From contig NW_017567002.1 of the NCBI RefSeq assembly GCF_001661265.1, positions 372,001 to 436,000 on the forward strand: a stretch of DNA of 64,000 nucleotides. Direction: 5' to 3'. Positions 1-64,000 of this stretch are shown piece after piece. The position numbers and the translations under genes are program-made. The stretch's first letter is position 1; every line of letters starts with the position of its first letter. The notes under the pieces were generated by a model. That model saw nothing but the letters and a program-made list of their open reading frames with translations, was not told the origin of the DNA and did not search any database. The stretch comes from Saitoella complicata NRRL Y-17804. Lineage: Eukaryota > Ascomycota > Saitoellomycetes > Saitoellales > Saitoellaceae.

Positions 1-815
1 ACAGGCGTAGCCCCCTCCGCGACCTCCTTCACACTCGGACTCATATCCAGTCCATCCCAAGACATCATCTGTAGACGATGGGTACGTTTGAACATGACTG
101 ACCACGCTATGGCGTCGCCGAGGGCTGTTACGAGTGTTGTTGAGGTCGTAGGGGCTGGGAGGGCGTTATTGAGGACTTCTTGGTTGTGCGGGATTTGCGA
201 GTCGATAACGATGTCGACTCCAATCTCACTCCGAAGTTTTTCGGGTTCGGGACAACCGGTGATCATGATGATTGGACACCCCCTTGCCCGCATATGCGGA
301 ATCAACTCCACGACCTCCCTCGTTCGTCCGGAATGTGAGATAGCGATACAGACATCGCCATCCCTCACGATTCCTAGATCTCCGTGTAGTGCATCGCACG
401 GGTGTAGGTATATCGCCGGAGAGCCCGTACTCGTACACGTCGCCGCGATCTTCCTCGCAATGATTCCAGATTTGCCAAGACCGGTGAGAATGATTTTGCC
501 CTGTCGAAGAAGGGAGTGTGAGATTAGTGCGATGGCAGCGTTGAAGGAGTGCACGGTGAGGGAGGTCGGTGAGGCAAGACGGGTCGAGACGGCTTGGAGA
601 GCGGAAGCTTCTTCGGCGAGGATGCGGGAGGCTAAAGAAGCCGAAGAAGAAGGCGTGAAACTGCTTGTGTCGCTGACTGCGGTATCTGGTTTGGTATGCG
701 AGAGTTCGTAGAAGGCCGGCTTTTCGTCTGGTGGAGTCAGCTGGAACACATGACGCGTGCTCGATCGGGAGGTCGGTCGATGTTCCGAACGTTGGAATGC
801 GAAAGTATCCATCAT
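1..815 (-). CDS. Arabinose-5-phosphate isomerase-like SIS protein (KpsF/GutQ/KdsD type), C-terminus off the left edge
   Basis: This is an open frame of 271 codons that starts at 815 (two adjacent ATGs, 815 and 812) and runs off the window. After a roughly 65-residue non-conserved N-terminus comes a SIS sugar-phosphate isomerase domain. It carries GKSGIIARKIAAT near residue 107, the HGDLGIV motif, the sugar-phosphate loop ISHSGRTREV and an APTTSTTLVTALGDAIA block, all in the order seen in bacterial KdsD/KpsF. Family members interconvert D-ribulose 5-phosphate and D-arabinose 5-phosphate. In fungi, which lack lipopolysaccharide, the product may feed D-erythroascorbate or arabinose metabolism, which is inference. 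Many bacterial members carry CBS domains after SIS; that part would lie outside the window. Family assignment is firm; the precise substrate is not. Confidence 0.88.
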   Translation of the reverse strand, partial: MMDTFAFQRSEHRPTSRSSTRHVFQLTPPDEKPAFYELSHTKPDTAVSDTSSFTPSSSASLASRILAEEASALQAVSTRLASPTSLTVHSFNAAIALISHSLLRQGKIILTGLGKSGIIARKIAATCTSTGSPAIYLHPCDALHGDLGIVRDGDVCIAISHSGRTREVVELIPHMRARGCPIIMITGCPEPEKLRSEIGVDIVIDSQIPHNQEVLNNALPAPTTSTTLVTALGDAIAWSVMFKRTHRLQMMSWDGLDMSPSVKEVAEGATP

Positions 816-1124
816 AACTCTGGAGGTCAACAGCAGCAGGAGTAGGAAGAGCTGGCGGTTGGTATCAAGGTCGAAGACGAGTTACTCGATGCCTTTCAGC
901 CCGTAGCGATGGCGTAGTCTGGTCAGTCTCTGAGATCCGATACACTCGGCTTGCTCTATCGATCGGCCGGCGCGCGGACCCTCCGAGGCGAGACCGTGCA
1001 CGTGAAGCACCCTGCACAGACCATATATGGGAAGGACATCTTGAAACCGAAGACGAATTTGGATGAAGCTCGACATTGCAACTAACTGACTAATACCCGA
1101 CCGTACACCTCCCACCTTGACAGA
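816..1124. other. Intergenic region, permease 3' side to isomerase 5' side
   Basis: These 309 bases lie upstream of the isomerase start and downstream of the permease stop. A short open frame on the minus strand (882-1115) has no recognisable similarity. I see no tRNA, repeat or other gene. Confidence 0.6.
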
Positions 1125-2903
1125 TTAGCAACACCAATAGTACGCCCGCTTCAACTTACTCCTATTCATATTCAATAACTCCTCCTCCCTCCTGATCGCA
1201 TCCAAATCCATATCCCTCCGTCCCGTAACCAAATCAATCGTCCTCGGCGTCATAAACGCCGGCCTCTTATAGATCTTCCATCCCAAATACGTAACGATAA
1301 TAATCGGGAACGCAAGGTAACTCATAAAGAAGGACTCGGCATCAGGTGATCCACCGATAGGGAAGAGCGCAACGTAGAACTGCGCGATGAGACAGAGGAT
1401 GTTCATGATAAGTCCGAGCCAGGATCCCCATGTGCCGAGAGCGGCACGGAAGGGAATTTGGTCGACGGTGTAGCCTTGGACTTTCCAGGCCCTGCGGAAC
1501 ATGATGTGCGCTGCACAAATCGAGCCCCAGGTGAAGAAGTTGGACAAACCGGAGAGTGCGACGAGCCAGTTGAAGACGACGGTTCCACTCGCGGAACAGT
1601 TGATGTACGCCAAACACCCAAGAATAAGCGAAACAAGAACACCAGCCAACGGCCTTCCCTCACGATCGACGTACGAGAAGATCTTTGGCGCAAGACCATT
1701 ATCGGCCAACGCGGCGAGAGTACGGGAGGATCCGTAGACCGAGGAGTTACCGACGGAAAGAACGGAGATCATGATAACGACGTTCATCACCGAATCCAAT
1801 CCATTAATTCCAGCGTTAGTGATGGCGATAACGAAAGGCGAAGCATTCGCTCCAGAAGCGCCAAGGAGGTTCTCGTTGTTGTACGGAACCAACATACCGA
1901 CGAGGAGGAGGGAGATGATGTAGAACAAGGTAATACGCCAGAAAACCTGCTTAACGGCCCTCGGGAGCGTCTTGCGCGGGTTCTCGGTCTCGGCAGCAGC
2001 GAGACCGACGAGCTCGGTTCCCGCAAAGGAGAAAGCGGCGGTAACGAAGACGGAGCAGACACCCTTGAATCCGTTGGAGAACGCTCCGGGATCACGCCAG
2101 TATCTGCCACCGACGTACCCACCACGAGGACCACCACCACAGTTGAGAATGACACCGAGGATGATGAACCCGATCACAGCCACGACCTTGATCGCGGAAA
2201 AGACAAACTCGGCCTCACCATATCCTCGTACACCAAAGAGGTTAATAACGATAATGAGAATCAAGAAGATCGTGATCCAAACCGCGACATTCACATTCGC
2301 CGACCCTTTCCAGAACTCGAGGGTGATAGCCGCCGCAGTGAGTTCGAGCGGCAAGACAACGAGCCACTGCATCGCATAATTCCACCCCATCGAGAAACCC
2401 CACGCAGGATCCAAGAACCTCGAACTATAAATCGAGAATGATCCCGGAATTGGGAAAAGGACGGCGAGTTCACCCAAGGCATGAACCGTGCAGAAAAGCA
2501 TGAGTCCGATCAAGGAGAAATCGATCAACAATGCTGCGGGTCCACCGTTCGCCAACGCACTTCCACTACCCACGAAGAGACCCGTTCCGATGGAGCCTCC
2601 GATAGCGATCATTTGTAAATGTCTCCCCTTCAACCTCCTCTTCAAGTGCGCCTCCTCATACGTCGGGGGGTTCATACCCTCTCCCGGACCCCTGGGTACG
2701 CCCTTTTCCACGTCCTCCCCGTCCGCGGTGTGTACGGTCATCGATCCAGCGGTTCCGGGGATGGCGGGCTTGAACGAGTCGAACGCGCGTTGGAAGAGAC
2801 TTCCGCGGGAGGCGTGGGTCGGTGTCGTTTGTTTTTCGAGAACGACGCCTTCTTCGACATACCCTCCCGCCATCGGCTCGGGCTGTTTTTTGTATTCGGA
2901 CAT
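1125..2903 (-). CDS. Amino-acid permease, fungal AAT/YAT family
   Basis: This is a single-exon gene of 592 residues. Such permeases import amino acids with protons across the plasma membrane. A hydrophilic N-terminus of about 90 residues precedes roughly twelve hydrophobic segments. The first segment carries GGSIGTGLFVGSGSAL near residue 100, the signature of the amino acid-polyamine-organocation superfamily, followed by PGSFSIYSSRFLDPAWGFSMG, which is typical of Gap1/Can1-like fungal permeases. The C-terminus ends in a cysteine pair after tryptophan (YYWCC), like the FWC tail that is palmitoylated in yeast permeases. The start at 2903 is the first ATG of the conserved frame. A TATA-like ATATAAA lies about 120 bases upstream. 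Substrate range cannot be read from the sequence. Confidence 0.93.
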   Translation of the reverse strand: MSEYKKQPEPMAGGYVEEGVVLEKQTTPTHASRGSLFQRAFDSFKPAIPGTAGSMTVHTADGEDVEKGVPRGPGEGMNPPTYEEAHLKRRLKGRHLQMIAIGGSIGTGLFVGSGSALANGGPAALLIDFSLIGLMLFCTVHALGELAVLFPIPGSFSIYSSRFLDPAWGFSMGWNYAMQWLVVLPLELTAAAITLEFWKGSANVNVAVWITIFLILIIVINLFGVRGYGEAEFVFSAIKVVAVIGFIILGVILNCGGGPRGGYVGGRYWRDPGAFSNGFKGVCSVFVTAAFSFAGTELVGLAAAETENPRKTLPRAVKQVFWRITLFYIISLLLVGMLVPYNNENLLGASGANASPFVIAITNAGINGLDSVMNVVIMISVLSVGNSSVYGSSRTLAALADNGLAPKIFSYVDREGRPLAGVLVSLILGCLAYINCSASGTVVFNWLVALSGLSNFFTWGSICAAHIMFRRAWKVQGYTVDQIPFRAALGTWGSWLGLIMNILCLIAQFYVALFPIGGSPDAESFFMSYLAFPIIIVTYLGWKIYKRPAFMTPRTIDLVTGRRDMDLDAIRREEELLNMNRSKLKRAYYWCC

Positions 2904-3917
2904 TGCTGCTGAGCGCTGTACCCTAACTCTCGATCCTTGTTGTGTCTATTGTCGTGCGCCGGGTGTGTGGAATCAAGAGGTCAAGATGGGATCAGGACGT
3001 GATCGTGGGGGGAACGTCCACCATATAAACGCTTGTGCTGGTTCAGTCCGCTGCAGCGTAAGGTTTGGCCAGTGTGGCACTACGAGGTTACACTAAGCGG
3101 GGAGATAGCATACGGTAGTCGATGGTCGCACATTCTACTTGATCAGGGATGGCCTGACTTTGCGACTCGCACAGATAAGCCTCCGCGACTCTTAAGCTCT
3201 TGAGATCTGAGGAGATCATGCGACGGCCGGGCCATTCATTCTCCAGCTTCCTTCCATCGAGCTTCGCCTGCGGTACAAGGGGTTGACCTTGTGGAGGCGC
3301 GCGCACACTAAACCCACAATGCCACGGACTTCTTCTGTGGACATGTTACAGAGTGAGGGGTGTTTACGTAATCTGCAACTCTCCAGCTCTCGGCGGCTGC
3401 TGTGCAGCGTCAAAATCCGAACCCCGGCGCCTGTCGGATAAATCCCAAGCGCGATCTGCCGACCTCGGCTTTCACATAACATCGAGGTGTGAAGCTTTGG
3501 GTGCAACTTGTCGATGCCAAGAGCTTGAGACAAGCCTGAAATACAATCGCAAAAGTTCGGGAGCGGAACCGAATTTGATAAGGTTTAGTATTGACGTATG
3601 CAGTCTCATACACATGAAATGAGATTTCCGACAGACCCGAACCGTCCCGATATCCATCCCTATGTTACACCGGTATACAATCCGACGGAAAACGTAAGTA
3701 ACGTGGATGGCGTCTCGCTTGGCGTACGGTCATGACTTTCCCGACGTTTAGGTGTCTCTTGTAGAGTTGACAGGTGCGGTTGGAGCTGCGGTTGAAAACC
3801 GCGGCCGAGATGGTACCGGGATGCTTCTGCAGGTCATTCCTCTAAACCTGGCACGTTGCCGGCGACGATGCCCCCAGCTTCCCCTTCGTTTTCCTTTCCC
3901 ACACCACACTCAATTGC
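2904..3917. other. Long intergenic region upstream of the permease
   Basis: About 1 kb separates the permease start from the stop of the glutaredoxin-like gene. It contains an ATATAAA near 3022 and a few GATAAG-like sites (around 3171 and 3577) that could bind GATA-type nitrogen regulators, which is common for permease genes but untested here. Several short frames occur on both strands, and none resembles a protein family. Confidence 0.5.
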
Positions 3918-4223
3918 CTACTCCTTCTTCTCCTCAGCCGCCGCCGGCCAAACCCCCCTCTCCCTCAACACCCTCTCCACATCCCCCTCCCCAATCCTAT
4001 GCATCAACACCCTCTCCTCACCCAAATGAATCACAGGGACATCCCATCCATAAACGTCCTTCCACTTCTCATTCCCCTCTTCGTGGATATTGATGCGTTC
4101 GAGAGTGAAGGTGTTGGGAGGGAGGCGGGATTGGATGGAGGTCAGGGCGGAGGAGGCGTTGAGGCAGAGTTGGCAGGCGGGGTGATGGAAGAGGGTTAGG
4201 CGGGGGAGGATGCGAGAGGCCAT
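3918..4223 (-). CDS. Glutaredoxin-like protein, DUF836 (yeast YDR286C / C5orf63 type)
   Basis: This 101-residue single-exon protein has a thioredoxin-like fold. It begins with a strand, LTLFHHPACQLCLNASSAL, whose CxxC (C-Q-L-C, about residues 17-20) sits where glutaredoxin-like DUF836 proteins place their redox motif. It continues with an ERINIHEEGNEKW segment and the cis-proline region VPVIHLGE. Its length matches the family, whose function is poorly known. The gene is divergent from the PNS1-like gene, with 263 bases between the two starts. The tail is charged (EEKKE). Confidence 0.8.
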   Translation of the reverse strand: MASRILPRLTLFHHPACQLCLNASSALTSIQSRLPPNTFTLERINIHEEGNEKWKDVYGWDVPVIHLGEERVLMHRIGEGDVERVLRERGVWPAAAEEKKE

Positions 4224-4486
4224 GATCGATGGAATCTGGGAGAGCGGGTTCGGGCGAGATGCTGGTGATCGTGTTCTGCTCTTAGGAGATATGAGATGCT
4301 ACACGTACGGCCAGGTGCGCATACAGCTACCGTAGAAAGTCCTCGTCGTTGAACTCCACCCCAACCCCGGCCCGCGCTTGCCTTGTGCAGCCGGTCGCTG
4401 CACGCGCACGTCACCCTGATAAGACGGTCAAAACAAAGACCATTCTCCATTTGCTTCCAACCGACCATTCGAACGCGAATGCGGTG

Positions 4487-6565
4487 ATGTTTTCAGAATG
4501 TATGCCACCTCTCCTCTTTCCTGGACTCAGCAACTGTGCTGACTGGTTTCGCAGATGCAAATCGCTTCATAAACTCACAGTCTCAGCGGTTAAGCACATA
4601 TCACCCACGCTCAACATCCACTACACCCGTTCCACTGTTCTTCTCCGCCGCGGACCATCTGGATGACGCATCTGGTCTCAGAGGGGAGTCTTATGCTCTC
4701 CAAGCCTCACGGAGACAGTTCGGGCCCTCGCCGGCTGAGGATGAAGGAGAAGATATGGTTGAGGAACAGAGCAGCATGGCCTCCTCATGGCGACCACGGC
4801 GAGAACTACTAAGGCCCTTCAGCAGGGTACTGGAGAGTGATGAAACCCGCGAGCATGGAGCAGGCTCGAGTATGAGGGATGTGAGTTTGGAGGCGAGTCA
4901 GGAGAGTGTGGAGACGGAGCAAGATAGGCGGGAGAGGGAGCATATACCCGATGATGAGGCACCGGATGATATCGCGTACGAGTCACCTGCGCCGGATCCC
5001 TCGCTCAAGGGTGAGTATCCAACAACGCTGCGGTATTCCCCTCCGCAGCATTTACCGGGGCGACGAGCAGCGTTACCACCGCAGACTTCGCATCCACCAC
5101 TGGACCCGCCATATCATGATGCAGCATGGGCGTATATTTACGCTTTGTCTATGGCGATGATGTTCTCGACCGCATTCATCATTTACGTTTGCAGTCCGTC
5201 GATACCGAGGAGTGCTGTCGGGGACGCATTATGGACAGCATTGTCGAAATCAATACCGCATATCGCATTTTATGCTGTCGTTGCAACTGGGGTATCGGGA
5301 GGATTGCTTGCGGTTCTGCTACTAACACAGCGCTACACAAAGCTGTTCTTCTATATGGTGATTACGGGCGTACCCGCTGCTCTGGGAATCCTGGGCATGC
5401 ACCTTCTCGTCATGTCCTACCGCGGCACAACGGCCGGCATCGGCCTCCAGGACCGAAGTATGCGATGGTGTGCACTCCTCACGTTCGTCGTTGCCGGAGT
5501 TTGGCTCTACACAACTTATCGCCGCCGCGAATCCCTGGCACGCGCAATCGGCGTTATCCGTCTTTCGTGCCGGATCATCAAAGATAATCTGGCGCTCATC
5601 GTGTGCAGTATGGGTGTATTGTCGACTTTTGGAGTGTTTACAGTTGTGTGGATAGCGATGTTTGAGAGGGTACTTATGAGAGGGAAGGTTGGGATGAGCG
5701 GCGGATGGGTCATGATGCCGAATTCGTGGTGGCTCGCGGGGTGGTTTGCGTTTATGTGGGTTTGGACTTGGGGTGTATTTTCCGGCATCCAAAGGTATGA
5801 CGGGTTTTAGTTTCCGAGGATTGTAGCTGACATCTGTCATACAGGGTTATCACGGCCGCGACGACGAGTCAGTGGTACTTTTATCGATACGCCTTGCCGC
5901 CGACGCCGTCAAGACAGGTTGCGAATGCGGCGCTCGGGACGGCGGTTACGACGTGTCTTGGCACTATCTGCCTATCTTCGTTTCTTTCGATTTCGCTACG
6001 ACTCCCGCTGCTTGCGTTACCACGCCGCGTCCATGCGATTCTTCAACTGTTCGTTTTCTCGCTGGTGTATGCCCCGTTTGGGCGTATGGCACAGCCCATG
6101 ACGCTTACATTTGCCGGTGTGGAACGTGTACCACTGTCTGGTGCCGCTCGAGTGTGTGAAAGACTCTGGCTCCTGGCCGCGTCCTCGGTTGACGACGTGC
6201 GTGGTGGAATCGGAGGTGTGAGAGAAAGTGGCGGCGGAGGTGGAGCATGGTCCGTCTACCGCCTCGCCAAATCATTACTCTCAGCATGTCGTTTAACAAC
6301 CTCTCTCACCTTCGGCCTCCTGGGGTGGATTTACGCCGCACGGGTTCATGACCACTCACTCTACGGGTACATCGTGGGATTAGTCAGTGGTGCTGTTGGG
6401 TGGACGATTGTGGGTGGCGTGGAGGGTGGGGTAAGTGCGGTTGTTGATGCGGTGTTTATTTGCTATGCTCTTGATGTTGAGAGGGGGAAAGGGGAGGCGG
6501 CTGTGGGTGTTGGGCATTGTCGGGAGGCGGGGAGGTGTTTTGGAGAGGTTGATTCTATGGCGTGA
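4487..6565 (+). CDS. PNS1: Choline transporter-like protein Pns1 (SLC44/CTL family)
   Basis: This is a multi-pass plasma-membrane protein of 657 residues. I place three exons: 4487-4499, 4555-5794 and 5845-6565. Exon 1 codes only for the first four residues and one base of the fifth (MFSE-Y); the frame needs it because the long second exon has no suitable ATG before conserved sequence. Both introns are GT-AG (55 and 50 bases). A disordered acidic N-terminus of about 190 residues precedes some ten hydrophobic segments starting at AWAYIYALSMAMMFSTAFI. Across the second junction the family motif VITAATTSQWYF is restored, which confirms that join. SLC44 proteins are linked to choline or lipid-headgroup transport, but yeast Pns1 is not a major choline transporter, so the substrate is open. 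Confidence 0.85.
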
Positions 6566-6814
6566 GCTTGTTTGGATGGTTTGGGTGCTTCATCATGGTT
6601 AGGAGTAGGACAACGCAGTGCAGGGCAGGAGTTTCTTTTTCATTGGACGGTACGCGGTTATGCATAGACGACATTCATTGGTTAGCTCGGTAGCTTGGTA
6701 TATTTATCATCCTCGGGTATGCTGGTCTTTCTTCCACTTCTCTCACGCTTTCCTGTCGTGGCTTGCTACCCTTCATGACTCTCCGACTCTTGCATGCTTC
6801 TCTTCATCGTTGCT

Positions 6815-7934
6815 CTAGATCAACCCACCCTTAGGCGGCCCCTCCTTTACCGCCTCATCAGCATCATCAGCCTTCTTCTCCCCCGCATCCTTCAAGCCCT
6901 CGTCCAACTTCTTCTCCACCTCTCCATCGATATCTTCACCATTCAACTGACGGTTCTGGATTTTGTTGTCGATAAGGTCATGGAGCGCCAATACTGCGCG
7001 GATGAGGGAAGAGATGTAGACGCACATCAACTGGTCATTCGTCTTCACCAGAAGAGAGCGAGAGAGTTCGGAGTGTTGGCTAGCGCAGGAATCGTTCTGT
7101 CCAGGTTCTGCGACACCAAGAGCGGTTGCTGGTGATGAAAGGTTAGGTAGGAGGTTGAAAATATCTTGAAGGGAGCCCAGGATGGGGTGGTTGACGGGTA
7201 GTTCACCGTTGACGACTTTCTGGAGGTATGTTGCGATTTCTTCCAAGCGTGATTGTAAACCTTGGAGGGAGTGGAGTTGTTGCGTGATTCGCGTCGCAAG
7301 GGTTCCGACTGCGTTGTCTTTGATGTCGCGTAAGAGATGTTCCACGCCAATTTCCTCCGCCTCCTCAGCCTCCACACTCGAGGGGACGTGGACGAATGTT
7401 CGGGACGTACTCGAGCCGTCATCACGGATCTCGTCGACGGAGAAGTAGGATTCTGTGGGAAGTCCGACTTTTGGTTGGACGTCGATAACGACGAGGACGG
7501 GGTTTGGGGTGTACTTCTTGAAGACCTCATTGATTTGGATATCGGAGGCGCGGAGGCGGGGGCCGGAGTGGTACCATCCGATCAGCTTTTCGCGGGCGTT
7601 GATCTTTTTGAACATGTCGTTCATGGATTCGACGTAGTTGTGGTCCAAGAACCACACTGAAGGATCTTTCTCATCTTCTTCGAACGGAACTATAGGAAGC
7701 TGTCAGCACACACAGTCACTCAAGCAACCGAGGAAAAGTGTTCTGACCTGCGAAAGAATTGGCGACATTAACCACAGACTCATTGTTTTGCCCGAGGAGG
7801 ACACCGACGACACGTTTCTTCGTGCCCTTTGCTGAGCGGTTGTAGTGGTCGACTGCGGAGAGGAGGACGAGGGGGTGGACGACGACGCGTTTCTCTGAGA
7901 GTGCAATTGTTTCTGTTGATGTTGCTGCTGGCAT
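6815..7934 (-). CDS. RPN8: 26S proteasome regulatory subunit Rpn8 (PSMD7)
   Basis: Two exons (7934-7748 and 7689-6815) flank a 58-base GT-AG intron and encode 353 residues. The join restores [20 protein letters not shown], highly conserved in Rpn8. The protein has an N-terminal MPN domain ([20 protein letters not shown], then VVGVLLG) and the YHSGPRL segment in place of the HxHP zinc ligands of Rpn11. Rpn8 is therefore the inactive partner in the Rpn8-Rpn11 deubiquitinase dimer of the proteasome lid. The C-terminal helices, used for lid bundling, end in a lysine- and acid-rich tail. The gene converges with the PNS1-like gene, leaving 249 bases between the stops. Confidence 0.96.
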
Positions 7935-8279
7935 TGTGGTCTGGTGGAGGGGGATTAACTGGAGGTGTCTACCTGTGCTCGCGCTGCGTGTGGGTGTTGG
8001 TGATCCGTTACGTACGCTGGAATGCGGGCTGGAGGGGTACTGCGTCATCAGTGACGAAGACTACAAGAGGAAGTGGTCATTGTTTTACGAATTATCGTCA
8101 TTTCAGTTCAAATGGCATTGACTTCATAGCTTTCACCCTCACCACCCGCTCACCACCAGGCGGTTCCGAACGTCAAGTATCGGTATCGGAGCTCGAGCCT
8201 CGCCGGGGCATCGAGGGAATCTCTAGATTTTGGTTTGTCGACCCTGCGAAAATACTATTTCAACCCCGACACAACCACA

Positions 8280-9601
<1,322 letters not shown>

Positions 9602-9891
9602 CCTCTGCTATGGCCGTTCTTCTGCCGCGCCGCCCAGGAGCCGTACCAGGTACCATTAAATAACTCACTGAAAATGACTCAACAATCAGACCACTCATAC
9701 GCAGAACCAAGACATCAATATAACGCATAATAATAAGATACATACATGATTGTACATAGACGTTGCATGATCACAACAAGAGTGTGGGAAACCAGAGGTC
9801 ATAAAGCCAATCATGACACGCACTCTCATTATCATTCACATTGCAGGCGTTGCTTCCTCGCCACCTGCAACCATTTTTGCCTTCACATGTG

Positions 9892-12816
9892 CTACCGCCT
9901 TTGCAATTCCCCTGCCCTCGAATCCGCCACAGCCTTCATCTTCAAAAACTGGTCTGGGGTATGTACTTCAATACCCTGCGTCCACTCTTGCTCGGTATCA
10001 TCTTTCACACTATGTAAAACGATGAACCTCCTGTACGTCTCGCACGACCAGACCTGATACAATCGTAAACTTGCCAATAAGCTTTGACAGATTGTTTCCC
10101 TCTCCTCAAGAAGCACAAACTCCACCACACGTTTTTTATCCAAAGCTTCCTTAATTGCAAGGATTGTAAGAAGAACGTCACCGAACTCCTTCCCAGCCTC
10201 GTCACTCTCGCCTGTCAATCCCTGATGGCAGAAAGCTTCAACCTCTGTTATGAGGCCTGGACACACCATCACATTCCATCCACCATATTCAGCATATCCC
10301 AACACGAACTCCACAATATTCGGACTGTTGATGATCATCTCTGACGTCATAACAATCACTCCACCATGGGGAAATATTGATGTAGCTTGATATTTGGCAT
10401 TTTTGGTGATATGGTCTCCGCCGTCGGTGATGATAAGGTCCAGTGCAAAAGCTGTACCGAAAAGATAAAACTGAGTTTGAGGCCGGGATTTGAGTGACGT
10501 GAGGTGCGGAAGTAGATGAAGCTGTGGCAGCAATAGGCGATGGATGAACACAAGTGTGGCGGCATTCAGATCATCGTGCGTATCAATCGCTCCCCGAGAT
10601 GATAAACAGTCCCGGAGCTCAACACCCTCTAAGGTTTCATCCGATGCGACCACACTGAACTTTTGTCTGGCCTTAATCAAGGGCAAATCCCACACTTTCT
10701 CAACTAGTTTTGTCCGATATGTTCCAGGCGCCTTTGACAACCTCACTTCCTGGTACCAAAAGGTTTCAACACTGCCTTTCTTGATAGGTGGATAAACAGC
10801 CATACGCAACCCACTCTTGGGAACTGGCATACTCCAAAGGCCAAAGGTGGTATGCAAAGGTTCTCCAGAGCCTGCAAATACCATCAGTGTTACTTCTGGG
10901 AGCAAAATCACACCCACACCACCCATTGCCAAGATGCTTTCCCTAAATTGAGCTCCTGCAGCAGCTTCCTCCTGGACGTAAACAAGATCCAGGATCGTGT
11001 CTGGAGGTTGTAAGGCACCCTTCTGGTGACCAAAAAACCGTGTAAGATGATAGAATGAGAGAAACTTGGTGACATGTAACGGCAGCGGATTATTTTCTTT
11101 CATACCTGATGGTCGTGCCTCAAGAAGCTCCTTGAGAATCCTCTTCTCTGTAGAGTACCTGCTGTAATGCAACTTGATCAATCCCACATCCCGGACTTGA
11201 GGGCCATAAGAAAGATTGTACACTGCCTCCTCACCGGTTTTCCCGTTTGCTGTCTTGAGAGGTTTGACCTGAGGACCAAGAGATAGGACTGCAACTTCTG
11301 GTTGTCCGGTTGGAGATGATGCCGTCTGTACAGCAGAACTAAGAGCTGAGGCTAGCGGCTGAGCAGCATGGATTTCAGCTTCCTTTGCTGCTTCCTTCAT
11401 GTCAGCCAAGAAAGACCCAATGGAAAACCCACTACTTGTCTTGGATGCCAGCACAGAAGCTGCGGTCTTTGTAGGTGCAGAAGACAACTTGGGCTTGCTG
11501 GCCGGTTCCACTGAAGCAAATGAATTAGCTGGAGCCTTAAGTGATGATTTGTTCGCTGCCTTTGATGATAACAGCTGAACTTCAACTGGCGCAGGAGGGG
11601 CTGCTAGCGGCTTTGAGATTGATGAAGGTGCCAAACCACCAACAGGTCCAGCTGCTTCAGCCGATGTGATTGAAGATTTTAGCAATGACTCATTCACCGG
11701 CTTCCCGGTGCGTAACGAGGTTATAGGAGCGGCCTGTTTCTTGGACATCGCTGATATCACATGCTGGCCAACGGATTTAGCAGAAACCACTGCAGGATCA
11801 GGAGCTTTTGAAGTAACAGACTGAGTTAACGGCTTCTTAAATACCTGCTGCACATTGGTAACCCGTCCAGATAAAGCAGCCCTTTGGGCTAATGATGTCA
11901 ATGCAGGGCGATTCATTGATGCAGCTGAAGTGGCCAGTGTGCTGAACAAAGACTTCTTTATGATCTTTGCATCAGGCGCCTGTGGCGGTGCTCCGGTGGC
12001 TACTCGTTTCTTCAATGACGACTCCAACTCCAATCCGCCAGCTGGCCCAGTTGAAGCAGCTGGAGCGTCAAGAGCCATGGATAAAGTCTTCTCCTTTGGT
12101 CTTGGTACAGGTAGCTGAGCTGTAGTAGCTACAGACTTCTTCGGTGCTGATGTCATTGTAGAACCTTTGGCCGGTTGAGCTTGAGCAAATGATGCTCTGG
12201 AGGAGATCTCATCCGTTGCCTTCAATGCTGATGGTTTAGCTGCGGGAGCTGCCAGCTTTTTTGACTTTGATGATGCTGTGGGAGGATTGACTGTTGCAGG
12301 TGGAGCAGCTGGAGGAGCAGGTGCTTTGTAGGCAGAAGTAGCTGGCTTCTTTGGCATCTTTAACTTTAATACCATTGAAGGGCGATCGGGCTCAACTGAC
12401 GCAGCTGGAGGTTCTGGCGTAGCATCCTCCTTCTCAGTCTCCACCGCCCATACGTACGGGTAAGTCTCAGGATGAGCGATGAGATCGGCTTCGTATCCCT
12501 TCTGCCACCTTTTCCAATCAAATTCGGGCTCGCCCTTCTTCTGCATCTCCTTCTTCTTCACCTTCCATGCCGCTAACGTGTCCGGCGGAATGTTGTTGCC
12601 TGGCTCCCATGTTGCTTGCCAATAAATCGGATAACCTTTCCATTCGACGAGGTAGTACCTAGCGAGATGATCGCGGTCGGTAGGCAATGCTTTACGTTCG
12701 CAAAGGATGCCGGCGATCTCGTATTCGTCATCTCCAAGTTGGGAGGAGGTCACGTCTTCGTCGCCTGAGGACAAGTCCTCTTGGGCTGAATGAAACAGAG
12801 GAGACGAATTGGCCAT
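9892..12816 (-). CDS. Chromodomain protein with Chp1-like layout
   Basis: This is a single-exon gene of 974 residues; the first ATG is at 12816. An N-terminal chromodomain (about residues 31-90) has the three aromatic cage positions expected of an H3K9-methyl reader: Y32 in DDEYEIAGIL, and W59 and Y62 in YYLVEWKGYP. A long Ala/Ser/Pro/Lys-rich disordered middle (about 160-560) contains many related short blocks around SLLKSS/SSLKAP. The C-terminal 400 residues are globular, with a segment like a SPOC beta-barrel (GGVGVILLPEVTLMVFAG) and then an alpha/beta region. Fission yeast Chp1, the chromodomain subunit of the RITS RNAi complex, has the same order and similar length. That match is architectural only, so the assignment is tentative. 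Confidence 0.75.
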   Translation of the reverse strand: MANSSPLFHSAQEDLSSGDEDVTSSQLGDDEYEIAGILCERKALPTDRDHLARYYLVEWKGYPIYWQATWEPGNNIPPDTLAAWKVKKKEMQKKGEPEFDWKRWQKGYEADLIAHPETYPYVWAVETEKEDATPEPPAASVEPDRPSMVLKLKMPKKPATSAYKAPAPPAAPPATVNPPTASSKSKKLAAPAAKPSALKATDEISSRASFAQAQPAKGSTMTSAPKKSVATTAQLPVPRPKEKTLSMALDAPAASTGPAGGLELESSLKKRVATGAPPQAPDAKIIKKSLFSTLATSAASMNRPALTSLAQRAALSGRVTNVQQVFKKPLTQSVTSKAPDPAVVSAKSVGQHVISAMSKKQAAPITSLRTGKPVNESLLKSSITSAEAAGPVGGLAPSSISKPLAAPPAPVEVQLLSSKAANKSSLKAPANSFASVEPASKPKLSSAPTKTAASVLASKTSSGFSIGSFLADMKEAAKEAEIHAAQPLASALSSAVQTASSPTGQPEVAVLSLGPQVKPLKTANGKTGEEAVYNLSYGPQVRDVGLIKLHYSRYSTEKRILKELLEARPSGMKENNPLPLHVTKFLSFYHLTRFFGHQKGALQPPDTILDLVYVQEEAAAGAQFRESILAMGGVGVILLPEVTLMVFAGSGEPLHTTFGLWSMPVPKSGLRMAVYPPIKKGSVETFWYQEVRLSKAPGTYRTKLVEKVWDLPLIKARQKFSVVASDETLEGVELRDCLSSRGAIDTHDDLNAATLVFIHRLLLPQLHLLPHLTSLKSRPQTQFYLFGTAFALDLIITDGGDHITKNAKYQATSIFPHGGVIVMTSEMIINSPNIVEFVLGYAEYGGWNVMVCPGLITEVEAFCHQGLTGESDEAGKEFGDVLLTILAIKEALDKKRVVEFVLLEERETICQSLLASLRLYQVWSCETYRRFIVLHSVKDDTEQEWTQGIEVHTPDQFLKMKAVADSRAGELQRR

Positions 12817-13181
12817 TGGCCTGATGATTATGTTCGTTCCAATTAAGTACGGCGATATTGGTAGTCGGACACAGCTCGTGGCCTCTAACCTTTGCCAACA
12901 GTTTGCGACGTCCTCAGCAGTTGTTGATCCTATCTTCACGTGTGCTTACCCTCAAATGAACCGTGGATGCGCTGCACAACTCCATCGGTTGCCTTTCCTC
13001 GAACGCAAGTATGTAGTCCTATTTTTCCTCTTCTATTCCATATTTTATAACGAATTACGTCTTGTATACCGTCTTTTCGGAACTTTATTGAGGTGCGTCC
13101 CCTGAGTGACCGCACGCTGGCGTACGTCGTACGTACGTTACTGTAACAACACCACAGACACGAACAAACACTACAATCACT
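12817..13181. promoter_or_regulatory. Divergent promoter region, chromodomain gene and Rab11
   Basis: These 365 bases separate two divergent start codons. They contain T-rich and AT-rich stretches around 13020-13065 and a near-palindromic GTACGTCGTACGTACGT close to 13121. No further gene is seen. Confidence 0.5.
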
Positions 13182-13992
13182 ATGGTACGCTCAATTGCTC
13201 CGTGCTTTGACGGTGCGCTGACATCTGTTCAGGCCAGCGAAGACGAATACGATTTCCTTTTCAAGGTTGTCCTCATTGGAGACTCCGGAGTCGGTAAATC
13301 CAACCTTCGTACGTGGCCCTGCCCCTTTGTTGCCTCCTCCTTCGGCCTTTGATACTGATCCATAGCGTACAGTCTCTCGTTTCACTCGCAACGAGTTCAA
13401 CCTTGACTCCAAGTCCACAATTGGTGTTGAGTTCGCTACCAGGTCAATTCAAGTCGACCAAAAAACAATCAAAGCCCAAATTTGGGATACCGCCGGTCAA
13501 GAACGCTACCGTGCCATTACCTCCGCCTACTACCGCGGTGCAGTCGGTGCACTCCTTACCTATGATATCTCCAAGCACATCACCTACGAGAACGTGACTC
13601 GCTGGTTGAAGGAGTTGAGAGACCATGCGGATTCGAATATTGTGATTATGTTGGTGGGAAACAAGAGTGATTTGAGGCATTTGAGGGCGGTGCCGACGGA
13701 GGAGGCGAAGGCTTTCGCGGCGGAGAATGGACTGAGTTTCATTGAGACGTCAGCATTGGATGCGAGCAACGTTGAGTTGGCATTCCAAAACATTCTGACA
13801 GGCGCGTGATTGCCAATGTTTCGTCGATGCAGACACTGACATTTACTCACAGAGATCTACCGTATCGTTTCATCCAAGGCACTTGACTCCGGAGGCGAAG
13901 GCGGTGTCCGTCCAGGCGCAGGAGAGACCATCAGCGTCACCCCTGCCCCTGGCGGCGACGAGAACAAGGTCGGTGGAGGCAAGTGCTGTTAG
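13182..13992 (+). CDS. Rab11-type small GTPase (Ypt31/32 homologue)
   Basis: Four exons (13182-13184, 13233-13308, 13373-13801, 13853-13992) encode 215 residues. Exon 1 codes for the initiator methionine alone. All GTPase motifs are intact: [18 protein letters not shown] and ETSA; the switch region [15 protein letters not shown] is Rab11-specific. The C-terminus GGKCC carries the double-cysteine geranylgeranylation site. Rab11/Ypt31 drives trans-Golgi and recycling-endosome exocytosis. Introns 1 and 2 are GT-AG. For intron 3 (13802-13852) the only join that keeps the conserved [15 protein letters not shown] frame uses a GC donor (CAG/GCGCGT) with an AG acceptor. Sequence identity to ascomycete Rab11 proteins appears high by recall. 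Confidence 0.95.
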
Positions 13993-14171
13993 ACACGTTG
14001 AGCGAGTCTACTGTTGAGACGGTGTGTGTGTGCGAACGATATACGGGAGGTTGGGAGTCAGGTTTTTCTGTTTAATGCCTGCTTGAGACGGCTGCGGTCT
14101 GTTGCGTTACTTTATGCTCTTGGTTTTTATTGATTTTATGAGCAATATATCCAGTCTTTTCTTCGATTTTG

Positions 14172-15527
14172 TCACAGCTTTGTGGTTCTACGTTTACGGG
14201 CGTTGGTTCCGCATTGACATCGGCCTCCGCAACGACAGGCTTCCCGGACAACGGTCCTTTGGAGACCCTTCCCGGGAACACTCTGAGCTTCACGACCAAT
14301 TCTCCACCCCAACCAGTCTTGCAGCACTTCATCTTCTCCAGTGCCGGGCTTCAATGCACCACCCTCGTCAGCCGTGGACGGTGGAGTCCACACTGACTGC
14401 GCTTCATGATCGCTTTTGATTTCGACCAAAGGCACGGTATCCACCTTCTCGCCCAGATCCAGTTCCTTCACAGGCGTAACACATGCATCACTCGCATCGA
14501 AGACGTCTTCCCACTCCTTTCGCGTCTTCTCCTTGAACTTCCTTTCGAATGCCGTCCTAATGGCTGCCCAGTTTACCCGCTCTTCCCTCGAGGGTACGTC
14601 TTCCAGCCCAAGGAGACGTACCAGGACAGCATAAAACTGGGGCTCCAGGGCACCAACTGCCATATACTTCCCATCCTTCGTCTCATACGTCCCGTACCAG
14701 GGTGCGCCGCCATCCAGCAATCCTTCTCCTCTTTCGTTTACAGGGCTGAAGTACGCACTTCCGTACCGCTTGCTGAGACGAGCAAACGTTCCGAGGTGGG
14801 ATACTGCGTCTACCATGTTTGCGTTTACGACACTGCCGTGGCCAGTGCGATTGCGGTTAAGGAGTGCGAGGAGGATGCCGATGACTACTGTGAGGGAGCC
14901 ACCGGCAAAGTCAGCTACAGTAAACTTGTTAGCGCAGGCCATCCAAAGCTTACGGGGTGGGTTCGATACCTAGCAAGTTCGTTGGAGGCTGTGGTGGGCG
15001 GTCTGGGTAACCCAGGAACTGTATTCTGTTAGCCATTGAGTCCTTCGACAGGAATTGACGACGCCTTGCCATACCGATAGTACACCTGAGATTGCAACAT
15101 AGTTGACATCATGACCCGCCATTTTCGAGTACTTGCCATTTCTGGGGAACCCAGTGAGCCGGGCATAGATGAGACGTGGGTTGATCTTTATGAGCTCGTC
15201 CGGGCTGAGCCCGAGCTTTTCCATCACGCCGGGGCGAAACTATGCAATGGATTGAATTAGTCAGGATACAGACCGGGCTTGCAAACATTGCACCGGTTCG
15301 ATAACTACATCAGCCCTTCTGGCTAAATTGAGGAACACCTCACGGCCCTCTCTGGTTTTCAGGTCTAATCGCAAGCTCCTCTTTCCTGCACACAAGAAGT
15401 CCGGGTTCTCCTCCACGTCCGCCCGATCAATCCTGACAACGTCTGCACCAAACTGCGAAAGTAGGAGGCCGGCATATGGGACTGGAGCCAGGCCTGCCAA
15501 CTCGAGTACGCGGATTGGAAGTGTCAT
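14172..15527 (-). CDS. Alpha-methylacyl-CoA racemase, CaiB/BaiF (type III CoA-transferase) family
   Basis: Four exons (15527-15294, 15239-15075, 15018-14970, 14914-14172) with 54-56-base GT-AG introns give 396 residues. The joins restore [28 protein letters not shown] and [11 protein letters not shown], all conserved in AMACR. Other family segments are [26 protein letters not shown] (aspartate of the active site), [13 protein letters not shown] and DACVTPV. AMACR converts (2R)- to (2S)-methylacyl-CoA for beta-oxidation of branched fatty acids in peroxisomes and mitochondria. The last three residues, TKL, resemble a weak peroxisomal targeting signal type 1, but the final 40 residues (arginine- and cysteine-rich) are unlike the family, so a missed 3' splice or frame change is possible. 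The gene converges with Rab11. Confidence 0.88.
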
Positions 15528-15752
15528 GGTTGGTTACATCGAAGTTGTGGGCTCCGGATTGTGAGGAGAGGAGTGTGGGGGATTGCGGGGTTGTGGCGCA
15601 GCTCGATTACCATGACCCTGGGACAACCCGCAGTTCATCAGGAATGTATTATCAGAAAGTTCACTCGCTTTCATCGTGTCTTTGTCTTTAATCATTCTCA
15701 TGCTCTCGCCTCATCTCTTGATGCCATTTCTCACGCCTCCTGCCTCCGGCCT

Positions 15753-17624
15753 CTATTCCTCCAAATCCTCTTTACACATCATAGACGTAGCAAACTCCAT
15801 AGTGTATGTCCCATAATTGTGAGGCTCAGCACGCTCTGTCGCCGGGATATGCAGATCAGACGCGAGGCAAGCAAGCAAGAACTTCAAACAAACTTGTCTC
15901 ATGATAACTGGGTCTTGGATGTACTTGTACAACTGAAGATTCTTCACGAACGCATCAATATCGGCAGCCTCCATGGGATCACGAAACCAACGTTCAGGCC
16001 CGTCTTCGCGCTGCTCCCACCAAGTCCAGACCAGGCTTCGCCACCTGTCATAACTGAAGACTTGGCCGATGTCGCGATTGAACATCACATCATAAGCACT
16101 GTCGCTGGGGACGGGTCGGTCACATTTGAGGAGGCGATATCCCAGAGCGAAGACGTTATCCGTGCGATCGGGCCCAGCCCGCGTCACCACGCCGACTTCG
16201 ATTCGGTGGAGAGAGTAAGGGAGGTAAATACGCGTTACAAGGGCGCCCTTAGGTTTGAGATCACCCTGTCTGTATGCAAGCATCACTCCATCACAGAATG
16301 TCTTCGCCCAGTTCCTATCCACACCAGCTTTGATCAAGACTTCGAATGGCGTACAATGAACTTTGTAGCGCATGGCATCAATGTATCCATGCTTGGGTGG
16401 TGTGTAATTCGCGGGCAAATATCGATCTCCACACAGGGCTCTGTCGTAAAGTCTCGGATTTTGACGCTCCTCCAACGCCCTCCTCTCCTTCCAGTATCTC
16501 TCCCATAGCACCTCCTCTCTCTCCTCCGGGAAGGGATCAGATAGGCGAAATTGTGCAATGCATTTCTCTTTGTAGCTCATGCCTGCATCAATGGAAAGCG
16601 GACATAAACGACGCCAGCCAATCGGGTTTATATGAAGATTGCGACCGCTGCCAGGTTTGTTTACGTGTAGTTCGAGGCGGTACTCGTGCGGAGCAGGTTC
16701 TGAGTCACATTCGATGTCAGATTCCCTGAACTGTTCGAAAAGTGCTTCTAGTTCCTGATTCGCCTTTTGATCGGGTAGAGGGGAGTGCGGTGGTGGTGAA
16801 CGCAAACACGGTTTCACCAATCCTCTTCGTTGAGAAGCACGATGCTGAGTGAGAGAATGTCCAAGTATTTGCGGAAGTGTAGCGACGGAATCCTGGATCT
16901 GCGGTAGAGTACTATTGCGTGATGGCGCGACAGGCTTCACCGGCGCCTCGGGGCGATTTTCACGCACAAACTGTTGAGGCTTCGTCCTTTTAGTTCGTTC
17001 GAGTGGTGGTTGTTGCGTAATGTGACTTGTCGGAGCCTCAGTGGGAAGTTCCGGAGCGGCCTGTGGTGACACTGGAGCAGCCTCCGACCGTGGGACATGT
17101 TGTTGGGTCGCGCCTCCCTCCGCCACGTATGTTCCTGGTGGTGATTCGGCGGATGCAGTGTGAACTTCTTCGGGAGTATAGTTGTAGTTAGCTGGTGCGG
17201 GTTGACCAGACGTCGCAGGCTGAGGCCTCGATTGATCGAAAACCCACGCTTGCATTCGTTGGGCGTGTAGAACAAGGCTGTCGACAGTCTCAGCAGGTCG
17301 TTCCGTGATAGGTAGAATCGTTTGCCCGAGTACATGCTGTCCTGGCCATAACGCAGTCCTTTCTCCTCTCGGCTGATGAGATGCACCCGCATTCAATCCT
17401 TGAACCTGACGCATATAATCCGACAACCTCGCGTCCAAAGGATAAGCGTGAGCTGCTTGTATAGCTGGAGAGGCCACATAGGTCGGTTGACGTCTCGGGC
17501 GAGAGGAAACTGGAGGTGTATGCTGCTGTCCTTGCCGTGAGGGAGGGGTGATCCGGGATGCACTGCGGGTTAAAACAGAATGATCGACAAGAGCTATAGA
17601 AGGTTCCCGGTCGTAGTCATCCAT
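15753..17624 (-). CDS. Hypothetical protein, disordered N-terminus and unknown globular C-terminus
   Basis: I do not recognise this 623-residue single-exon protein. Residues 1-290 are rich in Pro, Gln, Ser and Ala and look disordered. The rest, from about 300, is a compact region with many aromatic and charged residues, including SIDAGMSYKEKCIAQFRLSD, a repeated RYWKERRALEERQNP helix, and VCLKFLLACLASDLHIP near the end. There is no signal peptide, membrane segment or obvious metal-binding motif. The length of the open frame and its lack of stops, together with ordinary codon use, support a real gene. Its nearest neighbours (racemase, RNase H2A) suggest no function. Confidence 0.65.
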   Translation of the reverse strand: MDDYDREPSIALVDHSVLTRSASRITPPSRQGQQHTPPVSSRPRRQPTYVASPAIQAAHAYPLDARLSDYMRQVQGLNAGASHQPRGERTALWPGQHVLGQTILPITERPAETVDSLVLHAQRMQAWVFDQSRPQPATSGQPAPANYNYTPEEVHTASAESPPGTYVAEGGATQQHVPRSEAAPVSPQAAPELPTEAPTSHITQQPPLERTKRTKPQQFVRENRPEAPVKPVAPSRNSTLPQIQDSVATLPQILGHSLTQHRASQRRGLVKPCLRSPPPHSPLPDQKANQELEALFEQFRESDIECDSEPAPHEYRLELHVNKPGSGRNLHINPIGWRRLCPLSIDAGMSYKEKCIAQFRLSDPFPEEREEVLWERYWKERRALEERQNPRLYDRALCGDRYLPANYTPPKHGYIDAMRYKVHCTPFEVLIKAGVDRNWAKTFCDGVMLAYRQGDLKPKGALVTRIYLPYSLHRIEVGVVTRAGPDRTDNVFALGYRLLKCDRPVPSDSAYDVMFNRDIGQVFSYDRWRSLVWTWWEQREDGPERWFRDPMEAADIDAFVKNLQLYKYIQDPVIMRQVCLKFLLACLASDLHIPATERAEPHNYGTYTMEFATSMMCKEDLEE

Positions 17625-17950
17625 GCTGAAGTTAATGATATGGTGGATGCAACGTTCAGCGATGATTGGACCCGAACCTGGTGTTTGGGTTTGTAGGGTT
17701 TAGAACACCGTAACGGTACGTACGCGGGAGTGCACTTGGATTAAGGGGCTACCGAAGCGTGGGAACCCGTCATGGGGTGGGCGCTGGACGAGCGCGCGAG
17801 GTTGCAGGCATAGTAATCGCCGGTAGACGAGATCTCTGGTAGATTCAATCCTATTGTTCTTATAGTGTAGATAGTCCTTATAGAAATCCTGGCTGTATTG
17901 TGCCAAGCGTGACCAGCACGCATTTTGAACACCGTCCTTGTTCGTTCACT
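17625..17950. other. Intergenic region between the orphan gene and RNase H2A
   Basis: These 326 bases separate the orphan's start from the stop of RNH201; both genes are on the minus strand. Nothing recognisable was found apart from short unmatched frames. Confidence 0.5.
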
Positions 17951-19002
17951 CTAGAACTCCATAGGCGTAACGGCCTTCCCATACCAGGCAGTCGTGAAAC
18001 CTTCGTCTTTTTTACCAAACATCCCCATAATGTTCATATTGCCAGTTTCCTCCGGCTCGGGCCATTCAACATCAACACAATTCTTGTCCATCATCGTCTT
18101 CGCCGTTCCCCAACTGAACCTCACAACATCATTCCAACCAAAGACCTGGTCGAAACTTGACTTCAGCCAAGCGACAGTGCGTGGGTCGGATGGGTATCCA
18201 GAGCCCCAGATGTGTTCACCGCCTTCAGGCACGGTGGAGAGAGCTGCGTCGCGGGTAACTTTGGCAGCTACAGAGGCAACAGAGACGATGGGATAAATCG
18301 AATCTGCTTTCTTCGAAACAGTGACTGTTGCTTGCGGAAATAAGTGCTGCAGTTTCTTCTGATAGGTCTCGGGTGGACCGACGGTATCCACGAAAATCTG
18401 CGTGACGTTCACACCGCGCTCCATGACCTCACGGATGAGATTGATGGTCGCATCATGTGCTTGTGCGTTGAGGTTGATGATCTGTGATGGCTTTGATCGG
18501 AGCATACATGTTGAGATGTCGCGGGGAGTCATGATCCGTGTTGACCAGGAGATTTCTCGGTAAAGCTCGTGGGTTGAATCACACATTTGCGAGAGCAGTT
18601 CCGAGCGGACTTCGGCAGAGAGGACCTTTGAGTCTGTAAATCGTTAGAACTCGCCGTCCAGCAATGCTATTCACGTATTCACGTACCCATGAATCCATGT
18701 CCGCTGATCTTGTCGGCATACTCCTCTGTGCAGAACGCAACTCCATACACCATAGGCCCCAATACAGGCCCTCTTCCTGCTTCATCGACACCCAGAATAC
18801 ATGGTGCTAAGGGGTTCTCTTGTAAACAAGCCGGTAATGGATGGTGGTAGGTGTATGATGCTGTGAACGACGCGTTTTTGCAGGTGACTGACTGAGGAAT
18901 GAATAGCTTTTCGGGATCCACAACTTCAGCAGACTGGGCTGCCTCTTCCGACTCAATCTGAGATTCGACTTGCGACTCCAATTGCGATTCGAGCTCTGAC
19001 AT
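17951..19002 (-). CDS. RNH201: Ribonuclease H2 catalytic subunit A
   Basis: Two exons (19002-18687, 18633-17951) with a 53-base intron give 332 residues. The join restores [20 protein letters not shown]. Active-site residues are visible: D and E of [13 protein letters not shown] (motif I), the aspartate in [15 protein letters not shown], and the aspartate in [20 protein letters not shown]. RNase H2 removes single ribonucleotides and RNA-DNA hybrids from nuclear DNA, in a trimer with subunits B and C. The N-terminal 45 residues are Glu/Gln/Ser-rich repeats ([13 protein letters not shown]) not shared by most homologues. The gene is divergent from the CENP-C gene, with 226 bases between the starts. 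Confidence 0.95.
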
Positions 19003-19228
19003 CTTGAGCTTTTTGTCGGCCTCAAGCTTACTGCTGGGAAGACGCGACTCACTTTACGCGCTTTTCTCAGGGTAACAGATCTTCGATGTCAGTGCCTTGT
19101 TTGTTTTGGTCGCAAGGACCCGCGTATGCGCCGGCATACACCCATCCAGTCGCAACGTAACCGCTTCGAAACTACCTGGAAGAGCTCGACATTTGCTGTC
19201 AACGCTATACCTCGCTTTTCAAACTACC

Positions 19229-21312
19229 ATGAGCTCGTCCCATGCGCCGTCAGAGGCGGATCGGAGGGGAAGGACGAACCAGTTCACAGACATTGGCGTG
19301 AAGGGACGGTATGTACAACGCGACAGCGCGGTGCAATCGCAACTGCTGACGAGTATTTAGTAAAACTGGATTGGTTGTCAAAGATACTGGGCGGCGTGAC
19401 TCCGCAGGTATGGAGGATATGAATGGATTCTTCTCCCCTGATCGGCCAGCAACACCCCAGGCTCCAAATTCATCCTTTACCAAACGCTTGCAAGATGCCG
19501 CGAACCTTACAAACAACAACACATCGGACATGTCTCTTGCGCAGTCTTCAATGCGCGAGCCTGCGACTATCGTTCGTGACGACAGACGCGTCTCGGCCTT
19601 TGCGGCACTGAGACGAACGCCAGCTCGCACTTCACTGAATTCTCCCGCGTTGCGCGTACGTTCGGCTGCCAAGGGCCAGTCGTCCCCTAAAAAGGACGTC
19701 AGCGCGTCTCCGTCTCGGTCATCAAGCGCCCACTCTGGATCAAACGTAAACGTTGCGCGGAAGATCGACTTCAACGAGGTGAAGACGCCTGCACGAAAGG
19801 AACGTACGTTCGAACCCGAACCTGTGGAGGAGGATTACCCTGAACCTCAAATGGGCGACGAGGTCTACGAAGATAATGAGCCCGTACGAGAGCCTGAGGT
19901 TGAGGCGGAGGCATCACCTGAACCAGCCCGTGCACCTTCCGCTACCAAGCCCAAGCCCAGGAAACAAACAGGACTGCTATCTCAAGGTGGAAAGAAGCGG
20001 AAGTTGTTTGCGATGACAAATGGCGGAGATGTTTCGGGTGACCTGGAAGCTCACGTTGGAGATGCCGTGAATGGAGCGGAGGAGGCAATGAGTGAGGACG
20101 AGCGGATGCCTGAACCTGAGGTTGAACCCGAGATGGACATGGAGCCCGAACCTGTCCAGGAAGCGTTTGACGAGGACGTGGAAGAAGCAGAACCGGAGCC
20201 GGCCCAGAAGAAAAGGGGAAGACCGCCCAAGGCAGTGGCAACTAAAGCAAAGGAGCAGGACGCACCGAAGAAGAAGGCGAAGGAAGTGCAACAGGTTGAG
20301 GAGTCTGAGAACGAGGAAGAAGAGGCACCAGCACCGGTCAAGAAGCGCGGACGACCGCCGAAAAATACAACGAAGGAAAAGGAGAACATCAGGCCCGCAA
20401 AGAAAACCAAGACCTCTGAGCCAGCACAGGCGAAGTCGAAGAAGCTCTCGAAGGGCGATGTTTCTCTGACGCAAGCAAAGCAGGTCATCATCCATGAGAA
20501 GCCTCCGGACCCGTCTGAGGACTTTTCCGAACTCGGCAGCGATGTGCGAAGAAGTAGACGAGCACGGGTGGCACCTCTTGCCTTCTGGAAGAACGAGAAG
20601 ATTGTCTACGGAGCGAGCGATCGTCGCAAGTCTAGCGGTCTTGTTCTGCCAGAGATGAAGGAAATTATCAGGGTTGAGGAGACGGCACCTGCAAAAACCA
20701 AGAAGCGGGCAGCTAATGGTACTGCACGGGGACGGAAGAGGAGTTTGAAGAGTGGAGACAGCAGCGACGAAGAAAGTGATGAAGACATCGAGGAAGAGGA
20801 TGGATTGATGGAGGCACAGGTTCTCGGATGGCAGGCCGATGGAGAGGATGAGACAGTCGTCAAGGGTATTTTCTCACTGTATTGTGCATGCAGAAATAGT
20901 TGCTAACATCGGTACAGTTATTGCCTGTCCTTCAACTCAGATCAAGCCAAAGGCGGTCGCCAACACATCTATGCGCTACCAAAAGATCTTCACTGTGAAC
21001 GACTTCGTCGCTACCGGTGTCGTTGACCTTCCACCGGGCGCCGAGAAGTTGCCGAGGTCATCAAAGCAGAACGTGATGATCTTCGCGGTGTTTGAGGGTG
21101 TGTTGGAGGTTAGGGTTCACGATACGACCTTCAAGGTCAAGAAGGGTGGTCAGTTCATTGTACCAAGAGGTAATAACTACAGCTTCAAGAACATCTCGGC
21201 AGCAAAGACTGCGAGGTTGTTCTTCACACATGCAACGGATACCTTGGCGAATGCCGAGGCAGAGGTTGAGGCGGAGGCTGCGGCTCGGGGTGCTGCGTCG
21301 GATGATGAGTGA
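19229..21312 (+). CDS. MIF2: Inner kinetochore protein CENP-C (Mif2/Cnp3)
   Basis: Three exons (19229-19308, 19361-20865, 20918-21312; introns 52 bases each) encode 659 residues. The N-terminal Mif2 block DIGVKGRKTGLVVKDTGRRD spans the first junction, and FFSPDRP follows. Two AT-hook motifs (KKRGRPPKAVATK near 310, KKRGRPPKNTTKE near 354) lie in a long acidic, Pro-rich middle. The CENP-C motif RRSRRARVAPLAFWKNEKIV (near 421-440) should bind the CENP-A nucleosome. The C-terminal cupin (about 529-659), with MIFAVFEGVLEVRVHDT and GGQFIVPRGNNYSFKN, mediates dimerisation. The exon 2-3 join restores VVKVIACPSTQ. All features match fungal Mif2, and its length is in the family range. Confidence 0.95.
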
Positions 21313-21580
21313 TTATGAAGATACGGACGCGTAAGTTAGGATTGGGAATCGGTTGGTAACGGTTGGGGAGAAGCGGATTTCAGGGACATTTTTCAAGCAG
21401 TATGCGTATTACTTTACTCTTTAATGAACAATTGCAAGGACGGTTGTTTGGTCAAAAACAATATTAAACATGCTTTGTTGTACGTTTATGCACTTTGTAT
21501 CTAATTAATATATGTGAATCCAGTATGAATGATAACGCCTGCCAATCCATGCCCTGCTTCCTACTCCACAAAGATAAGGT

Positions 21581-23531
21581 CTACGTGTTGTTGTCCTTGT
21601 TACCGACTCCAGACTCTTTCTTCACCATCGGCACCGCAGCCGCAGCTTGAGGCGCTTGAGCTGCCTGAAGCCTGGGTGCTAAAGATACTTGAGGCCTAGG
21701 TGATTCAGCTGTTTGAGTTGTTTGAGACGCTTGTACGAAGCGAGCCGGCTGAGGCTGCGATGCCTGCGCCGCTGACGCTGCAGCAGCGGGAGGAGGTACC
21801 TGTCGTGGAACCTGCCCCGGTACAACACCTGGCGACGCTCGCGGCACTGATGCCCGTGCTGGAATCTGTCTCTGTACACCAACCGGCGCCGGCGTCGGCG
21901 TCGTCTGCGCAGGCCGGCTCTGCACACCAGCACCAACACCCGCAGGCCCAGCAGAATTCCTTCGGATGATCTTCCTCAAGTCCTCACACTGCCCATCCAA
22001 TATCTCCAACCGTCTATTAACGCCATTAATCCACGTATGCGTGCTTGCCCTAAACTTCTGCCAGGTAACGATTTCCGGTCCAAGGGGTACGAGACGTTGT
22101 TCAGTATCCGAAAAGCGTTTTTCCACCACCATGAGACGATTCACGATCGTCGTAAATCCGAGGCAGTGAGGGAGGTGTGTAGCGACGGCGTGCGGGATGA
22201 CCTGTGCAAATAACATGCTGCCTTGTTGTGAAGACATGAATTCCTGGACGAGTTGCGCGACGCGTTCACGCTCGAGGTTGGTACCGGTTGTGCGGGCTTC
22301 GACGTTGCGAAGTGCGATTGTGTGGGATGCCATGTGGGTTTTTAGGGTTTTGAGTTGGTTTGAGTAAGTGTCGACTTCCGCCAACTTGGCCAATATTTTG
22401 TCGTTTTTCTGTGCCTCGACCTCCCGTAACTTTGCTTCCACCTCTGCCAGCTTCGCCCAGATTTTGTCGTTCGCCGGTGCCGGTATTGCACCCGCTGCTG
22501 TCGACGTCTTTTCCTCGAGCGTTGAGATCGCCGTCAAATTTGTCTTCGCGTTCTTGTCGATTTCCTCCAACACCGCATCGAGCTGCTCACCAATAAGTTC
22601 ATCGCGTGCTTGACACCGTGAATCGAGGTCCGTGAGGTAGGAGTGTGTCTGAGTTATTGCGTTCTGACAGGCTTCGATACCGGACTTGTGTGCCTGGAGG
22701 TGCTCGCTGACACGCGCGAAGGTTTCTTTGTATTGGATGACTTGTTCCTCAAGTTTCGAGATGTCCACCTCGACCAGTACTGGTTTCTGGGTCTGATTCT
22801 GGCTCTGGTTCTGGGTCTGCGTCCGCAAATTGGTGAGTTGTGTCGCATGATCGTCAACCTTCTCTCTCAACGTCCCAATCTCCTGCTTGATCCGCCTCGT
22901 ACTCGCCTCCATCTCGCGCTTTGTTGCTTCAGGCACCCGCACCGTCGCCCCCACCTCCGTCTTCGCACGTTTCATGATCCGCTCCTCACTCTGCCTTATC
23001 TCCTCCCTCAACGCCTGTAGCTCGTTTTTAACCCGCCTCGAAACATTCTCCTCGACACACCTCGCGACCTCATCGCGCGGCATGTACAACTGCTTAAGCC
23101 TGTTCCCGTCCTCAGCCGCTGCAGCCTCGAACTTCATCTTCCTATCGTCCTCCTCTTTACGTGCCGCGGCGACTTGTGCATCCATCATGTCCTTAATGCG
23201 GGGGTTCATGTTGAAGAATTGACGGGCTTTGAGGTATTCTGCGTCAATCGTGTGTCGTTTGCGGCGAGCTTCATAGTATTGATCTATGCAGCGAGTTAGT
23301 ACACATTCGACAACTAGAAGACGTGAAAAGAGAAAGCGTACTGTAATAGTACACCGAACGGCCGAGGATACTATAGGCCACGAGTAAGCATAACTTTCAG
23401 AAGCGCAGTTGGCCTAGACGTTGAGCCCACCTAAAAAGATGAACATCCTTAGACGACTCCGTATGGATATTAGGGCCGCCATTCGTCCCATGGCTGTGAC
23501 CATCAATCATCTGAATGTCGACGTCGGCCAT
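21581..23531 (-). CDS. Coiled-coil protein of unknown function
   Basis: Three exons (23531-23431, 23370-23342, 23283-21581) give 610 residues. The short upstream exons were found because the frame of the large exon stays open past its first ATG into ARRKRHTIDAEYLKARQFF and then meets good splice sites. The joined N-terminus reads MADVDIQMIDGHSHGTNGG and later SILGRSVYYYNQYYEARRKR. From about residue 75 to 480 the protein is a predicted series of coiled coils rich in Lys, Glu, Gln and Leu; the last 110 residues are Ala/Pro/Gln-rich and disordered. I do not recognise the family. A structural or tethering role is inference from composition only. Confidence 0.72.
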
Positions 23532-23898
23532 TGCGAAGTCCGATCTCGATGGAATCAAGAAGTAAAACTGTCGCAGCTCGTATCTGTTCGCACGTAATTG
23601 CGGCGGACGCTGGTTTCAGGGAGAGCTGCACCCCGGCAGGTCAGGCACGACGTACGAGCTCGTCCAGGATGAAATATAGTTTGCATTTTCCCTCAATCGT
23701 ATCCTAAACAAAAGCCTCCCTTGTTTGACATATTCTTGGCCTTATCCGTATCAACTACAAACAATCCCACAACTCCTCAAAGTTCTCTCACCTTATAAAG
23801 CTAAACAATGATATCTCAGACAAACCATGACAATGATAAAAAAGGGTATCCTTCAACGGAACAAACACCAATATGTTTTCGCTTTCGAGGTCTCGAGC
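23532..23898. other. Intergenic region between the coiled-coil gene and the Pumilio gene
   Basis: These 367 bases contain the upstream region of the coiled-coil gene and the 3' side of the Pumilio gene. No additional gene or repeat is visible. Confidence 0.5.
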
Positions 23899-26555
23899 TC
23901 AACGCCTTCCTGCCCAACCCCCATTGGGCCCGCGCAATGAAGTGGAGTAATGCTGTTGGTGCCCGACCTTCAAGGCCACGCGGGAACCGAAACGACTTCC
24001 ACGCAGGGAAACTGTAAAACATGTCAGCTGAACATGCATAGGGAACAGCCAGGGGGCGTCTTTACCCAGGTGCTTGCGGATAAGAGCAACGATGATCTCA
24101 CGCTGCGCAGGGACGCAGTGATCAATCATATACTGAATGAGGTAGTTGCCGTACATGTCAGAGGCGATATCCTGTGAGGATAGGTTGTTAATCACAAGTT
24201 TGCTCAAGGCTGCATACACTCACAATGAGAGGAACACGCGGACGATCAGTCTTGGCCTCAGTTATGCGCTCAAGGTAACGGGCAACGACGGGGGGCTCAC
24301 AAACTTTGAGCATCTTCTCGATGATCTTCGAAGCGAACTGGTCCATGCTGTATGCAACGGCGTTCTGTGAATGAAGTTAGTCAGCAGGAGCAGAAGTGAC
24401 AGCAGACAACACTCACCTCCATGATCACATCAAGGGCTTTTTGACGATCATTTGGATCCCCGTGCTCAACAATATGCTGCACGACCCAGTTGCCCCACTG
24501 TCCTCTGGCAATGGTATCGAGCTTGGCAATAACCTCATCGATACACTCACGCTGTATGCACTCGTCAGCACTCCTTTTGAAAAGGTGGGCGATGAGGACC
24601 ATACCTTATCCTCCTCAAGGCAATTCTCAAATATATTCTGCACAACCAAACTACCAGTCTCGCCAAGCGCAACAGTATGCCACTCACCTTTCAGCGCCTT
24701 GTTGACGTAAGGCATAATAACAGGCGGCGAGCCCTCCCAACGGATCTCGAACAACTTCTGCCAGACGTGACAGGCGGAGCGGTGGATCACCGTCTCCGGA
24801 ATGCGACGAAGGAGCTCGGTAACCATGGATGCCTTGTCATCCTCGTCGACGCAGTCGAAAGCTTTCTGAACGACGTGACATCCAAAGTTATCACAGGATA
24901 AGTTAAGAACGTTACCGCGAATGGCATCAGCGATACCCTTGACTTGCTCGGGAGTCCCGTACTCGAAACACCTTTGGACGAGGAAGTTACCGAACCGGTT
25001 AAGCATAAGGGGGTATGCCTGTGCAATAATAGCCTCGATGATCGCGTGCCTCTGCTCCGACGTCGCCATCTTGAGTTTCTGCTGAAGGAAGATGGATGCC
25101 TGCTGGTCGTTGTTGCAGACAATACGATCAACTACAACGTTCCAGTCGATGATGACCATACGGTCTTGGAGGAGACGACGCCAGTTGACGGTGTCGGTGG
25201 GTAGGATGACGGCAGCGATGGTGTTCGGAGATTGCTGAGCAAAGGAGTTACCGGGGTTCGCCCATGGTCCCGTCGACGGCACAAAGTCGGGAGAGGGGAA
25301 CCCGCCAGCACCGCCGAAGGAAGCGTTCAAGGGCGGAGTCATGTTACCGAAAGCCGGCATGGCTTGAGGAGGAAGGCCAGGGGAGGACCCATCCGAACCA
25401 CGGGAGCCGGGGTAGTTCCACGCATTCACCATACTTCCGAACGAGCTCGCACTCTGACTGCGTCCATGAGCGCCCAGAAAAGGCGCACTGACGGGAGGAG
25501 CAGCGGACATGCTAGGCGTCCTCCTAGGCCTCGAACCCCAGATACGCCCGGGGCTGGCAGGGGCGCGAGGAGCACCAACAGCACCGAAGGCAGCGGCTTG
25601 AACCTCGGCCGGAGAAGGCAAGGCCGATCCGACCATTGTTGAGGCAGACTGAGGCCAAAATGGCATCGCATTCGAGTTGAGCTGAGAGCGCGGGCTGCAT
25701 GAGGGGGAACGCGACCGCGCACGCCAGTTCTCCATCGGAACAGAAACATGCTTGTCGATATCAGGGATAGACCTTCCACTCAAGCTAGTATCACTCCTGT
25801 CATCCGCAATGAAGCTGGGAAGGTGACGATCCTCGACGTCGTGGGTCTCAACAGACAACTGAGCGATCTTCCTCTCCGCCTCGAGAAGCTGGGCTTTGAG
25901 AGCAGCCATCTCCTCCAAGGCGGACAGAGAGGTGTTGGCGGACTCGGTGCTGGAGACAGGGGAGAAGATGCTGGTTTGAGACATGAGCGAGGTGCGGCGG
26001 CGGTGGGTGTTCGCAAGAGGAGGAGGTTGACTGGCTTGCACACGCAGGGCTTGGAGGTCTTGATCTTTGTGCCTAAGCTGAGCTTTCTGCTCCTCGACTA
26101 TATGCACGATTAGCAGATTCTTTGTCAGATCTGACAACACGGACTTTGGCGTTGAGCTTCAAACAACTGAGCAGCAAGAGCAAGCTCCGGGGTGGGGTAC
26201 TTGGACTGTATGTACCGTGAGAACGTAGTTTTACAATTATCTTGGTGGCATACCTCATCGATCTCCGAGCCAGTAGAAGGACGGACGTTGTCATCGTCAT
26301 TGCTGGCAGCACTAAGGGTCTGCGTATTTGTTTTATTAGCATACATCCCAAGCAGACAGGGACGACACATACTAAATTGCCCACCCCAGTGTTCTGCCAA
26401 ACATTCTGCAAGCGAGTGGGACTGGGACTCTCCCTCGCCTGACCCACCTCCTCAAAGTCCTCAACAGGGGAACTAAGAGCCGAAGACTTGGCTGACGGAT
26501 TGACCTTGGACTGGTTAGGCGAGTTGCCGGTGGTAGCAGACGCAGTAGTCGACAT
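23899..26555 (-). CDS. Pumilio/PUF RNA-binding protein in eight exons
   Basis: Exons are 26555-26373, 26319-26254, 26205-26145, 26097-24605, 24551-24417, 24364-24224, 24171-24066 and 24011-23899. All seven introns are GT-AG, 47-54 bases long, and phases agree, giving 765 residues. After a low-complexity, partly coiled-coil N-terminus (EEQKAQLRHKDQDLQALRV) come about eight PUF repeats from residue 400 onward. Examples of the RNA-facing helices are RFGNFLVQRCFE, NFGCHVVQKAFD, ACHVWQKLFE, TGSLVVQNIFE, QWGNWVVQHIVE, QFASKIIEKML and MYGNYLIQYMID. PUF proteins bind 3' UTR motifs and control mRNA decay, translation or localisation. The final repeat (LRGSRFGSRVAL) is followed by a short tail. The target motif cannot be read safely by eye. 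Confidence 0.92.
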
Positions 26556-27377
26556 ATTCACAGGTGTAAATGCTAGTCAAATGGACCTCTGAGGAGGTTT
26601 GTAGAGCTGCAGATGGTGAGCACGGGTATATTCACGGAATGAATGCGGTGTGCTTTGAAGGCACCGGACTCAAGCAGAAAAGGAGATGCAGAAGATGGAA
26701 GCTGTACGCTCAGAAATTAGCAGCAAACAAGCGTCAAGCGAATCTCAACGCACCAACAACAAGCAAACAAACGTTGTGCAGATTCGAGGAGTGAGTCTAG
26801 TGAGTGGACAGTGGTTGGGTAGAGGAAGGAGGTTGGCCGGCCCTTCAGCTGGCCTCATATAAACCTGGGGTGGAGCTAGTGCCTTGCCTAATCCCCGGCA
26901 TCGATAACCTTATATAAGACCGATCGCAATGAATTAGGGTCAAAGATGATATTGTTTTAGGACATCAATTTTGTTTTATTTTTGTTAACAACAATCTCTG
27001 CCTGGGTTCTCTTGCAATCCGGTGAGCCATCGTAAAGGCGCCCACCGAGCGTGAGAACTTCCGGCGTTCGTCCTCAATGGTCCCTTTCGTCGAGCATTCA
27101 AGCCGTATCGCGCCCGAGATCGCTGTACAGACACACCTCACCACCTTGGCCTCAATGAAAAATGAAGTCTATGCAGCTTATGTGTATCTATGGTATCTCT
27201 AGTATGACGATGACGACGCACCGCGCCCGATGCTATGCCTATGACCCATGCCCATCAAAGAACGAACCCAAATCCAGATGCTCCCACGTCAGGATGCCCA
27301 ACCACGTCTCTCCCCTTTTCCTCCCCTATGCTGCTATAGTCCCGCGAACCCAACCCCTCCTCCCAAGATGTGTGCTC
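26556..27377. other. Long upstream region of the Pumilio gene
   Basis: These 822 bases hold the 5' region of the Pumilio gene and the 3' side of PCF11, both minus-strand. The stretch near 26840-26930 has two TATATAA-like motifs (ATATAAACC, TATATAAGAC). The long 5' region could be a leader, as is common for RNA regulators. No other gene is seen. Confidence 0.5.
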
Positions 27378-29555
27378 CTACTGCTTCGTCAACTCATCCT
27401 CCGCCTTCCTTTTTCCCAAGATGCTCTGAAGAGCAGCCATATCAATCCCCGCCAACAAACTCTGTAAATCCTGCGTCGGCGCCGGCACCCCTCCCGATTC
27501 CGCAAGCACTACAGCCGGCGCTGCTGCAACAACCGCTGCACTCTTGACAGTCCCCGGCTCAGTCTTCACCTTCACATCCGGAACACTCGGATACGTATAC
27601 GTATTCAAACTCGGATCATAATCGTCTTCCTCCTCCTCGTCGTCGTCCTCTTCCTCCACCTTAACCCCAACACCCGGCTCAACCTTGACCTTCACATGCT
27701 CAGCAGCAGGCTCCTCCTTCACCGGCACCAGTGTCGCATTCCCAAACCTTGGCGTTCCACCACCAACAGCGGGAGTCACGTCTCGACTAACACTCCCACC
27801 TCTTCCAGCCGCACCCCCAACTCCCGCTCCCACTCCCGCTCCACCTGACCCGAAGAGATTCGCCAAAGCAGCAGCGGACGCGACAGCTTCATGTTGACAC
27901 GTCGCATGATAAACCTTCCCATTAACCCTTACCGCATGCCGCCAAACCCACTCCTCCGCATCCTCATGCCACACAGACACAAATTTCTCTCTACAGATGG
28001 GGCAAGGCTGAGCGGCTTCGAAGGGGTTGGTGGGAGTTGGAACCCACTCTAGCTTCGGATCTCTCCCTGCCGCCACCGTCGCTCCACCAACAGCAGTAGT
28101 GTTATTGTTTTTAGACGAAGGTGATGATTCTTCTTCGTCCCTATTAGCAATCCACTCCTCAACCCCCAAATACCAACTCCTCGAAACCCCCCGTCCAACA
28201 CCCTCCCTTCCCCTCTTATTCACCCCAAAATGCCAATCGAGATGTTTATCCCTCTCCGCCCTCCCCACCTCCGAATCCGCAAACCTACGGCCACATGTTC
28301 GGCATTGGAGGGGAAGGGCGCCGTAGAGAAGTGGGATGAGGTAGGGGCGCGGTTTGGAGAGGGAGGAGGAGGTGAGGTCGATGTCGATCATGCGCCAGGC
28401 GGAGGAGGGGGTTGGTGGGGGTGGAGGCAGTGGTACGCCGCCGATGGGTTGGGGCATGCCTGGCATGGGGAAGCCGGGAAGTAGTAAGCCGCCGAGGATG
28501 GGAGGAGCGGAGGGCGGTGGAGCAGGTACAGCGGGCGGGATAGAGGGAAGTCCACCACCAAGTCCAGCAAATAACCCACTCTTCTGCAAACTCGCGAACA
28601 ACGCCGCCGGGTCCTGCGCCCCGCCCACCGGCATCATTGGCGGCGGCGGTGGTGTAGCAACCACCGGTGAGGGCGTGGTAGCCCGCATCCCCTCCAACTG
28701 CCTCTGTACAGCCTCCAGTTGCGCCGGCGGTAACTGCGTCGTTCTCAAAATCCCCTCCAACTGCGTCAATGCACCGATCTGAGTTTGCGCCGTAGTGTCG
28801 GCGGGGTTGAGGATCAATCGTGTACGAGCGGCGGTGAGGAGTGAGGTAAGGGTTGTGAGGAGGGAGTCAATTGAGAGTGCTGGGGTTGGCGTCGAGTACA
28901 TGTAGGAGGCGGTGGGAGGGAGAGATGCAGGACGAGGGAGGGGTTGAGGTTGCGAGAGTGCTTGGGCGCGTTGAGCGAGGAGGGCGGGTGGGGTGCCGTA
29001 CCCTTGTGTAGCAGCAGCCTTCCGCGCCTGGTCTTGCTGTAGCTGCATCAACGCCGTTCGTGCTTTGAGAAGTGCGTTTTCGAGTTTACTGGTGACTTCG
29101 GATTTGAAGACGGGTTGGGTTGATTGGCTCATTGGAACGGGCTGTTTCCATGTTTGCAGGAGTTCTTCGAGTTTTCGGCGTTGAGACTGGTCGATTGTGG
29201 TGTAGGCGTCCATGAAAGTTTTGTAGAGGTTTCGGGCGAAGAGCATCGTGTATGGGGGGCCGACATTCTTGCAGATTGAGTCGAGGAGGTAGAGACATGG
29301 CAACTTGTGAGAGGGCGAACAGCGCGCAAGGTGGGTTTCGATCGCCAAGACGATAGCAGACGCCGCGTCGAGGTTTTCTTGAGCGATGATAGTAAGGTTG
29401 GTAATAATCGGCTTTGAATTGAAGGTCAAGTCTTGCAGCGAGGATGCAAAGTCTTGTTTGATGGCATCGAGCTGGTGCGACGTTAGGTTTGCTTGAGGGA
29501 CAACTACGAGTGAATGTATAGCTACCTCGCCCTTGGACATTGGGATTCTGGACAT
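27378..29555 (-). CDS. PCF11: mRNA cleavage and polyadenylation factor Pcf11
   Basis: This is a single-exon gene of 725 residues. The N-terminal CTD-interaction domain (about 20-150) is recognised by DFASSLQDLTFNSKPIITNL and LYLLDSICKNVGPPY, which read Ser2-phosphorylated RNA polymerase II. The middle contains a Gln- and Pro-rich linker with poly-proline runs. The C-terminal half has two zinc-finger regions, CRTCGRRFADSEVGRAERD with its following HLDWHF, and CPICREKFVSVWH through HATCQHEA, both typical of Pcf11, separated by an acidic loop. The protein links transcription termination to 3'-end processing in cleavage factor IA. A short N-terminal intron cannot be excluded, since residues 10-22 are not conserved. 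The gene is divergent from GGC1. Confidence 0.92.
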   Translation of the reverse strand: MSRIPMSKGEVAIHSLVVVPQANLTSHQLDAIKQDFASSLQDLTFNSKPIITNLTIIAQENLDAASAIVLAIETHLARCSPSHKLPCLYLLDSICKNVGPPYTMLFARNLYKTFMDAYTTIDQSQRRKLEELLQTWKQPVPMSQSTQPVFKSEVTSKLENALLKARTALMQLQQDQARKAAATQGYGTPPALLAQRAQALSQPQPLPRPASLPPTASYMYSTPTPALSIDSLLTTLTSLLTAARTRLILNPADTTAQTQIGALTQLEGILRTTQLPPAQLEAVQRQLEGMRATTPSPVVATPPPPPMMPVGGAQDPAALFASLQKSGLFAGLGGGLPSIPPAVPAPPPSAPPILGGLLLPGFPMPGMPQPIGGVPLPPPPPTPSSAWRMIDIDLTSSSLSKPRPYLIPLLYGALPLQCRTCGRRFADSEVGRAERDKHLDWHFGVNKRGREGVGRGVSRSWYLGVEEWIANRDEEESSPSSKNNNTTAVGGATVAAGRDPKLEWVPTPTNPFEAAQPCPICREKFVSVWHEDAEEWVWRHAVRVNGKVYHATCQHEAVASAAALANLFGSGGAGVGAGVGGAAGRGGSVSRDVTPAVGGGTPRFGNATLVPVKEEPAAEHVKVKVEPGVGVKVEEEDDDEEEEDDYDPSLNTYTYPSVPDVKVKTEPGTVKSAAVVAAAPAVVLAESGGVPAPTQDLQSLLAGIDMAALQSILGKRKAEDELTKQ

Positions 29556-29862
29556 GGCTATTACAGATCAGAAGCTCCTACTCTCCCTAAGGTTGGTCGT
29601 CGATGTTATTTATGTCCTGGTGTACCGGTACAGCTGTTCGAGCGCACCGGGGCCCTCCGTGGCGCACCAGGGGCAGCTCCCCTCACCCGCCACACCTGCA
29701 TCTCCGGACGTTCGTATCTAGCGTGTAATCTTTTTGGAGTTAATCCCTGGCTTACCCGTACGATCGCGAGTTGAACAGCAGACGATACCAAGGACACTGT
29801 GAGTAGCCCGGCATTCATCCAGATCAACCATCTCTAACAGGACGGTACAGCATTGATTAATC
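29556..29862. promoter_or_regulatory. Divergent promoter region, PCF11 and GGC1
   Basis: These 307 bases lie between two divergent starts. No gene is visible; a stretch such as TCTAACAG just upstream of GGC1 could be the 3' end of a leader intron, but this is uncertain. Confidence 0.45.
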
Positions 29863-30880
29863 ATGGTCGCACACGCCTCTGCCAAGTCCGGCTCCAAGGA
29901 GTCCGGTGCCGCCCGTACCATCGGTGCCGCCTCCGCCGGTATCCTCGAGCTCGCCATGTTCCACCCTGTCGACACCATCGCGAAGCGTCTCATGTCCAAC
30001 CAGACCAGAGTCACGACCGCCGCTCAATTTAACGACGTCATCTTTAAGCAAAAGGCTCAAGCTTCTGCTGGTCAGAAGTTCGTGTCCCTCTTCCCCGGTC
30101 TCGGCTACGCGGCTGGTTACAAGATTTTGCAGCGTATCTACAAGTATGGTGGACAGCCCGTGGCTAAGGACTACCTCGCCAAGCACCACGGTGACGATTT
30201 CGACCGTCTGTTCGGACGTGGAATGGGTAAGCCGATCATGTACGCTACCGCCGGTTCCTTGATCGGCATCGGAGAGATCGTTCTCCTCCCCCTTGACGTC
30301 CTCAAGATCAAGCGCCAAACCAACCCTGAGGCTTTCCGCGGTCGCGGTCTCTTCAAGATCATCGCCGATGAGGGATTCGGCCTGTACCGCGGCTGGGGAT
30401 GGACCGCCGCTCGTAACGCCCCCGGATCTTTCGCCCTTTTCGGTGGTTCCGCATTCGCAAAGGAATACATGTTCGCCCTCAAGGATTACAACGATGCCAC
30501 CTGGTTCCAGAACTTTATCGCCTCCATTGCCGGTGCGTCTGCGTCGCTTACCGTCTCTGCGCCATTGGATGTCATCAAGACTAGGATTCAGAACCAGAAT
30601 TTCGAGGCGAAGGGTCGTGGTGTTGAAATTATGAAGAATTTGATTAAGAATGAGGGTGCGGGTGCGCTCTTTAAGGGATTGGTCCCGAAGTTGTTGACGG
30701 CTGGACCGAAGTTGGTGTTCTCGTATGTATCCCCGTCCGAGCGAAGCGAGCCTAGCGAGCCTAGCGAAGATCATTCGTCTCTAATCACATGGATGCTAAC
30801 ATTTCTACCACAGTTACACCATCGCCCAGACCTTGATCCCCATGATCGATACCGCCTTCGGTGGTGCCGCGAAGAACTAG
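29863..30880 (+). CDS. GGC1: Mitochondrial GTP/GDP carrier Ggc1
   Basis: Two exons (29863-30722 and 30814-30880) give 308 residues; the 91-base intron has a GCTAAC branch site. Three mitochondrial-carrier repeats are present, with signatures FHPVDTIAKRL, LPLDVLKIKR and SAPLDVIKTRI. Between them are FPGLGYAAGYKILQRIYKYG and LYRGWGWTAARNAPGSFALF, which match yeast Ggc1 almost word for word. Ggc1 exchanges cytosolic GTP for matrix GDP across the inner membrane and influences iron-sulfur metabolism. The exon join restores KLVFSYTIAQTLIPMID. The intron contains a short direct repeat (GAGCCTAGC twice). Confidence 0.95.
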
Positions 30881-31074
30881 ACAATCTTTTGATATATACC
30901 CCTTGTCTGGTTTTCTTCTCCACTCTTCACTTAATAGAGACAAAAATATGTATTGATAATAGACTTTTTCTCTGAACAAAGAATACTTGGGATGCTGAAA
31001 GTGTGTACGATTATGTGAGATTGCGCGGGTGGCCGTAATGTGGGGGTGGGGTGTAACGTAGACTTCGCACGACT

Positions 31075-33592
31075 ATGATTCTGCGCAGCATTGTATTCGC
31101 CTTATTGTGGACAGCTGTGGTTGCCTTTGAAGGCCATCAACATGCTTTTCGGACATCTTCGCGGCTTGCAATCGATAAATCCTGGCACGCACTCGGACCG
31201 TGGCAGATCGGTACTCGCGAAGCAGCCTGGGGCCACGACCCACTGTCTATCCTTCACCCAGGCGGGTTCCATAATCTCACGTATGACTCTTTTGACACCT
31301 TTCCTTCCTCGCTGAATGGCACCGTCGGGTGGAGAACTTTCGAGGCAGAAGTGACGGAGGAGAGCGGAGAGGGAGCTCAAGCGAAAGTGGAGGTCGTGTA
31401 TGAGGATATCGATTGGGACGGACTCACATCGGCATACGGTTGGGCTGCACTCCAGTTCTCCTTCTGGATACGGGGGACTATACATATCGAAGAGGAAGGT
31501 CGCTACCGTATTCATGCACTCAACGTCGGCGAGATATGGATTGATGGCAAGCTTTATGATGGGGGTGATTGGTATGCATACCGACGTGCTCCACTCATCC
31601 TCACACTTTCCCCGGGTGAACATAGAGTGGAGATTCGGGCAATTAATGAGATCCGGATATTTGGTGGGAGGATACCTCCCAAGGTCGAGGATGTGATAAG
31701 CGTGCAGAGGGTCGCCGGCGGGGTAGTGGTAGAGGAGAGAGGTATCGTTACACCGGACGTTGTGGAGGGTAGATCGGCGGGTGAGTGGGTGAGTGTTGGA
31801 GTGAGGAATGAGGGGGAGGAGTGGGTTGATGTCGTTGATGCTCATATTCAGGTCAGCCTCTGCCTCAGCTGAAGCCGGAAAGGCCATGCTGACACAGATT
31901 CACAGGATGCACACGAGCCTATAGGAATTACGTTCGAGGACGTGTCCGTTTCTTTAGCCCCTGGTCAGATACGACCAATCAAGTTTCGTGTTCGAGCCGT
32001 GGGAGCGTTCGAGTTGCAGGAGCTCCCAATCAATATCACCGTACACCACCGGACAACAGGTTTGGCTTCTTACCTTGTCCATAGTGTTCCATTGACAGTG
32101 CGCCCCTCTGTCCATTCACCGCACAAATTCACATATCTCCACCCCTCCAACATCGTCTCCTATTCTATTCTCCGTCCTCCCTCTCTCCAGGTCCAACAAA
32201 CCTCCAACTGTTCCATCCTCCCCGTCGTTGTCTCCCTCCACGGCGCAGGAGTCGAGGCATCCAGTCCGATGTGGACTCAGGCATACGATGACTTGCCTGA
32301 TTTGCCGGGCTGGTTGGTAATGCCTGCGGGGGTTACATCCTGGGGCGATGATTGGCATCGATGGAGTTTCGGGGATGCCGAGGCTGCGGCGAGGGCTGTG
32401 AAGGGTTGGATGGATAGGGTTGCGTGGGAGGGGGTTGGGGCTGATGAGGGGAGGTGGGTATTGACGGGCCATTCGAATGGAGGTGAGTTGTAGACGCGAT
32501 CGCGGTATGAGACCGACGGCTTGCTAACTGCGACTCACAGGACAAGGTGTATGGAATGCAATCACTCACCCGAAACCGGGAATTGACATCGTTTGTGCTG
32601 CTCCCATTGCTGGGTATTATAGTATACAGGCATACGTGCCATATATGATGTGGGAAGCGAACCACGAAGTGATGTCCATTATCAACGAAGTGCTTTCAGA
32701 ATACGATGCTAGTCTGTATGTCAATAATGTCGTGGGGACCAAGGTTTTGGCTAGACATGGCAGTGCGGATGATAATGTACCGGTGTATCACTCCCGGAGG
32801 ATGGTGGAGCTGCTGAGGATGCATGGTGTAGACGCAAGGTAAGTATGTGTCCGCAACAGTCTGTAGTAGCTAACTGTGATTCTTAGTTTGGATGTGGTAA
32901 AGGGCGAGAGTCACTGGTGGGATGGAGTTATGACTGCGGGGAGGCTGGGGGAGTTCTTGATCGACTGTCTGGGGAAATCTCGGAGCCCTGTCCGCAGTGG
33001 TCCTCTTTCGAAAGTTCAACACAGTACAGCTGCACAGCATGCATTTGTCAAACGTCAAGGCAGACAGGCAGGCCACATTGCGGATGTCATAGATACACCA
33101 GATACACTGACAGTTGTCATCCCGGCCCTTGGTCAGGTATATCTTGACATTGCCTCAGATATTGTAAGAGGATTCTACAATTACTTTGGGATGGACGTCA
33201 GGATAGCTTATGAGGACCAGGTTGACGGCGAAGATTGTCGTGGCAATGTCATTGCTCTCGGAAATCCTGACCAGAACAGCATCGTTGCGGAGGCATTCGA
33301 GCGACAAGCGCCTGCGATACAGGCTATGGAGAATGGTTACGTCGTTGGCGATGCGAAGTACTCCGAGCCGGGAACTGGAGTGATATTCGCCCATCCTTAT
33401 CAGGGTAGGCTCATGCTTAGCATTGCAGGATTAGATGAAGCAGGCCTTCGTCGTGCTGCGAGGTTGGTACCATACCGTACGGGCTCTGGACAACCTGATT
33501 TTGCCATCGTAGGTGAGGGCATAGAAATCATCAAGGGGCTGGGCTTCTTTGACGAGGAGTGGAAGCTTGGTAGGAGTTATCTCAGTAAATAG
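31075..33592 (+). CDS. Secreted alpha/beta-hydrolase (peptidase S9/esterase-like)
   Basis: Four exons (31075-31851, 31906-32482, 32541-32838, 32887-33592) give 785 residues. A signal peptide is likely (MILRSIVFALLWTAVVAFEG). An N-terminal region of about 260 residues looks beta-rich and contains GRYRIHALNVGEIWIDGKLY, reminiscent of PA14-like sugar-binding domains. The hydrolase domain follows: VVVSLHGAGVEAS, nucleophile elbow GRWVLTGHSNGGQGVWNAI (the elbow glycine restored by the join), then acid HGSADDNVPVYHSRR and histidine GESHWWDG, so the Ser-Asp-His triad is complete. A further 220-residue domain ends the protein. Substrate is unknown; cell-wall or plant-polymer ester cleavage is possible. 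Confidence 0.85.
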
Positions 33593-33705
33593 AAGATACG
33601 GTTCTGATTCATCCAACTTAAAACAGATAGCAGGTATAAATGATATGACCCGGCCCCAAGGATTATCCACTTCCATAATCAGACAGAATGATACCTTGCG
33701 AGAAC

Positions 33706-34200
33706 TCACTCGGCTCCTTCAAGAACGTCCAGCTTCTCATGAGCACGCTCTTTGGCCTGTAATCACGATCAAATCAGCAAAGAATTTATGTTCCCTTGAC
33801 GTCTCGCAGTTACCTCCTCGCTGACATTGGGGTTCGAAATAGTCGCCTTCAAACCCCTCATAACGTTTCCGGCATCCTTGCCGTGCGTGACACTCTCCAC
33901 ATTCTGGGATGCACTCCCCGTACTCGAGCCTGAGGTTTGACGGGGGTGACTTTGCTGACCGGAACCTTCGTCAGGAGGGTATTCTTCGGGGTCGTGTTCT
34001 TGGAGGTACTGGAAGCAATCATCAGCCGTGGGAACGAGCGATGCTTGGAGATGTGAAGTATACCTTCAAGGAATTCTCCTTGGATTCGTCACTGGTACTT
34101 TTATTGGAGAGGTTGGCCTATAAATGTGGATCAGCAGTGTATTATGGATCATTGTTTGTAAAGCTACCTTGTGGCCACGGATCACATTGCCTTCAGACAT
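33706..34200 (-). CDS. Con-6 family protein (conidiation-specific protein 6)
   Basis: A short gene in four exons (34200-34168, 34117-34064, 34008-33814, 33756-33706), all introns 50-57 bases and GT-AG, all in phase 0, giving 110 residues. It has the two repeats that define Con-6: EGNVIRGHKANLSNKSTSDE at the N-terminus and AGNVMRGLKATISNPNVSEE near the C-terminus, each followed by an AKE/SKE helix. The linker is Gln/Ser/Gly-rich. Con-6 in Neurospora is made during conidiation, but its biochemical role is unknown, and homologues occur in many fungi that do not conidiate. The gene converges with the secreted hydrolase (113 bases between stops). Confidence 0.93.
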
Positions 34201-34821
34201 ATGTGAATTGATGTAAGTTCACGCGAGGGATGGAGGTGCGAGGTAGGCCGGCTACAAACGCTCTTTTGTCATAAGAATCCCGGGTGGTCATGGGTCCGGT
34301 AATGTTCACGTCATAAGCGTGACAATCAGATTAAGATCCTTCCAATAAAAAACGTCCGGTGTTGGACGTCGGGATCAGCCCTGGCCGCTAGCGGGATTGT
34401 ATGTCGGACCGGTTCACCGCAACGTTCTTTTACCACAAGGGCCTAGTTATGCCGCCGACACACGCTCAAAGCAGTCAAGTGTAGGATTGTATTGCAAGCG
34501 AGTTTACATGATGGGCAAACGCGTACCCCCCTCAGCGTAGGAATTCCGTGATCCGGTATACCGGTAATAGTTGGTTGGGGAGGCACGCCAACGCCAGTAC
34601 GAGTACTCCGCTATTGACGAGTTCTCCGGCCCAAGAAACAATGAGTTGCCCCAGTTTCTACACAGCAGAACCGTCCAGTTCTCCTTAACGAGCTGGCATT
34701 CTATTCGGCATCGGCAGCGCTTACAAATCATGTGCCACACCCCCGCCACCGTACACCGGCCATACATAACGCCCGATCCTTCCCCTCCATACTCCCTCTA
34801 CACCATTTGATCCGCCCTACA
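34201..34821. promoter_or_regulatory. Divergent promoter region, Con-6 and FrnE-like gene
   Basis: These 621 bases separate two divergent starts. They include an imperfect palindrome, GGTATACCGGTAATAG with its context near 34555-34570. No gene or repeat is otherwise apparent. Confidence 0.5.
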
Positions 34822-35532
34822 ATGTCTTCCAAAATCACCATCCCAATCACCGTCATTTCTGACACCATCTGTCCCTGGTGCTACATCGGCAAACGCCGCC
34901 TCGAACGCGCAATCGCCTCCTACCGCCTCACAAACCCCGACATCAACTTCTCCATCACCTGGAAGCCATTCTACCTCGACCCAATGGCGACAGTCGAAGA
35001 CAAACTGGGACGCTATAACAAGAAGTTCGGAGCGGGGAGGGTGGCGCAGATGATCCCGTACATGATCGACGTTGCGAAGAAGGAGGGGATCGAGATGAAG
35101 TACGGGGGGTTGGTCGGGCCTACGCAGGCTTCTCACCGGTTGATCAAGTTGGCGGAGAAGGAGGGCAATCAGGATGCCGTGGTGAACGCGTTCTTCGATG
35201 AATACTTCACGCAGAACAGCAATATCTCCGACCCTAACGTCCTTGCTGGCGCTGCCGCAAAAGCGGGGTTGATGGGTGGTGACAAAGAGAAGATCAAGGA
35301 TTTCCTTGAGACTGAGGATGGACAACTCGAGGTTGAGCAGGAGGTTTTCCAGGCGCAGAGGAGGGGTGTTAGCGGTGTGCCGCACTTCATTGTTGACAAT
35401 AGGTACGAGCTTGGCGGTGCGCAGGAGCCTCCGGCGTTCTTGAGGGTGTTCAATGATGTTGTTAAGAGCAAGGCTGCCAGTGGTGCTGCTGCACCTGCGG
35501 ATGGGTGCACGGACGGATCATGCTCTTTCTAA
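34822..35532 (+). CDS. DsbA/FrnE-like thioredoxin-fold oxidoreductase
   Basis: A single-exon protein of 236 residues. The first strand leads into the redox motif CPWC in VISDTICPWCYIGKRRLERA, followed by WKPFYLDP and the helical insertion typical of DsbA-like (DSBA/FrnE/2-hydroxychromene isomerase) proteins. The cis-proline loop RRGVSGVPHFIVDNRYELGG is intact, as is GAQEPPAFLRVF. The C-terminus is Ala/Gly-rich with three more cysteines. FrnE family members are disulfide oxidoreductases or isomerases; the cytosolic substrates in fungi are not known. No signal peptide is seen. The start at 34822 is chosen because conservation begins right there. Confidence 0.9.
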   Translation: MSSKITIPITVISDTICPWCYIGKRRLERAIASYRLTNPDINFSITWKPFYLDPMATVEDKLGRYNKKFGAGRVAQMIPYMIDVAKKEGIEMKYGGLVGPTQASHRLIKLAEKEGNQDAVVNAFFDEYFTQNSNISDPNVLAGAAAKAGLMGGDKEKIKDFLETEDGQLEVEQEVFQAQRRGVSGVPHFIVDNRYELGGAQEPPAFLRVFNDVVKSKAASGAAAPADGCTDGSCSF

Positions 35533-35853
35533 GTGAAGAGTGTGTGTATGATAGGCAACGTAGTGTTACTTTACTATTACGTATCTACAGGTACCAAACG
35601 ATCGTCCCAGAACAGAGCACTAATACGTAGGGAGTATAAGAAGGCGAGATTGACGGTATACGGAGGGCAGCACGAATCGCAGAGGCATTACAAAGATGAC
35701 ATGGGACAGAAGCAGAGGCGGACCAGAGATTCATTTGCTAAACAAAACAAACGACACAACGACCATCCAAAAGATGCCAAAACACCAATCCAGCCCCCTA
35801 CATAACTTTTTGCATGCCAAACCGAATTCCTAGCGTACTAGTACATACATCGC
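35533..35853. other. Convergent intergenic region, FrnE-like gene and RPL19
   Basis: These 321 bases lie between two stops. Nothing recognisable except ordinary 3' untranslated sequence. Confidence 0.5.
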
Positions 35854-36795
35854 TTACTCGGCCTTCTCCTCAGCAGCAGCCTCGAAGGCAGCGTTGCGCT
35901 TCTGCTCAACACGCTCAGCACGACGAGCACGAGCAGCCTTACCAGCAGCACGACGAGCCTCAGCCTGATCAGCCAAAACCTTCTCACGCTGAGCCTCAGC
36001 CTTAGCCTTATGAATGTGCTCAAGGAGCGCACGCTTGTGCTTGAAGGTGTTACCCTTGGCAGAGACGTAGAGCTCGTGGTAGAGGTGCTTGTCGATCTTG
36101 CCGGACTCGCGGTACTTGCGGAGGAGACGGCGGAGGACACGCTGGCGGCGCATCCAGATGACGGTGGTGCGCATGCGGGCCTCGGCGGTACCCTTGCGCT
36201 TACCGGCACCGGTGTGACGACCGGCACGCTTGGAGGCAGCGTGCTCGCGAGCGCGGGAGCGGGAGTGCATCACGGCGGGCTTGCGGATGACGAGACCATC
36301 CTTGACGAGCTTGCGGATGTTGGCACCTGTGTGTTTCCATAGTTAACCAGTTGTTCTCTCAACCAGAAATCACACGTTGCTGCGACCGATCCCACCACAA
36401 AAGCGGAACAGATCACACACAACGTAAGAGGAAAGAGGGAATAACTTACGAGAGTTGGCGTTACCAATCTCAGTGGTCTCGTTAGGGTCGAGCCAAATCT
36501 TACGCTCACCGCACTTCAAGACGGCGGCAGCGAGACGCTTCTGGGACCTCAAGTTGGGCCTATTCCCATGTCAGCCCAATGTCCAAACCGAAGAACTCGG
36601 AACGGGGCAGCAGCGTGTTCGCAAGACTTATGACATCTCCCTACATCCTCAACTCTCACCCCTTCTTCCTTCTTTGCCTCTGAGAGGTTTGGAGAAGGGG
36701 AAGGGTGAGAGGAGGACGGAGAGCTTGCGGCTTGGATAGCTAAGGGATGGTGTTCACGAACACACAACAAATCGTTCCTCTCAATCGACGTACAT
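35854..36795 (-). CDS. RPL19: 60S ribosomal protein L19 (eL19)
   Basis: Three exons give 194 residues. Exon 3 (36326-35854) codes for the helical C-terminus, with [20 protein letters not shown] and [20 protein letters not shown]. Exon 2 (36559-36450) codes [19 protein letters not shown] and [17 protein letters not shown]. Exon 2 begins GCCCAAC, with no ATG, and the family starts MPNLR or MVNLR. The only consistent solution is that exon 1 ends with A-T (36795-36794) before a consensus GTACGT donor, and the initial G is the first base of exon 2. The start codon is therefore split AT/G by a 234-base intron. Intron 2 is 123 bases. The protein sits on the large ribosomal subunit at a bridge to the small subunit. 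Confidence 0.93.
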
Positions 36796-37718
36796 CTTGT
36801 TTTTATTGGGTGGTCGTTGGGCGAGAGATTGGTCGGGACGAGCGGGAGTTGAATTTTGGTGGTGAGAAGGGAAGTTTTGTGAGGGGACGCGCGGGTGGAG
36901 GTGTCAGGTGCGAGGGTAGGGTTTGGTGACCTAGAACGCGCGGCCTGGGGAGGAGAGGGGAGGGTAATGTAAGCTGGGTCAGTTGATAGGGATGATTGTA
37001 TTGGTCTTATTATTGGGTGTGTTTGATGCGACCGTCATCGCCGGCGGCGGGGGAGCCAGCATGCTACCCGTGCGGAGGGAGGATTGGGTAAGCAGCGCTC
37101 CATAAGCCGGCAAGAGTTTGTGATCAATCGCAAGTACGTTCGCTTTCAGGCGATTCGTAGCAAATGGAGTGCAATGTGTTTTCCTTCCTGTCTCCATACA
37201 TAGCTACCGGCTGGTTCAATCACAGCGCGTATAGCATCACGTCGCAACACACCACGGAATCTTGATCACTGAAAAACAGCACTGTAGTTGAATGCTACGC
37301 AACTGACAAGACCGTATATATACTAGCATTTCCAAGGACGTTCCGTTGCCATGGTTTGCTTTTACTGCAGCTGCACAGTGACGGACTCGCACGGTTATGT
37401 TTGTTCGGTCATTGCGTCAGTCACGAAACATCGTGGATGCGCCACGCGTTAAGCAGTGGTATCCTCAGAGTCATTCCAGATTGATACTGGTAGCTCGGTT
37501 GTGCACGTCCTCAGGCTCGCGGACCTTATGACTGCAGAGCTGTTCCGCGTGGATGTTTGTAATGGGAAGACCGTATCGTACAGGGATACGCGGCGGCATA
37601 TCTGTAACATCGCAGCGTCAGCCCGAGAGCATCTCAGTATTGGAAACCATGTCACCTCAATCTTCCGCACACAACACAATGTCATCACTCCTCAAGATAT
37701 CCACCTCATCCAGACCCA
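36796..37718. other. Long intergenic region upstream of RPL19
   Basis: These 923 bases contain the RPL19 promoter and the 3' side of the small membrane protein gene. A short frame around 37456-37965 on the plus strand overlaps the small gene and looks like a shadow. No RNA gene or repeat is evident. Confidence 0.5.
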
Positions 37719-37992
37719 TCACGCACCCCCATCAGAAGCGAGCATGATCCCAACACATCCACCAATCATAATAACCATGACGAGCGTAAACGCAGCCCCC
37801 ATCCACATCTTCTCCGTCAAATTCAAAGATTCTGTGGCTTCAATGTTAGCCAGACACGACATGATCAAGAGAAGTAAAGTGAAGCTACATACCGAATGTG
37901 TAGACTGTCGATGGACGAAAGATGGCGGGTTCTGTGGAGTGAGTTGGGAGGAGGCCTTGTTCTAGGGAGGGGCGGAGTGGGATGTCGGACAT
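37719..37992 (-). CDS. Small single-pass membrane protein, 72 residues
   Basis: Two exons (37992-37893 and 37837-37719) flank a 55-base GT-AG intron with a GCTAAC branch site. The protein starts MSDIPLRPSLEQGLLPTHST and ends with one hydrophobic helix, WMGAAFTLVMVIMIGGCVGI, and the short tail MLASDGGA. The N-terminus lacks a cleavable signal, so it looks like a tail-anchored or signal-anchored protein. The intron phase agrees and splice sites are good, which is why I accept so short a gene. I do not recognise the family; small helices of this sort are common in mitochondrial or ER complexes, but that is only a suggestion. Confidence 0.62.
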
Positions 37993-38540
37993 TATGATTG
38001 AGAGGGAGTGTGATTGCGATTGCAATTGGAGGGGGGGGGGGGGGTTCGTGGGTGAGGGAGTTGGGGTTTGGGTGTGTGCAGTAGGCTGGGGTTTGTTGAT
38101 GCGGAAGCCACACCTTAATCCTCCCCCGGTTAATAAACAGCTGACAAGATTTCTCATGGTCGCCTTTTCAACAACGATTGAACATTGAACAGCTGTTCTC
38201 CTTCATTCTATCCACAATCTGAAGACAACGATATCCACGGAACGGCGGTTCAGACTTCCCCCTCGGCCCTTGGTACATTTCCACATGCAAGTGCGGGTTC
38301 GGCATACCGTATATCTACGCACTGTAAGGATGGGCCCATGCCATACCGTTGACCTTCCATTGGAGTCTTCGATAAAAGGATGGGTATACCCTTGCGAGTG
38401 TTGATTGAGCGGAGTGCGTGTCGTTGACCTGGAACCCTTCTCTTTACACTCAGTACACATACAATAGCATTCACTACGTGCAGTACCGACAATTGAGCAG
38501 CTGAGACGCCGACTTTGGAACTGACAAGGACGCGTACGCG
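37993..38540. promoter_or_regulatory. Divergent promoter region with a poly-G tract
   Basis: These 548 bases lie between two divergent starts. A run of 14 G (38031-38044) lies about 40 bases upstream of the small membrane protein gene, followed by a G/T-rich stretch. No further gene is seen. Confidence 0.5.
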
Positions 38541-41500
38541 ATGAACGGGCACAGACCCTTCACAACCCCCGACCCCGCCTCTGACCCTTCATCCGACGAA
38601 AACAATGACGATGACAAAAACCAAGTCGTCCTCCTCACCTCCAACGGTCGTGCATCTCGCCTCTCCGGCATCTGGTCCGTGGACCACCAAAATCCTGTTC
38701 CGCCCCAGCCCCAGGTCGTCACGACCCCCGCGCTGAACGTGCGGCCAAGGCCGAGGTCACGGGCGAACAGTGCGTTCGGGTCGGTCTTTGGTGCTACTGG
38801 GGCTATCACCTCCCGCATCGACGACTCCACAAACCGGCGTTCCAGCATTGCGAGCACCTCCAGCTCACACGAGCCTTCCTCCGACAGTAACGCCGCCGGT
38901 AAACGTGCCAGCATCATCTCCACCACCGGAAGCGGCGGAGGTGTAAGAACCAGTATCTCCCTCCAAGACGGCCTCCAAACCTCCCTCCTCCACGAAATCC
39001 ACCGCCTCCGCTCCGAACGCGAACACCTCTATTCAGAACTCCAGTCACTCCACGCTTCACAGCATACACTGTCTCACGCCCATACGACATTGTCGAATCA
39101 ACATCGGCAGCTCGTTGGGGCGTATGGGAATTTAGAGGGTGTGCATGAGAAGCTTACGGGGATGCTTGGGGTGACGAGTACGGCGCTTGAGAATTCAAGG
39201 GGGGTTTGTAGGGAGTTGAGGAGGAGGGTTGGGGGGTTGGAGAGGGAGGTCAAAGAAGTTGATGTACTGAGAGAGAAGGTGCAGACGTTGGAGGATAGAG
39301 CACTCGGGGAGAAAGGTGCGCGGGCTGCGCTGTTGGAGCGTATCAGAGAGCTCGAATCCACTGTCGCCGCTCAAGAACTCTCCCATCAAAATCCTGCAAG
39401 TGGGCAAGAGGAGACAGCCTCAATGTACGAAGACGCAGCATCAACCTCCTACCCCGACTCCATCCCCAACTCACCACTAACCCCAACAATGAGCATGAGG
39501 TTCCCGAGTGCTACGTTGGCGGATGAGTTGGAGAATGTCAAGGTGTGTGTTGATAGGGAGGTGCAGACGGAGGGATGGAGGAGTCCAGGGATTGAGATTA
39601 GGGTTGAGCAGTATGTGGAGATGGGGGTCGATGTTGGGGTACAAGTCGAGACTATTCCTGAACGTGAGGTCGTGGTGAAAGTTGAGGATGCCGAGACTGC
39701 GGATATGGAGACGAGTACGGACGCCGAGGCGGAGTACGTTACGGCAACCAGCGGCATCGTCTCCACCTCCCACACCCCACCACCCCTCCCTCCGCCCAAA
39801 TTTGAGGATCCGGATTCAATCACGTCCATTGACTACAGAGCCTCCACCACGACGATCCGCCCACTCGCCGAACGCGCCTCGACAGCCACCATCCGTCCAC
39901 TGAACATCGAGAAAATCCGTGCGATCATGCGGGAGGCAGATATGGAGGCGCCGGCATCGACGAAGGCTTCCTCTCCCACACTTCCTCAGTCCCCGGATAA
40001 AGTCTCCCCTACCCCGGAAATTGAAACCGAGCCAGAATCAGACCGAGAAATGGAGGAAGGCCGCGTGGTACTCCTAACCTCATCAACGTCCCCGGCCTCC
40101 CCAATGCCCACAAAATCAATAACCCCCCTCCGCCGACACCGACACCGTCCCGATCCCCTCGCCCTCGAAATACGCAGCCCGGTCGCGGTCGAAGTCCAGT
40201 CTCCCACGTTCGATTGTGGGGTTAGTCCGACGAGGAGTTTTGCGGATAGTTTGGAGGTGATGAGGAGTCCGGGGGGTGGGGAGGGGGGGTGGTTCGAGCC
40301 TGAGGGGTCGGGTGGTGAAGAGGGGCGAAGGGAAGGGAAGGGGAAGGAGAGGGAGGAGGTAGCTGGTGGTGGGTGGACTGAGGGTGCGATTACGGATAGT
40401 CCGGAGAAAGTGCCGAGGGGTGACAAAATCCCATACCCGCCCTCCAGCTCCACAGCCAGTCACGAAGAAGGAGACAGTACGGTGGGGTTACTCAGAGGCG
40501 AGCAGACACCCCCTCCACCATTCCCTATCCCGGCGCGGAAATCGAGTTTGAGGATGCGTGCGAGGCGGGGTACGAGTTCGTCGAGTATCCCCACGAAGGC
40601 GTCACAGGTTCTGGGGATCACGGATGTTAATGGGTTGGGCGTCGCTACGTCTGATCATGATCCACTCCTCGAAGCAAAACTGGCGGAGAATAACTATAGC
40701 GCGAAGCTTGATCAGCAGCAACAATCTGTCAAGAAGGAGCGGTTGAGAATGTTGCATGCGGAGGTGGAGAAAGAGGCGTGGCCCCAGGATCGACGTTCGA
40801 GGTTAATTTTGTCGGAGGCATTGTTGGATCCTGATATGGATCTTAGTGATCTTGGGTTAGAGACGCCGGGGCGTGCGAGTGCTATGGGGAAGCCGAAGCC
40901 AAAGCCGGACCGTCCTCCTCCGTTGAAGAGTCCGCATAAAGTCAAATCAGCGCTCGAGCTCTCACGCACCAATTCACCGGCTATCAATATTGTGACCCCG
41001 TTGACACCGCCTCTTCCCTCGCCCATGCCCATGCCGACCGTGGAGCCTGCTCCCGTGATTGATGCCGTTGCGTCATGTATGATCGGTGAGATGATGTACA
41101 AGTACGTCAGGAGGAAGAACGGATTATTCTCCCCGACGAGGGGAATGGACGATGATGACGATTTCGGTGGGACGGGGACGCGGCATAAGAGGTGGGTTTG
41201 GTTGAGCGTGAGTGATATGACGATTTGTTGGGCGGGGAGGGAGAGGGTTATGAGGGAAGGGGGTGGTAAGAAATGTATGTCATATCGATCCTTTCCTTTT
41301 GAAAGACTGTGCGCTAATGTGGTATAATAGTGACGATCCTGAATGTTACCGAAGTAAAGGATTACCATTCAAGACCACGCGAGATCATGCAAATGGCTCG
41401 ATCGATTATGATTACGACGCCAGAGCGGTCGGTTACGTTTACGGCGTTGTCGCATGAACAGCATTCGGCGTGGATGTCTGCATTGCATTTCCTGGTTCAC

Positions 41501-42019
41501 CATGATCCGTCGGAGCTTATTACGTACGAGAGAAATACGCCGTCGCCGAGGCTGATGTATGAGCCGCAGGAAGCAAGTAGTCCTAGTCCTGCGAGGACGG
41601 ATGAGAGGTCGAGGCAGGGTAGTCAGGCATCTATCGAACCCGTTCAGCGAAGTGGGACGGATCCGTTGAGGCCGCAACCGCACGCGTATGGGACGCCTTC
41701 ACCAGACGCCCGACGTCCGTCCCTTCCGGTTAATCTTCGACAGAGTGTTGCAGTGTCGAGCTGTTCTCCTGTACGACTCGGTACGCCAAAGACGTCGCCT
41801 ACGCCGCCTCAGGGTAGGCCGTCTGTGTCGTCTTACAGAGGAATGAACAAGTTGAACAGTGCGCCGCCGCCGAACGTACCCAGATTCGTGGCCGCGAGTC
41901 CTAGTGGAGGAAGGAACGGAAGTCTTCCCAGGACGGAGGAAGAAGTTAATGGCAGAGAAGTGGGGACGTTGAGGATGGCTGCTTTCGTGAGTTCTGGAGA
42001 TCCGTTTACGGGGTTTTGA
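38541..42019 (+). CDS. Cortical PH-domain protein (Num1/ApsA/Mcp5 type)
   Basis: Two exons (38541-41274, 41331-42019) with a 56-base intron give 1140 residues. The N-terminus is disordered, then residues about 140-285 form coiled coil (HEIHRLRSEREHLYSELQSL). A long Ser/Pro/Glu-rich middle carries a duplicated motif, TTTIRPLAERAST and STATIRPLNIEK. The C-terminal PH domain (about 845-970) contains SCMIGEMMYKYVRR, RHKRWVWLSVSDMTICWAG and, after the join, TILNVTEVKDY, SIMITTPERSVTFTA and WMSALHFLVHH, the pattern of the Num1/Mcp5 lipid-binding PH domain. Such proteins anchor dynein or mitochondria at the cell cortex. It lacks the long repeats of yeast Num1, so it resembles the shorter Mcp5 form. 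Confidence 0.9.
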
Positions 42020-42380
42020 TCACAGTTGCTTGTATGGCTTTGATGGGAGGCGTGTTCTTGGGCTATTGCAATATACTTTTGTGTTATGGGTAAAATAAGG
42101 TTCATACGGACGCGGGACCTTGCAGTGACCATCTGCTCGCACGTTGGCGCTGAGAAAGTTGGGTAGGGTAGATCAATCAGCTACGAGACAACAGATCGAA
42201 CCCCGCTCTTATACCGTCGGAGTTGTGCTTCATTGAGCCAGTCAAGACCGTTTAAGGCAAGGGATCAAGTCAGATCAGCGACTTTCATTTCCGGACCCCG
42301 CTTCTTGGTGCCCGCAAAACGCCAATATATATACATATCTGCTTGCCACTCGCTCACCAGCTGTTACGAACTAGAGCAGA
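42020..42380. other. Intergenic region before the first monooxygenase
   Basis: These 361 bases hold the 3' side of the PH gene and the promoter of the monooxygenase, with a TATATATACATAT stretch near 42327 that could act as its TATA element. Nothing else is recognised. Confidence 0.55.
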
Positions 42381-44193
42381 ATGGAGCCTCAATACGATGT
42401 TGTCATTGCCGGATCAGGCGCTTCTGGGCTTGGTAAGCTTATACTTTGCTTGATCTTCGCGAATCATGATGTCTAATGATGGACTTACAGGAATGGCCGT
42501 TCGCCTGTTGAAGCAATACCCCAGCATCCGTCTTCGACTCATTGAGAAAGCTACAGGACCCGGCGGAACGTGGTTTCACAATACATGTTTGTGGCGCTTT
42601 CCCCCTCTTGTTCTAAGCAAGAGTACTGATCTTCGCAAACAGACCCCGGCTGCGGTTGCGACATTCCTTCGCATTTCTATTCGTATTCGTTCGAGCCTAA
42701 GGGTGATTGGTCAAAAGCATTCGCTTTGCAGCCTGAGATTCACGAGTACTTCTCCGGTGTCGCCAATAAGTACAACGTACCTTCGATCACGACTTACTCG
42801 ACTGCTGTCAGCAAGGCAGTCTGGGATGAGGATCAGTCGATTTGGACGATTCATACGAAACACAATGACGGGAGTGAGACGGAAGTTACGGCGAGGTGTT
42901 TCGTCTCTGCTGTCGGTGGACTGACAGAACCAAACGACTACAAACTCCCCGGCCTCGAAACCTTCCAAGGCGACGTGTTCCATTCCGCCCGCTGGAACCA
43001 CTACATCTCCCTCACCAACAAAAACATCGTCGTCGTCGGCAACGGCTGCTCCGCCTCCCAATTCGTCCCCGTCATCGCCCCACAAGTCAACTCCCTCACC
43101 CAAGTCGTCCGTTCCGCACAATGGTACATGCCACAACCCAAGTTCCCACATGGTGACGTATTTAAGTGGATCATGATGAATGTTCCATGGGCGTTGAGGG
43201 GGTATAGGTTCTTCTTGTTTGTGTTGTTGGATTTGCAGTTTAGTATGTTTATGCTTGGGAATTGGTGGGGGGAGAAGTTGAGGAACAGGGTTACGCAGGT
43301 AAGTCGATTGGATATATCGAAGGATCGGTGGCTGATGATGAGGTGGCAGGACACATTGAAGCATATGCGTGATCACACACCTGAGAAGTACCACGATATT
43401 GTCCTTCCGAACTACCTTATCGGGTGTAAGCGCCGTGTTTTGGATAGTGGCTACCTCGACTCACTTCATCGCGAAAACGTTGAATTGACGAACAAGAGAC
43501 TCGTCAAGGCGACTGAGAAGAGCATGGTGCTCGAAGACGGAAGTGAAGTCCCGTGTGACGTTCTCATCGTCGCAAACGGTTTCAGAGTCCAAGAAAAGCT
43601 CCACGGAATGAAAATATACGGAAAAGGCGGCATCGAAATCCAAGACCACGTAGGTCCTTCTGGCTTCTAACTCCCAAACGCAGTAGCTAATGAAGAACTC
43701 GCAGTGGAACCAAATCGGCGGTGTCGGCTCATACCAAGGCACCCTACTCTCCTCCTTCCCAAACTTCTTCCTCATCCTCGGCCCAAACACCGCAACAGGC
43801 CACCACTCCGTCATCTTCACCTCCGAATGCCAAATCTCCCTCTCTCTCAAACTCATCCACCCAATCCTGTCAAACTACTGCACAAGCGTCCAAGTCACCC
43901 CCGAAGCCGAGATCAACGATATTCAATGGCTCCAGCGGAAATTGAAGAGGAGTGTTTGGTTGGGAGGGGGGTGTTCGAGTTGGTATCAGGATGAGAAGGG
44001 GAGGAATACGACGCTTTATCCGGATCCGCAGTGGAAGTATTGGGTTAGGAGTGTTGTGCCGCAGATGCGGCATTTTGAGTTTAAGGGTGGAGAGGGGAAG
44101 GGTGGGGTTGGGGAGATGATGTGGAAGGTTGGGAAGGCGTGGACTGGGTTTTGGGCGTGGGTTACGTGGGGGGTTACGCATTCCGAGTCATAA
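42381..44193 (+). CDS. Flavin-dependent monooxygenase, Baeyer-Villiger type (first of two)
   Basis: Five exons (42381-42432, 42491-42586, 42643-43298, 43350-43649, 43705-44193) give 530 residues. The first junctions restore DVVIAGSGASGLGMAVRLL (FAD-binding GxGxxG) and GGTWFHNTYPGCGCDIPSHF, the hallmark of cyclohexanone and cyclopentadecanone-type enzymes. The BVMO fingerprint FQGDVFHSARWNH fits FxGxxxHxxxW. A second Rossmann motif, NIVVVGNGCSASQFVPVIAP, binds NADPH. These enzymes insert oxygen next to a ketone or hydroxylate a substrate; the substrate is unknown. The last third is markedly G-rich on the coding strand. The gene is not a recent duplicate of the second monooxygenase: lengths, exon structure and sequences differ strongly. 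Confidence 0.92.
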
Positions 44194-44309
44194 ACTGCTG
44201 GGGTATTGGTTTTACGGGGCATGGGTGGCATTTCATCAAGATAGTGGTTGAGATAAAGTCGAAGAAACAATGAGTTGAGTACGAGGACGTCAGATTTTCG
44301 TAACTGTCA

Positions 44310-44426
44310 GATACGGCCATACCATGATGAAAGCACAGGATCCCGTCCGATCTCCTAAGTTAAGCATCATAGGGCCCAGTCAGTACTAGCGTGGGAGACC
44401 AGCTGGGAATACTCGGGTGCTGTATC
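44310..44426 (+). rRNA. 5S ribosomal RNA gene (dispersed)
   Basis: A complete 5S gene of 117 bases. It begins GATACGGCCATACCATGATG and ends near GGTGCTGTATC; the two ends pair into the first helix (GATACGGC with GTGCTGTATC). The internal control region TCCTAAGTTAAGCATCATAG and the loop E region GTCAGTACTAGCGTGGGAGA are intact, as is CTGGGAATACTCGGGTGCTG. TTTT follows directly as the polymerase III terminator. It sits alone between two monooxygenase genes, not in the rDNA array. Confidence 0.95.
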
Positions 44427-44701
44427 TTTTCGTTTTGCTGCATTTTCCTGAACGAGTGGCAGCTGGCTTCCAAAACGACGTCGTTGCTTGGAACACGGCA
44501 CTCACTGCCCCGTGAACTCAACCTGGAGGTCGGCATGTTGTAGCATCGTGCCGGGCGCCGCGGGGACTCCGCCTACGCACCCCGCAGTACAACGGCCCCG
44601 CAAAGTACCCCACCATGATCTACCCTTATATCTTCTTGAGAGGGCCATGCGGTTCTTCCTAGTCACACTCCTCGATCTTAACTGCAACATTCTCAAGCAA
44701 G

Positions 44702-46543
44702 ATGCCTCCCGGACCGTACGCTGATCCCTCCTCCACCCTCGACTCTGACTTCGAATTCATCGATCGCGAGGTCACTGACGGCAATAACCATGGATCCTTT
44801 CCAGAATACATCATCAACGAACAACCGATGTTCTCCCCCCGCCCCCTGCGTATCATCACCCTCGGCGCCGGAGCAAGTGGTTTGAACATGATCTATCAAC
44901 TCCGCAAATACGACACGGAAAACCTCATCACCCACATCGTCTACGAAAAGAACCACGACATCGGTGGCACTTGGTTGGAGAACAGGTATCCTGGGTGTGC
45001 GTGTGATATCCCCTCCCATGCGTACCAGTTTTCTTGGGCTCCAAATCCGGATTGGACGTCGTATTACCCGGGTGCGGTGGAGATTTATGAATATTTCAAG
45101 AGGGTTGCGGTGGAGCATGATTTGCTGAGATACGTGCAGTTGAACCATAAGGTTGCTGGGGCGGAGTGGAATGAAGAAGAGAGAAGGTGGGAGATTGAGG
45201 TAGAGGACACGACGACGGGGGAGAGGGTGAGTGATTGGTGTGATGTGTTCATCAACGGGAGCGGTGTCCTCAACAACTGGAAATGGCCGGCGATCGAGGG
45301 ATTGAAGTCGTTTAAAGGGAATATGACGCACACTGCGACGTGGGATACCAAGAGGGAAGCGGAGTTTCTGGATGGGAAGAATGTCGCGGTTATCGGGAAC
45401 GGGTCGTCGGCTGTGCAATTGGTGCCGAGTATTCAGCCTCGTGTCGAAACACTCTCACACTTTTTCCGTACGCCGTGTTGGATCACGGCTGGGTACGCGC
45501 CTCAACATGCTGGTCCCGATGGGGCGAATTTCCAGTATTCTGTTGAACAGAAAGCCAAGTTTCGCGAGAACCCGGAGGAGTACCTCAAGTACCGCAAAGA
45601 GATCGAAGGGGAGTTATGTCAGCGGTTCAAGTTCGCAATCAAGGATAGTCCTGAACAGCGTGAAGCACGTGAATTCAGCGAGAAAGAGATGAAGACGAAG
45701 TTGAAGGGTGATCCGAGGTTGACGGAGTTGTTGATTCCGACGTTCGCTGTCGGCTGTCGCCGCCCGACGCCGGGGAACGGGTTTTTGGAGGCCATTGTGC
45801 AGGAGAACACGATTGTCATCAACAACCCAATTGTGCGCGTCACTGAGCGAGGAATCGTGACGCGGACTCCGGAGGGTGGGGAGGAGGAGCATGTTTTTGA
45901 CACGATCATCTGCGCAACGGGGTTCGATGTCTCTTTCTCCCCGCGCTTCCCGATCATCGGACAGCACAACACCGACCTCCGCTCCATCTGGGGCCTCAAG
46001 AACGCCCAAGGGGAAGATACGGGAGCGGAGGGATACCTCTCCCTCGCCGTGCCCAACTTTCCCAACTACTTCTTCTTCATGGGACCGGCGAGTCCGGTTG
46101 CGCATGGGAGTTTGTTGCCGTGTATCGAGCATGTTAGTCATTATTTGTTGAAGCTCATCAAACGGCTCCAGACGGAAAATATCCGTTCGCTCTCTCCACA
46201 ACAAGACGCAACAGACGATTTTAACGCCCACGCCCAACTCTTCCTCAAACGCACGGCCTGGGCAACCCACTGCCGCTCCTGGTTCAAAAATGGTCGAAAG
46301 AATGGACCCATCAGCGCTCTATGGCCGGGGAGTCGTATCCATTATTTCGAGTGTTTGGCGAATGTGAGGTGGGAGGACTGGGAGATGGGGTATGCTGGGG
46401 ATGTTGTAAGGGATGGGAAGGTTGTGAAGAGGGGAAATCGGTTTGGGGTTTTGGGGAATGGGTTTGTGAGGAGGGAGGTGGAGGAGGGACACGATTTGAC
46501 GTGGTATTTGAATCCGGGGTATGATGATGTTGGGACGGATTAG
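44702..46543 (+). CDS. Flavin-dependent monooxygenase, Baeyer-Villiger type (second of two)
   Basis: A single-exon gene of 613 residues. An N-terminal FAD motif RIITLGAGASGLNMIYQL is followed by GGTWLENRYPGCACDIPSHA and FSWAPNPDWTSYY, typical of the longer fungal Baeyer-Villiger enzymes related to steroid and sterigmatocystin-pathway monooxygenases. The fingerprint appears as FKGNMTHTATWD, matching FxGxxxHxxxW with D at the last position. The second nucleotide motif is NVAVIGNGSSAVQLVPSI, and ATGFDVSFSPRFPIIG lies near the C-terminal FAD contact. Both enzymes lie in tandem on the plus strand, 508 bases apart with the 5S gene between. No polyketide or terpene gene is near, so a metabolite cluster is not supported. 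Confidence 0.93.
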   Translation: MPPGPYADPSSTLDSDFEFIDREVTDGNNHGSFPEYIINEQPMFSPRPLRIITLGAGASGLNMIYQLRKYDTENLITHIVYEKNHDIGGTWLENRYPGCACDIPSHAYQFSWAPNPDWTSYYPGAVEIYEYFKRVAVEHDLLRYVQLNHKVAGAEWNEEERRWEIEVEDTTTGERVSDWCDVFINGSGVLNNWKWPAIEGLKSFKGNMTHTATWDTKREAEFLDGKNVAVIGNGSSAVQLVPSIQPRVETLSHFFRTPCWITAGYAPQHAGPDGANFQYSVEQKAKFRENPEEYLKYRKEIEGELCQRFKFAIKDSPEQREAREFSEKEMKTKLKGDPRLTELLIPTFAVGCRRPTPGNGFLEAIVQENTIVINNPIVRVTERGIVTRTPEGGEEEHVFDTIICATGFDVSFSPRFPIIGQHNTDLRSIWGLKNAQGEDTGAEGYLSLAVPNFPNYFFFMGPASPVAHGSLLPCIEHVSHYLLKLIKRLQTENIRSLSPQQDATDDFNAHAQLFLKRTAWATHCRSWFKNGRKNGPISALWPGSRIHYFECLANVRWEDWEMGYAGDVVRDGKVVKRGNRFGVLGNGFVRREVEEGHDLTWYLNPGYDDVGTD

Positions 46544-47189
46544 AAGATGATTATGAAGGAGAGTTCAGATAGTTATACCCATATACCCTTGATCACTAGT
46601 AAGTTTCGTGCTCTTTCTCACGATCCATACCTTCTGTTGACAGGGTGGAAAGCCTCAGATCTGTGATCCGTCATGGCATGTAGCATCAGCAGTGGTGCAA
46701 ATGTGAGTACATATAGAGGAGGAATCCAAGTACCAGGCACGAAAGGATTGAAGTTTCGATCATTAAACGAGCGGTCCGGGATGACGGCTATGTCACCCAG
46801 GCCCGCGGCCGGAACTCGAACATCCGGCACCCGGGTAAATCAGTAACACCACATCAATATACGCATTGAGCCTCAAATCTCTGTGAATACTGTTCAAATG
46901 GATCCCATATCAGACGCTGAGGCTCGAGCGTCACGGATACAACCAGATGCACGCTAGGACCCCGCGGTGCCAAGCCAATCCACGTTACACCCCGATCCGG
47001 GCGTAGTAAGCGGACGCCGTACTACCCGGAGGGCCTTCCACCTAACCCTGACAAACCCAAGGGACAGCATACAACGCCAGCTTGGCATCTTTCTCTACAT
47101 TACTCTTTTCCTTCCTTGTAATCGGGGCATCGCCCCAACGGCCACAGGTGCAGCATTCATTCGCGACCTACCACCAGCAGCCCCTCAAA
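46544..47189. other. Intergenic region before the sorting-nexin-like gene
   Basis: These 646 bases contain no recognised gene. The open frame continues upstream of 47190 to 47082, but it begins with TTG, and the sequence before 47190 is not conserved-looking. Small TATA-like stretches occur near 46855. Confidence 0.5.
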
Positions 47190-49442
47190 ATGCGCTTCCT
47201 TGCTGTCCTGGAAATGATCGTGGCTATGATGATCGTTGGAATTGAGCTTACCATATGCCATTACGTTCTTCACTGTTTTCATTCTATCCAGCTTCGTCGT
47301 TACGTGCTTCTCGGATTCACATATGCGCAGTGTGCTCACCGGGTCTATCATATCGTTTATGTTGCCCTATGCGAGGTACCAATCCGACGAATCAATAACC
47401 GGGCTTGTCTGAAGTTCATCTTCAAGATCCTATATCGAACGGTAGTTTCTGGGCTCGTGGAGGTTGCATGGTATGGTGAAATGGAATTGTGGGACAAGAT
47501 TGAAGCCGTGGCGATACGAGACGTACAAAAACTACGGGAAGAGATCGCACAATTGAAGGAAGAGCGTTTGCTCTCAAGCTGTACACATGTGCAGCAGAGC
47601 GTACATGAGCCAGATGTCATGCTTCCCTCCGGACTTGCAGCAGTCGTTGACGAGGTCATCAACGCTCTCACGATCACCTACGTGGAACCAATGTTCACAG
47701 CTGCGTTCTTTCCAATCGACATCACCACCCTTCTTTTCGAAATAAGTGTAATGCTCAGACACGTTCCAACGGCTGCATATACCCGTGCATTATCCATCAG
47801 TCCTTCCAGACTCCTCGCGAATATGGTGCGAGACATGACTGAAATTGCGAAGCTTATCGTGGAGCAGTGCCACAACCCAGCGGCCACCACTCTACCCACT
47901 GAAGGACACGTGCTTGCTATGAGGCAAATGGCAGGTCGGATCGTCAGCTCTCTTACTCGCTCCGAGGATCAAGTCCACGGTGTTTTGAGGGCCATCATGA
48001 ACAATGGCGTGGAAAGGCTACTCGGGGATGGGTTGAATGTCATAGCTAATTGGGACTGGATTTGTGAGTGTATCATTGCAGCTGATGATAAGCTCACAAA
48101 TGACGATTATGCCGGCGATTTTCTCAACACCATACCTCCTGCTTTGGAGACACAGGATGGTGAGGAAGAACCTGAAAGTCTAATGTGCGTCGAGTTCTTG
48201 GCCTTGAATGATGAATTTGGGTATGGAGAGAAATGTGAGACACAGCAATTAACGGACTCTGACACCACCATCACCGCCGTTGCGCAGGATTCTCCTTCTG
48301 AGACACCCGCGTCGTCGTGGTCTCTTCAGCCTTCTCCGAATTTTGCCCAGCAGGAGGAGGAAGAGGAGCATGAGTGGGGTGGGGAACCAGAAGAAGAGGC
48401 TCGGGACGGACTCAATGAGGTCTTTACCGATTGTCATGTTGCTCGCACTGTCCGCGTAAGCTACCTACCGGACAAGAACAAGAAAAGACCGCTATTGATC
48501 ACGGTCCTCCTCAAAGGAACCGAGATTAAGGAGGCTGAAAGGCGATACTCCTACAAGAACCTCAAAGCGTTTGAGAAGAAGGTGGCCAAACGTGTTGGAC
48601 CATTGCCTTCCAGAGAAAATGTTGTCGGACTACAGGCTTGGTTACAGGCACTTATTGACAATGTTCTCTCTGAGGAGCGCTGTGTGCGTGAATTCTTCGG
48701 CTTGTGCAACAAGAAGCGGTTGAGCATCAGCCTCAACAGCGTCCGTATGTTCAGAGGCAAGAAAAACACGAGCGAGGAAGATTTCGAAAGTGACAAAGCT
48801 CGGGCGTCTACCGAATTGACACCGGAATCCACACCTCGAAGGAGTTTTGCGTCCATTTTCCGGAGTAGTCGACAGAGTAGTCCACGGGATAGTATGGAGA
48901 AGACCCTCGTTGACAGTGAGCATGACCCGGAGGAGCCCAAACCGATTCCGAAGTCTGGTTTGACGCTACAACCCCCGGCCTTCACGCCGCTCAAGAAATG
49001 GGAAATTGAGCCCATCCGAGATCTCGCCCTCGATGTTCTGAAACGTATTGGTGACTTCCGAGGAGGAATTCGGGCCAGCATCATTGCGAAATGCAGTGCA
49101 TGGCTTCCGCTCGACGCGTACATCGTCAAGCGTATCAATTTCCATCTCGAGGCTATCGTATCCACCATCACTGAAGAACGCATTATTCATCTCCTCGAGA
49201 AAGTCAAGGAACTCATTTTGGCGAAAGATGTAGAGAAGAAGACATATACGGATGAGGAGAGGAAGGAGTTGAGGAGGAAAGCGAGGGACGTGTTAGGACG
49301 AAATAAGATGTTGAAGTATCTTGTGGAGGATGTCAATATCGCTGCGTTCTGGGACGCATTTTTTGTCACTATGGAGGACGAGAGGGTGGTTAGAGCTGCA
49401 GTTGTGATGGGCGTGGAGAAGATCGTGAACAGGGTGTTTTGA
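47190..49442 (+). CDS. Membrane protein with PX-like and Nexin-C-like regions (divergent sorting nexin)
   Basis: A single-exon gene of 750 residues from the ATG at 47190. An N-terminal hydrophobic helix, FLAVLEMIVAMMIVGIELTI, is followed by a helical region (about 150-290) that could be a divergent PXA domain. After an acidic stretch with EEEEEHEWGG comes TVRVSYLPDKNKKRPLLITV through EERCVREFFGLC (about 430-520), which has the length and order of a PX domain. The C-terminal 160 residues, with LDVLKRIGDFRGGIRAS and IIHLLEKVKELILAK, look like a Nexin-C domain. Mdm1/SNX13-type proteins with this order tether the ER to lipid droplets or vacuoles. Similarity is weak and judged by eye. Confidence 0.65.
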   Translation: MRFLAVLEMIVAMMIVGIELTICHYVLHCFHSIQLRRYVLLGFTYAQCAHRVYHIVYVALCEVPIRRINNRACLKFIFKILYRTVVSGLVEVAWYGEMELWDKIEAVAIRDVQKLREEIAQLKEERLLSSCTHVQQSVHEPDVMLPSGLAAVVDEVINALTITYVEPMFTAAFFPIDITTLLFEISVMLRHVPTAAYTRALSISPSRLLANMVRDMTEIAKLIVEQCHNPAATTLPTEGHVLAMRQMAGRIVSSLTRSEDQVHGVLRAIMNNGVERLLGDGLNVIANWDWICECIIAADDKLTNDDYAGDFLNTIPPALETQDGEEEPESLMCVEFLALNDEFGYGEKCETQQLTDSDTTITAVAQDSPSETPASSWSLQPSPNFAQQEEEEEHEWGGEPEEEARDGLNEVFTDCHVARTVRVSYLPDKNKKRPLLITVLLKGTEIKEAERRYSYKNLKAFEKKVAKRVGPLPSRENVVGLQAWLQALIDNVLSEERCVREFFGLCNKKRLSISLNSVRMFRGKKNTSEEDFESDKARASTELTPESTPRRSFASIFRSSRQSSPRDSMEKTLVDSEHDPEEPKPIPKSGLTLQPPAFTPLKKWEIEPIRDLALDVLKRIGDFRGGIRASIIAKCSAWLPLDAYIVKRINFHLEAIVSTITEERIIHLLEKVKELILAKDVEKKTYTDEERKELRRKARDVLGRNKMLKYLVEDVNIAAFWDAFFVTMEDERVVRAAVVMGVEKIVNRVF

Positions 49443-49543
49443 TCGTATTTGCATGGCATAGACATACTGGCGTTTCATTTTCTTGCAATTATATCCTTTC
49501 GTTTAACTCAACTGGAAACTAAAAACTGGCTGGTATCACATCC

Positions 49544-50877
49544 TCATCGAATCTCCGTCCCCTCCACTAATCCAGCCCTAACCGCCATCCCCCAAACCCT
49601 CTCCGCCGCTGCAACAACAGGCATATCCACCATTTTCCCATCAACCCTAAACGCTCCCCTCCCTTTCCCAAAATTCTCCTTCGCCACCCTCAATATCTTG
49701 ATAGCATGCTCAACCGCCTCCTTACTCGGCGAAAATGCCGCATTAGCCACGGTGATTTGTGATGGATGGATGAGTTGTTTCCCCGTAAACCCCATCGCGG
49801 AGCCTTGTTCGCACTCCCTCCTCAACACCTCCGGATCGGTCAGGTCAGTGCAAACCATGTCAATCGCCTGTAACCGATGCGCCTTACACGCCATCACTAC
49901 CGCACTACGCGCATACAACAACTCATGCCCGCCTAAGGCGTCACTACTACTCCTTCTGATCCCCGTATCGGCACAGAAATCCTCGGCGGCGAAGATGAGG
50001 GCGCGGAGGTTTGGGGAGGAGGCGGCGATGGAGGGGAGGGAGAGGATTGCGCGGGCGGATTCGATGAGGGCTATTATGTGGATCTGTGAAGCACTTGGCG
50101 GAAGAAGGGGTTAGTGTGGGGAGTGGGGGGGGAGTGGGGGGGGGGGGGGGGGGCAATGTACCGTTTCGGACCGAGGCAGGATGTTAGGAGGGATTGGATT
50201 GTGTGGATTTCGTCCGGGGAGTGGACTTTGGGTATGCAAATTGAGTCGAAATCGTATGGAGCCTTGCAAATCGTTCGCGTTAGCCCATCAAAGGCCGCCG
50301 AAAAGAACGATGATGATACGTACGATTGCCTCGATATCACGGATTTCCTCACCGGTTCCGACGGCATTAATCCGGATACAGATTTCCTTTTGGTGGTGCC
50401 CTTGTGCGTTTTCGTCCAACCTGTGTCCCACTTGCCCCCCATTGCCTCTCCCTACATCGACATCGACATCGGCGTCTTCCTCGGCTTCTTCGATAGGCGA
50501 GGGATCTTTGGAACCACCGCAAACAGGAAAGCGGCGAACGTATGGCGGATCGGAAAGGAGAGCGCGAAGTTGTTGTCGAGCGAGGGGTTTAGCGTCGGGG
50601 GCTACGCCGTCTTCGAGGTCGTAGACGATTACGTCTGTTGGGGTTGTGTGGGCTTTTGAGAGGAATTTTGGGGAGGAGGCGGGTACTGGCACCACCGGTT
50701 CATCAATATCTGACACGCAGAAGGGAGAGAGGAGGTACCGTAGAAGAAGGAGCGGCGGAGTTGGGTGTCGAGTTGGGTGGAGGAGGTGGACAGGGATCGT
50801 TGCAGGTGGAATGATCCAGGTAGGCGAACCCGCAGTGCTCTTGTTTTCAGCATCGCCATCGCTGAAAGAAAGCGCAT
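49544..50877 (-). CDS. CitE-type lyase, mitochondrial (citramalyl-CoA lyase / CLYBL homologue)
   Basis: Four exons (50877-50739, 50685-50324, 50262-50162, 50093-49544) give 383 residues. The N-terminus, MRFLSAMAMLKTRALRVRL, is a good mitochondrial presequence; other ATGs at 50859 and 50853 are possible. Joins restore RRSFFYVPASSPKFLSKAH, IEAIAPYDFDSICIPKVHSP and GPKRASQIHIIALIESARAI. Family motifs are VIVYDLEDGVAP, ICIRINAVGTG, IFAAEDFCADTG and GFTGKQLIHPSQI. CLYBL cleaves citramalyl-CoA to pyruvate and acetyl-CoA. There is an acidic and glycine-rich insertion of about 40 residues before the fifth strand. Intron 3 includes an 18-base poly-C run. The gene is divergent from the aldehyde dehydrogenase. 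Confidence 0.88.
50136..50153. repeat. Poly-G/poly-C homopolymer of 18 bases inside a CLYBL intron
   Basis: An uninterrupted run of 18 G on the plus strand, preceded by a shorter run of eight, lies in intron 3 of the CitE-type gene just after its donor. On the transcribed strand it is poly-C. Such tracts are unstable in length and difficult to sequence, so the exact count is uncertain. Confidence 0.85.
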
Positions 50878-51084
50878 CTCCGTCATGGTCGTCGTGGTGG
50901 TCGTCCGTCGTCCGTCGGCTGTCGCGGCTGGCTGGATCACCCCAAGTGTACACCAGTGACTGCATCACATGGGCCTCCCCCGCGCGCCAAACCTTAAATG
51001 CGACCCCGTGGGATGCACGTATCCGTTTGTCTATATAACACTCCTCCTCCTCCTCCTCACTTCTATCGTCAAGAATAACCAACC
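50878..51084. promoter_or_regulatory. Shared divergent promoter, CitE-type lyase and aldehyde dehydrogenase
   Basis: Only 207 bases separate two divergent start codons, so the two genes must share a bidirectional promoter. A TATATAAC motif lies near 51034, about 50 bases upstream of the dehydrogenase start; a CTCCTCCTCCTCCTC pyrimidine tract follows it. Confidence 0.6.
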
Positions 51085-52575
51085 ATGCCACCCGGCGCAG
51101 CAACCTCGGCCGACGACAAACCCCTCAAGGATCCCTCTTTGCTCTGTACCAAAGCATTCATCAACGGTGAATGGGTCGATGCGGCAAGTGGGAAAACATT
51201 CGAGGTCATCGACCCCTCAAACGGGAACGTCATCATCGAACTCCCCGAATGCGATCCCTCCGACGTCGAGCGCGCAATCCAAGCCGCCGCCGCCGCATTC
51301 GAGACATTCAAGAAAACTCCTGCAAGGACCAGAGCGAGAATGTTGAGGAAATGGTCTGACCTCATGCTCGATAATATCGAGGACTTGGCTGTGATCATGA
51401 CGCTTGAGAACGGGAAGTCGTTGGCGGATTCGAGGGGTGAGATCACCTACGCCGCTTCCTTCCTCGAATGGTTCGCGGGCGAATCGGAAAGGACGTACGG
51501 ACAGACGATTCCGGCGTTCAACCCCAACTCCCGGATCCTCACCATCAAACAACCCATCGGAGTCTGCGGCGTCCTTACCCCCTGGAATTTTCCCTGCGCG
51601 ATGATTACGAGGAAGGTTGGGGCTGCACTCGGGGCTGGGTGTACAGTCGTTGCCAAACCCGCAGGCGAAACGCCCTTGAGCGCCCTCGCCCTCGGCGTCC
51701 TAGGCACTCGAGCAGGCGTCCCAAAAGGCGTCTTCAACGTCATCACAACCCAAAAAAACCTCGCAGACGTCGGCGCAGCGATTTGTGCGAGTCCAATCGT
51801 GAGAAAAGTCTCATTCACCGGCTCTACCCGTGTAGGAAAACTGCTCATGTCCCAATGCTCCGAAACCCTCAAAAAACTCTCTTTCGAACTCGGTGGGAAT
51901 TCGCCGTTTATCGTGTTCGAGGATGCGGATTTGGAGAAAGCTGTGGATGCGCTCATGGTTGCTAAATTCCGGAATTCCGGGCAGACGTGTGTTTGTGCGA
52001 ATAGGATTTATGTGCAGGAGGGTGTTTACGATAAAGTCATCCAAATGCTCAAGGAGAGGATGCAGAAATTGAAGGTGGGGGGTGGGTTTGAAGAGGGCGT
52101 TACGATCGGCCCGCTTACCGTCGAGAATGGGATCAAGAAAGCCGAAACACACGTCAAAGACGCAATCTCCAACGGAGCTGCTTTGATCATGGGCGGGAAG
52201 GCACTAAACCGTCCCGGGACGTTCTTTGCACCCACCATCCTCTCAAACTTCCCACCCTCATCAATCCTCTACAGCGAAGAATCCTTTGCCCCAATCGCGG
52301 CGCTAACCCCCTTCCACACCCTCTCCACCCTCCTCCCCCTCGCCAACACCCCCTCCGTCGGCCTCGGCGCATTCATCTGTACACGAGACATCTCCCTCGT
52401 GTGGAGGGTTGCGGAAGCGTTGGAGGTGGGTATGGTGGGTGTCAATACGGGGTTGTTAAGTGCGTGTGAGAGTCCGTTTGGGGGGGTGAAGGGGAGTGGG
52501 TTCGGGAGGGAGGGGGGTAGTGGGGGGATTGAGGAGTATTTGGTTGTGAAGAGTTTGGTGATGGATGTGTCGTAG
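51085..52575 (+). CDS. UGA2: Succinate-semialdehyde dehydrogenase (NAD(P)+), ALDH5/Uga2 type
   Basis: A single-exon aldehyde dehydrogenase of 496 residues. The catalytic pair is present: the glutamate in SFELGGNSPFIVFEDADL and the cysteine in NSGQTCVCANRIYVQEG. The cofactor loop FTGSTRVGKLLMSQC and the proline-tryptophan segment VLTPWNFPCAMITRKVGAAL are typical of ALDH5. Further matches are YTEL-like SEESFAPIAALTPF and GSGFGREGGSGGIEEYL at the C-terminus. The enzyme oxidises succinate semialdehyde to succinate at the end of the GABA shunt. No presequence is evident, so a cytosolic place, as for yeast Uga2, is likely. Substrate specificity within ALDH is inferred by overall pattern. Confidence 0.9.
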   Translation: MPPGAATSADDKPLKDPSLLCTKAFINGEWVDAASGKTFEVIDPSNGNVIIELPECDPSDVERAIQAAAAAFETFKKTPARTRARMLRKWSDLMLDNIEDLAVIMTLENGKSLADSRGEITYAASFLEWFAGESERTYGQTIPAFNPNSRILTIKQPIGVCGVLTPWNFPCAMITRKVGAALGAGCTVVAKPAGETPLSALALGVLGTRAGVPKGVFNVITTQKNLADVGAAICASPIVRKVSFTGSTRVGKLLMSQCSETLKKLSFELGGNSPFIVFEDADLEKAVDALMVAKFRNSGQTCVCANRIYVQEGVYDKVIQMLKERMQKLKVGGGFEEGVTIGPLTVENGIKKAETHVKDAISNGAALIMGGKALNRPGTFFAPTILSNFPPSSILYSEESFAPIAALTPFHTLSTLLPLANTPSVGLGAFICTRDISLVWRVAEALEVGMVGVNTGLLSACESPFGGVKGSGFGREGGSGGIEEYLVVKSLVMDVS

Positions 52576-52820
52576 TTGGAGGAGCTGGGTGTCATTCATC
52601 GCGTTGGAAAGGAGTATTGCTTATCACGTATACTTTACGTTCCTTCCGGTCTTCTCAACGACCGAGATTTCATCCACTGATATTATTATCATATTTCGAT
52701 ATAAATCTTATCTCCTCGGCCCCACATCCGCTAGCTCCCGCTGTCGAGCGGTGATGTTACCTGAGCCCCGAAACTTTTCAATTCAACTTCGAGAACACTT
52801 CGATCTGTTCACGAACCACG

Positions 52821-53999
52821 ATGGACCTCCCAACAGTCGCTCTTCACGCTGACGACCATCTCGCACTCACACGCGACCTCGCTGCCCCTCTCCATCCTTC
52901 AACGACCTTCCGCTATCCTTCCGACCCTGCCGATCTGGTCCCAGCGAACGAACAATCCATCTATGATTACTCTACTGACGACAAGGGCAAGCCGAAGTAT
53001 ATCTACAGCCGGCTGACGGCGCCAACGCTTACGAGGACCGAAGCTGTCTTGAGTGGGGTTATGGACGCGCCGACGGTATTGTACTCGAGTGGATTGGCCG
53101 CTGCGCATGCTTTGCTGGCGTATTTGAAGCCGAAGAGGATATTGATCGGAGAAGGCGGGTATCACGGCGTCCATGCATTGATCGAGCAACTGGCAAGGTT
53201 GTCGCCCGGCTCCTTCCAGAAAGTTGGGCTTGATGCCGAGGAAATTGGCCCCGACGATATCGTTTGGGTCGAGAACCCACTCAACCCCTACGGAACCATT
53301 ATCGACCTCGCCCAGCTCGCCGAAACGGCACACGCCGTCCGCGCCAAGATCTGCGTGGACATGACCTTCGCACCACCACCCATGTCATCCACACCCTACA
53401 TCTGGGACGAGCTAAAACTCGATTTCGTAATGCACTCGTGTACGAAATACTTTGGTGGTCACTCTGATTTACTATCGGGGTCTGTATCGACGAGGGATGA
53501 GGGGGCACACAAGGCATTGCTGACTGAACGGACATTCTGGGGGTCTACGCCTGGGAGTATGGAACAATGGCTCCTCCTCCGCTCGCTGCGGACGTTGGAT
53601 ATGCGCGTACGACAACAAAGTACAACAGCTACCATCCTAGCCCGGAAACTGGCCGAACTAACCGCTTCGTCAACGTCACCCATCCAAACCGTTCACCACG
53701 CCTCACTCCAGCCGCCTTCGCTCACTGCCTCGCTGTTCCCCTCGGGACTGTATCCAGCTTGCTTCGCCATTGTGTTGCGCAATGGGGATCTTGCGAAAGG
53801 ACTCCCGTCTAAGCTGAAAGTGTTCAACCACTGCACGAGTTTGGGCGGAGTGGAGAGTTGTGTTGAGTGGCGAGCCATGAGCGATGCTTCGTGCGACCCA
53901 GGGTTGGTACGGATCAGTGTTGGTGTGGAGGCATCGGGGGATCTGGTTAAAGACTTCGTGCAAGGCTTGGAGGCCCTGGATAACGATGCAGCCACATAG
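52821..53999 (+). CDS. Cystathionine gamma-synthase-like PLP enzyme (Cys/Met metabolism family)
   Basis: A single-exon protein of 392 residues. The start is a conserved TVALHADDHLALTRDLAAPL, equivalent to the N-terminal segment of cystathionine gamma-lyase and synthase. The PLP-binding lysine is in MHSCTKYFGGHSDLLSGSVS, and IYSRLTAPTLTRTEAVLS and VWVENPLNPYGTI match the family. GGVESCVEWR and VRISVGVEASGDLVKDF near the end complete the fold. Family members form or cleave carbon-sulfur bonds (cystathionine, methionine, homocysteine). The YSRLTAPT rather than YSRxxNPT motif and the CTKY active site suggest the less-studied fungal branch represented by S. pombe and yeast gamma-synthase-like proteins, so the reaction is undecided. 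Confidence 0.88.
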   Translation: MDLPTVALHADDHLALTRDLAAPLHPSTTFRYPSDPADLVPANEQSIYDYSTDDKGKPKYIYSRLTAPTLTRTEAVLSGVMDAPTVLYSSGLAAAHALLAYLKPKRILIGEGGYHGVHALIEQLARLSPGSFQKVGLDAEEIGPDDIVWVENPLNPYGTIIDLAQLAETAHAVRAKICVDMTFAPPPMSSTPYIWDELKLDFVMHSCTKYFGGHSDLLSGSVSTRDEGAHKALLTERTFWGSTPGSMEQWLLLRSLRTLDMRVRQQSTTATILARKLAELTASSTSPIQTVHHASLQPPSLTASLFPSGLYPACFAIVLRNGDLAKGLPSKLKVFNHCTSLGGVESCVEWRAMSDASCDPGLVRISVGVEASGDLVKDFVQGLEALDNDAAT

Positions 54000-54123
54000 A
54001 TGGGACGAACCAGATTTCGAGACCTGTGATCGTACGTAAGAATACACATAGTGCTTGAAGCAAGAGCAACCTATCATATACCGAATATATCCTCTACAGA
54101 TGATCTACTGCATTCACCAAGAC

Positions 54124-56124
54124 TCAAATCCCGATCTCCATCTCCCGCTCCCTTGCAAGCTTCTTATCCATAACCTCCTCCTCCCCTTGCACCTCCAACC
54201 CCTCCATCACAATTGCCGGTTCGTCACTCCTCTTCCTCCCCTTACCCAACACTCCACGAGCAATAGTCATAATACTATGCCTTCCCTCCCAAACGGGCAA
54301 GAAGGTAATCACCCCCGCAGCAAGGAAGGTCCAAATAAACATGACAACAACCCACCCCGTAAAGAAACTCTTCGAGAAAACGTAATGAGCGCCCAACATC
54401 GGCATGGGCCACAACACGACCAAGATAAGGGTCATCGAAATCCCGAGGACCTTGGAGATCTTCGAGGCACGGCGCAACGAGACATTCTCCTCGTGTGCGC
54501 GGATTTCAGCCTCCTCGATCCTCTTCTCGCGAATCTCAGGCGCGAGATGCGTACTCTCATCCTCCACAATCGTAATCTCCGTCTTGAACCTCGTGAAATC
54601 AAAGTCCTGGGGCTGGACCAGGGAAAATGCGAAAGCGTAGACGACACTACTGACCAACGCGACCAGGTTTCCGATGAGACAGGCGTAGCCATTCCCTAGA
54701 CTGGACACGTTCAACTCTCCCACGAAGTGGTGGGCGGAGCCTAGCCAGGAGGCCAAACCGGTTACGGTTCCTAGGGGTCCGGCAACGCACATGGCGAGTT
54801 TGGATTGATCTTTCCAGAGGAGGGTGTTGGTGATACTCACGACACCAGGCGCGACGACGATCCCGACGAAGGTCAACATCCACCCGATTGACACTCCCAG
54901 ATAGTTCAAAATCGTGGCGATCGCACCCATGAAGATTCCGAAGCCGATGACACACGCATGCGAGAACCTGACGAGCTGGGCAGAGGTTGCCTTGGGGTTG
55001 ATGTAGGCGCGGTAAACATCATAGGTCAACACCGAGGACACAGAAATTAACTCGGCAGAACTCGAGGAAGTAACAGCCAAGAAAACCAGCAACAAAACAG
55101 CCGCCGACCCACCCTTTCCCATGAGCGCATTCATAGCATATGGCAACACCAACCCAGCCGAAGCCTCAGCCGCAGTAATAGACAACTGCAACGCCCTCGC
55201 CGCCAACCCCGCCGAAAGCCCAAACGCAACAGGAATGATCCACCACGCCAACCCCCCAATAAAGTACCCATTCATCGCGGCCATGGGCGCAGCAGCGATA
55301 GATTTCTGTCCATAACTCGGATCACAGAAGACTGTGCTCATTCCGCCGATCATGATGGTGTAGCCTGTGACGAGGGCTGCGGAGTTGTCCATTGTCATGT
55401 AGGATCCGTCTTTTCCGGCGGAGGGGGTGAGGGTTGCAGCGGCGGTGAGGAGGTCGTACATTTTTGAGGGGGAGCCGATGAGGGGAGAGGAGGTGTAGAC
55501 GGTGAAGAGTGTGATGAGGAGGATGATGTAGATCACCACGGTATGGATCCAGTCGGACAAGAACGTTGCCTTGAGGCCTCCGAAGAGGGTGTAGATCAAC
55601 ACACCAACAGGGAGCAAGAAACAGGCCGCAATGACATTCATCCCAGTCACACTCGTCACGACCGCTGAACCTCCGAGGAGTAAGGAGGCAGTAACGAGCA
55701 AATTCGTCAACAGCCCATACACCAAAAACACAATATGCCCAGCCTTCCCATACCTAACCTTCACCAACTCAACAATCGTATGCGCATTCGGCGCCTTCAA
55801 CTTAATCTCAATCGCAACAACCGTAAACAACAACACCTCAACCGTCCCACAACTCCCATACCAAAACCCACCACTTACGCCATACTCGTATCCCATACTC
55901 GTGGCTGTCAGGAGGGTTGCTGCCCATGTCCAGGAGGAGACGACGGCGGATGCGATGAGACCGGTTTGGACGGAGCGGTTTGCTGTCATGAACATTTCTG
56001 AATCTTGGCGTTCGGAGAGGTGTTTTGTGAGGAGGCGGGTTAGGAGTACCATTAGGGCTGCGAAGGCGGCGCCGAGGCCGAGGACGACGGCGTAGCCTAC
56101 GCCTTGGGAGAGGGGTGGTTCCAT
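54124..56124 (-). CDS. DUR3: Urea active transporter Dur3-like (sodium:solute symporter family)
   Basis: A single-exon protein of 666 residues; the frame extends farther upstream but the first ATG is at 56124 (MEPPLSQGVGYAVVLGLG). About fifteen membrane helices are expected. RQDSEMFMTANRSVQTGLIA and SWTWAATLLTATSMGYEYG match fungal Dur3, as do GMSTVFCDPSYGQKSIAAAP and SSSSAELISVSSVLTYDVYR. The C-terminal cytosolic part has charged stretches and ends with KLAREREMEIGI. Fungal Dur3 imports urea, and sometimes polyamines, with protons at low nitrogen. The gene converges with the cystathionine gamma-synthase-like gene (124 bases). Confidence 0.92.
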   Translation of the reverse strand: MEPPLSQGVGYAVVLGLGAAFAALMVLLTRLLTKHLSERQDSEMFMTANRSVQTGLIASAVVSSWTWAATLLTATSMGYEYGVSGGFWYGSCGTVEVLLFTVVAIEIKLKAPNAHTIVELVKVRYGKAGHIVFLVYGLLTNLLVTASLLLGGSAVVTSVTGMNVIAACFLLPVGVLIYTLFGGLKATFLSDWIHTVVIYIILLITLFTVYTSSPLIGSPSKMYDLLTAAATLTPSAGKDGSYMTMDNSAALVTGYTIMIGGMSTVFCDPSYGQKSIAAAPMAAMNGYFIGGLAWWIIPVAFGLSAGLAARALQLSITAAEASAGLVLPYAMNALMGKGGSAAVLLLVFLAVTSSSSAELISVSSVLTYDVYRAYINPKATSAQLVRFSHACVIGFGIFMGAIATILNYLGVSIGWMLTFVGIVVAPGVVSITNTLLWKDQSKLAMCVAGPLGTVTGLASWLGSAHHFVGELNVSSLGNGYACLIGNLVALVSSVVYAFAFSLVQPQDFDFTRFKTEITIVEDESTHLAPEIREKRIEEAEIRAHEENVSLRRASKISKVLGISMTLILVVLWPMPMLGAHYVFSKSFFTGWVVVMFIWTFLAAGVITFLPVWEGRHSIMTIARGVLGKGRKRSDEPAIVMEGLEVQGEEEVMDKKLAREREMEIGI

Positions 56125-56846
56125 GTGAACGATTGTCGATGGATGCTTTGCCGGAGGTGTAACAAACACGGACGGTGATGTGGGGAAGAATGTGCGGGAA
56201 GGCCAGGCTATGAAGTATTCTCGAGCAACTTCATGCCATCCTCGAGGTGTGATAGCACAGCCGATCGCATGGCTTCACCCCGCCTCATGAGCTCCCCGAT
56301 AGGACCCCCAGGCGTCGTCTTGATCCCTATCGATCAAGTACATAACATCATATGAGAGGGGCACCACAGATCATATGCAGAAGCACGGCCGGCAGAAAGC
56401 ACTTTCGTCGGATAAGGTTGCACTGTCGTCGGGTAAGGTGGACATGAACGTCAATTCATGGGTAGTCGTCGGCTATGACCCTCCCGCACGGCCCAAGGCC
56501 AACTCAGCGGTGCGCCAAGCGAGAAACTGGAGCTGATAACATCTCTGGGAACTCGTGGGCGTTGATAGGAGGTTAGGCATGATAGATCAAGCGATTGAAC
56601 GGGCGAATAGCTGCAGCTGGCCGTGACAGGCATCTCGAACTAACCAATTGCAATGGCGGTCAATGGTTATTTGCTATCGCAGTACCTTATGCAGAATCAT
56701 AGAATATCGAGAACCCGTCGATGAATTCGCTGTTCGTTATTCCACGCACCTTGGATGCTCCCCACACACGTACGTCAATCCTCGGGCCGCACCTCCCATC
56801 ACATCATACGTCCATCCGCCTGCCTGAACAACCATCACTTCAACAA
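56125..56846. promoter_or_regulatory. Divergent region upstream of DUR3 and the acetyltransferase
   Basis: These 722 bases separate two divergent starts. HGATAR-like GATA sites occur (TGATAA near 56535; CTATCG near 56675 on the other strand), which would fit nitrogen control of DUR3, but such motifs are frequent by chance. A near repeat, GTCGTCGGGTAAGGT after GTCGGATAAGGT, lies near 56405-56440. No gene was recognised. Confidence 0.45.
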
Positions 56847-57398
56847 ATGCTCCACAATATCACTCGATCCATCCTAACTTCGCCCCCAATCACAAAACAA
56901 ATCGTCACCAAACCACTCGCCTGCAGCGCCAGAACCATGTCAGCAACTACGACGCCCCAAGTCTCCCACGACGCAAAAAACCAACGCTTCACAATCCAAC
57001 CCGCCGGTTCCACCGGTACGCCCCATATCACCCCTGCTCAAAACTACACCTAAGGCTGTTTTTAGATGTTGCTTACTTGACCTACGAACCCCTCTCCCCC
57101 CCCTCCCCAACCCCCCTCTACACCTTCTCCCACACCTACACCCCCCCATCCCTCCGTGGCCGCGGTCTAGCATCTATCCTAACGAAAGCGGCGATGGAGT
57201 ATGCTGCTAGTGCAGGGTGGAGGGTTAGGCCGGATTGTGAGTATGTTAGGGAGTGGGCGGGGAAGAGGAGGGGGAGGGATGAGTTGGTTGGGAGGGTTGT
57301 TGTTTGGTGAGTATGATCCATGATCTGTGGGTGCGTGTGGGTGTGGTGGGACGAGGGCTGATTTTGGGTGTTGTAGGGATGAGGGGGCGAAGCTTTGA
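56847..57398 (+). CDS. Small GNAT-type N-acetyltransferase, NATD1/YidJ-like
   Basis: Three exons (56847-57015, 57066-57306, 57377-57398) give 143 residues. The acetyl-CoA loop is SLRGRGLASILTKAAMEYAA, equivalent to the Y-R-G-R-G-I-A motif of human NATD1, followed by the short C-terminal strand and helix (GWRVRPDCEYVREWAG). The N-terminus MLHNITRSILTSPPITKQIV could be a mitochondrial presequence; a second ATG at 56937 would skip it. Intron 1 joins GSTDVAYLTYEPLS. If intron 2 (70 bases, perfect GTGAGT donor) is removed, the protein ends WDEGAKL; if retained, it stops directly after VVVW at 57310. AKL is a canonical peroxisomal signal. Confidence 0.8.
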
Positions 57399-57666
57399 GC
57401 GGGTATGATATTGGGTGGACGGAGGGAGTGTACGATAAGGGATAGCTGTGAAGGATCAAATACCCTCGTTTGAAGACCCGGAGGTGAAGTAGTGCGACGC
57501 GATAGTTTCGTTGAGGAAGATGTATGATTATGTAACAGGGCGGTTGTGTACCAAATATATCTCTATACCCACTTGAAGAAGCCCATCTCCAAACAGATAC
57601 TTCTCGTCAGTGAATCTGAAAGCAGAATTGATATCGTGAGTCCCCTCGTAAACCCAGCCAAAAGTC

Positions 57667-57748
57667 AGGTCGTACCCGGAATCGAACCGGGGTTGTTCGG
57701 AAGCCGATGCGTCAGAACCGAAAGTGATAACCGCTACACTATACAACC
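57667..57748 (-). tRNA. tRNA-Gln (anticodon CUG) with a 10-base intron
   Basis: The minus strand folds into a complete cloverleaf. The acceptor stem GGTTGTA pairs with TACGACC, discriminator T. The D arm is GTGTAGCGGTTATCAC. The anticodon stem is TTCGG/CCGAA, with loop TTCTGA plus T and anticodon CTG. The T arm is CCCGGTTCGATTCCGGG. Between A37 and T38 lie ten extra bases (CGCATCGGCT), the canonical place of a nuclear tRNA intron, so the mature RNA is 72 bases. No CCA is encoded. The nearest gene is the acetyltransferase 270 bases away. Confidence 0.9.
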
Positions 57749-58663
57749 ATGTGGCTTGAAAAATTGTCTTGCAGAGATCATATCCAGACCGCGGTATGCA
57801 CCGGGCTGATCCCGGGCATTCACGACAACCTAGGACAACTTCATGAGGCATACGGAAGGATCATTGTAACAATGTGAGAAGTAGTGAAAATAACGCTTCA
57901 ACTACGTCCTGACCGCACCATCGTGCATTTGGTTTGGAGTACACACAGGAATGGGGACCCCGCAAAGCTGGAATTTCACTCATGACCAGACACATTTGCC
58001 GTTCAACACTGTTCGAGACCCAACAAATCAGATGATATCCTATATCTCGCACACATAGAACACTAATAATTCTCACCAGATGCTGCACGCATCCTCTCGA
58101 CAGCACCCGTCGAATTTATCGCTCTTCCTGCTGGAGATGGCGTGAGAACGGTGTCGGGCTAGCGCTGTTCCAGCGGGGGGCGCACCCGCGGCCGAGCAGC
58201 TGCTCAGCAACAATGAACTTCTTCCAATCGCCCAGATGAGTGGGACGGTATTGATTGATGTTTCATAGATTCTATCGCGCTCAGTCGGTTTGGTTCGTTC
58301 TTGTGCTGTGCTACAGCGCAAAGTTGCCCGCGCTGTTGCGCTATGGCTCGCACTGTGCTGTGGCGCGCAACAGTTCTGAATACGCCATCGGTCGTGGTGT
58401 ATGATTTGATATGAGTTCTTCCTTATGGATTCGACTCGCAACCCACTAAAAGTCATTCACCGTCCGAATCTTCACTTACATCAGAAAATATAACGGTTAA
58501 CTATGGTTTGTGTGAAGAGGGTGGAGTGCCTCGTATCGACTCACCTTTACCGGCCCATTGAGAGCCAAAATCAGTAAACATACAGATAGCGGCACAGTGA
58601 CGGTTCGCACACGTAGCGAACAGCTCTTTCCATCCATTAACTTTCTTCCTCTGTTATTTTGCG
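57749..58663. other. Gene-poor subtelomeric stretch
   Basis: About 0.9 kb without recognisable genes. Short frames on the minus strand (57861-58106, 58073-58456) have no similarity. A T/G/C-rich stretch near 58300-58370 repeats GCGCTGT/GTGCTGT-like words. It may be decayed sequence. Confidence 0.5.
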
Positions 58664-59070
58664 ACTAGCGTCGAATTAATCTCGGCGTACTCGGCTCGCA
58701 CGAGTTCGTCATCGACGTTGCCTGGGCATGGAGGACTCAAATGGCGTCATCGCCGCGGCCTTTCGAGACGAGGTACCGAGGGGACTCAGGGAGGAACCAG
58801 ATGAAGAGGAACTGGATCGCTCCTGGGGCCGCTTGGAAGATGGACTGGAAGCGCTGGCCCCACGTGTTTGGCATGTTGAACGTTGCATAGGTTATTCAGG
58901 CAGCGAGGAAAGATCCAACGTAAAAGGTGGTGTTGAGGAGCGAAGTAGATGTCAAAAGATCCGAAGGGTGAGCGAGCTCCATTTTGTACCACACTTGGCG
59001 TGGCCTTGAGGCGATGATCTCGGCTACTGTGAGCGTCATGGCGAGTGATACCTTTGTTGCCCAGGATGGT
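58664..59070 (-). pseudogene. Broken MFS sugar transporter (lactose/hexose permease type)
   Basis: Reading the minus strand from about 59000 gives STSLLNTTFYVGSFLAA, a stop, then ITYATFNMPNTWGQRFQSIF and QAAPGAIQFLFIWFLPESPR, then YLVSKGRGDDAI and another stop. A frame change of one base then gives HAQGNVDDELVRAEYAEINS. This is the sugar-porter stretch from helix 5-6 into the central loop of fungal MFS sugar transporters (LPESPRYL motif). The two stops and the frame change, plus absence of the N- and C-terminal thirds, show it is dead. Similarity upstream to about 59070 is faint. Stops look like C-to-T changes (TGG or CGA to TGA). Confidence 0.8.
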
Positions 59071-59441
59071 GAGTAAGATGTTGCCGATCGAAGTTGTTAG
59101 AGAGAGTGTTGTGCATGCAAGAGATGGTGATTAAAAGCTAGGACCAAGACCAGATGGTGCAGGCTTCTTATACCTCTGCACTAAAAGCGAAGGCAGCGCT
59201 ACAAACGCGGCGCAACAGCTTAGCGGAATGTGTCTGTCTAAAGAAACGGTCTGGGAACAGCTGCGTGAGATGCTTGCGGGAAAGAGAAATCTTGGGGCAA
59301 ATGAGCCACAACTGTTCGTTTGCTTGGCGTATGAGCATCACGGTTCTGCAACCCGCTTTTCGTTACCGTACAAAAACATTCGCCTCAGGCAATTAAAACA
59401 CGCGTTGCCGACACTCCCCGTTGTGAGGAGGCTGAGGAGTG

Positions 59442-59455
59442 TAACCCTAACCCTA
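59442..59455 (+). repeat. Interstitial telomeric repeat (CCCTAA)2
   Basis: TAACCCTAACCCTA lies between the transporter remnant and the zinc-cluster fragment. It is in the opposite orientation to the terminal TTAGGG array 4.5 kb away. Two units could be chance, but the location at a remnant boundary is suggestive of an old end-joining event. Confidence 0.6.
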
Positions 59456-59830
59456 GGCATGGCCTTCTCTACGAAATGTCCCCTTGACACGGTTATCCTG
59501 TCGACGGATGGCAATTTCGACCAGGTAATAATACCAGGACCATTCCTGCCCTACCACCCCTTCTTCATCGTCCGGAGATGCACCCTCGTTCAACGTCGAT
59601 GGTGGACCGGGGAACATGTAGGGGTAGGAGAACTGTCCTATCCCCGAGTTGGGCAGCTCGATTTCTGTACACATTTCACACTCGCTCTTCAGACAGCTCC
59701 AAAAGAAGTTCTGCTCAAGCCTCCTCCTCTTACTCGTTTCAGGATCCACGTTTCCAGAATCCTCTTCGGACACTGCGCCGATGCGTATGACTAGACCTAG
59801 GAACCCCACTGACGCAACATCAACACTCAT
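59453..59830 (-). pseudogene. Fragment of a fungal zinc-cluster (Zn2Cys6) transcription factor
   Basis: The open frame of 125 codons reads MSVDVASVGFLGLVIRIG and later KRRRLEQNFFWSCLKSECEM, ELPNSGIGQFSYPYMFPGPP and GQEWSWYYYLVEIAIRRQDN followed by RV. The pattern E-x-SWYYYLxEIAxRRxxNRV is typical of the middle-homology region of Pezizomycotina Zn2Cys6 factors. There is no zinc cluster and the fragment is far too short (these factors exceed 500 residues). It ends in the interstitial telomeric repeat. The frame is intact over its length, so decay is recent or the piece is a truncated duplicate. It supports placement in Ascomycota. Confidence 0.65.
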
Positions 59831-60020
59831 TCGTACTCATCCTTGTCTCGGCCGCTACACGGGCTGGGTGACAGCAGCCCCCCGCACTTTGGTGACATAT
59901 GATTGAAACGTGGGAAAGTTCATTCCTGGAAGGACAAAGCATAAGGATAACTCAGAACAACACGCTATGCAATATCTTCCGAAAAATGTCTGGTATCATT
60001 TCGTATCCTCAATCATAACC

Positions 60021-63000
60021 CTACAACTCCCTCACAGTCGCAACCTTGACCTCCCCAACCCCCTCCCCAACACCAACACCATCCCCATCAAACGCCGCAT
60101 GCCTCCTCTCAACAGCACCCTTCAACGCCCTCAACCTCTCCTCCGTAATCCTAACCGCTTCCTCAATCTCTCGTCTTGTCATCCAGTCTTCGCCTTTAGC
60201 GGCCATGACCTCCTTCTTTCTCTGGACTACGTTCTCGAGTTTTAGACGGCGCCACAGTGCCTCACCATGTTTCTTCGGACGACCGGAGTCAGGGATCGCG
60301 GCTCCGTTGTTCGCAGTGTTAATCCCCGCGCGGGCTTCCATCCACTGCCATAGGCCCTCCTCCTGTTCCCGCCACAGCAAGGGACTGAGTCCATCCCCGC
60401 CGACTTCCAAGCCCCTTCTCGCCTCGATCGTGGCGACGTCCCGCACGGCTTGCTGCACCCCTCTCAAATTCCATATCACGATGATTAACAACAACGTAAG
60501 AAGCCCAGTCGTATTCAACACAGGTCTTAGGATATCCCCCACAGGACCGAGCATATCAGCGATTCCACCTCCACTCTCATCCACAGCGGTCGCGGGCGCA
60601 GGAGAAACGACACTCGTGGGTCCACCAGCCGCTTGCCCAGCTTGTTCCGCCTCGGCGACAGCAACAGGCTTACTCGCCGTACTCTTCCGAGGCCGTCCAG
60701 CACCACCAGCAAACTCACTCTTCAACGCCGCAATCAAGTTCTTCGAATACGCCGCTTGTCCCTCCGCGGATCCTTTTTCGATTGGTCCCTTGACCCAAGA
60801 CTTACCCGTCCACTCGACGGTGAAGGACATGATGACGCGTGTCGAGTTATTCTCGCCCCACATTAAACACGTCCTCGTCTTGACGCTGAACGAGTTCCCA
60901 CTGGGTACGTCAGGCGTCTGCGTCGTACTCACAATCGAACAATACTTTTCGAAATCCTTCTCCGCGATCTCCTCAGTGATATGACAATGCGTCTGCTTCG
61001 GCCCGATGGGACCACTGAGCGGCTTGATATAATCCGACTTGCGCGTCTTTCCTTCCCAGGTGCCGCAGTTGACGTCCTTGACCTTCTCCGTATTGACCAA
61101 GAAATCCTTGACCCAAGTCGAGGAATCACCATACAGCAACTCCCATACACGACCAAGCGGCGCCGGAATAGTCTCATCACACAACTGCTTATCATAATGT
61201 TCCGACGGATCACACGTAGTAGGCCCATGCGTCGCAGGTCCCGGGCCCCCCTCAGCCGTCGCGCCACCACCACTGGCACCATCGACAGGTACCCCATCCG
61301 CCGCTGCACCATTAACATCCTCTACGCTCGACACAGAGGTATCGTCATCGACACTCATCGCGTCGTCGTCGTCTGCTGTTCCGTCGTGTCCTTCGTGATT
61401 ATTTCCGTTCGGGTCGATCGCGCGGATGCCGTTCGCCTCGGTTCGTACGGAGGGGTGGGACAGGCGCCAAATGTTTACGATGAGGTCGTAGGTTGTGTCT
61501 CGCGCGATGAAGGAGGCGAAGACGTGCTGTTGTAGAAGAGATTAGTAGATGTTGAGGTCGAGTCGGGTTGCGGGTTGTGATTTGGTGTTGTGTCTCCAGC
61601 GAGGAAAATCCGGAGAACTTTGGTGCGCGTGCCAGGCATGACGTCACATCCATCGACGTCAGTGCACGGATGCACGCACACCTTAATCCCTCCCGATTTA
61701 AATCCTCACCAAATAACTCAACCACAACAACAAACCACAACCTTGCAAAAAGACAAAGGAGACTCACCTTCGCATGCAACGTCGTAATACTAATCGCATT
61801 CGGAAACACAACCGCCGTACTCTTCTTCTCCACCGCCACAATCTCCCCAAACCCAATCACCAAATTCGTAACCCACCCAAAGATATTCGAATTAAAGCAT
61901 ATATGACCCTCACTTACATACATCCTTCCATGCACAAGAATCTCCTTCTGGAGCGCGCAGCCGTAGTCATCGATGAGGTAGTCTTCCGCGGGGACGGAGC
62001 GGAAGAGTGCATGGAAGTCGCGGTTACGTTTATTGGACGCGACGGCGAAGCCGGTGATTTTGTGGCCTGGGACGCCGCTTGCGGTTGAAGCGATTGTGGG
62101 GTAGGAGTTGAGGCTGTAGCCGGGTTGGGTGTTTCCGCTCCATGTGCTGGCGTGGGTGAAGCCGTGGCCGCCTGGGTGCTGGCTGGGATGAGAGGGGTCG
62201 TTGATGCTCCGCTGGCTTCCGACACTTGATACACTCAAAGCCCTGTTGACTCGTGCGCCTTCTCCGTGTCCGTCGACGTTTACGTTCAGTTGTCCGAGAT
62301 CGAGACTTCCCTGGCCGATTGGGACGTGTTCGTGCGCTGTTGCGGCCTTGGGTAATGCCGCGGTAGGAACGTCGCCATCCGCATCCCTCACTGTTGCAGC
62401 AGGGGTCTCTGTCGTATTGTTGTTCGGCGTCCGCTCCTCCGGCGTCTCACCCCCCATAACGGCAGGTAAGATCGGACTCAGCGCCTGCTGTGCTTTATCC
62501 ACAAGCGTACTCAGAAACCCTCCGTCACCGTCTTCATGAGTGTCGACAGCTGGTGGGGCCGAGACAGAGTGTGGCCGGTGCGGTTGCGGATGTTGTGCGA
62601 ACATTGCGTCGGCGGACATTTCGGAGCCAACTTGTGGGGTGGGCGGTACGATCCCGATTGGGACGATGGGGTGATTGGGACTGGTGACATTAGCGGTGTG
62701 TGCGATATTTGTGTCCAACGGCGGTAATCCACCTCTTCTCCCCGTAACACCTCCTGCTGCGGTTGTGAGTGGAAGAGGGTGTGTGGCGTTCGGTGATTGG
62801 AAAACTGTCTCGGCGGTAACTGGTCCCCCCGTCGTAACCTGGGTCAAATTCGTCTGTTCCCTGCCCAACATGCTCACAGCACTCGGATTCGCAACACCGT
62901 CGGTCGTCAAGTAACCACCGACATCCCTGCTGTGCAGACTACCCTCTCGTAACAGAGGTTCATCATGTGTTGGCTCGTGCTGATGTCGGCCTACGGATTC

Positions 63001-63099
63001 AATCGAAGTCGAGCGTTCGCGGTCTCGGCTAGAGTCTGTATCCCTTGAGCGGCGGCGGAGGTGAAACTTTTCTTTCAGGGTTTCTTTGAGGTGGCTCAT
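60021..63099 (-). CDS. GRAM-VASt sterol transfer protein (Lam/Ltc/Aster family)
   Basis: Two exons (63099-61768, 61526-60021) with an unusually long 241-base intron give 945 residues. After a 340-residue disordered N-terminus comes the GRAM domain: NKRNRDFHALFRSVPAEDYL, HGRMYVSEGHICFNSNIFGW and IVAVEKKSTAVVFPNAISIT. The join gives HAKHVFASFIARDTTYDLIV. The VASt sterol-binding domain follows (CDETIPAPLGRVWELLYGDS; PKQTHCHITEEI; SFTVEWTGKSWVKGPIEKGS), then one membrane helix, TTGLLTLLLIIVIWNL. Lam proteins move sterol between ER and other membranes at contact sites. It is the only intact protein gene within 6 kb of the telomere. Confidence 0.94.
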
Positions 63100-63454
63100 G
63101 ATGGTGATGAGTCGTGAGCCTTGGGTGGAATGGTGGTGATTGTTGCGTGCTTCTTGGTGTACGTGGTGCTTTGGTGGTGAGGCAGTGCAGCAGCTGCAGA
63201 AGCGGAGCGTGAAGAAGTCCCGACGTCGACGTCATTCGTGGCGGAACGCGCGCTGCGGGCATGGCTCCTGAGGCGCGGGGTGGGATGAGCTTTTCCCAAT
63301 CTTCAGTAATAGTCAATCTATTCAGATAAAAGGCAGACTCGCCTTACCAAGATGCACCCCCATCTTGACCCTAACCCTAACCCCATGCGTACCCAACTGC
63401 TAGGACGTCAGGGTACTCGGAGCAAAGTTGTGATTTGTTCATGTACCTGCCTAC
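63100..63454. other. Upstream region of the sterol-transfer gene
   Basis: These 355 bases hold the promoter of the GRAM-VASt gene and the gap to the SET fragment. They include an interstitial telomeric repeat listed separately. No gene is seen. Confidence 0.5.
63369..63384 (+). repeat. Interstitial telomeric repeat (CCCTAA)2-3
   Basis: CCCTAACCCTAACCCC occurs 616 bases from the chromosome end, in the opposite orientation to the terminal repeats. It lies between the last intact gene and the SET fragment. Confidence 0.7.
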
Positions 63455-63661
63455 CTACCTGGACCTAACGTATTGACTTAAACTCTTCTGATCACGCACA
63501 GGGTTGCGGCACCGCGGACTCACACATCCGCAATACGGGCTGCCCTTTTCCATGAACTCGTACGAAACCCCCCAATGATTCAGGGAAAGCTCCTCCAGAG
63601 CGTTGATATCTCTCTTTGCAGACACAAACACCCTCCGCACCGAAACCTCCTCTTCACCCTC
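63455..63661 (-). pseudogene. Fragment of a SET/post-SET lysine methyltransferase
   Basis: The open frame (in-frame stops border it upstream at 63662) includes RRVFVSAKRDINALEELSLN and HWGVSYEFMEKGSPYCGCVS followed by PRCRNPV. RDI-A-EELSLNHWG matches the end of a SET domain (RDIxAGEELTxDYG), and CGC-x4-CRN matches the post-SET zinc-binding cysteines (CxCxxxxCRG). The catalytic N-terminal part is missing and the glycine of the AGEEL motif is leucine. It is a terminal fragment, probably from an H3K36- or H3K9-type enzyme, left at the chromosome end. Confidence 0.68.
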
Positions 63662-63802
63662 CTATTACTAGTACAGGGAGGTATTAAGGCATAATACTTC
63701 TGTTTTGGGCAAGACTAGACCATAAGCGGTAGGGATCGCCGGGTCTGGGAAGGGGCCATGGTATCAAGAGGTATTATGGTATCACCGGCAAAAAAGGAGG
63801 GT

Positions 63803-63832
63803 GACGGAAATCGACGGAAATCGACGGAAATC
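63803..63832 (+). repeat. Short tandem repeat, three copies of GACGGAAATC
   Basis: Three perfect copies of a 10-base unit lie 130 bases inside the telomere. Short tandem repeats of this kind are common in the variable telomere-adjacent zone. No gene lies between them and the telomeric array. Confidence 0.9.
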
Positions 63833-63961
63833 GAACTGGACCTAGAGAACCCGAAAAGGGTAGGCCCGGCAAAACCTTAAGGTACTAGCTCCATTGTGAG
63901 CGAAGATATTGACGATTGAGTGCCAGATTCTTACATGATACGTTGTATAGTAGTCAAACAT

Positions 63962-64000
63962 GGGTTAGGGTTAGGGTTAGGGTTAGGGTTAGGGTTAGGG
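63962..64000 (+). repeat. Telomeric repeats (TTAGGG)6, right chromosome end
   Basis: GGG followed by six perfect TTAGGG units run to the end of the window. The G-rich strand reads 5'->3' outward, as expected of a right-hand telomere. The array is probably longer and cut by assembly. The repeat type is that of most filamentous fungi. Confidence 0.97.

Follow-up and report, generated by a model that had tools for sequence, protein, structure and literature searches.

RITS serves as the model for RNAi-guided heterochromatin, in which Chp1 ties small-RNA silencing to marked chromatin. The question raised by the present locus is whether a Chp1 with such a role exists in Saitoella complicata, outside the genus Schizosaccharomyces. 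An earlier note had seen in one of its reading frames a Chp1-like chromodomain protein and a candidate reader of RNAi-directed heterochromatin; no paper that treats Taphrinomycotina and Chp1 together was found among the open-licence literature in PMC. As far as can be judged from sequence, the 974-residue protein is a Chp1 homologue and very likely the orthologue, and a probability of roughly 0.82 is assigned to the reading in which the orthologue of Schizosaccharomyces pombe Chp1 tethers a RITS-type complex to chromatin as its scaffold. The gene is a new member of the known Chp1 family, of which other fungal members have probably been deposited, because Pfam already has a family for this type of PIN domain.

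The gene occupies the frame that the earlier note had assigned to it, on the minus strand of the window, which is the whole stretch of 64,000 nucleotides that was analysed (GC content 0.532). The surrounding open frame comprises 1017 codons, and the 43 codons that precede the gene in frame hold no methionine, so that its ATG is the first. Its GC3 is 0.46, compared with 0.57–0.66 in five other open reading frames of the window. A search of the genome (14.12 Mb in 34 contigs) at E ≤ 0.01 returned only the self-match and no second copy, and the protein was without a match in a plasmid collection, as expected for a fungus. The gene, its parts in the order of the protein, and its upstream neighbour are located as follows.

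9892..12816, minus strand: Chp1-like gene, 974 amino acids, a single frame without introns from ATG to stop
12577..12723, minus strand: chromodomain, residues 32–80 (PF00385; cage Y32/W59/Y62; aligned with five more chromodomains from this genome)
12526..12576, minus strand: Lys-rich stretch after the chromodomain, residues 81–97 (from the sequence)
11227..12486, minus strand: low-complexity linker, residues 111–530 (by composition; presumably disordered)
10717..11196, minus strand: putative SPOC region, residues 541–700 (only its end aligns with Chp1, from residue 628)
10402..10716, minus strand: region matching Chp1 domain II, residues 701–805, limits approximate (within the alignment with 3tix_B)
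9946..10365, minus strand: Chp1-like PIN domain, residues 818–957 (PF21484, 41.9 bits, cut-off 27)
13182..13992, plus strand: Rab11/Ypt3-type GTPase gene with introns (phmmer of an exon piece; limits by eye)

The main evidence for homology comes from the C-terminal body of the protein. When its last 439 residues were compared with the PDB, the best match was chain 3tix_B (E = 5.6e-10), which we take to be S. pombe Chp1, in agreement with PMC7532188; the sole other match up to E = 10 had an E-value of 0.21. The whole protein aligns with the same chain over residues 628–958 (E = 2.1e-9), and a further 20 matches up to E = 1 have higher E-values (best E = 0.016), all but one being named chromodomain or HP1-type proteins or chromodomain-carrying methyltransferases. 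A Smith–Waterman alignment with 348 residues of Chp1 contains 81 identities among 309 aligned positions and has a score of 162, which was reached by none of 500 shuffles (mean 34.9, maximum 56) and compares with 33 for the reversed sequence. Most of this signal resides in the PIN segment (score 131, shuffle maximum 49, z 21.7, 0 of 500 shuffles), whereas residues 560–805 alone score 61 (shuffle maximum 55), the domain II segment 43 (z 4.2, reached by one of 500 shuffles), and the SPOC tail 40 (reached by two). The Pfam family Chp1-like_PIN (PF21484) rises to 46.2 bits when residues 770–974 are scanned alone, and nothing in the genome matches it except the Chp1-like gene. These results show a C-terminal PIN domain of the Chp1 type; the outcome that the earlier note had named as speaking against its proposal, a C-terminal fold unrelated to SPOC and PIN, did not occur, the region being homologous to the crystallized fragment of Chp1 with its PIN domain included.

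Residues 535–700 alone matched neither the Chp1 chain nor any Pfam family, and the first part of the SPOC region cannot be aligned with that of S. pombe by sequence; the presence of a SPOC domain is suggested by its position in the chain and by the continuation of the alignment into its end. Two single-sequence AlphaFold models had mean pLDDT values of 37.2 and 35.3, both under 40 and too low for the models to be used. Fold searches with the first model are accordingly uninformative: Foldseek returned no match at E ≤ 0.001 (3tix_B ranked eighth, at E = 0.20), and 3tix was absent from the 50 entries listed by VIA-align.

PIN nucleases usually carry an Asp at the first catalytic position. In the alignment with 3tix_B, this position is occupied by Met823 in the Saitoella protein and by Val in Chp1, and because both residues replace the usual Asp, nuclease action is unlikely in either protein. 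The PIN domain is therefore probably not a nuclease, here as in Chp1.

At the N-terminus, the Chromo family (PF00385, cut-off 25.1 bits) matches residues 1–100 with 27.4 bits when they are scanned alone and the gene with 27.6 bits in the genome search, but falls to 22.5 bits on the whole protein. An N-terminal chromodomain with an aromatic cage for methylated H3K9 is thus indicated, with the caveat that the cut-off is passed only outside the whole-protein scan. The cage is complete, with Y32, W59, and Y62 where the earlier note had placed them, which together with the homology suggests that the domain reads H3K9me. The loops seem to differ: compared with Chp1, the first loop appears longer and the second reads I-Y-W-Q-A, with the residues corresponding to D51 and N52 apparently missing, and contact with the nucleosome core may therefore differ from that of Chp1. 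In S. pombe, two chromodomain loops bind the nucleosome core, as the available text of PMC4849473 reports on the basis of mutations in R31, N33, and N35 of one loop and W49, Y50, D51, and N52 of the other; the same source proposes that RNA is bound by the helix that closes the chromodomain of Chp1, and in the Saitoella protein the stretch that follows the chromodomain (residues 81–97) is Lys-rich.

The chromodomain and the C-terminal body are joined by a long low-complexity linker, as in Chp1. It spans about 420 residues and is rich in Ala, Ser, Pro, and Lys, a composition that sets it apart from its counterpart in S. pombe. Between residues 151 and 500, each of the seven 50-residue blocks consists of Pro, Ala, Ser, and Lys to 42–80%; in the ten blocks past residue 500 the share is 12–32%. 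The disordered linker of 400 residues described in the earlier note is borne out in its low complexity but not in its repeated blocks, since the words quoted as examples each occur at a single place (SLLKSS at 377–382, SSLKAP at 424–429). Composition-preserving shuffles do not support a repeated-block region: the number of repeated 3-, 4-, and 5-mers in residues 111–530 was matched by 94, 2, and 86 of 500 shuffles, respectively, which amounts at most to a weak excess of 4-mers. The order of chromodomain, linker, and C-terminal body with PIN domain is that of S. pombe Chp1, as had been claimed, and the length is similar (974 versus about 960 residues).

Upstream of the Chp1-like gene lies a divergent gene for a Rab11-type GTPase, arranged head to head, with 365 bp between the two start codons as determined by eye. 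Its exon piece at 13378–13797 (140 residues) has Rab11A as the best match by phmmer (E = 2e-80), with yeast Ypt31 at 2.2e-63; the gene is a neighbour and stands outside the complex. The Rab11 of S. pombe is ypt3 (SPAC18G6.03), which presumably lies on the opposite strand beside chp1. If this position is right, the same divergent pair is found in both yeasts, and its conservation favours orthology. The available text of PMC5990653 lists chp1 as SPAC18G6.02c; no statement in support of a chp1–ypt3 pairing in S. pombe was found in the literature searched, and a collinearity study names neither gene in its available text (PMC8537764). The window also encodes a CENP-C/Mif2-like protein (19410–20906, plus strand; PF15624, E = 5.2e-12), some 6.6 kb away from the Chp1-like gene.

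The genome contains genes for both RNAi and H3K9 methylation, contrary to the second outcome that would have spoken against the proposal, an absence of the whole RNAi machinery. They include the Argonaute, the Clr4-type methyltransferase, and the Dicer with two RNase III domains for which the earlier note had suggested a search. The searches were run exon by exon and by family, and they show the presence of the genes rather than complete gene models. Piwi domains occur in two genes (L010 on contig C1 and L025 on contig C5), each of which also has PAZ, Mid, and linker domains; the Argonaute N domain exceeds its cut-off in the C1 copy only. Stop codons inside the Piwi matches, one in the C5 piece and five in the first C1 piece, are taken as introns. 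The C5 copy, the sole one compared with the PDB, has its best relatives there among Argonaute entries, and slicer motifs are legible at both loci. An Argonaute, as a RITS complex requires, is present in the genome. S. pombe, by contrast, presumably has a single Argonaute.

RdRP and Arb1 are represented by one match each, and RNase III by six, two of which share a single frame with a Dicer dimerisation domain. Chromo, Pre-SET, and SET domains share one frame of the Clr4 type, for which Clr4 entries are the best in the PDB: E is 3.7e-72 for the Clr4 entry 1mvh (“Cryptic loci regulator 4”), as against 3.5e-46 for DIM-5. The chromo shadow domain characteristic of HP1 has one match, and Stc1 is represented by one of two candidates, whose PDB relative (E = 4.4e-4) is 2luy, which we take to be S. 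pombe Stc1. Genes for Clr4, Stc1, and HP1, which link RITS to H3K9 methylation, are present in the genome.

The homology, the domain order, and the presence of partner genes make it likely that in this Taphrinomycotina yeast the protein reads H3K9me and forms the scaffold of a RITS-type complex, with binding, complex formation, and function as in S. pombe. Its chromodomain would bind H3K9-methylated tails, while the long and flexible linker would allow the C-terminal body to reach out; a Tas3-type partner, with Argonaute attached, could then dock on the SPOC–DomII–PIN body. Argonaute loaded with small RNA would locate nascent transcripts, Stc1 would recruit the Clr4 methyltransferase, and the resulting methylation would attract more of the Chp1-like protein, closing a feedback loop like that of S. 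pombe.

A different function would be expected if the Chp1 homologue of this lineage had lost Argonaute and Tas3 and persisted as an RNAi-independent H3K9me reader, a scaffold akin to that of HUSH. The core-binding loop residues, seemingly not conserved in the alignment with Chp1, would agree with such a change, and there is a precedent in animals: the available text of PMC7532188 describes TASOR, MPP8, and Periphilin as subunits of HUSH, with TASOR sharing the SPOC–DomII–PIN body and an H3K9me-reading chromodomain in the same complex. In HUSH, however, the chromodomain is located on a separate chain, MPP8, and TASOR carries a pseudo-PARP domain (PMC7532188), whereas the Saitoella protein has chromodomain and PIN on one chain, as does Chp1. 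The pseudo-PARP family DUF3715 is not among the Pfam matches of the Chp1-like protein up to E = 1 and was not matched in the genome (0 of 1), in a search that gave no match in the 14 controls either. Since two Argonaute genes, RdRP, Dicer, Arb1, and Stc1 are all present, a loss of the RNAi connection is rather improbable.

It is far harder to believe that an unrelated chromodomain protein, for instance one derived from a retroelement, resembles Chp1 by chance. Two other chromodomain matches in the genome (L004 and L005) do lie in frames that are Ty3/gypsy-like by eye, but the match to Chp1 contradicts this origin for the present gene: no shuffle reaches the C-terminal score, PF21484 exceeds its cut-off, there is only one copy at E ≤ 0.01, and of the protein's Pfam matches with E up to 1, three in number, none is a retroelement domain.

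Read as the orthologue of Chp1, the protein apparently extends the family beyond Schizosaccharomyces and provides a second point from which the essential parts of RITS (PIN, SPOC, and cage) can be told from those that drift (core-binding loops and linker). A comparison of the pathway outside fission yeast is probably possible, with several other parts encoded in the same genome. The gene also bears on a possible common origin of RITS and HUSH (PMC7532188). Chp1 and Tas3 are reported to be absent from four species of Mucor in which Stc1 and Clr4 are retained together with the CLRC subunits Rik1, Cul4, and Raf1 (PMC12863538, available text). A broader scenario can be put forward only tentatively, at somewhat less than even odds: the full RITS–Stc1–CLRC feedback loop would go back to the ancestor shared by Schizosaccharomyces and the Saitoella lineage and be kept in the latter alongside Ty3/gypsy-like possible targets and an unusual chromodomain-bearing TFIIIC subunit as possible reader of heterochromatin boundaries, and RITS and animal HUSH would both have branched off from an ancient silencing system that combines a SPOC–DomII–PIN body with a chromodomain.

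The Chromo family is matched by 10 of 11 candidates in the genome. Besides the Chp1-like gene, they comprise Chd1, the Clr4-type gene, a chromodomain–TPR protein, two Ty3/gypsy-like and two eEF3-like frames, one unknown, and a short piece on contig C8 that lies close to the sole chromo shadow match; the names Chd1, eEF3-like, and gypsy-like are assumed from the character of the sequences. In the Ty3/gypsy-like frames L004 (C19) and L005 (C5), one of which has an internal stop, the chromodomain follows an integrase-like part, as judged by eye; these elements are possible targets of the silencing system. The chromodomain–TPR protein on contig C20 (L026, also L003; 551–3256, minus strand) has the TFIIIC subunit tau131/Tfc4 and a chromodomain in one frame of 901 residues; the chromodomain scores 45.9 bits with PF00385, and its cage looks complete by eye. 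The protein matches tau131 in the PDB over residues 107–401 of the 602 compared (E = 8.8e-38), and elsewhere in the genome it matches only the chromodomain of Clr4 (5.3e-4). TFIIIC sites presumably bound heterochromatin in S. pombe, and a TFIIIC able to read H3K9me would be striking. Another chromodomain protein (L006/L027, contig C28) is without other Pfam domains up to E = 0.001 in the 604 residues scanned. The two frames assumed to be eEF3-like (L007 on C4 and L008 on C12) each match the Chromo family and possibly represent an eEF3 duplicate.
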